In this document: piece after piece, positions 1 through 64,000 of the stretch
How the letters are laid out: the number at the start of each line of letters is the position of its first letter
How positions within the stretch are numbered: the first letter of the stretch is position 1
DNA from: Pempheris klunzingeri
Taxonomy: Eukaryota > Chordata > Actinopteri > Acropomatiformes > Pempheridae
Reading direction: 5' to 3'
Length of the DNA stretch: 64,000 nt
Assembly (NCBI RefSeq): GCF_042242105.1
Contig: NC_092020.1
Location: 25,010,842 to 25,074,841, forward strand
Made by a program: the position numbers and the translations under genes
Notes under the pieces: model-generated
What the model was told of the DNA's origin: nothing
The model's database searches: none
The model's input: only the letters and a program-made list of their open reading frames with translations

Positions 1-20
1 CATTTTGGTTTTTGTTTTGA

Positions 21-1377
<1,357 letters not shown>

Positions 1378-1629
1378 GACGGCTCGGCCAATCACACGCC
1401 TCCCCGCAGACTTTAAACGTGACATCAGCAGCACGAGGCTCAAGTAGAAGTTTGATTTCTTTGTTTTTACGGTTTTGTGTCGTCTCGCTTTGTTTTTGTA
1501 AAAGTAGAATAAATTCGATTTTTCCTCTGGTGATGAGTCGTGGTCACATGGGTCTTTTTCTGAGTCCTGATTGGTACAAACAAACATCATGTGACCAACG
1601 CAGCCAATGAAAGCTTATTTATTGTGCTG

Positions 1630-1639
1630 AATAAATAAA
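1630..1639 (+). terminator. Overlapping polyadenylation signals of polr2b
   Basis: Two overlapping AATAAA hexamers lie about 255 nt after the polr2b stop. This spacing suits a short 3' UTR. Assigned by position only. Confidence 0.6.
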
Positions 1640-2129
1640 GAGTGAAAGATTATTTTTACTAATGTGATCATTTCAACTAAAGTAAACAAACATTCATGCT
1701 CGGTCACTTTGGGAGAAAAAAGTTTTTACTACTAATAATTACTGATAGTTGCTAATCATCAGTTTATCTTTAGAAAAACGCAGCACACAGTTTCAACAAT
1801 TCTAACCCAATAAAAGAGAAAATATAAATAAACTAAAATAGAACAAAATAGCTAAAGGTTTTCTTCTAATAATTCTATGGCAGTAGTTTTTTTTTTTTTT
1901 GTTTGTTTTTTTTCATGTACTTCAGTGATTTCGTTCATGAAACCCACTGATTAATCAAACAAAAAATCAATTTATGTTTATGGATAATTTCAAAAAATGC
2001 ACATAAAATAAGTAGCGAACCAGAAATTCAGTTTAATCCTCCGTTATGATTCCCAAAAAAAAGGTATGCGTGGACTAGAGTCTGTTTCCACCCACATTTT
2101 TTTTTTTTTTTAAACGGCTGAATTAAGCT

Positions 2130-2270
2130 CTAATCAATCAATCGATCAATCTTTAGTACAACAAACATGATCTCAAGACGGATCAAGATCGTAATCTGTA
2201 ATTAAGACAAAGAGAACCGAACATTCTAGAATTCAAAGCTGAGGATTCTAGAATGCCAGGGGACGGAACT
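2130..2270. repeat. Degraded copy of a fish short interspersed repeat
   Basis: Shares the order of 'aatcaatcaatc', 'atctcaag', 'accgaacattctagaattc' and 'gaggattctagaat' with the better preserved copy at about 62440-62585. The middle is diverged. Family assignment is by eye only. Confidence 0.4.
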
Positions 2271-2790
2271 GCCTGCCGTTGCCGTGGTTACTGAGCCTTG
2301 GTGATGTAACGGAATTCTCATGGAAATTAGTGAGACTTACCAGAATTAAGCCGGGCTTTTCCTTTTAGGGGGTCACATGATCAGGTGGGCCAACGTTTTT
2401 AAAGTCAGAGCAGCACGCAGGTGGGTTTTAATACCTGGTTAACTGGTCGAGCAAAACGAGCTGGTTAAAGGGTTCAGAATGAGAATAAATAAACTCAAAT
2501 GATAATAGTCAACAGTTGGAGCCTCGGTGAACTGATAAAGACATTAACATCATCAATATGTATTTATACACTTTGTGTATTTTGGATTGTGATAGAATTT
2601 ACGCTACAGTGCAGAAGATGTGGCCACTTTGTACCAGTTTTATGCTGCATGTTATGTTTCGTTCAATAAAAAACAAAATTAAAAAAAAAACACATTAACA
2701 GACATTTTCTGATCAGGTTGTCGTGGTGATGACCAAACGAAATAGAGTTTTGTTTCTCCTAAAAGTCTTTTGAGGGCGTGACCTCAAACT

Positions 2791-2806
2791 GGGGGGGGGG
2801 GGGGGG
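2791..2806 (+). repeat. Homopolymer G run (16 G)
   Basis: An uninterrupted run of G followed by cagggg. It could form a G-quadruplex or be a slippage-prone site. No gene function is implied. Confidence 0.9.
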
Positions 2807-3879
2807 CAGGGGTCAAAGGTCAGACAAGTCGGAGGTCAGAAGTCGTGGGAGAGTCTGAGCCAATAAAATGAAACTATAAACCACTTAAGGCCAAATTCAG
2901 TTTCACTTCAAATTTAGAATATTAAGATTTTTTTACTGATTATTTTTCCAGAGATTTTCTGGAAGGAACTTTATTGGAAATAATGATAATTAATAATAAT
3001 TACAGGTGAAATGATTAAACACGATGATTAAATTAAGTTTTATGGTAAGACTTGTCTACAAAACAACCAAACCAACATGCACAAAGACTAAAAAGTTCCA
3101 CTAATAATTGATCGATCAGTTAATATTTATTGTGTTTTCCTCATCAAAGAAATTGTTTTTCTTTTACATTTAATTTAAAAGTGTTGTTTTCTCTTTTGAG
3201 GAAACTTCTTCACCTTTTATAGAAGCTTCTGAAAACAAAATGGAAGCTTTGAAGTTTATTGAGCAGTGAAACAGCAGACATATTGATTATTGATCAGTTT
3301 GTCACACAACACAATAAAAACTAGCATTGTTTTTTTACAGTTAAAGATATTTTATTTTATTTTTCAGAGAGAAAAACAGAAAAAATAGTTTAACGAACAA
3401 ATTAAGTTTAACGTTAAAATTCAACATTCAGACCTGAACTGATGATTAGTAACGGGTTTTTTTTGTTTGTTTTTACCTGCATCAGTATTGTTGCCGTGGT
3501 GAGCTGCATCGTTACTGTTGCTATGGTCACCTACAGGCCATGACCAGATTCATGTCTTTCCAAAATAAAAGCCTGATTGATATTGAGTTCAGTCCAGCTC
3601 TGCTGCTCAGAGGAGAGAGAGTAAATGATAGAAAGTACAAAATGTTACAATAAGAAAAGTTTAAAGATGAAGAGCATTTAAATCTAACTGTTAAACCTTT
3701 TATAGCAAAAACTAAATCATTAAACTCCTAAACAACAAAATTTAGACTTAAATTCAAACTGAGTTTTGTTTATATTTCAGAACTACATGAAAAGAAATAG
3801 ATGATGAGGAAAAATCTGATAATTTCACTGAAAAATCTTCAGCCGTGTCCTGTGACGATCACCTTCACCGGTCAGCTGA

Positions 3880-6800
3880 TCACAGTTCATCCTCCTTCGT
3901 CACTGAAAGAAAACAAGATCAATTAACTTTTACAGGATTTTTCAAATAGTCAACACATCCGGCTCATTTTTAAAGGCTGTTGATGTTTAGTCGACGTGTT
4001 TGGTGTAATTTTAAAGGCACTGAAGTGTTTCAGAGGAGGTCAGACCTGTAAATCACCTGTCTGACACTCGCACAAAGGGTTTGTGTCCTGCCATGAAAAC
4101 ACGCCGTTACCGCAGCAACCAGCACAGACGGACTGCACACGCGTGTTTTTAACGTGCCGAGACTGAAAGTTTGAACACGGAGCAGCGAGGCGACGTCAGC
4201 CTGTTTCTGCTTGTGTTCATATGAATGAAACAAAGTCCCTGTTTTCTTCTCTGTGTTTTATATCTTATCTGTTTTATATCTTCTTTATTTTGTATCATTT
4301 GAAATCTTGATGTTTTTTTTTTTTGTTTTATAATTTTTTGTTACATAACTTTGTTTTGTGTCTTGTTTTTTTGTATTTTTATGTTTTGATTCTTTTTTTT
4401 ATATCTTTATATCTTCTTTGTTTTATATCTTATTTATATTCTCTACTTTCTTAATGTATCACATCTTTGTTTCATTTTTAGTTTTGTACCTTCTTTGTGT
4501 TTTATATGTTCTTTATGTTTTTTATATTTATTTTGTATCATTTGAAATCTTCACATTTCATATATTGTTTTTTTTTTTTGGTACATTTTATATTTATTTT
4601 TTGTTTTATATTTTTTGTTACATAACCTCTTTGTTTTATATTTTGTTTTTTGTATCTTCTTTATTTTTATATATTTTTATTTCATCCGTTTTTTATTTTA
4701 TACCTTCTGTCTGTTTTATATCTTATTTATGTTTTATATGTTCTTAATGTTTTCTATCTTTATTTTATATCGTGAAATCTTTATGTTTTACTTATTGTTT
4801 CTTTTGTATCTTCTTCATGCTTTATATATATTTTATTTTCCTGTTCTATTTGTGTTTTATATTTTGTCTTCTTCATGTTTTCTATCTTCTGTGCTGCTGT
4901 CCTGATGTCATCGTGGAGTTCGTACCACCTTTATGTAGCTGTAGGACAGCCGACAGTCAGGAGTTTGTTTCATGGTATCTCAGCCTCCCTCCCAGCGACG
5001 GAGTAATTGAGTGTTGTGGACGTATTCCTCTAATGCTGTGGTGAGCGAATCTGCAGTGCGGTGTTACCTGTAATAGTTTTATTTACTTATCAGTGTGTAT
5101 TTTGTTTATTATTATCAATATTATTTAGTTGTTGTGTTGTGACTGTGAAGGAAACACACGTCATGTATAATCATGTTTGAATAGTTACTGCATGTGGTTT
5201 CAATTTAATCTATCTATGTGTGATCATCCAACTGGATGAACCTTCGTCTGATTAATTACTAGGGTATTATTATTATTATTATTATTATTAATATTATTAC
5301 ACTAGGGTAACAGAGAGGTTCATGGGAAAGTGAAAAGGTTCCCACAGACTGATTGGGTCTGTGGGAATGTGTGAGTTTGCTCATTGTTGACTGGTTTAAA
5401 GGCTGATAGTATGTACGGGGGTAGAAAACACCCGCAGTATCTTCAAGGAACGACACCAGATAAGGATGTTTAGAGGAAGAAGCAGCCTTGATGGGAGAGG
5501 GAAGACGGTTTGGAGTCAGCCGGGGATGCTCACATTGTATTTTCTCTGGCAGATGCGTCTGGTCTTCCTCCCGTTTACAGACAGATTCCCAGCCGATCTG
5601 GCCAGGTTCGGACCAGTCAAATTAAAAAGATGGCTGATGGCGTGGAGGCATTTAAGTAAACAACCAAGATGGCTGCAGCTGATGTGGAGCCTTCTGTTGA
5701 ATCACGTCAGTGTTAAAGGAACCGAACGGTATATTTTCACCAAAAGAAGAACAAACAGCTGCACGTAAAGCTTCTGCTGATTAGAGAGATGTTTGTTTTA
5801 GGTCTGTCCAGTTGTGTCCAGAGGCTTTTTGGTCTGGGCCTGTTGATGGCGTTGATAACTGTCCGGAGACGTTAGGTTGACGGTGTGAAGGGACTAAATT
5901 TATCAGGTGTCTTGTGTTCGACACTCTGAGTACTTCTCAGTAGCCACTCACTGTATTTCAGCCACTCGTCATTTCCCCCATAGACCCCCATTATAAAAGA
6001 GGGGACGCCTCCAGTTCCTGTTGTTGCTGCCATTTTTGCCTTCGGTATCCAGTTAATATAATAAATCTATGGTTGCTCGTTTTTGTTGGTTGGTGACGTC
6101 TTTGATGACGTCAGCGGCGTTACCTTTCTTGATGACGATGTCATCGATGGACCCGACCAGGTGAATCGCTCCCATCGCTGAGGCTTCGCCCTGAGAGTTG
6201 GTGGCGTGACACTCGTACGACCCTTCTTCTTCTGCGGTCAGAGGGGAGATCTGAAACACAAACACCAGCGGTGATGCTCCAACAGACCGCCGAGGTCATG
6301 ACATCACTTCCTGTCACTAAATAATATTAATAATAAACTTAATTTATATAGCACTTTTCATACGAGCAAAGCAGCCGTTGTGAACGTAGCGTTAATTACT
6401 TACGTTACTTTGAGCTCAGAGTTGCTGCTAGCTGGGCTAACGGTTAGCTCCATGGATGCATGATTAGCTCACTAAATGACAGTCGGTTGCGATGCACAGA
6501 TTTGAGAGCTGCGGCTCGCTCTCATTCTTCTGCGATTTCAGTTTTTTTCTTTCTTTCTCTGCCTTTCTTGTGTGACTAGCTCGCTAGCTGTAGCAGTAAG
6601 TCGGCCTGGCCTTGTGGAAGACGTCCGTCCAATCATTTCATTTGGTCTGCATGAAATAATTCATTACAGTCCTGTGACGTCCACAGACAGCAGACTGTTT
6701 TCTTTATTTTATTATTTGTCAAACTATTTCATTTATTGATTGCTGTTATGTAAATTTCATCAAAAGTGACAAAAAAGTGCTTCTAAGATATAAGTTGCAG

Positions 6801-7874
6801 ACCCCGCCTTTAAAATGAGAATAAAACCAAAGGACATAAGCACTAAAAATAATAAAAATAATAAAAAAGAATACAAGTAAAATGAAATTTAAAAAAAAAA
6901 ACCATATAAAACAACACCAAAAGCTTCCACAAAGAGAATTTAAGATGAGATTAAATAAATGTTCCACATGTTTAGATTAGAATTTAAATCCTTTATGATT
7001 TTAAAAATAAAAAGGTGTGTGTGTGTGTGTGTGTTCATGTTAAACACTGACCAGCACCCAGCCAGTCACTTCATGTTTCTCTGGTCCTCCCCTCGTCTGA
7101 ATCGCCAGGTTGTCTCTGTCTCCAGGAAGAAGCTCCGTCCTCTTCTTCCCACTGAAGACCTGAAGAAAGACTCACCTTCATCACCAACATCATCATCATC
7201 ATCATACGCACACGAGACTGTGAGGAAGCCGTCTGGACTCTGTTTGTTTGAGATTTTTAACTTTTGTTGTTGCTTTTTTCACGCAGTTGCGGTCGGTGAG
7301 TCTGCAGGAGCTGACGAGGAGCGTTTCCTTCTTGTCTGATCCAGAAACAGGCCACGGCTTGTTCCTCAGTGTGCAGGATAATTACAATCTGATCTAACGT
7401 CTAAACAAAGACAAACAGAGCCCGAACCTGCAGAGAAAACCCTGCTGACAGACACACGCTGCAAACACCTGAAAAACACCTGAGGCTGCAGGTACGATAT
7501 GAGCTCATCAGGAGGAGACTCTGTCTCCTGTTAACCCTCTGAAGTCTGCAGCAGCATCACTTTATCATGTTTTCATTAAACACCAAACAGTCGTAACAAA
7601 GTTATCATCACGTGTGCACGCTAAAGGGATTCTGTGACTAAAAGTGTTTGGCAGCGGTGGAATGAAGTCCATTTACAAAAGTACTGCATTTAAGAGCAAA
7701 TTTGAGGTACTTGTCCTTTATACTTCTACTCCACTACAATTCACAGGCACAAATTGTACTTTTTACTCCACGACGTTTATCTGACAGCTTTAGTTAGTTT
7801 ACAAATTCAGACTTTTGGACATAAATTATATGGAGAAAAAAAATTATAACATAAAAATGTAAAATATAAGCTGA

Positions 7875-7913
<39 letters not shown>

Positions 7914-10900
7914 TAAGTCCATTAACTGATTCAAAAAAACCCAACTGGCAACTTTTTGATAACTCTTAATAAATAATAATATATAATAAATAATGTTTTT
8001 ACTGTAAAATCATTTCCTGGTTGCAGCTTCTCTTTTATTTTATATTTTCAGGTGTTTTTAATAATGTGGAGCTTTGGACACAATGAGCATTGTGATGGAG
8101 TCATTGAGACGCCATTTCAACAAAACAAAACGATCGATGGATCGATGGATCGATGGAGAAAATAATCATCAGCTGCAATTTGATACTAAGTAGTTGAAAA
8201 TGAGCTCCAACCAACTCCAACAGTGAAATTTTCCGTGAACGACGAGGAATAAGAATCTAATGTTAGAATATATAATAGTACAACAGTCACAGGGGACGTT
8301 TAATGTTTTCAATGCAGACAACGTTTACTTGTAGCCGAGTATTTTTACAGTGTGGTATTAGTATTAGTACTACTAGGACCTGAACACATACACTGTTGCC
8401 CATAAAGTTGGAATAATTCTTCAATACCCCCAATTTAGTTAAAGCCTGAATACACAGTTTGCAAAGGTTCATTGTGGTTTAAGTTCCACTGTGACGTGTT
8501 TGGAAGAGTTTGATCAATAAAGTTGAGAAGATATAAACTTTATTTATCAAGAATAAATCACATTGCCACAATCATTTCATGAGAAGAGGAAAAAAAAATT
8601 GGATTCCAACTTTATGGGTACTTGCCTCAGACAGATTATGTTACAGCCTGTTTCACAGCTGCAGATTGAGGCGATCTACTGGACCAATTCCAAAACTAGT
8701 AAAACTCACCAAACTCCATTGACACAAACAGTCATTTTTTTTCTCTCTGAACACACGAGTGGCTGGTCTACCGCTGCCTTGTTTGTGTTATTGCATGCTA
8801 CACAAATATTGTGTTGCATCCGAATTAATCCTTTAAAACATCAAGTCACTCCACAACACAAACAAACTAACTGATTGAGACAGCGGTACACGAACGACTA
8901 CTGTGTAAAATCCCTGTTTTTGTGAATGTAGTCTGGTGTGTGTGCAGAGAGCGATATAACGGCTGTTTGTGGTTAAACCAAAAGGATCTTCCAGGTCTCT
9001 CTCTGTAGGGATCCTTTCCATGATGCTGTCACACACTTAGAATAACAATCTGAGCCCCAAACAACTGCCCAAAGGATTATATTACAGCCACTGTAGCGAC
9101 CTACTGACCACGTTTTAAAAAAATACAGATGTTATCTTTTAACCTACAATTAATTTAACTTATTATTAACATATTATTAACTCTTAAATATGACTTTATT
9201 ATTACTATTTCTTCATATTAACAAACTCTGCTGCTTTGATCTTCTAATGTTGTTTCATATTTGTGTGTGAACGTGACGTGAACGTGTGATCTTGTGATAT
9301 TGATGTGGTTCATCTTCGTGTATGAAACGTTCCCATTAGACGGTTTGAGGTTTATATGTTTATCTGTCAGCCAGATTAAGTATAAAATCAGCTCCACCGT
9401 TCTGCTTCTGTAGTTTGACTCTGAAGTTTCTCCGCAGAGAATTTTTTATTCCCGGATCTATTTCCTGTTTTAAATTTTCAGGTGGAGCTCTGCAGACTCT
9501 TATTGTTTCTACATACAGCGGCAGGAAACAGGAAATGAGCAGAAACAGGAAGACGGGTGGAGAGTCGCGACGGCGCAGGTCTGAGAATTCACATCTTTCA
9601 TATTTCATCCTGCCTGACTGGGGTTTTTTTTTAATTTATAATCTAATGTGTAATATTTGAGGCCAAACTGATTCTTATTTTTTTTTAAAAAAGCCTAATT
9701 TTAAAGAAGCTGGTGAGCGTTTGGGGGGTGGCAGAGAAACTCACCCTCTTCCAGGTGAGGACGGGTGTGGGTACACCCACCGCCTCGCAGCTCAGGTACA
9801 CCTGAGAGCCGCTCACGTTGTAGACCTCACCTGGTGAGGTGACGATGACCGGAGCTGCAGACAGACAGACGGACGGACGGATGAGTCAGTAACATTAAAC
9901 ATAATCAACATGAAGTTTGGCTGCAGAGAATCAAGCTGAAACAGGTCACAGGACTCCGTCAGTAAAATTAAAGAAAATTAACATGAGGTTTGGTTGGAGG
10001 GAGGTTTTTCCACGTCAGGGTGAAACAGGACGAAACAGGTCGCAGGAATCTGTCAGCTAAATAAAAGATAATTGATATGAAGTTTGGTTGCAGAGAAATT
10101 TCCACATTAGTCCCGAGCAGGACGAAACAGGTCGCAGGAATCCATCGGAGACAGTAAATCCTCGTTGACCTCAGAGGAATTCTGTTTGCTCTGAGCGTGC
10201 TCAGTGTGGGTTTTCATGTAGAAAGGAATTCGGTGTTTTCAGAGGGATGAAAGTGGATTATCATCACTCACTGTCTGTTACTGTCAGAGGGTTGGGCAGA
10301 AACATGTCCAGCTTCATTTCAACCCCAAAAACACACAAATATACATAAATGCAGGATATGTGTGAAAATACACAACATTCACTGATTATTGATGATTAAT
10401 ACTAATAAAACAAGATGTAAACTTTAATTATGTTTGGTACAAACATTAAAACTGTGTCAAACACAGAAGATAATTAAAGAGTTTTGTTGTTTCCTCATAA
10501 ATTAAATCAAATTATTTGTGTTGTCAATCTGAGAAAAATCAACTTTATTAGTTTTCTAGAGCAGTTATTACATTATTAATGGTAAAGAGTCTAAAGGATT
10601 ATTTGTTCGTCTGAGTTTGAGATTAAAATAAAAACATTTATATAATAATAATAAAACATTTATAAAATAAAACATTTATAAAATAAAACATTTATATTGC
10701 AGTCTGTTAGCCTAGCTTAGCACAAAGACTGGAGGTCAGGTAGCTGTAGCTCATCGATAACCTGTAGCACACCTGTATGTCCTAGACCCACCTGTGTATG
10801 TCAGTCTCACCTATAGGTAATGAGTGTCTCAGTCCCACCTGTAGCTCACTTGAGTGTCTCAGTCCCACCTGTAGGTCACCTGAGTGTCTCAGTCCCACCT

Positions 10901-11556
10901 GTAGGTCACCTGAGTGTCTCAGTCCCACCTGTAGCTCACCTGAGTGTCTCAGTCTCACCTGTAGGTCACCTGAGTGTCTCAGTCCCACCTGTAGGTCACC
11001 TGAGTGTCTCAGTCCCACCTGTAGCTCACCTGAGTGTCTCAGTCTCACCTGTAGGTCACCTGAGTGTCTCAGTCTCACCTGTAGGTCACCTGAGTGTCTC
11101 AGACTCACCTGAGGCGCAGCGGCCCTTGTTGCGGACGGTGATTGGCTCTTTGCCCTCAGCCTCAGCGGTCAGACTGGCGCTCTTCAGAGCGCAGCCGCTC
11201 TTGTACGTCACTCCGTCGGTGCCGCAGACCTCGTAGTTGCTCTTACAGCCGCAGACTCCCAGTTTGTTCTTCTTGTCCTCGTCGCTTTTGACGCACTCCA
11301 GTCCGGAGCCGCAGCGGCGCGCTGCCGCGCGGCGCCCGCCGCACAGCTCTCCCTCCGCGGCGGCGCACACGGAGCAGCAGCCGCAGGAGTCCAGCACCGA
11401 GCCCGCCGCGCAGCCCTCCCCGGGGAGAGGAGCGCACTGGGTCGGGTCACACGGTTCGCAGCCCGGAACCGCTGAGACACGGACCGAGAGCACCGGGAGG
11501 ACCGAGAGCAGCGACAGAACCGGGACCAGAGCCAGAAGGACGCTGAAGGACTTCAT
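3880..11556 (-). CDS. igfbp7: Insulin-like growth factor-binding protein 7
   Basis: Secreted low-affinity IGF/activin-binding matrix protein. Five coding exons on the minus strand: 11109-11556, 9745-9854, 7052-7159, 6124-6250 and 3880-3902. They total 816 nt and 271 residues (human about 282). Order: signal peptide (about 1-28); IGFBP N-domain with the cysteine-dense SCGCCSVC and GELCGG; Kazal-like segment (CGCKSNYEVCGTDGVTYKS); then a C-terminal Ig domain (VYLSCEAVGVPTPVLTW ... GSYECHATNSQGEAS). The start ATG at 11556-11554 directly precedes a hydrophobic leader. The open frame of exon 4 runs on to 6053, but a donor at 6123/6122 in phase with a tiny last exon gives a terminus V-T-K-E-D-E-L, comparable in position to human ...GEGAEL. 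Exon 1 is very GC/CpG-rich, unlike its surroundings. Convergent with polr2b as in other vertebrates. Confidence 0.94.
3903..6123 (-). other. igfbp7 intron 4, T-rich with an ATT microsatellite
   Basis: No exon is supported here. Positions 4260-4900 are a long T-rich stretch made of loosely repeated 'ttttatatctt' / 'tttgtatc' words, which produces spurious Phe/Tyr-rich reading frames. An (ATT)n run occupies about 5264-5300. Confidence 0.7.
5264..5300. repeat. (ATT)n microsatellite
   Basis: About ten ATT units with one interruption, inside igfbp7 intron 4. Confidence 0.9.
6251..7051 (-). other. igfbp7 intron 3
   Basis: No exon seen. Contains a repeat-like 'taatttatatagcacttttcatac' fragment split around 6338-6364 of the type common in fish interspersed repeats, A-rich DNA at 6840-6960 and a (GT)n run at about 7015-7034 next to the exon 3 donor. 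Confidence 0.6.
7877..7912. repeat. (AAT)n microsatellite
   Basis: About twelve AAT units in igfbp7 intron 2. Confidence 0.9.
8655..9075. mobile_element. Fold-back (palindromic) interspersed repeat, copy 1
   Basis: Left arm carries 'ccaaactccattgac' near 8709 and the right arm its inverse around 8915-8945 ('ctgtttttgtgaatg ... agtctggtg'). Outer sequence includes 'aaccaaaaggatcttccagg' around 8975. The same modules recur at 13165, 14030, 14990, 26460, 39070 and 40430-40985. No transposase is encoded, so the element is non-autonomous if mobile. Boundaries are approximate. Confidence 0.6.
10821..11110. repeat. 30-bp minisatellite abutting the igfbp7 exon-1 splice donor
   Basis: About 9.7 tandem copies of a 30-bp unit, exactly in register (two units per 60 bases), containing 'gagtgtctcagtcccacctg' then 'taggtcacct'. 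The array ends at the donor of igfbp7 exon 1 (exon edge 11109). Read on the minus strand each unit contains CAG-GTGRGA, itself a good 5' splice-site match. See findings. Confidence 0.95.
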
Positions 11557-12934
11557 GATGGTCGGATGAGGTCTGTGGTGTGAACTGTGCAGGTCTGAAA
11601 CGGGTCCCGGTCTGAACACAATGAGTGTGATGAGCAGACTGGGGGCTGTTTAAACCTGCTGACTCCGCCTCACAGAGGAGCCCAAGACCCGATCCCAGAC
11701 CCGATCCCAGTGTATGGAGGAAAAACACAGACTGAACTTCACTCATCATTTAAAATATTAATTTGAAAAAAAAAAAAACAACTTAACTCAAGTCACTGGA
11801 GCTTCAGTCAGGATTTAAACCTGTAGTTTAGTCACATGATTTAAATAAAACTTTGTAGTTTAGTCACATGATTTAAATAAAACTTTGTAGTTTAGTCACA
11901 TGATTTAAATAAAACTTTGTAGTTTAGTCACATGATTTAAATAAAACTTTGTAGTTTAGTCACATGATTTAAATAAAACTTTGTAGTTTTAGTCACATGA
12001 TTTAAATAAAACTTTGTAGTTTTAGTCACATGATTTAAATAAAATTAACTAAAAAATAATTAAGACAAGAATTAATGAAAGAGAAGAAACACAAAGACTT
12101 TTAACCTGTTCAATATAAAAATATAAGACCAAACCTTTTTTTGTTTATTAATTGATTAAGTGAATTAATTAAACCTGTCAAATACCAACATGTACAAAAA
12201 AGATCCTGTAATTTTCATTTTATTTGTATTTTTATGGCGGTAATGAGCTTCCATACTCAGCAGCTGAGCCGCTGAGAAATCGATAAAAAAAATTGATAAA
12301 GACTCTTTAAAAACTCTAACACCTTCCAAAATCACCCTGAAACAAACAAATCAGATGTTTCAGAGATGCTGAAGCGTCGCTGAACCGTCACTGAGCATCG
12401 ACGGCTGGTCGGTGGGAAAATAACAAACAGGAAATATTCCAGAGTCAGAGGTCGGGTTTATTCTTCCTGTTATTGTTCAAACTCTGTTTAGTCCAGTTCA
12501 CCCAGAACAGGATGAAAACGGCTCAATACAGAGAATCAAACATCTATTTAACACATATTATCCAAATAAAGAGTTTAATGAATACTAATAATCAGTTTTA
12601 ACGTTTAAAAGACACAAACTGATGAAAGTTTAAAGACGCAGCTTTGGTTTATATACATAAGTACATATTTAGAGATAAACACTTATATACATTTAAACCA
12701 GTCGAACAAATAACAGGCTGCACACAGCAGCAGTAAGGCAGAGCAGGCTGGATGTAGCCTGACAGGCCAAAAATAATGTAAATAAAGAGTCCAGTGGGAG
12801 CTGCCTGCTGCTCTTTACTGACCTTATGTTACTGTAAAGCTGTGGCTGAAGGAGTTTATCAACATGTTGATCAAATCTGAGCTTTTTAAGAATCAGAAAA
12901 CAATGTTCAGAGTCAGAAAATCAACAATCTCTCA
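11557..12934. other. Intergenic region between igfbp7 start and cox18 3' end
   Basis: The left edge is the igfbp7 promoter/5' UTR (minus strand), which changes quickly from GC-rich to AT-rich. It then holds a 32-bp minisatellite. The right part (about 12400-12934) is probably the cox18 3' UTR. No coding exon is seen. Confidence 0.6.
11826..12047. repeat. 32-bp minisatellite, about 7 copies
   Basis: Unit contains 'tagtcacatgatttaaata' plus 'aaactttgtagtt'. The last two units gain one T (33 bp). It lies about 300 bp upstream of the igfbp7 start. Confidence 0.95.
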
Positions 12935-15900
12935 CTAAGAATCAGTTTTTTTTTTAAAGTATTTGTTAATAAATGCAGCCAGCAGGTCTCTGTACGGCGT
13001 GTCTGATCGGTTAGTTCGGAGTTTGAGCATTTTGTGGACCGCAGGAGAACGGAGGAAGAGGTTGTGGCTGAATCCCACCAGGCTGGAGGTGAACCAGTAC
13101 AGAGCCATGGACTGGGAGGGGGAGGAAACAGAAAACAAAGTGATTTTAGAGAATCAGTGCGGCTGCAGGCTTTGGTTCAGGTAGCGCTCTCTTCAAACAC
13201 ACCAGACCCCATTGACAAAAGGACTAATTTTACCTTGCACGATATGGGAGAGGCTGGTCTGGTTGCTGTGACTTTGGTGAATTGACACGTTAATTTGGAT
13301 TCAAACTAAGTTTTTAAAACAGCAAAGTCGCACATTAACACCAACAAACTAACCGATCAAGGCAGCAGTAGACCAGCAATTCCTGTATTCTGTAATATAA
13401 AATTACTGTTTTTACCAATGGAGTCTGGTGGCTTCAAATCATGATGATGTATGAAGCTGTTTTGTCACATATTTTACCTTTATCACATATATGCACCTTC
13501 TGCAATTTGGATATTGCGATGTTTGATAAAATTTTTATTGATTGTTCACACCTAATCTGGACTGATCTGGAGTCAGGTCTCGCTTCAGGTCTCAGTCACT
13601 GTAAAGACTTGCAGCAGAAACATGTTTCCAGAGTTTGAGCTGCAGATTCCAGTCTCTGACAGATAACACATGCCTGCGTGTGCTTAATCTGATGAAGGCA
13701 TGTACATGTGTGATGCTGGCAAGAACGAACACAGGACGCTGGCGGGAATGTGTGGACGTCTGACAGAACTCGACTCAACATGTTCGGGGGAAAAAACTCA
13801 AAGATTCATCAACCCAACAGATCTGAACATGAAACCTCCATTAGCGTCTCCTCTGTCTGTATGTCAGCCTGGTGTCACTCCAAACTGAACCAGCCAGCTG
13901 CTCGGATTTTATTTGATTTCATATCACATCATGTCAGACCATCCCTTAAAAGGTTAACTCCGGTATTTTTAAACTGGGGCCTATTTTTCAAATATATTTT
14001 TGGGTTCATTTTAAGTGTCTGACAACATTATGGAAATGATTCCTGCAGAGATTGTTAAACCAAAAACAGCAGTTATATCGCTCTCTTCAACCACACCAGA
14101 CTCCATTGACAAAAACGTGTATTTTACATGGTAGTTGTTAAGTCTACTCCTGTATTGATAAGTTAGTTTATTTATGTTATTGTGTGACTTGGATGTTTTA
14201 AAGGAGTAATTCGGGTGCAACATAGTGTTTGTGTAACACACAATAAGACAAAAAATGAGGCAACGGTAGACCAGCCACTCCTGTGTTCGGCAAGGTAAAA
14301 TCACTGTTTACGTCAATGGAGTTTGGTGGGTTTAATGTCAAAGCCAAAATATGTAAAAACACCGGACGTATCCTTTAACTCACTGAGGGGACTGTAGCAG
14401 CAATGGGGATCATCAGCACGGAGAAAACTCGGATAAAGTTCGTCATAAACCTTTGTAACCGAGACGGGTTGACTCTCTGAAGAGAAAACACCTGAAGAAG
14501 AACAGAAAGAAGAAGAGAGGAGGGTTAGTTTAGATGACGTCGCCAGGTCAGGTGATCACACAGCTGCTGAGCAGACTGACCTCTACGACGAACAGGTTGG
14601 TGAGTCCGAGGCAGACAGGTAGGATCCAGGTGGAGTCAGGTAAGGTGAGGTCAGGGAACCACAGGCCGCCTCCTGCTGCCAGATCAGACTGCAGCGCTGC
14701 AGAAAACACAGTTTACTTTTAGTCAAAGGCAGTAAGTCCTGGTCCAGGACTGATCCAGGGTCAGTGAGAACTTAAGGACTGGCCCACCGTGGTTATCATG
14801 GTTTTCTATTTTTCATTAGTTTTTATTTTCATTTTGTTTAGTTTCTTTTCTAAAGTCTAGTCAACTAAACTAAAGTCAACTAAAGTGTTTTAGTTTGAAG
14901 GCTGGTTATAGTTAAAGGATAGCTGGGCCATATTTTAGGTTTGAAATGACTGGAAGGTACAAAAACCTTTGAAATTAGTCCTTTTAGATCCTTTTTGTTT
15001 AATAAGAAACAGCTGTTGTAAACCTGCTTTTCAAACCCGCCAGACTCCATTGACAAAAATGTTAATTTTGCAGAACACTTGAATGGCTGGTCTACTGCTG
15101 CCTTGATCTATCAGTTTGTTTGTTTTATTGTTTTTTTGTTACGCACCTTTTTTGTTGGATCTGAACTAACCCTTTAAAACACCAAAATCACACAAGAATA
15201 CAAACAACCGAGACAACAGTAGACCAGCAGCTCCCGTGTAAAATCAGCATTTTTGTCAATGGAGTCTGGTGGCCTTGAAGAGACCGATATAACAGCTGTT
15301 AATGGTTTTAAAAAAAGGATCTTACAGGTCTGTCTCAGCAAGAATCCTTTTCACATATTGTTGTCAGACCCCAATCAGTTGTCCAAAAGGATTATGTTGA
15401 GGCCATTTCAGCCTGTTTGCCGCCTGTTCTCAGCTGTCGACTGAGCGGTTGTAGTACCCATCAGTCATTTTGACAACAAAAACATCAGAGTTATTCGTTC
15501 ACTGTGATAACCTTGGTCCAGTCTCAGTGTTCGCTTACCAGACTGGTCCATACTCAGGTTTCTGAGGGCCAGAGAGATGCTGATCCACAGGGGCAGCTGA
15601 ACCCAGACCAGCGCACTGGCTTTGAAGGGGTGACAGTTGTCTCTGACGTAGAGCTGAGAAACAATACGACGCAGATTCTTCTTGAACTGGAGCCTGAACA
15701 GAAACAACAGGGAGCACAGAGCAGCGTGACGATGATGATGATGATGATGATGATGATGACATTATCTGGTTGGTAGTGCAGCAGCATCATGGTGGTTACT
15801 GATGCTGCATTTGTTCCTGTGACGCTGTGATTTCTGCGAGATCAACAACCACCCTTGATTTTCTGCTTTAATCTCTTCACTGTAACCAGCAGTGTCACAC

Positions 15901-18900
15901 TTGATCTTATCATCAGGGGAGGGGGGGGCTCTGTTAGCTGCCCTGTTAGCTTAGCTCTCAGCCTAGACTAGTTATATACAGCAAATTATCTCATTTCAGA
16001 AGAATACATGTATTATGAATCATACTCTTATAGGTTCATTTACATTTGTGCAAAGCAGTTAAATGTCTATTTATGTGGAAGAACATGAGAGCAGTGGGAA
16101 AACCACATTCCTGGTGTGTGTTGACATACTTGGCATTCCTATGTACTTGATTTTGTTTAAAAACAGCTGAAAAGTGAGTGGAGTTTGGTCTCTAACGGAT
16201 TCTTCTTTCTCAGAGCAGGATAAAGGTCACGAAGTCTCCATGTGGAAGCTTCCTGTTGGCGTTCGCCTGACTTTGAATGAATCTACAGATCAGATAAGAA
16301 GCACAGCTGCGCTCTGATTCTCACCGGCACTGCTTCTCCGTCCAGCCTCTCTCTTTCGCTCGGACCGAAATTTCGTACCGAAGCCTCTTCGCCAGCGCCG
16401 AGATCTCCGCCTGCAGCGCCTCCACCTGCGCATCAAACTGGAGGTTACTATGGTTACCGCCATGGAGGCGAGGCTCCTGTAAACTAATGAGTCTGCGTGT
16501 TTACAGACACCTGGTGAGACATAAACTGTTCAGCCGGGGGAGTCGGATCTGGTCAAGTGTTTTATATCTGTTTGGTTTTCTCAGAGGAAAGAGGAGGAGG
16601 AGGAGAGGAGGAGGAGGAGGAGGTTATCAACATGAAAAGGATGAGGAGAAGCAGATAGGAGGAGGAGGGGAGGAGAGAAGGAATGGGAGTTGAGGAGGAG
16701 ATTAGGGGGAGGAAAGGGAGGCGAGGAGGTGAAGAGAAGCAGTGTGGAGTGCAGGAGGAGTGGAGAAGCGGGGGAGGAGAGGAGGTCAAGGAGAAGATTA
16801 AGAGAAGTGGGAGGGAGGGAGGAAGAAGAGGAGAAGGAGGTGACAAAGGAGAGCTAGGGAGGGGGAGGAGATTATTAAGAGGAGGAAAATGAGAAGGGGG
16901 GAGAGGAGAGTAGGTGAGGAGGAGGAGGAGGAGCTGATGTGTGGATTCCTGAGATATTTCTGGGGACAAAGTCTGATCTGATCTGAGTTCAGATTCACAG
17001 AGCTGAGGCCGGCTGAGCGGCGACAGAGCCACTGATCTCAGCTCAGTTTGTTTTTTCATGGAACCTCTTATCACTGAATCTCGTGTTCAGACTCAAACCA
17101 GCGACACGTGAGCGCGTCCCCAAAACACCGTGGGACTTCCTGTCTGCTGCCGTCGGCCCATCTGATACACTCACAGCCGCTGTTTGAGTCTAAACATGAA
17201 GAAAAATGAAAAACATCAGCAGACGTCTGAGCACCAAACACGCCGTTCGTGTAATTCAGGTAACGAACAAACGTGCTGGAGCCGCCGTGTTTACGTCCTG
17301 CGGGAGCGTTTTGATTGGTCCACTTCATCTGATGGATTAACATCAGCTCCCAGGTCACATGTGCACGTGACGCTCAAACTGTGTACGTGAACTGCAAACA
17401 CAGAGTACGTGTACACGATGTGATTAGCTTTGTCCTTCACTCCCACTATTTAATGATCTGATGCCCTCTGAGGAGCCACTGGTGTTTATTATCACCAGAT
17501 TATCATTATTACTGTTATTAATTATTATTATCATGTTATAGTTACTGTTATTAGTATTATTCTTTGTATTATTATTAATAATTAATAATATTGTTGTTGT
17601 TATTATGCTGGAGACTGTGGAGAGGAGGAGGTGAAGAAGAGGAGGAGAGGAGAAAGAAGAATGCGTGGGAGGAGGAGAAGAGGAAGAAAGGAAGAAAATG
17701 AGAGTAGTGGGAGGTGAAGAAGAGGAGAAGGAGAGGAGACGTGGCAGCATGTTGCCCTCTGGGAAATAAAATAGGAAGAGGAAGAAGAAAGGAGGAGGAG
17801 AGGAGGGGGAGGTGAAGAAGAGGAGAGGAGGAGGTGGAAAGGAATGGGAAGAGGAGGAAGAAGAGGAGAGTAGTGAGAGGTGAACGAGAGGAGGAGGAGA
17901 AAGGGGAGGTGAAGAAAAGGAGGTGGAAAGGAATAGGAAGAGGAGAAAGAAGAATGTATAGGGGGAGAGGAAGAAAGGAAGAAGAGGAGAGTAGTGGGAG
18001 GTGAAGAAGAGGAGGAGGTGGACGTAGCAGCATGTCGCCCTCTGGAGGGGAGGAAGAGGAAGGCAGGAGGAGGAGGAGAGGAGGACTGGAAGAAAGGAAG
18101 ATGAGAGGAGGAGAAGGTGAAGCAGAAGAGAAGTAATGGGAGGTGAAGAAGAGGAGGAGGTGGAGGAAGACGTGGCAGCATGTTGCCCTCTGGAAAAAAA
18201 TAGAAAGAGGAGGAAAGAAAGGTGTAGGAGGAGGAGGGGGGAGGTGAAGAAGATGAGAGGAGGAGGTAAAACGGAAAAAGATGAGAGTAGTGGGAGGTGA
18301 ACAAGAGGGGAGGAGGAGGAGAAAGGGGAGGTGATGAAGAGGAGGAGGTGGCCAAAGAGGTGGCTGCATGTTGCCCTCTGGAAAAAAAAATAGGAAGAAG
18401 AAGAGGAGGAGAGGAGAAAGAAAAAGGGTGGAGGAAGAGGAGGTGAAGAGGAAGATGAGAGGAGGAGAGAAAGAAGAGGTTGCACCATGTCACCCTCTGG
18501 TAAGGAGGAAGAGGAGGAGGAGGAGGAGGAGGAGGAGGAGGAGGCAGCATGTCGCCCCCTGGAGGAGGTGAAGTCCATCACACCATCAGTCACTGCTGCT
18601 GAGTGAGTGTCCACTTTATTAGGAACACTGAGCTAATAGAGCTCAATACTAATCAATTAATCCACAGAGCTGAAGACAAATCAGTCAGTTCAATGATAAG
18701 TGATCGTGAGACTAATTAAAACTAATTAAAACATCATGTCACTCACCCTGGAGATGATGACCACCTGGTAGGCGGCGAGCGGCAGAGTGATGACCGTCCT
18801 GACCGACACCGTCGCCACGACGATGCTGAGCCACCACGGCAGCCCGCTCACCTGCTGCACGCTCGCCAGGAAGTGTTCGCACAGGTGAACCGCCGCAGAG

Positions 18901-19226
18901 TCCGAGAGGCTGCCGTACCAACCGTCTGCACCTGCACCACCACCGCCACCGTCACCTGAGAGCCTCCTGACACCTGGAGGCGTCCAAAGACCGGGGGACG
19001 TCCCAACACTGGACAGTGTCCTGATACCTGACAGCGCCCCGACACCTGAGAGCCTCCTGACACCTGGAGGTGTCCCCAGACCGGGTAAGGTGTGACGGCA
19101 GACTGCAGGAGGTGCAGAGCAGGTGTGACCAGGTGGAGGTGACTTCCTGTTGAACGCAGCAGAGCAGAGTCCTCGGACAGGAAGCTGCAGGACGGTGGAC
19201 CTCACCGACCCCCCCACACTCAACAT
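12935..19226 (-). CDS. cox18: Cytochrome c oxidase assembly protein COX18 (mitochondrial Oxa1/YidC-family insertase)
   Basis: Inner-mitochondrial-membrane insertase that exports the COX2 C-tail. Six coding exons: 18747-19226, 16325-16476, 15539-15693, 14581-14696, 14384-14491 and 12935-13111, giving 1188 nt and 395 residues (human 333). The chosen ATG (19226-19224) follows a likely 3' splice site at 19247/19248 and opens an Arg/Ser/Ala-rich presequence. Visible family blocks: first membrane helix LPWWLSIVVATVSVRTVITL (about 129-148), QLYVRDNCHPFKASALVWVQ, GGGLWFPDLTLPDSTWILP, VFSVLMIPIAATVPS and SMALYWFTSSLVGFSHNL. The extra length comes mainly from residues about 45-100, an imperfect internal repeat ('TPPGVRRLSG' twice, with 'GVGALSGIRTLSSVG' between). 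It is divergent from the selenoprotein T gene. Confidence 0.94.
13165..13440. mobile_element. Fold-back interspersed repeat, copy 2
   Basis: Arms 'ttcaaacacaccagacccca' (about 13193) and its inverse 'ccaatggagtctggtggc' (about 13415) flank a spacer with 'aggcagcagtagaccagcaa'. Same family as copy 1. Confidence 0.65.
14030..14345. mobile_element. Fold-back interspersed repeat, copy 3
   Basis: Contains 'ttatatcgctctcttcaacc' and 'ccagactccattgacaaaaa' near 14075-14115, mirrored by 'gtcaatggagtttggtggg' near 14312-14330. Spacer has 'caacggtagaccagccactc'. Confidence 0.65.
14697..15538 (-). other. cox18 intron 3
   Basis: Mostly occupied by a fold-back repeat (about 14990-15435). No exon signal. 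Confidence 0.6.
14990..15435. mobile_element. Fold-back interspersed repeat, copy 4
   Basis: One of the longest copies: outer 'cagctgttgtaaacctgctt' at about 15011 and inverse 'gatataacagctgttaatgg' at about 15287, inner 'ccagactccattgacaaaaa' at about 15039 and inverse 'tttttgtcaatggagtctgg' at about 15250. Confidence 0.7.
15730..15760. repeat. (GAT)n microsatellite
   Basis: About nine GAT units in cox18 intron 2, which otherwise shows nothing coding (15694-16324). Confidence 0.85.
16574..16935 (+). repeat. Polypurine (GGA/GAG) tract 1
   Basis: Almost pure A/G on the plus strand, built from gga, gag and aggagg words. Confidence 0.9.
17610..18565 (+). repeat. Polypurine tract 2 with a recurring non-purine module
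   Basis: Nearly 1 kb of A/G interrupted at intervals by 'cagcatgttgccctctgg' or close variants (about 17747, 18030, 18176, 18363, 18486 and 18547). This shows a higher-order tandem structure of unequal units of about 60-280 bp rather than simple slippage. Confidence 0.85.
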
Positions 19227-19334
19227 GGTGACCCCCCCCAACCGGCCTGAAACACTGAGACGAAGAGATGACAAACGATTAGTGAAGAAGACGGTTAATA
19301 TCTTCATCATCACATAGTCCTGAACCTGAACACA

Positions 19335-20475
19335 GACCAACTGGGACCATCACAGACCAGTACGGTCTAACAGGGATCATGCCAGACCAGTACAGTCTGA
19401 CAGGGACCATTACAGACCAGTACAGTCTGACAGGGACCATTACAGACCAGTACAGTCTGACAGGGATCATTACAGACCAGCAGGGACCATCACAGACCAA
19501 CGGAAACCATCACAGACCAACAGGGACCAACAGAGATCATCACAGACCAACAGGGACCATTACAGACCACCACAGACCAACAGAGACCATTACAGACCAG
19601 TACAGTCTAACGGGGAAAATTACAGACCAACAGAGACCAACAGGGACCATCGCAGGCCATCACAGACCAACAGGGACCATTACAGACCAACAGGGACCAT
19701 TACAGACCAACAGGGACTATTACAGACCCACAGGGACCATCACAGACCAACAGAGACCATTATAGACCAACAGGGACCATTACAGACCCACAGGGACTAT
19801 TACAGACCGACAGGGACCATCACAGACCAACAGAGACCATTACAGACCAACAGGGACCATTACAGACCAACAGGGACCATTACATACCAGCAGGGACCAT
19901 TACAGACCAACAGGGACCATTACAGACCAGCAGGGACCATTACAGACCAACAGGGACCATTACAGACCAACAGAGACCATTACAGACCAACAGGGACCAT
20001 TACAGACTAACAGGGACCATTACAGACCAGCAGGGACCATTACAGACCAACAGGGACCATTACAGACCAACAGAGACCATTATAGACCAACAGGGACCAT
20101 TACAGACCCACAGGGACTATTACAGACCCACAGGGACCATCACAGACCAACAGAGACCATCACAGACCAACAGGGACCATTACAGACCAGCAGGGACCAT
20201 TACAGACCAGCAGGGACCATTACAGACCAGCAGGGACCATTACAGACCAACAGGGACCATTACAGACCAACAGGGACCATTACAGACCAGCAGGGACCAT
20301 TACAGACCAACAGGGACCATTACAGACCAGCAGGGACCATTACAGACCAACAGGGACCATTACAGACCAACAGAGACCATTACAGACCAGCAGGGACCAT
20401 TACAGACTAACAGGGACCATTACAGACTAACAGGGACCATTACAGACCAACAGAGACCATTACAGACCAACACAG
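19335..20475. repeat. 20-bp minisatellite, about 57 copies
   Basis: Unit 'accattacagaccaacaggg' with frequent aac/agc and ggg/gag variants, kept in a perfect 20-base register (three units per 60 bases) for over 1.1 kb. It lies just upstream of the cox18 coding exon, probably inside its 5' UTR intron. Apparent reading frames here are artefacts. Confidence 0.97.
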
Positions 20476-20621
20476 TAAACTGGATGTTTTATATTTGAAT
20501 TAAACTAAAACTAAAGCAGCAGAATTACTGTTATTAAAACGTTATTATTGCTCCTGAAGCTAAGGCTGAGCAGAAACACGGTCCGTCTGTCTAAACAGCT
20601 AAAAACAAGACCTGGACGTAC

Positions 20622-20770
20622 CTGCGTGACGTCAGCCCTCAGGTGACCTGTCTCCGCTGTGTAGAAACTCTGATTTTCTTCTGTGTGTTTTATTCTGTCA
20701 CCTTCATCCCTCCATCCGCCGGCAGCACAGCGTCCCGCAGATATGACGTCACAGTGTTTACCGACGCGTG
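20622..20770 (-). promoter_or_regulatory. cox18: Probable cox18 promoter and non-coding first exon with two CRE sites
   Basis: On the minus strand a donor ACGCAG|GTACGT at 20622/20621 could pair with the acceptor at 19248/19247 just upstream of the cox18 ATG, removing the 20-bp array. The segment is CpG-richer than its surroundings and holds two perfect palindromic CRE/ATF sites TGACGTCA (20627-20634 and 20744-20751) and a nearby TGACGTA half-type site (about 20781). The exon's 5' end is not defined by sequence. Confidence 0.5.
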
Positions 20771-21700
20771 TCGGCCAAATGTGACGTATAGAAGGGGGCC
20801 GTTGAAAATATAAAAAATATATGTGTAAATAAAAGCAAACAAACATTATTAATGAGGTGGAAACGTGTCACAAAAACTGAAAATTATCAGCGAATAGACG
20901 AAGATTTACCGGAAACTTAGCCGGGATTCAACCGGAAAAATGACAACCAGACCTTCACAATAAAAGACTCATTAATGTGTAGAGTTGTAACTGTTTTCCT
21001 CGACGGCAAAATGAGCGCATTTTAAAATTATACACATATATTCGTGTTATACATTTCTGAGACAGTGGTTTTACTTACTGAATGTAATATTCACATAATG
21101 ATTGGCAAACATTCAGTGTAATTCGGACAACAACATAATCATATATTATGTGTAATAAAGATATTACAAAGTTATTCAGGAAACTCAAATTAAAAACCTA
21201 GAGGTGGAAGAAATATTCAGATCCTGTAATTAAGTTCAAATAGCTTAGCGACAAAAATACTCCCATCACAAGTAAAAAAGTAAAAATATCGGCACGATGT
21301 CCTTAAAAACAAAAATGTACTTATTACATAGCACAATGAGTCATATAAACATATGGTATTAGTTTATTATCGCCAATACTTAAATGTATAAGAAGCTTTT
21401 TAATATTGTAGCCGGTCAGGCTGGAGGTAATTGTTAATACTTCATATAGTGTGGCAGATTAATTGATTAAAATGCATCATACTTTAAAACCTTATTAAAT
21501 GTTTAATGTGTAGAATCAGAAGAGTAAGGAGTAACTACAGCTGTCAGATATATGTGGTGCAGTAAAAAAAAACCTACTTTACAGTATTTCCCCCTGAAAT
21601 GTAGTACAGTTTAAGTATTAAGTGAAAGTAGAGAGAAATGCTCATGTAAAGCACAAGAATAAAAGAAACTTCCTCTGCTCTTTTATTGTGAAGAGTCTAC
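20771..21700. other. AT-rich spacer in the cox18-selenot divergent interval
   Basis: Nothing coding or repetitive beyond short A/T runs is seen. The last 100 bases lead into the selenot promoter. Confidence 0.5.
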
Positions 21701-21780
21701 CCGGAAGTGCTGCAGTGGATAATCTTGTTTCCGGACAGATCAGTCCCCCCCCCCTCCCCGTCACCTGTCAGACAGTAGAC
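21701..21780 (+). promoter_or_regulatory. selenot promoter-proximal region
   Basis: Contains CCGGAAGTG (21701-21709, ETS/GABP consensus) and TTTCCGG at about 21729 (reverse ETS core), within 80 nt of the ATG. Such TATA-less ETS-driven starts are typical of housekeeping genes. Inferred from motifs only. Confidence 0.4.
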
Positions 21781-23977
21781 ATGGCGGAGTACAGCCAGGC
21801 GGGCCTCCTGGCGGCCCTGCTCCTCTTCACGGCCCTCACGGTCCGGGACGTTTACCTCGGCAGATCGAGCCCGCAGCGCGGACACCAGGCGGCCGACAGC
21901 CCCGGCTTATCCCCGGACACCCTGCAGGACTCAGAGCCCGGGAAACCCGCTAAGGCCTCCATGTACACCGGGCCAGTGCTCAGGTTCCAGTACTGGTGAG
22001 TGGGTTAGCATGGAGGCTAACTGCTAACTGCTGTTTACGGCTACCAGAGCTGTGCTAACAGTGAGCTAACAATTAGCATCATGAGATTATCTCTCTATGG
22101 GGAACATTTATGTCAGAGATGAGGCTTTAACATGCTTCTGTCTCAACACTAAACACGTAGAAACGTCTGAATTATTAAATAAAACATGTTTAAACGTGCC
22201 TAAAGTACATTTGTAACCGTGTCTCCAGTTTTATTATGGTGAAGCTCATTGTGCACTTGTTACAAAATGGTTTCCACTAAAGTTCATAATCTGGTTTAGA
22301 TTATTTCAAGGCTGCAGACATGCAGGTTCAGGTGTGACACCATCCTCTGAAGCTCTGAAGACACTACAGGTGTTATCAGGACATTTATATCTGTTAAAAT
22401 TCATAATAGTAATAATAATATATTGATAAATTATAAATATAAATGATGATATAAAAGAATAATTTATGTTCAAACTGGGATGTGCACCTGTCAGAAGACA
22501 CAGCTTTTCAGTGTGAGGAAGTTAATCATGTTGGATCCCACCTGACAGGTGTCCCCCTGTGTGTTGTCAGTATCTCCTGAGGTTACAGTAAGGTGTTCCA
22601 GGAGTACTCTCGGGCCATCAGCCAGCTGTACCCGGACATCCGCATCGAGGGAGAAAACTACCCGCCGACCCCCTTCAACAGGTGAGTCCTGACGTCACCA
22701 AACCACCTGAGCCAGAGCTCTCTATAAACTCAGACTACTGGCCACCTTCAAGTCCAGCAGAATAATAGAAATAAAATGGCTTTTACAAGCTTTGCTTCAC
22801 TACATGTGTGTGTTTTACAACCACTAGTCTTTGTTTCAAGTTTTGGGCTTTGTGTCGTTTATTTTTAAAATCTATCTGATGATTTACAGACGTGTCTTAT
22901 AACATGTGAGTCTATGGAAAGAAATCTTTTTAGTCCCAACACGCCGTTGTTGTAATTGCACGGTTTGGCCACTATGTAAAATTGGCTTCAAAGCCTTGGG
23001 AGCACTTCCTGGGGCCTTGGCCTGAATCAATGTACGAATTAATTAATCATCTTTGATCACAGCGTGTTCATTTACAGCAGAGGCGTCTGTCAGAAGCATC
23101 GCAAACACGCACTACGACGGGCAGCGTTGTCATAGTAACGGGCCTGTGTCATTATTTTACTACTTAAAATGCCCCTCAAATTAATATCAGATGCCCCAAA
23201 TCATGTTTTAAAAACTAAGATATGATGTAATGAAGCTTCCTGCAGTAACAGGAAGGTTTTTATCTGCACATTCACTTAAGATCAGTGTATGTGAGGGATT
23301 AGTGGCGTCAGAGAGTGTCGCCACAGTCTGAGGTGACACCAGCCAGCCTGCACCGGTAAAACCAAATCTCTCCCCTCAGGTGTGTCGGCAACCTCTTCTC
23401 CTACCTGAAGCTCCTCTCCATCCTGCTCATCGTCAGCGGTCAGAATCCCTTCGTCCTCCTCGGCCTCGACACTCCCAGAGCCTGGACCTGGAGTCAGGAC
23501 AACAAGGTACCCGTTTCCGCGGCAACGGATGCCTCCGCTGGTCGCCACGGCAGCAGGTTTAACTCCCGGCGCTGTTTTGTTTCTGTCGTTTTTGTCAGAT
23601 CTTCTCCTGCCTGATGGCCTTCTTCCTGTGTAACATGATGGAGACCCACTTCCTGTCTACGGGAGCCTTCGAGGTCACTCTGAACGGTGAGTTTTGATTG
23701 GTCCAAAACATGACACCACTGTGAAAGAGGAGTTCTGATTGGAGGAGGGGATGAAGTAGAGAGAGTGGAGCAGCTGGAGAAGGTGTTTTTTTGTCTCCTC
23801 TCTGTTACTTCCTGGTGTAACAGTGTTTTTTGTCCCCTCCCCCTTCAACTCTCAGACGTGCCCGTGTGGTCGAAGCTTCAGTCGGGGTACGTCCCAAACA
23901 TGCAGGAGATGTTCCAGATCCTTGACAACCACCTGAAGATGAACCAGGTGGATCCCATGAGCTTCTCCTCCACGTAG
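21781..23977 (+). CDS. selenot: Selenoprotein T (thioredoxin-like, contains selenocysteine)
   Basis: ER thioredoxin-fold oxidoreductase. Five coding exons: 21781-21995, 22571-22681, 23380-23506, 23599-23686 and 23856-23977, with stop TAG at 23975-23977. They total 663 nt and 220 residues (human 195). The frame passes through a TGA at 22578-22580 that reads as selenocysteine in C72-I-S-U75-G-Y, the conserved SelT CxxU redox site. Further family blocks are YPDIRIEGENYPPTPFNR, FFLCNMMETHFLSTGAFEVT and DVPVWSKLQSGYVPNMQE. The N-terminus has a hydrophobic signal/anchor (LLAALLLFTALTV) followed by a Pro/Ser-rich spacer. Fish carry several selenot genes. The long, divergent N-terminus suggests the selenot2 type, but that is not certain. 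A SECIS element lies in the 3' UTR. Confidence 0.95.
22578..22580 (+). other. selenot: In-frame UGA selenocysteine codon
   Basis: Second exon begins T ATC TCC TGA GGT TAC. TGA sits exactly where SelT proteins have Sec (C-x-x-U), and the frame stays conserved on both sides. It is therefore recoding, not a nonsense mutation. Confidence 0.95.
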
Positions 23978-24119
23978 AGGTGCACACACAGGTAAGCAAA
24001 CACACAGGTAAACAGCAGCGTCACACTGACCCTGTCACCTGTCTCCTCTCATCTGTGTGTGTCTCTCTCTTCAGTTGTGCTGCGTTCAGGTGTCCCGGCT
24101 CAGTGGGACGTTCAGCCGC

Positions 24120-24183
24120 TGGCGTTAATGAAGGTTCGGCCTTAAAGCAGACTCTGCGGGGCCCAGCCGGATGTCCCCCGCCA
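24120..24183 (+). ncRNA. SECIS element (form 2-like)
   Basis: Helix 1 TGGCG (24120-24124) pairs CGCCA (24179-24183). The quartet strands are ATGA (24128-24131) and GGAT (24169-24172). Helix 2 GGTTCGGCC (24133-24141) pairs GGCCCAGCC (24160-24168) with one C-C mismatch. The conserved unpaired AAA is at 24144-24146, twelve bases after ATGA. A mini-hairpin GCAG/CTGC (24147-24150, 24154-24157) caps the loop, as in form 2 SECIS. It lies in the 3' UTR of the gene with the in-frame UGA. Confidence 0.9.
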
Positions 24184-24368
24184 CAAAACGAGCGCTCCCG
24201 CTGCGTCGGATCACAGCTCAGCACTATAGTACCCATAATGCACTGTTAGCACGGGTGGAGTCAGCTGTACTGACAGACTGACGACTCTACTGGACTCTAC
24301 TGGCTCGTGTTGGATCAGCTTGATTTTTATTTATTTAGTTTGAGGGTCAGTTTGTTCAGCAGGAGCAG

Positions 24369-24374
24369 AATAAA
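24369..24374 (+). terminator. Polyadenylation signal of selenot
   Basis: AATAAA about 190 nt downstream of the SECIS element. Confidence 0.6.
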
Positions 24375-24375
24375 C

Positions 24376-25591
24376 CTACGGTACTACTGTTAGCTTCATG
24401 CTAATTAGCCTCCATCTGGACAGGAAGTAGCAGACAGGAAACGGGAAGACAATAGATAATTAAAGTTTTGCTTACGTAACAAATGGTCATCATCACTGTC
24501 ATTTATTTTTAAATTAATGTCATTGTTGAGTTTGTAAAATGTCAAAGATGAGAATTAAACTCAACATGAAACAAACATGAGGCTTTTATTTTTTTAAACA
24601 GGAAATTGTCTTTGATTTTAATTTGTCTTCAACTGATGAAAGAAATTCAAAGAAAACACAGCAGAGTCAAACAAATGGTTTGTTGGATATCTAAGTCCAG
24701 GTAGAAATATAATTTATTGTTTGTTTTTTATTCTGTTGTTTCAGATATTTTAGTTTCTCTTCATGTTGATTTTTAAATAAAAAAACATGGAATAAGTAAA
24801 TAATCATAAATAAAAGTGAATCATTGGAGGGAAACATCTGAAGTTATTCTTTATTGCACAAACTGATCAGGACTGTATGGGTGCTTCAATCAAACTTTAT
24901 TGACAGTGAACAAACGAAATATCACCACAATAAAAGATGATTAAACTTGGAAAGTTTATGGTTTAAGGAAATATTTTGTCTAAAAAGATAGTTTTGCTTT
25001 TATATGTACTGGTTTGGTGGAGTTTGATTTGTTCTGTGCACAGTTTTTAAGTAATTGTATTTAAAACATTACACAGTTATGTGGATAATGTATTGTTTGG
25101 CTTTTTTAATTACCATCTACCAAAACCAATCAATTCCATATCATTAAAATTATGTTATTACTTGCAAAATAAATCTAGATTTTCCAATAAAAAAACAAAT
25201 ATTTAAAAAAGTATGTCAAATAATACACAAAGAAGAGGAAGATGCTTATTTAGTATTCGTCTCTAGAGGAAAGTAAACCAGGAAGAGGGGTATGCATTAG
25301 GGCGGGGCTATTTTGTGGCGAACCAATCAGAGGCGAGTCATGCCTCAATCTAACCAATCAGAGGCGAGTCATGCCTCAATCTAACCAATCAGAGGCGGAG
25401 GTTGGAAATGCGTCACTTCTGGCTCCAGCGTAAAAATGGCAACGGCCGTTAAATCAAGATGGCGACTTAGAAAATGCCAAACTCGAGGCTTCAAAACGGC
25501 GGTCCACAAACCAGCGGGAGACGTCACGGTGTCTGCGTCCACCTCTGTCATACCTGTACGTGAGACAGGTGACATGAAGGTTATCTGAGCG
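24376..25591. other. Intergenic/3' UTR DNA between convergent selenot and the unrecognised gene
   Basis: AT-rich. Contains a short direct duplication at about 25323-25392 (repeated 'ccaatcagaggcgagtcatg'). TTTATT at 24850-24855 is a possible minus-strand polyadenylation signal. No exon supported. Confidence 0.5.
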
Positions 25592-28500
25592 TCAGACCGC
25601 AGCAGTTTGACTCAGCTGATGGATCTGAAGTAAAGAGACGAAGCGAGACAAACAGCGACCGCAGAACACCTGAAACACACAGAAAAAAAGCACAGGTTCA
25701 GTACCTGTCCTCCACAGTCCAGTTTACACCTGGCCACTCAGGTGGGTGTTTACCTGGTCACAGTTTCTGCAGAGATGCTTCAGGATTTGGACGCAGGGTT
25801 TGTCCGAACACAAGCTGCAGGATTCAACAGGAGGAGCTGCAGAAACATGACAGGTTATGTTTCACCTGCAGCTACCCTGAGCACCTGGACTCAGGTGAGA
25901 GACGACGTTTATCTTCTCCATCAGTTCGATGAATAGAATGAAATGTGGAGTCAGGTAGCCAAGAGACTCACCTGTCCTCTTACTGCAGGTGGTGGAGTCA
26001 AACACCTTCAGGATGAAGCGCAGATCCACAGAGCAGAGAGCCTTCAACTCACCTGGTACACCTGGACAGGTGGAGGACAGGTTAGAAAGGTGAGGATGGG
26101 TGGAAACAGGTGGAGAAAGGTGAGGACAGTTGGAGGCGGGTGAGGATGGGTGCTGAGAATGGGTGGAGACAGGTGAAAACAGGTGGAGAAAGGTGAGGAC
26201 AGGTAACACAGCATCAACACTGGCTCACCTGAGATTATCTCACTGAGCTGCTGCAGGTGAGTGCTGTTGCCATGGAAACAGGACTGGTCGGTGTTGTGGT
26301 CGAGCTGGGAGCCGAAAGAGTTTAGTTCCTCTTCCTGTTTCCTGTTCAGGTCCGTCTGAGCAGAGAAATCATTGAAGACCAGTGCAGAACTTTATTTAAA
26401 ATTACAAAAGGTTGAATGTTCTGAGGGAAATGTACCTGTAAAACTTATAAACTAATTAAAATACTGTGACAGGCTGAGATTGTTATTCTAAGTGTCTGAT
26501 AACATTGATAGTGATAATCTGAGTATTGTTTGTTAGGGTTATTGTGTTATTTGATACCCCCTACAGAGACAGACCTGGAAGATCCTTTTGGATAAACAGC
26601 TGTTATATCGCTCGCTTCAAACACACCAGACTCCATTGACAAAAACAGTAATTTTACACGGTAGTTGCTAGTCCACTGTTATCTCGATCAGTTAGTTTGT
26701 TTGTGTTATGGTGTGATTTTTGGTGTTTTGAAGGGTTAGTTTGGGTGCAACACAATATTTCAGTATCAAATAACACAATAACACTAACAAACAATACTCA
26801 GATTATCACTATAAGTGTCTGTGTTCTGCTAGATAAAACTACTGATTTCATGAATGGAGTCTGGTGTGTTTGAATACAGCCATATAACGGCTGTTTGTGG
26901 TTAAACCAAAAGGATCTTCCAGGTCTATCTCTGTAGTTCTCACCTCAGTGGTTAAAGACCGAAACACTGAGGGCAGTTTTCAGGTGAGCTGGTGATGAGG
27001 ACTCACCTGACTGTCTGCTGTGATCCTCCACAGACTCAGACTGGGGTAGAGACGGGGGGTTCCACCCAGCTGTGGAGCTCCGTCTCTGGGTAAACTCCGC
27101 CCGCCGTCCCCCTCTGACCCCTGGATGTCTGACGCCTGAGACGAACCCTCGCCGTGTTTTTGATCTTCAGAGCCGAACGAAGGGCCGCTCCGAATGTCTC
27201 CGGCAGAGAAAACCTCAGCTTCATATGGAGGAGCGCTCGGACACCTGACAGGAGGATGAAGGTATTTCACAGTCTCAGTGGGTCAGTGTGTGATCGTACA
27301 GGTGACTAACACACCTGATGCCCTTAAATCACCAGACTGCCTGTGTCCTGCACAGAACTGTCAGAGCTCAGAGACGTTCAAATCAAAGTTATAGTAGTAC
27401 CAGTAGTAACAGTACTCTCTGTACTGTGGTACCAGTAGTAACAGTACTGTGAACTGCAGGATCAGTAGAGGTACTATCAGTACTATCAGTAGTACTATCA
27501 GTACTATCAGTAGTACTATCAGTACTATCAGTTGTACTATCAGTAGTAGTATCAGTACTATCAGTAGTACTATTAGTACTATCAGTAGTACTATCAGTAG
27601 TACTGTTAGTATTACTATCAGTATTAATAATCATTTGAACTTTTACTGAAATGAACCCATGTGAGTTAAAATCAGCCAGATAACAAGTTTTCATACCTGA
27701 AACAAACACAGGGAGTCAGCAGGCAGTACCTCGACGTCTCACGCTCAAAACACAACAGATCTGATTCTTCCTCCTCTTCCTCCTCCTCCTCCTCCTCCTC
27801 CTCCTCCTCCTCTTCCTCTTCCTCTTCCTCTTCCTCTTCCTCCCCCTCCCTCCCACAGCCGCTGGGTGAGGTCATCGGTCTGAAGATGACGGTGTCAGAC
27901 AGTCTGATCCCAACAATGTTCACTGCCTTCACCTCTTTATCTTCCTCATGCTTGTCTTCCTCTGCTGCCTCCCCCCACCTGCTCCTCACCACCTCCTCTT
28001 CCTCCTCCACCTCCTCCTCCTCCTCCCCCTGCTTCACCTGTATGGGACATGTAGGAAGGGGGCGGGGCTCAGTCTGCCGGATGTTTTTGCTCCTCTGCAG
28101 AGCTTCTTCCACCCAGAGCCGGGACATACCCGATGGAGGAGAGGGGGAGGAGGGGGAGGACTTCCAGCATCTACCCCCCAGCAGAGGGGAGCAGGGCAGA
28201 GAGCAAGGCAGCCTCCTCCTCCCCCCAGGATGAGGAGAAGAGGGGAGGGAGCGGTCGTCTCCTGTCCGTAGGAAAGGGCGACCAGGAAGTCCAGGAGAGG
28301 TGTTTGTAGCTCCGCCCCCACCTGCACTGAGGCTGATGATGTCACAGCTTCCCGTGTCCGCCGGCTCCACCTGCTCCACCTGTGACCTCCAGACAGGAAG
28401 TGGGGCAGAGGTCTGAGGACTGAGGTGTTGTGGATGATAATGTCGTCGTTGGAAATCAGAGACTTCCTGTTCATGTGTGATGTCACCCTGCAGGAGCTCC

Positions 28501-29780
28501 CTGACAACAAGACAAACAAACACCTGTCAGTATTTCAGGTAAACAGGTGTGAGAGACCATGTCATTATTTTTTAAAGGATTCTGGGAAATGAAGGAGACT
28601 CTGGCTGAGAGTTGAATCAGTATTAGTATCAGAAGTAGTAGTAGTAGTAGTACTATTAGTAGTTGTAGTGTCTCACCTGAGCATGCTCAGTCTGGTGGTC
28701 AGCGTCAGGTCTGGATCGGATCCGTCCGTCCTGTTCTGACCGATCAAACTTCTGTCCCGAGACACAAAACAGACAAAACACACAAAAACCAGTGAGACCA
28801 GTAGAACCAGAGTGTTGTGGACAGTCATGTGACTTTTTGCAGCTTTAATGAGTCTTTAAATTAAATCGGTTTTAATCTGGTTAAAGTCAGTGATCCACCT
28901 GTCAAGTGTGGCTCCGCCCACCACCACAATCCTTGCGACGTGATTGGACGCTGCTGTCGCACTCAACAATGACGTTTTAGGTTTGTTCACTCACTCGCTA
29001 CTTCCTGTTTAACACCTATTTACTTCCTGTTTACTCTGCTGTTTACTTCCTGTTTACTCTGCTGTTTACTCATGTTGCATCATCGCTAGCTGCTGGGTCA
29101 CATGACCTTTTGTTCTCTTCGTCACGCATGCAGCAGTGCATTGTGGGAATCTTTGAGGGCAACAAACAGCGGAGACGTTTACACACAATGTCGAGCAAGA
29201 TGTGGTGAACAGGAAGTGACGTCACTGTTAAAGGTGTGATGACATCATCACCTGAGGTCCGATAGCAGAGCAGCCAGCCTGTCGGGGGCGGAGCTCAGCG
29301 TCTCCATGACGACATCATGAGGGGCTCTATGTCTCTGCTCTGGGGTCAAAGGTTGAATCGTCAGCTGGTTTTCTACTTCCTGTTTCAGAGACACAGAAAG
29401 GTACAGCTACAAATACTACAGTCAGTACTACAAATACTACAGATAATATACTAATACTACAGTCAGTACTACAGTTAATACACTAATACTACAGTTAGTA
29501 CTACCAATACCAATATTAGTACTACAAATACTACAGTAATACACTAATACTACAGTTAGTGTATGTGTGTATATATATATATATATATACACGTATACAA
29601 ATAAAATCAAGATATATAAAGATCTACATATAGCACAAATATATTTTAAAAAACCGAATGAGGTAACTTCACAGTGTACTTTGTAAATTTCCCCGTCGTG
29701 GGACTAATAAAGAAATATCTTATCTTAAATTATCTCATCTTATCTTATGGGGTTACAGCTGTATAAATGCAATAAAGAAA

Positions 29781-29814
<34 letters not shown>

Positions 29815-31283
29815 CTAGAAATATAGAAAAACAATATAATTAATGGATAAGTTGAGAGTAACATTTTATGATTTTAATAAAGGATTATCTGCTCATTTTA
29901 AACCAATAAAAGCCCTTAAAATTGATCAAATATCATTAAAACATCCCTTAGTGTTGATCTTTAAAAGTATGTACGTGTGTTTTCAGTGAATGTTAAAATT
30001 CAGGGACTGATTTTATTTGGTCCATTTAAGAAAATTTGACCTGTAAATCATCAGTAAATGATTCTTTAGCCAGCGATACAGTCATTTGTCGTCACCAATA
30101 AACTGTTTAAAACCAGGTTTTAACATCAGACCACAAACATCTGTGATCCTGAACGTGATGAAGCCCCGATCATGTGGAAACGTGTCACCTGAGCCGTAGT
30201 TTTGGCGTTCTCACGTGGAGTCTTGAGTTTTTACACCTCACAGAAAACAAAATGAGTTCTCAAAGTGTCGGGTGTAAGATTTCTTTTCAGGCTGTCAGTC
30301 CTGCACAAGTAAACTGCCCGAGGACACTGGGATACTGGGAGCTGAGGAGGGTCACAAAGCATCTTCACAGTAACTCCTGTCTGCATTATACAACCACTAA
30401 CGGTCATTCACTCCCAGTTCACCCACTAAAAAGAACAATGGATTCTATTCTATAGTCTATTCACGACTAAACTCTCATTAACAAGTCGGCACATTTACTG
30501 GAGTTCTTCCATGTGATGCTACTCTGTGATTTTCCTGCAGTAGAAGTATTTGAGACGACGCAGGCGTTGTGTCCATGAAGGAATGAAGACAGGACAGACC
30601 TCCTTTTTTTTTTAATGTCTGGTTTGTTTACGAACAGTTTTGTTCACATTCAATTCAATTAAAAAATGTTATTCGTTGCTCAAGGGGAATTTCATTCTGT
30701 TTTTTTTACTTCCTGTTTGTTTACGTCTTGTTTGTTTACATTTAATTCAATTAGATTTTTATTTTTCATGCGGTTTCTTTACATTACAAGTGTGTTTACA
30801 GTTATTTCAAATCAAAATTCTTCATTCAGCCCTTAAGGGGAAATTCATGCATCGTCAATTTGTTAATTTTTATAAATTTTGTTTATATTATTGATTTATT
30901 TATTACATCAGGTTTGTTTGTTTACATCTATTTACATTTAGTTTGAACCAAAATAGTTTGTTCATCACTTCTGGAGAAAATTCATGTACACGGTTTCTTT
31001 TACATCAGTTTTTTTCAAATGTGTGGTTTGTTTTTTATTATAATAATAATAATAATGATAATAAGAGTAGTATATCATCTAAATGCTAAAGATAAAATTA
31101 ATTTATCAACAAATTCATAATGAATGATAAACTGTACATTTTTACTCATCATTTCATTTACTTTGTTCCTTAATGTAACAAAACTGTTGAATAATAAAAC
31201 AAAAAGGAAACGATATTATAAAAAGATTTTACCTTCTTTGGTTTGTTGAACCACTTCCTGACTTTATTCATCGTGCTGAACAT
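25592..31283 (-). CDS. Unrecognised protein with acidic tract and C-terminal FYVE-like Cys-rich finger
   Basis: Nine phase-consistent coding exons: 31233-31283, 29252-29379, 28677-28748, 27730-28500, 27007-27244, 26229-26355, 25972-26061, 25754-25836 and 25592-25669, giving 1638 nt and 545 residues. I cannot name the family. N-terminus is basic (MNKVRKWFNKPKK), then a short helical-looking part (SAPPDRLAALLSDLR ... RLSMLRELLQGD). A long low-complexity middle follows, with a run of about 20 or more Glu from (TCC)n. A conserved-looking tail follows (ELKALCSVDLRFILKVFDS), then CSLC ... CRNC-DQVF-CGRC, with spacing C-x2-C-x4-C-x7-C-x2-C-x4-C-x2-C. This resembles the first half of FYVE fingers or the finger of SPATA2, without the second half. 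An alternative donor for exon 4 exists near 27695. Head-to-head with rnf4. Confidence 0.8.
26460..26945. mobile_element. Fold-back interspersed repeat, copy 5 (nested palindrome)
   Basis: Lies in the fifth intron of the unrecognised gene. 'gagtattgtttgttag' (about 26521) is mirrored by 'ctaacaaacaatactc' (about 26790). 'ggaagatccttttgg' with 'ccagactccattgacaaaaa' (about 26578-26646) is mirrored around 26855-26930 with 'aaccaaaaggatcttccagg'. The most complete copy in the window. Confidence 0.75.
27395..27625. repeat. Minisatellite of 'agtactatc' words
   Basis: About 230 bp of degenerate 9-21-bp units ('agtactatcagtagtactat') in the intron before the exon at 27007-27244. Gives spurious Ser/Thr-rich frames. 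Confidence 0.9.
27766..27845. repeat. (TCC/TTCC)n tract encoding poly-Glu
   Basis: Microsatellite inside the large coding exon of the unrecognised gene. Read on the minus strand as GAG/GAA it gives an uninterrupted acidic tract and is likely length-polymorphic. Confidence 0.9.
28749..29251 (-). other. Intron of the unrecognised gene
   Basis: Contains 'cttcctgtttactctgctgt' repeated about three times near 29005-29065. No exon seen. Confidence 0.5.
29380..31232 (-). other. First coding intron of the unrecognised gene
   Basis: Holds a 'ctactacagt' minisatellite (about 29403-29560), alternating AT/GT dinucleotide runs (29563-29595 and 29780-29815) and T-rich duplicated blocks with 'cttcctgtttgtttacgtc' near 30710. 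No exon supported. Confidence 0.6.
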
Positions 31284-32325
31284 CTGTCTCCTCCTGTACA
31301 CTCTGACACTGTGAGTTTACCTGTGCAGGTGGGCAGGAGGTGGGCGGGGCTTCACACTGCTGTGATTTTTTTTGTTGTTGTTGTCTCTTTGTGTTTTTAA
31401 TCTGACACCTGACCCTACAGAGTCCAGGTCCTCCATGTTCTTGTCAGAGAAAACACGTGCTGTGCTGCAGGTTTAATGTCCTCTGTGCCCTCCACCCTCA
31501 TCAATGACCAATAATCACTCATCAGTAACTGATGATCAAACTGCCTACATTTTAATATCATTAAAACACAACACGACTGACAGATTATAGTCTGATATCT
31601 ATAATATGACATACAAAGAAATAGACAATTTCTAATATTTTGCAGGAAAAACTTCATAGAAAAGACAGAAAAATAAATATATTTTTTTTAAGTGGAGGAA
31701 AAAAAACATAAATTGTTTAATTATGGGCTATAAAGTAGCACAGGGACACTACTGTGTAGAAATAATGACCTGAAGTCTGCCATGCTTTATTTACATTTAT
31801 TACACAGATTTGTGCACAAGAAATCAATAGTTTAACACAAAATAGTGAATTAAATACTATTTTAAAAATGATTGTATTGCTTCCGCTATCAGAACTGCAA
31901 CCATAGCAACAGTTTGTTCTACATGGCAACAGCGGGGCACGATTGACCAATCAGAATCGAGAATTCAAAAAAGCCGCTCAATAAATGGTAATAATTTAAG
32001 TTTGTAAGTTTATATGATCAGAAATAATAAAACATGACAGAAGAGTTTAGGTAGACCGGGGTTAATGACTAATATAAAGACACACATCAGTTTATCGGGT
32101 GTTTTGGACTGACTTTAATGATGTATTTCCCACCGTGAGACTGCAGGTGGCGGTAATGATCCTGAAACCCTGCTGGTCTTTGACTTCCGCTTGAAGATAT
32201 CGTTAGCATCGGCTGGTTGATGGGAAATAAATCCGTCTGTTTTCTCTGAGGTTCAAAAATAAGTGGATGTGCATGCAGCCGCTGAACTACACAACAGCTA
32301 ACTGCTAACAGAAGGGACGCTGACG
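31284..32325. promoter_or_regulatory. Shared interval between the unrecognised gene and rnf4, with a possible rnf4 non-coding first exon
   Basis: Head-to-head gene starts frame this interval. A donor ACG|GTGAGC at 32325/32326 could end a non-coding rnf4 exon, whose next exon starts at 33682. No TATA box is obvious. CCAAT-type 'gaccaatcagaa' lies near 31945. The middle is AT-rich. Confidence 0.35.
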
Positions 32326-32750
32326 GTGAGCACACACAGCTAACTGCCCGATGCTAACTGCTAGCTCGCTAAACGGTGTTGTAAACTGTGGGAACTTTGA
32401 AACCTCGCCTGAACCACCCTTAAGGTACCATTAACCCCCCTACTTGTCATTTCCGACTAATATTTAACCCCAGTGTTTATTTTGATTGATCTAAAGGGAC
32501 GTTAAACACCAGCGAGCAGCGCTACAGGAAACTCGTTTCAAAGTGAAACCATTTCAAAACTACACATGCTACAACTGGCAGCTAGCTAACTTAACAAGCT
32601 ACTTCTAACGGTTGTGGAAACGAGCTAACATCAGCAAGTGTTTGATGCTACCTATCCGGTTTTATTCGGGCTTGATGATTAACTAGGAGCTGGTTAACGA
32701 ACAGCTGCTGAACTGTACGCTGTCAGGTTGTTTAGCATGACGCTAAACAG

Positions 32751-33073
32751 TGTGGGATGCTAACAGAACAGTCAATGAGTTATGCTAACTCAACAATCAG
32801 TGTGGGATGCTAACAGAACAGTCAATGAGTTATGCTAACTCAACAGTCAGTGTGGGATGCTAACAGAACAGTCAATGAGTTATGCTAACTCAACAATCAG
32901 TGTGGGATGCTAACAGAACAGTCAATGAGTTATGCTAACTCAACAATCAGTGTGGGATGCTAACAGAACAGTCAATGAGTTATGCTAACTCAACAGTCCG
33001 TGTGGGATGCTAACAGAACAGTCAATGAGTTATGCTAACTCAACAGTCCGTGTGGGATGCTAACAGAACAGTC
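32751..33073. repeat. 50-bp minisatellite, about 6.5 copies
   Basis: Unit starts 'tgtgggatgctaacagaaca' and continues 'gtcaatgagttatgctaact'. Starts at 32751, 32801, 32851, 32901, 32951, 33001 and 33051 exactly. Located in the rnf4 5' intron. Confidence 0.97.
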
Positions 33074-33615
33074 AGTATAGGAACTGTCGATATGGGGTGC
33101 TAACAATGCTAACAAAACAATCATTGTGGGATGCTAGACAGGACTAGTCAGTGTGGGATGCTAACAGTGTCTGTGTTTCTAACAGTGATTGTGATGCTAA
33201 CAGAACAGTCAATGTTTGATGCTAACAGTGTCTGTGATGCTAACAGAACAGTCAGTGTGTGATGCTAACAGTGCCAATAATGCTCACAGAATAGTCAGCA
33301 TGGGGTGCTAGCAGTGTGTGTGATGCTAACAGTGTGTGTGATGCTAACAGTGTTTGTGGTGCTAACAGAGCAGTCAGTGTGTGATGCTAACAGTGTCTGT
33401 GTTGTTAACAGTGATTGTGATGCTAACAGAACAGTCAGTGTGTGATGCAAACAGTGCTTGAGATGCTAACAGAACAGTCAATGTTTGATGCTAACAGTGT
33501 CTGTGATGCTAACAGAACAGTCAGCGTGTGATGATAACAGTGTCTGTGATGCTAACAGAACAGTCAGTGTGTGATGCTAACAATGTCTGTGATGCTAACA
33601 GAACAGTCAGTGTGT
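33074..33615. repeat. Decayed continuation of the 'gatgctaacag' minisatellite
   Basis: Irregular units of 'gatgctaacagaacagtcag' and 'tgtctgtgatgctaacag' continue to within about 70 bp of the first rnf4 coding exon. Older and more variable than the 50-bp array. Confidence 0.9.
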
Positions 33616-33700
33616 CTGATGTGGTTTGATGAGGTCTGGTGTGTCTTTTATCAACCCTCTGTGTGTGTTTCCTCTTTGCAGTATCTTCTGTGTCTCTGAT

Positions 33701-35246
33701 ATGAGCAGCACTGTAAGTTTTCTTCTTCCTCTCTCAGTTTGTGTCTTGTGTTTGATTTAAAAGAAAACTAAAGTTGAACAGACACAAAGTAAAAATATTA
33801 AAGTTCTGTCACGCAGGATCTGACCTGCTATGAAATTAAATATTGATTATGTGCAGCAGCAAAACGGCTGTGATCTAATGAGTGTGTGCTGTGCCATGCT
33901 GTGTGTGTTCAGGCTCAGAGGAAGAGGAGGACCACAGGAAGTCCTCTGGTGTCCAGACCGAGCACAAAGGCCAACAGACGGGCTAACGTCAGGAGGACGG
34001 CTAACGCCACCAGGGCGGCTGGCGCAATCAGAGCAGCTAACAGGACGGCTAGCAGGACGGCTAGCAGGACAGCTAACGTTAGCAGGACGTCTGATGTGGA
34101 CCCTGCCCCCCCCACAGAGACCATCGATGTGATGGACAACACTGAGGACGGTCAGTACTGATCCATACTCTCTACAGCTATTAATTAGCATCATCACTAC
34201 CTGTAATCAATAATCATGCCGGTGAACCCTGTGACTGTTTAACTGGTCACACTGTAAGTCACATGACTTAATACTTGATGTCACATCCTGCGCTGCTGTT
34301 GGTCAGACCTGCTGAGATAGATCTCTGATCAATAATCAATAGCTGATGTGTGTTCAGGTGTGGAGGAGGTGGTGGATCTGACCTGTGAGGGATCAGAAGC
34401 TGCTGTGGTCGACCTGACAAACAACGACTCAGTACTGGTAACGACACATTAATACCCAGAAATACACACACTAGTACACACTAATGCACAACAATACACA
34501 AAAACACACACACACACACACACTCTAATACACTACTGATACTGATCAAACGTCTCTTCTTCTGCTGTTTCTGTTTCTTCCTCTGCTCCTGTGATGATCC
34601 AGCTGGTGGACGAAGGTAAGACTTTATTCCGTCTGCGTTAATTGTTGAAATAAAGTTTCATTAAAGGAACAGTCCAACATTTCTCTGGACGTCCTCCACC
34701 AGGTCCACGGAACAGGAGAGTCACAGCAGCGGAGAGTTACGTCGTTAGCAGTGATGAAGACGAGGACACGCCCCCCGCCCTAAACGCGGCAATAGTATCC
34801 TCTTTACAGGCGGACAGCTCCTCCAGGTAATAGAAATGACAGCCAGGTAATAGACTGATCCAAGCTAACACTAGCTTCAAATCATAGCCAGGTAATAGAC
34901 AGATCCCCGATCACATCATCAGTAGAACTCAGTCTCTCTCTCTCTCTGTGTCTCAGGTCGACTCCGGGGACGATCAGCTGTCCTGTCTGTCTGGACTCGT
35001 ACTCTGAGGTGATACTCAAACACACCTGTTACACACCTGGCCAGCAGGTCCCGTGTGTCCTGTGTTCTGATTGGCTGGTTGTTGTTTCCCTCACAGATCG
35101 TAGAAAGCGGCCGATTGGTCGTTTCCACTAAATGTGGCCACGTGTTCTGCAGCCAGTGTCTGAGAGACGCTCTGACGTCATCACACACCTGTCCTACCTG
35201 CAGGAAGAGACTGACCCACCGCCAGTACCACCCCCTTTACATCTGA
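33701..35246 (+). CDS. rnf4: E3 ubiquitin ligase RNF4 (SUMO-targeted)
   Basis: Nuclear RING ligase that ubiquitinates poly-SUMOylated proteins. Exons 33701-33712, 33913-34150, 34358-34437, 34603-34615 (a 13-nt microexon), 34703-34826, 34957-35008 and 35097-35246, giving 669 nt and 222 residues (human 190). SUMO-interaction motifs: EEVVDLT (about 86-92) and AVVDLT (about 97-102), followed by NNDSV as in mammals. RING from CPVCLDSY (164) through TKCGHVFCSQCLRD and CPTCRKRL, ending RQYHPLYI, the conserved C-terminus needed for dimerisation. The N-terminal exon is unusually rich in Arg-Thr-Ala repeats, made of gctaac/gctagc words like those in the upstream intron. A partial copy of the last exon follows the stop. 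Confidence 0.96.
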
Positions 35247-35397
35247 CATCACTCTGACATCATCACACACCTGTCCTACCTGCAGGAAGAGACTGACCCA
35301 CCGCCAGCACCACCCCCTCTACATCTGACATCACTCTGACATCATCAATCACCTGACCCCCACCCAGTACCACCCCCTCTACACCTGACATCACACA
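35171..35397 (+). repeat. Tandem copies of the rnf4 terminal coding segment
   Basis: The 82-bp segment spanning the last zinc-ligand pair to past the stop is repeated: copy 1 (about 35171-35250) is coding, copy 2 (about 35251-35333) is nearly identical, and copy 3 (about 35334-35395) is shortened and diverged. Only copy 1 is in the frame; the others are 3' UTR. Confidence 0.93.
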
Positions 35398-35481
35398 CCT
35401 GCTGCTGGATGTTTCCAGTGATGTCATCAGTGATGTCATCAGACCAGGAAGTCATTTTATTTAATTTTTATTTTTAATCTG

Positions 35482-35487
35482 AATAAA
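35482..35487 (+). terminator. Polyadenylation signal of rnf4
   Basis: AATAAA about 240 nt after the rnf4 stop. Confidence 0.6.
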
Positions 35488-35499
35488 AGATGTTGTGTC

Positions 35500-37300
35500 A
35501 GAGCTGTGTTTGATTACAGAGGATAAAAGGATTATTGATGTATATTATTGATATATTGATTATATTTGATATATAATCCTCAGTTTATTGTTCAGTTTTC
35601 AGCTCAGATTTCCTGTTTTTGTTTGTCATTGTTAACATTTTTGGGCTGAACTGGGCTTTTTATTTTTTATTGTGGCTGATAAAACGTGATAAAGTAGAAA
35701 TAAATTCTATTGAATTATATGAAAAGGTAGTTTGTGTTTGTTGTTTTTTTTAATTTAGTAGGTTTCTTTCGTTTCCGGTCGAAACTAAAACGTCGTCGGG
35801 ACGAAAAACTGAAGAAACAAACCAGGTGAATCAGAGAACTCGGGTCACACAGGTAACCACTGTCTCCCTTAATTGATACAAACACAATAAAAACACACAG
35901 CATGTAGTATTAGTCAACAAATCAGTATGTAGACTGCAACAGTACTACAAAGTACCAAAAGTAAAAGGTCTCATGAGTAATGTGTAGTATTGGATTATGG
36001 ACTGAAATATTAATAACTGTATTTTCCCTTAATCCTAATAATGATAATAATAATAATAACATAAATACGATAAAGAGGAGCAGAAAGTCAAAATATTTGT
36101 GTAAAGTACTTCAAAATTAGAGAGTAACTGAAGTATTAGAAAGAAACTGATTTATTGTTTTTTAGGGCGTCTTTGCTTTCTTTTTTAATTTAAATTGTTT
36201 GTAAAACTTTATTTTCCAGCAGCTGTTAGTGTAGAGTGATGCATTGTGGGACCTAAAGTCTGAGTGGGTTTTTATCATTAGGTCAGTTTGTTTGTGTTGG
36301 GCTTCATCTTGTGACTCTGAGTCACTTCAGACATTTCTGATGACTCACTGTCACCTGACACAAACTCTGCTGCTGATTGGCTGCTGCAGCATCCACACAG
36401 AGATGATGCCACACCTGAAAAACTTCTGGAAAAATGTAGAGGCACACAAACATCTGGGTCATATGTTTTTACCTCTGAACATTTCAGTTTATGTTTAAGG
36501 ACTGTGGATAAAGTGAAAATAAACTAATCTATTCTTTGCTTGTTCTGAGCTTGTTTTATATTTTTTGAAATCAGAACATTTATTTATGTATAATGATTAA
36601 TTCATAAAATGTTGTGTGTATATCTGGATTTAAAATGTAATATTCACACAGTGTTTAGATGGTTTGACTAAAACAATTATTGTTGTATTTAAAAAATAAT
36701 AATAATAATACAAATTAACTCTCCACAGTGCAACCATTTGACCAGAAATCCCAAATTAATATTCAGTTTAAATCCTCACAGAATATAATAAGATACTTTG
36801 ATCTTATTTCTCATGAGTAAACACATCTAAGGTATCTATTGTCTAATTTATATATCTATCTATCTAAGCTTATTTGACATTTATCAACTATTACAGAGCT
36901 AAACTGATTCATTGATTAAACAGAAAACTAAGCTGTGATTTAATAATAATCATTTAAATCATAAAAACGCCAACATTTTATTTGCTCCAGCTTCCAAAAT
37001 GTGGATATTTGCAAACTTTTAAACCTCACATGTGGACTGTTTGTGACATTTAATAGATTAAAACAGAAAATATTTCATCTTTAATTCACTTTAAATCTAT
37101 TTTAATAGTTTCTTTTATATATTCTTGCAGCTCTGTCTGAATGAACAAACATGACCTGATGTGTGTGAAGTCAACATTAAAACCAGTGGGGTTTATTTTA
37201 TATATTTGTATATATTTATCATATTACTGTAATAATTATATTTCAGTGTTAATGCTGTCCTCCATCCTGCCTTTCATAACGGTGACACAGCGTTATTTAG
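35500..37300. other. AT-rich intergenic region between rnf4 and sqstm1
   Basis: No exon, repeat array or RNA gene could be supported. Short A/T and (AAT)n runs only. Confidence 0.55.
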
Positions 37301-37329
37301 CTTAATATGAACTTTATTCTGTTTAAACC

Positions 37330-37636
37330 TGATTGGTCAGATGACTCAGAGGGGAATTCCGTGGACAAGCCCTCATTGGAAAGTTCTTCGTCATTCCTCG
37401 GCCTCTCATTGGTCGTGTGGGCGGGACTCTGTCGGTGGACCAATGGGAGGCCGCGTTCTCCCGACGACGGCGTCGTCTACCGCGGAAGTAAACACGAAGG
37501 AGTCCGGGAGGATTTAAAGCTGCGTCACAAAGTTTCCCACTTTATCGCAGAGTCTGAAAGTCTCTAGAAGTGTGTGTTTTTTGTCCGCAGTCTGGTTCAG
37601 CCGAGAGTCTGTGGTGCAGCCGGTAACTGGTGCAGG
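37330..37636 (+). promoter_or_regulatory. sqstm1: sqstm1 promoter / 5' UTR
   Basis: CpG-richer than its surroundings. Contains AP-1 type TGACTCA at about 37342-37348, CCAAT motifs in both orientations ('gaccaatggg' about 37438, 'tgattggtc' about 37330, 'cattggtc' about 37408) and a GC-type 'gtgggcggg' at about 37417. In mammals p62 is induced through NRF2/ARE sites. A full ARE was not identified here. Confidence 0.4.
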
Positions 37637-41604
<3,968 letters not shown>

Positions 41605-41780
41605 CAATATCACCATCTAAACTAATACAGATATTCCTGTTGTTTCCTGTAACCTGAGTTTATGATCTGTCATCTGATTACTGTCATCATTAATCAATAC
41701 TTTCTCTCATTAATCAGTGCTTTAACTCCTTGATTCCTGCTTTATAATTCATCTTATTTCTGTTTTGTGTTACTCTGACC

Positions 41781-41786
41781 AATAAA
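41781..41786 (+). terminator. Polyadenylation signal of sqstm1
   Basis: AATAAA about 180 nt after the sqstm1 stop. Confidence 0.7.
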
Positions 41787-41799
41787 AACATTAAGAACT

Positions 41800-42705
41800 G
41801 AAACTGTCTGACTTCTTAAACTAATAATGATCACGTTAAATGTTAGAAAATAGATTTATTGATCTGGTATCAGGTTCTGGTAGGTTTTCACACAGTGGAC
41901 TACAAATTGAGTCTCATTTCATAATCTTAATTATAAACACTGACAGTATTAATATGTACAGTATAATATAAACATGGTTGCCACTCTTAATGATTAAGGA
42001 CTTATTATTTCAAAATAAAGGGCCACTAATTCACACTGATGTGTACTACTGTAATCCAGCATAACACTTGAATAATTCATCTACATTAGCCGGGACAAAA
42101 CATAATCTTATTCCATCAGGATGAAGTTTTGCAAGACTAACGTGGTTTTGTTCCAGGACTTTTAACACAGTAGAAAGTGGTTCAAATCCTGGTGAGACCA
42201 ACAGTAAATTACATTAATTTATCTCTTAGCTTAGATGTTTCAGTTTTCTTTTATTACCATTTCTTTTATTAGGAAAAGATCAAAGATTTGGTTGAAATAA
42301 TAAGTGTGATACAAATATGACAGGCAGATTAAATATCTTCTTTCCAATGTGCACCTGGTTGTAAATAGCATCCAACTTAATACAAAACTTTTTGTAATGG
42401 GATTTTATCTTAAATCTGTCCAGTGTCTAGTATTAGAGTATTAGTATGTTCAGTAAAGTTTATTATTATTATTAGTATAGTATACATTCAATAGTATAAA
42501 ATCTGGAGAGATTAAAACAAAGACAATTAAATGTTTGTGGTACAAAGTGTTTACGTGAGGATTATTCTACGTTTGTCTGAACATACACGGTGAATAGATC
42601 ATTTAAATTATATGGAAACGATTGGTTGATTAACCGATTAGTGGAATCAACAAAAACCTGAGTATTAATATAACAGAAAGTGAGAATTTTACCTCCAGAG
42701 TTTGT
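41800..42705. other. Convergent intergenic region sqstm1 / mrnip
   Basis: AT-rich, no exon seen. TTTATT at 42459-42464 could be the minus-strand polyadenylation signal of mrnip (about 245 nt from its stop). Confidence 0.5.
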
Positions 42706-45700
42706 TTACATCCTCTCAGCTGTTAGAAACTCGTCGTCGAAGCTAAACTCTTCTCCACTTTCAAACATGGAGGAAACAGGAAGCAGGGGGCGGGGCATGT
42801 CCGAGGGCGGGGCATGGCTGATACAGGACCTAGAGGCACCTCCACCCACTGACTGACTCCGCCCACTGACTGAAGGCTCCTCCCCCTCCTTCACCTGACA
42901 GTCCGAACTGAGGAAACGAGCCCACCTGGAGACTGAACCAGCACCCACACTGGGAGGATCTATGGTCTTCTTACTGGGACGATCAATACTGGTCTTACTG
43001 GGACGATCGATACTCTTCTTACTGGGTGGGCTGGTGCCGTTGTGGTCCAGACTGGTGGTTCTGGTTGCGGCTGAGGGTCTGACAGGTTTCATCATAGCAC
43101 TGGACCAGTTGGACTGCAGACAGAAGAAGTCAGGAGATTAAAGGGTTTGATTCTTTAAAGGAACAGTTCAACATATAATAAACTTTATTATGTGGAGTTC
43201 CTCTGGGAAACATCCTGGGTTCCCTGTTCTTCTTATTACACCTCGTAAATTTAACTTTACAGGTAAATATGATGGTAAAACCCTCCTTACTTTCCCTTCA
43301 GACAATCTAAATATTAGACTGACAACAACATAGAACTGAAACGATCAGACAATTAATAGATTCATTGATTAATCAGCAACTATTTTGAAAATCAAATCTT
43401 TTAAACAAAAATGCATAAAAATGTCTCATTCCAGCAACTTAAATGTGAGGATTTACGTTTTTTCTCTGTGAAATGAATATCCATTATCAATCAATTTGAG
43501 CTCTGGGAAACATACATTTCATACACCAAATTAAAAATCAATTAGTCAAGAAAATAAATAATAATGAAAATAATTATTAGTAGCAGCTCTACAGAGGGAG
43601 AACGTATTAGCCTAGCTTAGCATAATAACTGGAAGCAGGGAGAAGGTGTTAGCCTAGCTTATTAACAAAAGCTCCACATCTGTCACTGAACTGAGTGTAT
43701 TATTAGTTTCTTCATTGATAATAAATGTTGGGATGTTACCTGTTCAGGTGTGTGGCTGCCCTGTCCTCTTCTGGCTGTCCATCCTTCTCTTCTTTTCCTC
43801 TTTCTGTCACAACACAACACAGGATGCTGAAATGAGGCCTGATTTGTGTCTCACCTGTCCATCACTACAGGTTTGTTTTAAAAAAAACACTCTGCTGAAT
43901 GACAGGTAGGTGGGCGTGGCCTCCAACAATATAAACACCTTCTAAAGTCACACCTGTCAGTCATGTTGTTGCCATGGAGCTGCTGCCTGTCCATCAAAAC
44001 ATCCTCCTCTTCCTCCTCCTCCTCCTCCTCTGGCTCAGCCTCCTCAGGTGTGTCCAGGTATTTGCTCCAGCGGCTCACCTGACTCTGTATCACCTGAGTT
44101 TGTGTCACCTGGAGACAATTTTACAGCCTCCATTAGATATTTTCAAATATCAGAGCAGAAAAACTAAATTGAGATGTTTTAGGACTTTGGGAAGCACAAC
44201 ACCTGTGTTTGTGTTTGTGTGTGTGGGTGTGTGTGGGTGTGTGTGTGTGTGTGTGTGTGGTCACCTGGTCGTGCTCCTCGGGTTCATCCTGTCCATCTAC
44301 CTCCACCTGCTTCCTGTTAACAACCATCAAAACATCAGGTGAGAACACCTGTGTAAACAGGTGGAGGGTGACGCATATTTGGACAAATAAAAAATAAAAA
44401 AAAAGCTCTTGTGTGATGTGGGAGAGGTTGGTTACCATAGTGACAAGGCATGCTCCTCCTCCTCCATCATGGCTCCTCTCATGGCGTTCAGCTTCTGAAC
44501 ATGGCGTCTGCAGTCGGCCCCGGAGCCCCGCCCAAACTCCTGTCAACCGATCAGCACACAGGTGACAACGCAGCCTCGCTTCATGACGCTCTGAACACCT
44601 GCTGTTACCTGTTGGTGCGAGTCAGCTTTGACCAGACTTCTAAATAACAGTTTGATTAAATTTAAGGCCAAATTTGCAATAAAAATAAATATCAAATGTG
44701 AAAATATCTGTCAGTGACATTAATCACTAAAACTGTCACAGATGTTGACTGGATGACAAAGACGTCTGAAGTCGATTCTGCAAAACATTAATTAAGTGGA
44801 TTTTCTTTCCAAAAAGGAATTTCAGACTATTTTTTTAAGGCCTTTCATGAAACTTATCTCTCTATGTACAGTAAAAAAGTAAGAAATAAACTACAACAAT
44901 AAGAATAAGAACAAGAATGTATGAATGTGCGAGACTAAAGACTGAAAAAAGTGATCAATCTTGGACCGCCTACTTAAGTCAGTTGGAACAGTTTCTCTAT
45001 ATTGGAGAATTATGAAGAATCTAAAAACTGTTGTTGCAGAAGACGTTAATCTATTTAGTGACTCTCCAGTTTAATTATAATAAATCAGCTGCACGTTGGA
45101 GAGCTCTGATTTAATCATCCAGCAGATTTAAACACTCATGTGCACCTTTACAACAGTGAAAACCCTTTAGACACCTTAACACACCTGGTAACACCCTCAC
45201 TGGTTAAACGTGTTAGATTGGTTTATGTGCCAGAGTCCTGTCTCCACCATGTGTCTTCTTATTGATAAACTCTGCCCTGCCCTGCCCTAGAGCAACAATT
45301 AGTCGATCACTCAACTGATCAGTGCACAGAAAGATCATTTGCAACTATTCTAATGGCTGATGAAGTCTTTTAGTTTCTTTTTTTAAAGCAAAAAGGCCAA
45401 AAAATACTGTTTTTTTTCATCAGATTAATTGTTAATGCCACTCACATAAAGGAATAGTTCCACTGGTTTTTGTAGCCTTCTGATTAGAGCAGCAATGGTT
45501 AAGTTGTCAACTACCAAATTAACCAGCAGCAAACAGCAGACAGACCCAGTTAGAGACCAGCTGGTGAACATAGTGAAGCATTTAGCAGCTAAAGAGACAA
45601 ATATTCCCCTCAGGAGATATTTAACATAGCAACTTAAAAGGTGATGGCATGTCAGCGCCGTGTTCACATCTTGTTTCTGCTAAAATCAAGCGTTAGTTGT

Positions 45701-46485
45701 ATTCTGACCTTGAGCAGCGACTGTTTCTCTCCACACATTTTACAGCTCCATCGTTTCACCTTCTTCACCTGACAGACAGAACACACAGTCAGTTCAGTAG
45801 TCTTTACAGAAATTACAAGTTTTAATGAGTTTACTTCTCATCGCAGAGAATTATTTGACCGTGTTGTCAGGAAAACAAAACAAAAACAGAATATTCTTTT
45901 ATTTCTACACTGATTTTAATTCTCTTTTCTCAAACAAACAATGAAAAAAGCAACATGTTCATCAAGTGTTACAGAAACTTTTCCCAGTTGTTTTAAAGAT
46001 CATATTTTTGTTGTGTACTGTAAAGTTTTGTAAAAACAAACTGTCTACATCTTAAAGTCCTGAAGCATTAGTGATAACTTTGTAATTATTCTAAATTACT
46101 AAGAATTACTTACAAACAGCTATGATGGTACAATTCACTGAAAGCAGTTAGCCTTTAGCCTCACTGTTAGTTCAGTAGTTGCATCGGTTAGCCTTTAGCC
46201 TGACTGCTAGCTATTAGCTTGGCTGTTAGCCATTAGCCGGACTGTTCGCCTTTAGCCTGACTGTTCGCCTTTAGCCTGACTGTTAGCCATTAGCTTGGCT
46301 GTTAGCCATTAGCCGGACTGTTCGACTTTAGCTTCACTGTTAGCCATTAGCTTGGCCGTTAGCTTTTAGCGTCACTGTTAGCACGTAGTTCAGTTTATCT
46401 CTGTGTGTTTTACATAATGTGCTACCTGTTGAACCTGGAAGCTCTGACAGGAGAAACAGCGGAGGACGTGAAACTCCTGAACCAT
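42706..46485 (-). CDS. mrnip: MRN complex-interacting protein
   Basis: Nuclear factor that helps the MRE11-RAD50-NBS1 complex in DNA damage signalling. Exons 46426-46485, 45709-45768, 44436-44539, 44265-44313, 43954-44108, 43740-43803 and 42706-43113, giving 900 nt and 299 residues (human about 343). N-terminal zinc module RCFSCQ (C10, C13) ... WSCKMCGEKQSLLK (C29, C32), then GRGSGADCRRHVQKLN, the family signature. Middle: SRWSKYL and a poly-Glu run encoded by (CTC/CTT) repeats near 43996-44037, then a basic KRKRR patch. C-terminal exon is low-complexity, with triplicated 'SIDRPSK'-type repeats, and ends in an acidic FDDEFLT motif. The two N-terminal exons are exactly 60 nt each. Adjacent to sqstm1 as in mammals. 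Confidence 0.93.
44207..44260. repeat. (GT)n microsatellite next to an mrnip splice donor
   Basis: About 50 bp of GT/GGGT repeats starting four bases inside the intron downstream of the exon 44265-44313. Confidence 0.9.
44540..45708 (-). other. mrnip intron 2
   Basis: AT-rich. No exon or clear repeat family seen. Confidence 0.5.
46136..46385. repeat. Minisatellite of 'gttagcctttagcctgact' words
   Basis: About 250 bp of irregular 20-40-bp units in mrnip intron 1, ending roughly 40 bp from the exon 1 donor. Confidence 0.9.
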
Positions 46486-46700
46486 GACGATCAGATAGGA
46501 AACGGCTCCGGTTCTGGTTCTGGTTGTGGTTCTGCTCCTGCGGCCGAGATTTCCCGGGTCTGTTTTGAACCGCGGTCATACGTCACACATACGTCACGGC
46601 GGCAGCAGCCTATCAGAGCAGAGCGCCTCCTGCAGGCCGGAAGACATCAGCACTGATTCTGTTTATTAGCCAATAACAGTGTCAGTGTGTTGATCCTCTA
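46486..46700 (-). promoter_or_regulatory. mrnip: mrnip promoter region
   Basis: Contains two TACGTCAC CRE-like sites (about 46578-46585 and 46590-46597), a CpG-richer stretch and a CCAAT-type site ('agccaataac' about 46668). Motif evidence only. Confidence 0.4.
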
Positions 46701-49104
46701 TTTGAATTATGCCACCAATCAATAAACCTGATTTACTCAATTAACATAAATATATGGAGGAAAAACTGGGGTATTAGAAGTATAAATCATAATCTGTTCA
46801 CATTATTTTAACTTTTTCCCTGAAGATCAAAGGAAAAACGAAACATTTATCCCTTTAGATTTGATTTTAGAATAAAACGTGTTATATATTTCTCAATATT
46901 GTGCTGATACAATAGATATAAATTATGTGTGAAAGTTTGGATTAAAAATGTACAATAATTTTAAACAATTATTTAATGTTTTCCTGAAATAATTCATGCT
47001 TGAATCCATCTTTAATTAAATGTTTAAGTCTGACTGCAGCTTTAACCTTTCAAATCAATAAACATGACACCACAGAGGAAGAAAATATAATGAATTTCCA
47101 TAAGTGTTTATTAGACAAGAGAATACAGATCAACGACTGATCAATAAAATGGATTTTAAAAGCAGATTGATGAATAAATACAATGACGACAACAGAGAGA
47201 GAAAAAACGGAATAAAAACACTGAAACGTCCTCTGACATCGTTGCCTAAACAAAAAGTAAACAGCAGTGATGTCATCAGAAATAGGCAGCAGAGACACAC
47301 AAACAAGGCTTCAGTGACGTCAAAATAAAAGTCTTCAGGTGTGAACTCACCTGAGTGATCAGGTAACGTGAGTTTATTCAGGTAATACGACCTCATTAAC
47401 ATACAGTTAATATATCTGAACTGTACAGAAGGAAACTAAAACTTTTGAACATGAAACAAGTTCATTTTTAATTTCTTTAGGTAAGTGTTCACTTCCTCAT
47501 TCAGTCATGTTTTATGTAGCAGTGTCCATAAAGTTTTATTTTCTAAAAATAATATTAAAAATTCTCCCAGTTGAGTTGATTTGTACTACGGCGTATCAAG
47601 GTCACTGTAAGTTACAAACAAAAAAAGGGAGTAATAGTTTAAGAAAAAACTCTGTGATTAATGACATAAATTTACAAGAAAAAAACTCAAATATTCTGAG
47701 ATTAAAATTGTAAATTCACGAGAAAATCTCATAAGAAAAAATTTAAATGTTCTCTAAGATTAAAGTTGTAAATTTAAGAGAAAAAACTTAAATGTTCTCT
47801 AAGATTAAAGTTGTAAATTTAAGAGAAAAAACTTAAATGTTCTCTAAGATTAAAGTTGTAAATTTATGAGAAAAAACTTAAATGTTCTCTAAGATTAAAG
47901 TTGTAAATTTATGAGAAAAAACTTAAATGTTCTTCTAAGATTAAAGTTGTAAATTTATGAGAAAAAACTTAAATGTTCTCTAAGATTAAAGTCGTACATT
48001 TATGGAAAAAAAACCCTCAAATTGTCTTAAAAACACGTCGTCGTTCAGAATACACGACGAGCGGCAGTGCTTGGGGTGTGAATCGAATTTATGACTACAA
48101 TCTCAAAGAATATTAAAGTTTTTTCCTTGTAGATTTACAACTGTAATCTCGACTATTCTGGGTTTCTCCTCAGAATATCACATTTCTCCCCCGACTCTGT
48201 AATTTTCTTTGTTTTACCTGTAATGGCCCTGATACGCCATCGTACATTTCTGGTAACATAAATCAGCTTTTATTTTGTTACGTCAGGTGATTGGACCCTG
48301 GTTCACTTGTCTGCAGGTCTAGTTTTCTCCCATTTCTGCTTCATTTACAGAAATAAATCATTTATATCACAAAAATGTAGATTTTTTCTTCTAACTAAAC
48401 TACAAGATGTTTTCACTTGTTTTAAGACAAAGAGGTTTTTGGACTTACACACAGAAGTTATGTGACTTTGTCTTTTTAGCTTGTGAGAAAAAGTTGGTTC
48501 AACATGTAAAAAGAAGAAAATTAAAACACCAAGTTTTGGGACTTTAGGGCTTCCGTAGTCTTTTAGCATACTGCTCACCTGCTTCACCTGCTCATCTGTT
48601 AGTGTTTGCACATCAGTTACAGTCTGTTTATATACACATCTGATCCTCCTCCTGATCCACCTGCTGGTCCTGGTGGGCGGGGCCTGTGTTTACCTGCAGT
48701 AAAAATCCAGGTGTGCATTTATGATTATTATTTGTTAATTTGTTGCTCTTCCTTCACCTTTTTCACATTAAAAGCCTCCATAATCAACCTCCCCCTGAAG
48801 GGCTTTAACTGTGAAACAGCCTGCAGGAAGTGATGAGTTGTATTAAAGGTCACCTGGACTCATAACAGAAGTGGCGTCGGCTGATTGTTGGTTCAGTGTC
48901 ACGGAAGATTATTCGAAGGTGTTTCTTCTCTGTGTCTCAGCAGGACCCACCAGCCAATCAGAGCCCGGGTCTGTCAGAGTGACATCAGCTGGGACGAGCC
49001 AATCAGGAACTGATGTGACATCTGATCAGCGTACTGGGAATGATTCATCTGAGCGGAGCGCAGCCACCGCCTCAGCCTCAAACACACACAGGAGAACAGG
49101 TGGA
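46701..49104. other. Interval between mrnip start and tbc1d9b stop
   Basis: AT-rich. Contains the 45-bp array described separately. The right side is presumably the tbc1d9b 3' UTR (minus strand). No additional exon supported. Confidence 0.5.
47640..48005. repeat. 45-bp minisatellite, about 5-6 copies
   Basis: Unit contains 'aagattaaagttgtaaattt' followed by 'gagaaaaaacttaaatgttc'. Degenerate at both ends, with partial inverted words after 48080. Confidence 0.9.
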
Positions 49105-49200
49105 GGTGAGTCAGGTGGTCAGGTGCAGGAGAGACAGGTGGTCAGGTGGAGGAGAGACAGGTGGTCAGGTGCAGGAGAGACAGGTGGTCAGGTGGAGGAG
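49105..49200. repeat. ~23-bp minisatellite abutting the tbc1d9b stop codon
   Basis: About four units alternating 'caggtggtcaggtggaggag' and 'caggtggtcaggtgcaggag' plus agaga. The array ends two bases before the TGA (minus strand) at 49203-49205. Confidence 0.92.
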
Positions 49201-49202
49201 AC

Positions 49203-50204
49203 TCAACCAGAGTGCTGAGTGAGTTCATGGTCGGAGGCGGAGCTTGTCTGACGCTCCACCACCCGCTGGGCCTTACAGGCAGCCATCTTGCTCTGGATGT
49301 CCCTCTTCCTCTCGAAGTAGTCGACGAGCGGCGGCTCCGTCAGCAGCGACGCCAGCACCTGCTCGAAGGTGATCGACCAATCAACATCCAGCACGCTGCC
49401 CCGCCTCTGCTCGCTGCTGCCAATCAGCACGGTGTCGTCTGCAATGTCCTCGCACTGCAGAGAGCCGGAGCTCACCACCGAGTACGACGACACCGACGTG
49501 TCGTCTTTGGTTTCCTCGTCGGACGTCTGCAGAGCCGGCGGCTCCAGCTGAGCGTCAGCCAGAGCCTGGCACACCTGAGACTCACCTGAGCCCCCCTCGC
49601 CGGGCCCCTCCTCTGCCTGAATGTCGGGGGGCGTGGCCTGTGCGGTGGGCGGGGGCTGCGTAGCGCCGTTGTCGTTCTTCTTGTTGCCGTTGTTGAACTT
49701 CTTGCCGACCTCTCCGATGCGCAGCAGCAGGCTGGCGACGGTGGCGATGGAGTGATAGAGCTGCTGCTCAGAGGGCTCCTCACTGAACATGTTGTACAGA
49801 GTCTTACACAAGTCTATGAACTGCTCCTACACACAGACAGGCAGAGAGAGAGAGACGGGTCAGGACTGAGAGAGAGAGATCAGTACTGAGAGAGAGAGAG
49901 ACAGGTCAGTACTGAGAGAGAGAGACAGGTCAGTACTGAGAGAGACAAAGAGAGAGAGAGAGGGAGACATGGGTCAGGACTGAGAGAGAGAGACAGGTCA
50001 GTACTGAGACAGAGAGAGAGAGACAGGTCAGTACTGAGACAGAGAGAGAGAGAGAGAGAGAGAGACAAAGAGAGATAGGTCAAGACTGAGAGAGAGAGAC
50101 AGGTCAGTACTGGGACAGAGAGAGAGAGACGGGTCAGTACTGAGAGAGAGAGAGACAAAGAGAGACAGGTCAGTACTGAGACAGAGAGAGAGAGACGGGT
50201 CAGT

Positions 50205-50253
<49 letters not shown>

Positions 50254-50350
50254 TCAGTACTGAGACAGAGAGAGAGAGACGGGTCAGTATTGAGACAGAG
50301 AGAGAGAGAGACAGGTCAGTACTGAGACAGAGAGAGAGAGACGCGTCAGT

Positions 50351-50387
<37 letters not shown>

Positions 50388-50458
50388 TCAGTACTGAGAC
50401 AGAGAGAGAGAGAGACGGGTCAGTACTGAGAGAGAGAGAGAGAGAGAGACGGGTCAGT

Positions 50459-50492
<34 letters not shown>

Positions 50493-52622
50493 GGGTCAGT
50501 ACTGAGAGAGAGAGAGACAGGCCGATACTGGGGCAGCTTAGTAATAGTAATACATTTGTGACCCTGGTCTCCTCACCTGGTTCATCCGGGGCAGGTCTTT
50601 GATGGTCTCCGTCTTAGGTTCCTTCTCTTTGGCCCACATCCTCAGGTAGTACCTGTAGTCCTTCACCTTCTCCTCTGAAACAAGAGGGTCAGAGGGGTCA
50701 GAGGGTCAGACGGTCAGAGGGTCAGAGGGGTCAGAGGGGTCAGAGGGGTCAGAGGTCAGGGGTCAGAGGGGTCACAGGTCTACTGAGTATTACTGATGTA
50801 AATATATGTATTATTTTATTGACAAACCTACACGAGGCGATAATGTAAACCAACTGCTGAAGCTAACTAGCTTAGCAGACCTCAGTAGCTTTTGAACTTC
50901 ATGTCAGCAGTAGATGGGGCATTTACCTTTCCTCTCCTCGCTGTCTACGCCTCCATCCTTCCCCTCCTCACCTGCACACAGACAAGAAACCATCTTCATC
51001 ATCACCACCACCACCACCACCATCATCACCACGGCAGTTTGTTAAACATGTTGGTTAAGTTTGAAATAAAGAGATGAAAAGTGTTTAAATCATTTGTTAG
51101 TTAAAGCGACAGACAGTTCCAGGACTTTTCCTGCTCTGATGTCCAGCATGTCACTCATCTGGCCCCCCCCCCCCACCAGTGATGTCAGGGGAGGGCGGGG
51201 CCAGAGGGGAAACATGTCAGCCTACAGAGCAGCAGCAGGTTTCCTCAAACCACAAAGACACAAACCTGACGTCACGTCCTGCTGCCCCAAACTGTCCATA
51301 TCAGACATGAAGGAAGATTCTGGAAGGAGACATCACACAAAGGAGAAAAAGAAGACGAAGAAGAAGAGGGAGGAAGTGAGGAAGAAGGAGGAGAAGAGAT
51401 CGGGCAGCATGTGAGCAAGAAAGCAAACATTAAAATCTGTAAATGAGAAGGATTTTCATGTAAATCAGTTTTATATTTGCTGGATGTTTCTATAATCCTG
51501 AATCACTGAACTTAATCAAACGTTTTCCCTCACACGATAATTTCAGACCGACTAACTCCTCTTCAGTCTGTTCATTTATTGTTTGTCCTCGTCCACGATT
51601 TATAAATCTGTGATGTCCTTGAAGGACGAAACGAACACTGACTGCAGAGATCGGCCGTGAGCAGAGCGAACAGAACGGAGGCTCAGTTTGACGTTAGGAC
51701 TTCGAAAGAACACCGCTGTAGTAGAAATACTGCAGTGAGGATGTGTTTACCTCGTGGTACGTCCTCAGTGAAGAAGTGCGTGGCCTCCAGAGCGGACTCG
51801 GCCTCCTCAGGACACAGAGCTGCGACACAGACAGACAAACAGACAGATGAAGCCTCGTGGTATTCAGTCTGGCGACCTGACCTCCAGACTGCCGCCATGT
51901 CTGGAGACGGTGCTGCTAAATCTAACGACTCGGAGCATCAGTGCGACCTGCAAATATCGCTCCCGATGTTTATCTATTTGTTCATTTTTTGGAACCCTTT
52001 ATCTATAAGGGTTTTCTCCATTTATAAAAATAAGACTATTATCATTTCAAAGTGTTTGTATGGGAAAAATAAGGAAAGCTGGAAAGAAACAAGGAGCAAA
52101 ACCAACAACAGACAGAATAAATAAAACTGAACTGTCTGCAAATCATCTATCAGCCACTATTTGGCTGTTTGGTGGCTGAGTGGTTTAGTAACAGGACTGT
52201 CATCCAGGAGAATGAGGTTAAAAACCAGTTTAAAAACAGTAAATTACACACATTTATTTCGTTATTATTATTATTTCAGTGTTTCAGGGTTTTCAGTGGT
52301 AGTTTGGTTAGGTTTAGGCACCAGAACTACTTGGTTAGGTTTAGGAAAAGATGATGGTTTGGATTAAAATAATACGTCAAATACAAATATAAAAGGCGCC
52401 CGGGTGTAAATAGCTACACTGGCTATTTACATCCAGGTGTGAATAGTGTTGTTGACGACTGACACTCAGGTGCAAACAGCATCTGGCTAAATAGAAATAA
52501 AGAATTAAAAAAAAGAGACTCCAAATGGCCAATAGGGCCAATAAAGAGCAAGACTGGACTTTCTGAAAATTGTCCATTTATCACCAAAACATTTATTATT
52601 ATTTATTAGTAATACAGCCAAA

Positions 52623-52662
<40 letters not shown>

Positions 52663-55600
52663 GGGCTGAGCTGTGTGACTGTTACCTGGTGGCAGGTGGA
52701 GCTTGTACAGCAGTTTGAGTTTCTCTGTCATGTCTCCATGATACATCCCACCTGCAGACAAATAAACACGTTTACACTGAGAGGAGACCAGCACAGAGCA
52801 GCAGAGGCCAGCACAGACCAGTATAGACCGACATAGACCGGTACAAACAAGCACAGACTAGCAGAGACTAGCACAGACCAGTATACACCAGTACAGGCCA
52901 GTAAAGACCAGTTCAGACCACCACAACCCTGATACGACACTGAATCTGAATATTTAGACCCCTGAAGAGACTAAAAGTCCGACTTACTGAGTCCGGTGAT
53001 GAATTCTTTGAAGTTGACCAGTCCGTCCTGGTTCTGGTCCAGGAGTCTGAAGAGGCGGGCCGACAGCGTGGGGCTGTGGCCTCCACAGACCCAGGGAGCG
53101 AGTGCCGTGAACAGCTGGGTGAACTGAACCGGGTCGATGCGGTACTGCTCCAGGTACGGCAGGCTGGGGTCGTGGCGCTCGGCGGCAGAGCTGCTGGAGC
53201 CCCAATAACAGCTCGTCATGTGTTTGGACTGAAACACAAGGACAGAAAGGGTTAACGTGTTTCTTCTTCTTCTTCCTCCTCCTCTTCTTCTGCTGCTTCT
53301 TCTTCTGCTTTTTTCTGCTGCTTCTGCTTTTTTTCTGCTTCCTCTTCATCTTCTTCTGCTTCATCTGCTTCTTCTGGTTCTGCTTCTTCTTCTTCTTGAC
53401 ATTATCGCTCTGTTTCACCTCTCGGGCCACACTGGGCTTCCCCAAGCCTCTGACTGGTGGAGCTTGTTGCTTGTTGCCTGTCAGAAGGACCTGCAGACAA
53501 AACTGAGGACCTAAAAACCCGCCAAACTTCTTCTGCAAGTTTCCAATTTTTTTTGGGGGGGGGGGAGACTTTCATTTATTTTAATCTAAAGATGACAAGT
53601 GTGTAAGCTGAGGCTGGACTGTGTCTGTCCTGCATATGTATTTTTTATTCTAGTGGAAAAAGATGATTTTCAGGGCTGAAAATAAAGAAAAGTCTTCAGT
53701 TCTTGCATTGGAAGTATTTTTTCTTTTTTCTGTTCCACCATTTGTGAAACCAAACCCACTCGCTGTATGTCAGGTACCATAAAGTAAAAACTTTTTGATT
53801 GTCGGCCTTTAAAAACATCAGGACATTTAAAAACTCTTTGCTCTGACCTTAAAGAGACAGTACAGCTCCTCCAGCTCCTCGATACTGAAGGCGGACTCCG
53901 TCATCATCGCTCTCACCTGCACACACACACACACACACACACAAACACAGAGCTGTAAACACTGTGTCTACATTAGCGTGTTAGCATTAGCCCGCAGCGT
54001 GCCAACGTCACCCACCACGCTCCTTTTGGCCGTGTCCTCCAGCGACTGGATGACCTTTAACCTCTGCTTGAACCTCATCTGCTCGATGACATCAGAGCGC
54101 AAACTGCCGAACTTCTGCTCAGAGAAGAAGAAAACTGAGATTACCTTAAAAACCAATAATTATTCCAGGAATTAGACTGACACACTATGGCAGAAATAAT
54201 TAGACTGAAGCTCTGGAAAATAAATTGAAATACTGCATTTCCAGGAATTAGACTGTGACACTGCAGCTACAGGAAATACACCGCAGCACCAGGACTCAGA
54301 CTGAGACTCTGCTACACCAGGAATTACACTGGGAAATCTGAGATTACCATAAAAACCAGTAACTATTCCAGTAATTAGACGGACACACTATGGCAGAAGG
54401 AATTAGACTGAAGCTCTAGAAAATAAATTGAAATACTGCATTTCCAGGAATTAGACTAAGACAGCGCAGCTCCAGGAATTAGACTGAAACGACGACATGT
54501 CCACTGAGGCAGTCTGACCTCGTACGACGACTTGATGAGGTCGAAGATGTCGATCTCAGGTGGAGGTTCGTCGCCGCTCGTCAGCAGGGCGTGCAGGTGA
54601 GGGATGGGCGGAGCCACCGTCTGTTTATTCACAACATTGTCCAGGTACCTGCACGCACACAGAACCTCGTTAGTGACGAATAAAACGGAAACGGTTTCCA
54701 GGTGACGAATCCCGTGAGACAGGAAGCACAACGCCCACCTGCCCAGGATGGTCATGGCTTCGCCCTCGTCGCTGCAGGACAGCAGGGCGTCCATGTTGTC
54801 GTGGAGCACAGCCAGCGCCACCTGCAGACAGAAACAGGAAGTAGTTTGGTCAGAGGTGAAGACTGTGCCGTCTGATGCGGACACACCTGGACAGGTAAAC
54901 AGGCGGGAAGGTAGGTGTGGTGACTCTGACCTACATCATGGCCTTAACGCCCTCGTAGAAGAAGCAGTCGACCAACTGTTAAACAGTTAACAGTTGCTCG
55001 GTAAACAGCTGATAACCAGTCGGTAGGCAGTCCATCAGTAAGCAGTTGGTAAACAGCCGGTAAACTGTTAGTAGACAGCTTGTACACTGTCAGTAAAGAG
55101 TCAGTAAACAGTCAGTAAGGTACGGTGACTCTGACCTGGACGATGACCTTGATGGCCTTGTAAAAGAAGCAGGACAACAGTCAGCAAACAGTCAGTAAAC
55201 TATCAATAATAATCAATAATCAGTTGGTAAAATCGAGAGTAAACAGTTTGTTAACAATCAGTCGACAGTAAATAAACAACTGGTTAACTGGTCAGTCAGT
55301 AAACAGTCAGCAAGATGCAGTGAATCTGACCTGGAAAATTACCTTCATGTAAAGAAACAGTCAACCAATAGGACGACAGTCAGTAAACAGGTGATTAATA
55401 TGTGGGTAACAGTTCATCAGTAAACAGTCAGTAAACGGTCAGTAAACGGTCAGTAAACAGGCTGTAAACAGGCGGTAAGGTGCGGTGACCCTGACCTGGA
55501 CGATGACCTTGATGCCCTCGAAGAAGAAGCAGTCGGCCAATGGGTCAACAGTCAGTAAACAGTCAGTAAACAGGCGCTAAACAGGCGGTAAGGTGCGGTG

Positions 55601-58600
55601 ACCCTGACCTGGAAGATGACCTTGATGCCCTCGTAGAAGAAGCAGTCGACCAGCAGGACGGCGCTGTCGAAGGGCATCACGGACAGGAAGAGCGTGAGGA
55701 ACCAGGACAGGCTGATGGTGGAGATGACGCCCAGGTCCTGCATGTGTTCGTACAGGAGGGGCAGGAAGGCTCTGGTCAGCTCCTCAAACACCCCCTGATC
55801 CACCAGAGCACCTGCAGGACAGAAGCCACGTCACACCGGGACAGACCGACACCTGAGGCCACACCTGGAGACCACTGATACGTCAGAGGTGGTGGAGGTC
55901 AGAGGTGAAGGCTGTGCTGTCTGACACACCTGGACAGACAGGTACAACTACAGTAACAGTCGGTAAACCGTCAGTAAACAGTCGATTAACAGTCGGTTAA
56001 CAGCTGATAAGGTGCGGTGACTCTGACCTGGAAGATGACTTTGGTGTCCCTTGTAAAAGAAGCAGTCAACCAATAAGGCAACAGTCGGTAACACGTCACT
56101 AAACAATTGGTTAATATTTGGTTAACAGTACATCAGTAAACAGGCAGAAAACAGTCAGTAAGGTGTAGTGAGTCTGACCTGGAAGACGACCTCAGTGTAC
56201 CTTATAAAAGAAGCAGTTGACCAATAGGACGACAGTCAGCAAACAGTCAGTAAACAGCTGGTAAATATTCGCTTAAAAGTCCATCAGTTAACAATCGGTA
56301 AACAGTCAGTAAAGTGTCATGAGTCTGACCTGGAAGACGACCTTAATGTCGACCAATAGGATGACAGTCATTAAACAGTTAGTAAACCATCAGTAAACAG
56401 TCGGTAAACATTCGATAAACCGTTGCTTAACAGTCGGTAAACCATCAGTACATAGTCAGTAAACAGTCTGTAAACAGAGGACAGGGTGGTTAATGACTGC
56501 AGGTACCTGAAGGCCTCCTGACTCAGCCTGAACACCTGAACTCATCACTGACCTACGACCCTGGTGTTGTAGTAGTCGGGCAGCATCCGCTCGCACAGCG
56601 CCACCAGCAGCCAGAAGGCCTCCTCCTCCGGACAGTAGAGCAGCAGGACGGAGGTGACGATGTTCATGGCCTGGAGGGGAAACACGACACCGTACAGTCA
56701 GTAAGTCCACTTTTATTGATACTTTATTATAATGTGAAGACTTTTTATAGGACAATTTATTGTTTTTTTAATGTCACTGAGAATCAGTTCAGTACAGAAT
56801 ATATAAGCACACTGAAATCAAGTCAAATGTATTTTATATAAATAATATTTATATTTTTATCTAGTAAAATAGTTTTGTTTTACTTATTTATCTGTTTGAC
56901 GTTTTAAATCAATTTGAATAAAGTAACCACGGCAACAGGGACCCAGCCAAAGCCTCTGAACAACGATAACAAGCTAACATCTTGTTTCCAACAGCGGGTG
57001 TCCTCCTTCAGGTCCTCATCCTCTGAACACCACAGGATGGAGACTGTGACACACAAGCTGCAGGAAGTAGACTGATCCCCACTGAGACTTTCATTATTTA
57101 TCATCATTTATTAACTGTTTACACATTAATGATCTCAGATTCAGCCGACAGCAACATGGACGTTCATTTGTTAATTTGTTCGTTAAAATATTGATTGACG
57201 TGGTTTGCTAGCTGGGCTGGTCCGTCGAATTTTATTCGCTGTTTGTCAACCTGTGTGCAGAGTTATTGACTTGAATCTTGCTAGCATGCTAGCATAACGT
57301 TAGCTTTCTAGCTAACATCCGTACCATGAACTGAGCGGACTACAAATATCTCCTGTTGCCAAGTCGTACCCGTGGTTCATCCTATTTACTGGAGCGGTGA
57401 AAGACGTTTCCATTGCATTAGAACCTTATGGGATGGTGGTGACGGTTTCAGGTATTAGCCACAATCGGAGGCCGTTAATTCCTGATAACGGACACCTTGT
57501 TGGGTATTATTATGGGTATTGGGTTTGTATTCACCTGACAGTATCCAATGCCCGGGTTGCGGTGGGCGTAGGCGGTAAGGACGCGGCGCAGCGCGGCGAT
57601 GCCCGTCTCGTTCTGGAAGGCTCGGTGCTCGGGCATCGAACGGTGAAGGTCGCGCTCGATCTCCTCGGTGGCCAACGAGCAAAGGCCCATGGCCTGCTCC
57701 ACCAGGTCGCCGTAGTAACCAGGGTGCGTCGCCATCTCGTTCTGCGCTCCTGGATGGACAGAGGGACGGGTGATCACACGGATGTTCGGTTTACCTGCTG
57801 TATGAATGAATGAGGCTACCGGAGAGCAGCAGGGAGGAACACTGACCAGAGAACAGCAGCCACAGCTCCCCTCTCAGGCGCTCTGGGATCCCGTTGAGGA
57901 CGAGTTCTCTGGTTCTGGAGGTCCGGTACATGCACACACCCCGACCGAACTCTGAGAAATGGATGTTCCACGCCTCCTCCTTCATCTTCTCCTTCATCTG
58001 CAGGAGGGAGGGGGTGAGGCGAGACATTCCTCTTACACAACAACATATCCGTTTGGGTCAACAGCTTGTTAAATCTTCGGCTCTTTTCCCGACCAGCTTC
58101 AACAAAAGGTTCAACTACTTTACGTGGTTTGTTCATGTGATCGGTGGATGTTACACAGCAACAGACAGATGGTTCATCCAGTCACCTGCCAAGTAATTTA
58201 TGAATGTGTCTGTCCCTTTCCAAACAGTGTCTACAGAACACTTCCCTCATGGCTGTGTGTAAAAAACCTCATACTCCCCAGTATCTAATGGCGTTTTTCC
58301 ATTACACAGTTTTAGCTCGACTCGCTTCGACTCGCTTCGACTCAGTTTCGTCCGTTTTCCATTACAATTGCGTACCAGCTCAACGTGGGTGGGGTAGTCA
58401 TAGCAAGGCGGGCCGAAACTCCAGTGACGTAATTTGTATGCGGCACAAACACAAACACAACTAAGGACACGTTTGGTTTGTGTGAAGCCGTTTACCTCGT
58501 TCACAGAAATAATAAAAACGCACGGTCTCTGTTTCCAGGGTTTTAAAAATGGCGGGTTTGATTCTTGTGAACGAGTCGCTCTCAGGACTCATCCAGTGAT

Positions 58601-61515
58601 GTCACTCCCTGGCCAATCAGTGGCCTGCAGTCTGTTGACGTCACATTTTCGGCTCGACTCAGATCGCTTGGAACCCCGGCCGACTAGGTACTAAAAAAAG
58701 CACCTAGTACCAGATACTATCACCTAGTGGAAAACCAAAAAGACCGAGTCGAGTCGAGTCGAGTAGAGCCGAGTAGGTGCTAGTGGAAAAGCACCATAGC
58801 AGTACTTCATGGTATATAATGGCACTCCTCTGTTTCTAACAGGACTCTGTTATCTAAAGGTACTCCTCAGTATCAAACAAACCCTAGTATTTAAGGGTAC
58901 TCTGTGGTATCAGTACTCCTCTGTATTGAACAATGCCAGTACGCGTCTGTAATGGTAGCGGTTCAGCTCTGTATGTAACAGTACTGGTAACTGGTGTCAG
59001 TGGTGGTCCTTATCAGACCCAGCTGTGTTGTGGTATGGACTTCATCTCGTGGCAGTGGGTCCCAAATCCACTGGAGTGTTTCAATAATATCTAAGAGTAT
59101 TTGTACTCCATGAGCAGTATTGGTACTCCGCAGTATCTAACAGTGCTGATCCAACTTGTAGCTAAAAGTGTTGGGACTTGAACTCACAGCCTTGGGCCCC
59201 AGGTCCTCCGGAGCGTCTCGGTGGTAGAGCTGCAGCAGGCCCTGGCTGGCTGTGGGCAGACCGGGGTGGTAATGACGCCCCCTGTGGACGGACTCAGACC
59301 CTGCAGACGAGGGCGAGGGGGCACCGGAGGACGCCTGGGGGCACAAAAACACACATCACAACAATAAAACTGAGAGTACGTCGATGTGAGGGTTCTACTT
59401 CCTGTCTGCTAACGCCACATGATCAGAACCTCAACCTGAGTGACGCACCGAGTGACCAATCAGAGACAGCGGACTGGTGTCGCCCCACGAGCTGTCGGGC
59501 GTTCGCTGCAGGAAGTCGGAGATGCGCTGGACCAGGAAGTCTCTGTCTTTGAGGTTGGCAAACAGGAAGTTCATCTTGTTCTTGGTGCTGATGGAGACGG
59601 GACACGGCAGGACGCTGCTGCTGTCTGCCTTTTCCACAATCGACACCTGAGGAGCAGAGGATGATGGGTAAAAAACTGTAGAATGAGTGACCTCGGTAAT
59701 TTATGCGACCAAAATTTCCCATGCATAAATGCAGAGAATATGAGTATATTATTATATCTCTAATATCCAACCTGTCATAATCTTTAAGGGCAATTATTCA
59801 TTGGATTCAGTGTTTAACTTTCCTCCAGCTGCAACCAGATGTTTCCAAACGGTCGTCTTTACAACGACGGCAGCTTTAATTCAAATTTTAGTCAGTGGAG
59901 TGTTCGTAAACCGACCTGGGTTCACCGACAGCCAGTTTACCTCTCTGAGGGGGATGATGAGCTGGCACAGGTCTTCTTCTCTGCTGTTGAAACAGATGTA
60001 GTTGTTGGAGATGAACAGCTGTCCGACCACGTGCATCTTGGCGAACGGCGTCCACAGCGTGCAGTCCGTGTGTCCGTCCAGACGCTCGTCCTGTGTCAGC
60101 CGGAACATCGTGCGGTACCGCTCGTTCTTCGCCCGTGCATCCAAATCCCTGCAGCGATGACACAGACATGAACAGCTGATTGGGTCAAAGGCCAACGACA
60201 GATGACACATATCTACATTTCGTCATGCATTTATTCATATCAGGAAACTGCACTCTGTTTTGTACATGCAGTCTGTCAGTCTGATCAGATGACTCCGTCA
60301 GCTTGATATTTGGTTCGTAGTTAATGAACAGAGTGAGACCTCTTGAGCGCAGAGACGTTCTTCAGTGTCTTGCAGGGTTTCGGCAGCGAGCGGTCGGCGG
60401 CAAACGCCTCGTTGTCAAGTATCTGCCGCATGGCAATGTTGGCGAGCTGCTCCATCAGCTTGAAGGTGTCGTTTATGTTAAGGAACATGGAGAAGAAATG
60501 TTCGGTGTGCCGCGTGCTGACACGGACGCTCTCCGGAAACACCAGGGTGGCGTTCTTCTCCAGCTGGGTCACCTCCGTCCACTGTACCACCAGGGTCACT
60601 GAGGGCAGTGAACAGTGAAGAGATCACAGTCGTAAAAGTATTTGAGCATTAAAATATAATCGTGAAAGAATGGCACACTGTGATTGGGTCGCCTCGGTCC
60701 GAATGGTTTTTAAGAATAACTTCTCACTAAAACCATCTAAAGACTTTATTAGCACCTTCAGGTAACAATAGAAGGACCTTCTGGTAGATATTTGTTCTTA
60801 AAGATGGCAGATTCTTTTATTTTAAAACATAAATATGACACAGCACTGACTGTATGAATGCCATAATTAAACTCTGTGATTGGCTGGTCGTACCCTCTTT
60901 GCCCAGCAGGAAGGAGTAGAAGCACAGGTGATTGACGGACAGGTAAAGCCAGCCCTGCCGCGGCACTCTGCCCTTCCAATAGCTGCAGGAGTAATAGTTC
61001 ACCAACTTCTCCTCCTCGGGCATCCCAAACAGCCTCCTCATCTTCAGCTCCGCCTCCCGAAACTTCCCACAATCCTCCTCCTGCTCCTCCCCCTGCTTCA
61101 GTCGGTTCTCCTCGGCGATGATGCCCTGCAGGAAGTGACATCATCAATGACATGATCGCGCACAAGAAAAGAGAAACGGTCGGTAAACAGGAAGTGACGT
61201 ACAGAGATCTTTCCTTTGACGAAGGTGGTGACGTCTTCATCGTTGTCAAAGATGGAGATGGTCTGCAGCAGGTTGGACTCCAGCCAATCCCAGTGCTCCG
61301 TGATCTCCTTCCTGGACGAGCCTGCAAGACACAGCTGAGGGTCAGCAAACATTACCTGGACAAACATTCAGCCAATCCCAGCGCTCCCAGTCCAGCTGCC
61401 TCACCGCAGGCGATGTTCCAGTAGATCTGAGAGTCGGCGGTCTGCAACAGGATCCTGTACGGAGCCACTCTGGCACTGGAGTCCAGAACCACATCCAGAG
61501 TCCCAACCAGGAGAC
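49203..61515 (-). CDS. tbc1d9b: TBC1 domain family member 9B (GRAM-GRAM-TBC-EF-hand), 5' end outside window
   Basis: Predicted Rab-GAP. Twenty-one exons, high to low: 61405-61515, 61203-61321, 60894-61125, 60340-60598, 59941-60148, 59449-59646, 59188-59334, 57847-57997, 57535-57749, 56553-56670, 55609-55811, 54739-54821, 54519-54648, 54016-54114, 53848-53916, 52988-53228, 52686-52751, 51751-51819, 50927-50971, 50577-50674 and 49203-49826. About 1160 residues are visible. GRAM 1 ([20 protein letters not shown]), GRAM 2 ([20 protein letters not shown]), TBC with catalytic IERDLHRS (Arg finger) and GYCQ (Gln finger), EF-hand [14 protein letters not shown], and C-tail [23 protein letters not shown]1D9 versus 9B is decided by linkage to sqstm1-mrnip. 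The N-terminal exon(s) must lie beyond 64000. Confidence 0.94.
49840..50525. repeat. (GAGA)n with interspersed 'cgggtcagtactgagagaga'
   Basis: About 690 bp in the last tbc1d9b intron: GA runs of variable length alternate with 'caggtcagtactgaga', giving units of 25-60 bp. Confidence 0.95.
50690..50780. repeat. Short tandem repeat of 'gtcagagggg'
   Basis: About nine copies of a 9-11-bp unit directly upstream (in gene sense) of the exon 50577-50674, starting within 20 bp of its acceptor. Confidence 0.9.
51820..52685 (-). other. tbc1d9b intron with (CA)n
   Basis: No exon seen. Contains a (CA)n microsatellite at about 52624-52660 and a duplicated 'ttggttaggtttaggcacca' word near 52305-52345. Confidence 0.6.
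54822..56420 (-). repeat. Array of degenerate copies of the 3' end of a tbc1d9b exon plus its donor
   Basis: The real exon end (55609-55655, encoding [14 protein letters not shown]) and its donor are repeated at about 54913-54976, 55118-55178, 55313-55375 (weak), 55478-55550, 56010-56080, 56160-56235 and 56310-56365 (shortened). Each is followed by runs of 'cagtcagtaaacagt'. The copies lie in the introns on both sides of the real exon. Most keep the GT donor, and some keep an open frame. See findings. Confidence 0.88.
56671..57534 (-). other. tbc1d9b intron
   Basis: AT-rich left half, unique right half. No exon supported. Confidence 0.5.
57998..59187 (-). other. tbc1d9b intron containing a hAT-like element
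   Basis: No exon seen. Holds the terminal-inverted-repeat element at 58288-58797. The remainder has loose 'cagtatctaacagtactcct' words (about 58795-59150). Confidence 0.55.
58288..58797. mobile_element. Non-autonomous terminal-inverted-repeat element (hAT-like)
   Basis: Left end 'atggcgtttttccattacac' then 'agctcgactcgcttcgac'. Right end is the inverse, 'gccgagtaggtgctagtgga' then 'aaagcaccat'. Subterminal repeats of 'cgactcg' / 'cgagt' flank both sides. About 510 bp with no coding capacity. Clean 8-bp target duplications were not found, so superfamily assignment is tentative. Confidence 0.65.
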
Positions 61516-62439
61516 CTGCACGCAGGGAGACAGGTAGACATGAAGACAGGTAAACCAGAAGACTTGAGCACAGGCAGGTAGATGGGTATGTGAGTTAGCT
61601 GTGGGTTGCAACTTTTTTAGCCAATATTTTGTCAAATTAGCCTTTAAAAGTTTGACGAATTAGCCGTTAGCAGCTCCCGTCTGCAGTAGAATCATGGATG
61701 TACAGACAACAGTCACTGGATTTCTGTGATACTGAAGAAAACTTAAAAATGTGATGTTTTTCAAGCAAGTTCTGAAGTGTGTTCTTTCCTGTGATTTCTA
61801 AGCTGGTTTATGGACGTTTATTCTGGACGGGCGTCAGAGAAAGTGATATCCTCTGGTAGTGTAAGTCACACTGAATTACTCGATACATATTTGACGTCTG
61901 TGAGTTCAGATTTCACTCAGTTACGACTGAGGACTGAGGCTTTTAAAGTACCTTAATGACCTGCAGGACCTGGTGGTTAGTCCAGTTCAGAAAACATGAT
62001 CCCCTGTCAGGTTAATGTTTAATGTTCCTGAGTCAGCTAAACACATAAGCATTAAAACTCAAACAGATCAGTTGATGGGTCAGAGCCGACTTCCTGTCAG
62101 CTGACTGCTGATGACATCACCGCCTCAAACTTGACAAACAGTCTGTGTTTTTCCGAGCAGTGAACTGAGGTTTTGCTCATGACTCAGGTTCAAGATCTGC
62201 AGATTAACGACAGCACCTACATGTGATTATAAAACGTGTTCAATAAGCACCAAGTTATAAACCCTGGAGGTGCACGGTCACATGTCACATGACCTCAGAT
62301 CAGCAGTGTCCACTTCCTCTCTTAGTGTGCATCCCGTCTTGTGTACAGTCAAGAGCTGCAACTAACTGAACGACCCAAAGAGATTCAGTTTACGCAGGTA
62401 AATAGAAACAAAATGTCTGATACCAAAATCCAAATCAAC

Positions 62440-62585
62440 CAATCAATCAATCTTTATCTATAGAGCGCCAATTCACAACAGCATTATCTCAAGATGCTTT
62501 ACATAAAGAGCAGGTCTAGACCAAACTCAACGATTCAGGAATTCAAAATTAAGGATTCAAGAATTCCCACATGAGCAAGCATCAG
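62440..62585. repeat. Fish short interspersed repeat ('tatagagcgccaattcacaa')
   Basis: Modules 'ctttatctatagagcgcca', 'atctcaagatgctttacata', 'gagcaggtctagaccaaact' and 'ttcccacatgagcaagca' in order. This combination is a familiar dispersed repeat in teleost genomes. Assignment from memory, not a search. Confidence 0.6.
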
Positions 62586-63299
62586 ATGTTATATTACAAA
62601 TAGCTGCAGATACATTTAATGTCAGCTGAATAACCGACTAATTGATTAACCAGGTTAAAATTGTGTTTCCACATTGACAACATGGAAATATTTTATGTTT
62701 TTAAATGATTTTAAGGTCGAAACCACATCAGACTTCAACATGCTCAGAAACAACAACCTTCAGGTCAGTGGGTCGTTGCGACGTATTTTAGGCCCAAATT
62801 AAGAGTTTTCTGTCGGGCGCAGGTGGCTGTCTTGTAACCTGGGTCGTCATGGTAACAGATGCTGCACACAGTCGAACAAAACCGTGCGAACGAACGTAGT
62901 TTCCAGCGTGTTCAGAAATGAATGAAGGTCAATGTAAGACTGGAAGAGGAAGACGCGCTTGCGACATGATTCATCGGGAAGAAACAACACTGCAGCTAAT
63001 CAATATCTTCATTGTTGATTTATCTGTTGATTAGTCTGAGACACTGACAACAAATAACAGATTATTAGGATTCTCGATCATTTACCTTCCTTTTATCGGC
63101 TGATCATTTAACGACTTCAGAGCTGCCGTTAACAGACGTTTTCATTCTGGATTAATCTGATCATTTTCTCAATCAATCAATTAATTGGTTAGTCGATAAA
63201 AACATCAGGAAACTGTAGACAATGAGCTACTGACTGATGCAGATTCAGTGTAAACACTCTGCTGTGATACACAAACCGCCTGGAAACTGGATCCTGACA

Positions 63300-64000
63300 G
63301 ACCTGGACCGTACTGGACTGGAGTGGACTGGAGTGGACTGTCCTGGACTGTTGTGGACTATAGTGGACTGTAGTGGACCATAGTGGACTGTAGAGGACTA
63401 TAGTGAACTATAGTGGACTATAGTGGACTGAATCATATAGACCCAGACTGTAGTGGACACTAGTGGACTGATGTGGACTATAACTCATAGACTGAGGCTA
63501 ATGTGGACTTTAGTGGACTAAAACACATCAAATCAAACTGCAGTGGACTTAAGTGGACTGATGTGAACTATACTGGACTTCAACATAAACACTTGGACTG
63601 TAAAGGACTGTAGTGGACTATAGTGGACTGCAGTGGACTATAGTGGATTTAACATAAAGACTTGGACCGTAGTGGATTACAGTGGACTTTAACATAAAGA
63701 CTGGACCATAGTGGACTGATGTGGGCTAGAGTGGACTATAGTGGACTTCAATATAAAGACGTGGACCGTAGTGGACTGATGTGGGCTGTAGTGGACTAAA
63801 GTGGACTTTAATATAAAGTCTGAACTACAGTGGACTATAGTGGACTTCAATATAAAGACGTGGACCGTAGTGGACTGATGTGGGCTAGAGTGGACTATAG
63901 TGGACTTCAATATAAAGACGTGGACCGTAGTGGACTGATGTGGACTACAGTGGACCATAGTGGACTTTAATATAAAGTCTGGACTACAGTGGACTATAAC
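63300..64000. repeat. 'tagtggactg' minisatellite with higher-order units
   Basis: Ten-bp words ('gtggactata', 'gtggactgta') fill 700 bp and run off the right edge. From about 63620 on, they are organised into longer units, each with 'ataaagacgtggaccgtag' or a variant (for example 63755, 63850, 63910). Spurious Ser/Thr/His-rich frames arise here. Confidence 0.95.

Follow-up and report, generated by a model that had tools for sequence, protein, structure and literature searches.

How did the end of one coding exon, together with its splice donor, come to stand several times over in the introns on both sides of that exon, and what could the copies mean for splicing? The exon in question, referred to as exon E, is a functional TBC-domain exon with an open frame (55609 to 55811, minus strand) and lies within the window, that is, the 64,000-nucleotide stretch of the Pempheris klunzingeri genome analyzed here. 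When the peptides of exon E and of three exons next to it are joined, the product hits the RabGAP-TBC domain (Pfam PF00566) with an E-value of 7.4e-28 and, in the PDB, 8 distinct sequences of RabGAP/TBC chains. The minus-strand host gene is presumably of the tbc1d9b type rather than a sister gene. Two adjoining minus-strand segments are central to what follows: the last 51 nt of exon E (55609 to 55659), here called the exon edge, and the first 22 nt of the intron (55587 to 55608), which carry the real donor GTCAGG and were copied along with the edge.

Seven extra copies of the edge of exon E

Local alignment revealed that the last 51 nt of exon E and about 22 nt of intron occur seven more times on the minus strand, as copies D1 to D4 in the downstream and U1 to U3 in the upstream intron. 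The sequence-only reading had listed seven places of recurrence, and these match the seven aligned copies; adding the real edge gives a single repeat family with 8 members in the one assembly analyzed. The exon-side ends of the members lie, in plus-strand coordinates, at 54931 (D4), 55136 (D3), 55331 (D2), 55496 (D1), 55609 (E), 56028 (U3), 56179 (U2) and 56330 (U1). When only the exon part is aligned, D1 (55474 to 55546, donor at 55495) scores highest, with 73 over 55496 to 55539, and its intron part is identical to that of exon E at 22/22 positions. It is followed by D4 (54910 to 54985, donor at 54930; score 59), U3 (56008 to 56079, donor at 56027; 58) and D3 (55115 to 55179, donor at 55135; 54), which has lost part of the exon edge between TGC repeats. 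Lower scores were obtained for U2 (56158 to 56230, donor at 56178; 42), D2 (55312 to 55374, donor at 55330; 33), which has an internal deletion in its exon part, and U1 (56308 to 56371, donor at 56329; 28), the most degraded copy, whose outer end is set by the alignment only. The peptides read earlier from the copies at 55478 (D1) and 55118 (D3) are correct, as is the stop noted in the copy at 54913 (D4), which ends ATG ATG TAG|GT and thus has TAG directly before its donor.

The chance level for these exon-only scores was set by 200 first-order Markov shuffles of the region, which gave a median best score of 18 and a maximum of 32. Six of the seven copies score above all 200 shuffles, D2 by one point only, so that the similarity noticed earlier does exceed chance. 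U1, the exon part of which has a deletion, stays below the shuffle maximum and is accepted as a copy because it is in register with donor and spacer, not by its exon letters alone. Elsewhere, in positions 1 to 54600 of the window, the best match to the exon edge reaches a score of 25 on the minus strand and of 23 on the plus strand. A BLAST search of 54601 to 56700 against the whole window, with E-values up to 1e-3, returned only two outside places, both of them minisatellite matches near 29000.

Organization of the two arrays

The copies are embedded in two minus-strand arrays, a downstream array (54896 to 55586) in which D1 to D4 are interleaved with minisatellite and an upstream array (55951 to 56477) in which U1 to U3 are interleaved with the same repeat. 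A minisatellite had been described as separating the copies, and the analysis bears this out: an 11-bp repeat, in sense orientation CTGTTTACTGA, runs between them. Exon edge, donor and minisatellite together make up a higher-order unit, for which Tandem Repeats Finder (TRF) gave periods of 113 and 151 bp, the longer one represented by the unit of U2. Units cut by hand measure 90-205 bp and are 53-90% identical. The closest pair of whole units is that of E and D1 (0.90 identity), making D1 the nearest relative of exon E; the two share the 113-bp unit (TRF 55434-55652, period 113, 93% match), and the real donor at 55608 lies inside this array. If the frame of exon E is read on into the intron, it runs into a stop before D1 is reached.

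In the multiple alignment, most copies start near the same exon position, after ...ACTGTY, a start which D4 does not show; in pairwise alignments, the first of the 51 bases is reached by U2 and D2 only. Outside the arrays, a further similarity was found between two minus-strand flanks, F1 (55897 to 55937), located between the upstream array and the acceptor of exon E, and F2 (54848 to 54894), located between the downstream array and the acceptor of the next exon. They are identical at 39/41 aligned bases with one 6-nt gap (BLAST E-value 1.2e-7).

Divergence of the copies

The copies differ from each other by 13-42% and have their own deletions and spacers. This argues against an artefact of assembly, a collapse or expansion that had been named earlier as the finding which would undo the whole observation: tandem arrays are generally hard to assemble, but a false expansion would yield near-identical copies, and we regard an artefact as very improbable.

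Relative to exon E, substitutions amount to 25/110, 18/111 and 25/111 at codon positions 1, 2 and 3, respectively, and to 28/154 in the intron portion. The first two codon positions do not show the deficit of changes relative to position 3 that coding exons under selection would have, position 2 being nominally slightly lower. There is no sign of coding constraint on the copies, as substitutions are spread nearly evenly over codon positions and intron, and for the same reason the open frames found in some copies mean little. At the splice junction, seven columns of the alignment (AGGTCAG) are invariant, a run longer than expected (column permutation, p 0.02). This is a weak hint at most of constraint on the donors, and a case for selection on the donors from this run was judged too weak to build on.

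Donor-like sites and candidate pseudo-exons

All seven copies contain AG|GTCAG, and 6/7 contain CAG|GTCAG. On an untrained vertebrate weight matrix, six copies score 7.0-7.4 bits and D4 scores 5.3, compared with 7.4 for the real donor. By this measure, most copy sites appear to be about as strong as the real donor. Each of the two introns around exon E holds 5 donor-like sites of at least 6.5 bits, 3/5 in each being copy donors, whereas shuffles gave 1.3 and 0.8; of 200 shuffles, only 2 and 1, respectively, attained the observed count. The 6.5-bit cut-off was picked after a scan at 7.0 bits had missed most copy donors, which print as 7.0; that first scan showed a smaller excess, the two introns having 2 and 3 sites compared with 0.9 and 0.5 in shuffles. 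Pairs of an acceptor and a donor 50-250 nt apart number 3 and 5 in the two introns versus 0.6 and 0.4 in shuffles. For comparison, 13 other stretches of the gene, some of which include small exons, hold 1.08 donors and 1.08 pairs per kb.

Five of these eight pairs terminate in a copy donor, and none of the five is open in any of the three frames. Another site within copy D2 is the donor of two more pairs, in which every frame likewise contains stops; the remaining pair (55865-55929), located outside the copies, has one open frame. The best-scoring candidate pseudo-exon ending at a copy donor is predicted on the minus strand at U1 (56330 to 56467, 138 nt, stops in all frames; acceptor 8.6 and donor 7.0 bits), and a second is predicted on the same strand ending at D2 (55331 to 55461, 131 nt, stops in all frames; acceptor 7.1 and donor 7.0 bits). 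Apart from the U1 pair, the acceptors of the pairs score 6.1-7.1, compared with a median of 8.1 for 17 real acceptors (leave-one-out range 3.8-14.7). At D1, D3 and U3 there are also short candidates, 21-22 nt in length and free of stops in every frame, but their acceptors score 6.5, 3.9 and 2.8, respectively. If used in splicing, the copies would mostly give RNAs with early stops.

These features could be read as functional: the copies would then be decoys, serving as pseudo-exons or alternative donors around exon E, with their stops lowering gene output via nonsense-mediated decay. Such a role would fit the donor-like sites and acceptor-donor pairs above shuffle level in both introns as well as the invariant run at the splice junction. 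It would also fit a precedent in human ABCA7, where a variable number tandem repeat (VNTR) in intron 18 has a 25-bp unit, the first two bases of which are the GT of the exon 18 donor, and where splicing is reported to use a cryptic donor located one unit further downstream (PMC5954066). However, an excess of donors follows automatically from copying a real donor, the matrix behind it was untrained and the 6.5-bit cut-off post hoc, and all pair acceptors but that of U1 fall under the median of real ones. In ABCA7 itself, use of the cryptic donor is reported not to change with array length, whereas skipping of exon 19 does (PMC5954066). A decoy function is therefore unlikely in our view.

A more specific proposal would treat the arrays as a splicing regulator, in which the minisatellite supplies branch points, the copies supply pyrimidine-rich tracts and donors, exon E lies between poison pseudo-exons and gene output is tuned by array length. 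As raw counts, the upstream intron has 5 branch-point-like TACTGAC motifs derived from the minisatellite and the downstream intron has 11. The AG dinucleotides lend this proposal no support, because they are not depleted (35 and 32 in the two introns versus 33.2 and 31.9 expected), and we hold such regulation to be very unlikely. In their present state, the copies are most likely neutral or slightly harmful clutter.

Proposed origin of the arrays

We think it probable that a higher-order minisatellite captured the 3' edge of one tbc1d9b-type exon, was amplified, was block-duplicated into the upstream intron and then drifted as mostly neutral clutter. Growth of the 11-bp minisatellite would have come first, about 25 nt into the intron that follows exon E. 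The unit of edge, donor and minisatellite could then have arisen by a single tandem duplication, one endpoint of which fell in the minisatellite and the other in the exon, some 51 nt from its end. A single capture followed by amplification is suggested because most copies share their start in the multiple alignment; against a common breakpoint, this start rests on the multiple alignment, is lacking in D4 and is reached to base 1 in pairwise alignments by U2 and D2 only. Slippage or unequal exchange may subsequently have amplified the unit into D1 to D4, with D1, judging from its similarity to exon E, probably the most recent.

For the upstream copies, unequal exchange within the downstream array alone can be ruled out by reasoning, because it cannot put a downstream exon edge upstream. 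They are best explained by duplication of a block of array plus flank, since F1 and F2 are nearly identical and the array design is common to both sides; the duplication would have given rise to U1 to U3 and F1. This could have happened by template switching, or by a larger tandem duplication after which the first exon copy was lost; BLAST revealed no remnant of such an exon copy in the upstream intron. Two observations speak against a simple block copy. The flanks are 5% different, compared with 16% for the best upstream-downstream copy pair (D2 and U2), and thus look younger, but 2/41 is a small count. Further, upstream and downstream copies do not form separate clades in a tree that is itself weakly supported. 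The earlier proposal that a minisatellite expansion captured the exon edge and left decoy splice sites or pseudo-exons accordingly holds for the capture, the multiplication and the donor-like sites and pseudo-exon pairs in excess of shuffles, while the upstream copies would go back to the block duplication instead of a second capture.

The flank similarity would equally fit a duplication that once included the whole exon, in which case the copies would be remnants of a tandem duplication of exon E, a decayed cluster of alternative exons. The copies themselves argue otherwise: they hold the last 51 nt of the exon or less, and neither exon sequence beyond these 51 nt nor the acceptor of exon E was found in any copy by BLAST, local or multiple alignment. 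We accordingly give this alternative a very slim chance. Returning to capture and block duplication, the copies would since have drifted as intron DNA while keeping the donor-like AG|GTCAG, and low-level mis-splicing to stop-containing RNAs could follow.

Comparison with known systems

As in the ABCA7 VNTR, the minisatellite includes the donor of a real exon, and donor copies follow in the intron: the TRF array at 55434-55652 spans the donor at 55608, and AG|GTCAG persists in every copy. Unlike the ABCA7 repeat, which is described as a 25-bp unit on the intron side only, the unit at exon E has about 51 coding nt, is part of a diverged higher-order structure and lies on both sides of the exon. 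The short, regular and near-identical units typical of splice-donor minisatellites are thus not seen here, given unit lengths of 90-205 bp at 53-90% identity.

IFI6 (6-16, G1P3) is reported to have a minisatellite with multiple splice donors (Turri et al. 1995). Two downstream repeat units of IFI6 act as donors according to a further report (PMC4526556). Both there and at exon E, tandem repeats supply several donor sites at the end of an exon; unlike IFI6, for which donor use in RNA is reported, the array at exon E is known from its DNA sequence. De Grassi and Ciccarelli 2009 described internal tandem repeats at exon-intron boundaries of recent human paralogs in segmental duplications, which are reported to be able to create splicing changes (PMC2812944). 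The array at exon E is similarly a case of minisatellite growth at an exon-intron boundary that could alter splicing, and differs from those repeats in being intronic and surrounding an intact exon. In earthworm metallothionein genes, intronic minisatellite-like repeats occur together with duplications of the fourth exon, the duplicated exon being absent from the final transcript (PMC12783039). Repeat-rich introns and exon duplication thus meet in one gene there as well, but in the passages considered the two are not described as one unit, unlike at exon E. Among the matches listed by literature searches, none is a minisatellite that has captured a coding exon edge and lies on either side of the exon concerned.

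Overall, at the level of sequence, the array at exon E appears to be of the ABCA7/IFI6 type, and its new features would be the coding sequence in the unit, the higher-order structure and the two-sided arrangement. Most plausibly, it is a neutral by-product of repeat growth that left spare, possibly usable splice sites. The locus would illustrate how a growing minisatellite can incorporate coding sequence along with a splice site and carry both into two introns, the exon itself remaining intact; splice-site copies distributed in this way would be raw material for cryptic splicing.

Tandem arrays and splice sites across the window

Array growth is common in the window, because tandem arrays cover 14.3% of its bases (13.0% for periods of 10 or more). 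The survey of splice sites covered 37 sites, 18 donors and 19 acceptors, of which 16 and 17 (33) belong to the tbc1d9b-type gene; one spurious peptide match was removed, one donor peptide could not be matched, the positions of several donors are accurate only to a few bases and one donor lacks a clear GT. Three of the 37 sites have an array of period 10 or more no further than 10 bp away: two donors, that of exon E and the one at 11109, and the acceptor at 50675. Set against 13.0% coverage, this is no excess, and enrichment of arrays at splice sites was rejected. Because of this lack of excess, the array at exon E may be an occasional product of a minisatellite-rich genome, which could produce such exon-edge arrays now and then. 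A local duplicate scoring above the best of 30 shuffles was seen at 9/37 sites, five of them by 2 to 5 points only; the remaining four are the donor of exon E (95 versus 22), the donor at 11109 (49 versus 20), the acceptor at 53916 in a TG run (44 versus 28) and the acceptor at 50675 (36 versus 22).

The donor at 11109 has a 30-bp repeat phased on it and represents a cleaner example in the same window. Taken with the array at exon E, this donor-phased repeat suggests that natural ABCA7-like arrays, in which donor competition could be studied, may be present in minisatellite-rich genomes.

Other tandem arrays in the window

Tandem arrays make up 14.3% of the window (1-64000). A 30-bp minisatellite on the minus strand (10789-11111; 10.8 copies, 92% match) has its phase set by an apparent donor at 11109 (minus), its units starting with GTGAG or GTGGG, preceded by CAG. 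The exon ending at this donor is apparently an IGFBP/Kazal-like first exon, an assignment made by eye. Scoring with a vertebrate donor weight matrix gave 21 donor-like sites of at least 7 bits within 409 bp at this array and the 11109 donor. The array is more similar to those of ABCA7 (intron 18 VNTR) and IFI6 (minisatellite with multiple splice donors) than are the edge copies of exon E (55609-55811, minus) in the tbc1d9b-type gene.

The tbc1d9b-type gene also carries a 9-bp repeat (50683-50778, minus; sense CTCTGACCC) that abuts the acceptor at 50675, thus placing the polypyrimidine tract of that acceptor next to a minisatellite. GTCAG, with C at +3, is found at 5 of the 15 listed donors of this gene (window 49800-61600, minus); C at +3 is rare among human donors.

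At 35170-35355 (+), an 82-bp tandem unit (2.3 copies, 95%) carries the stop codon and C-terminal coding end of a RING gene, RNF4-like as judged by eye.
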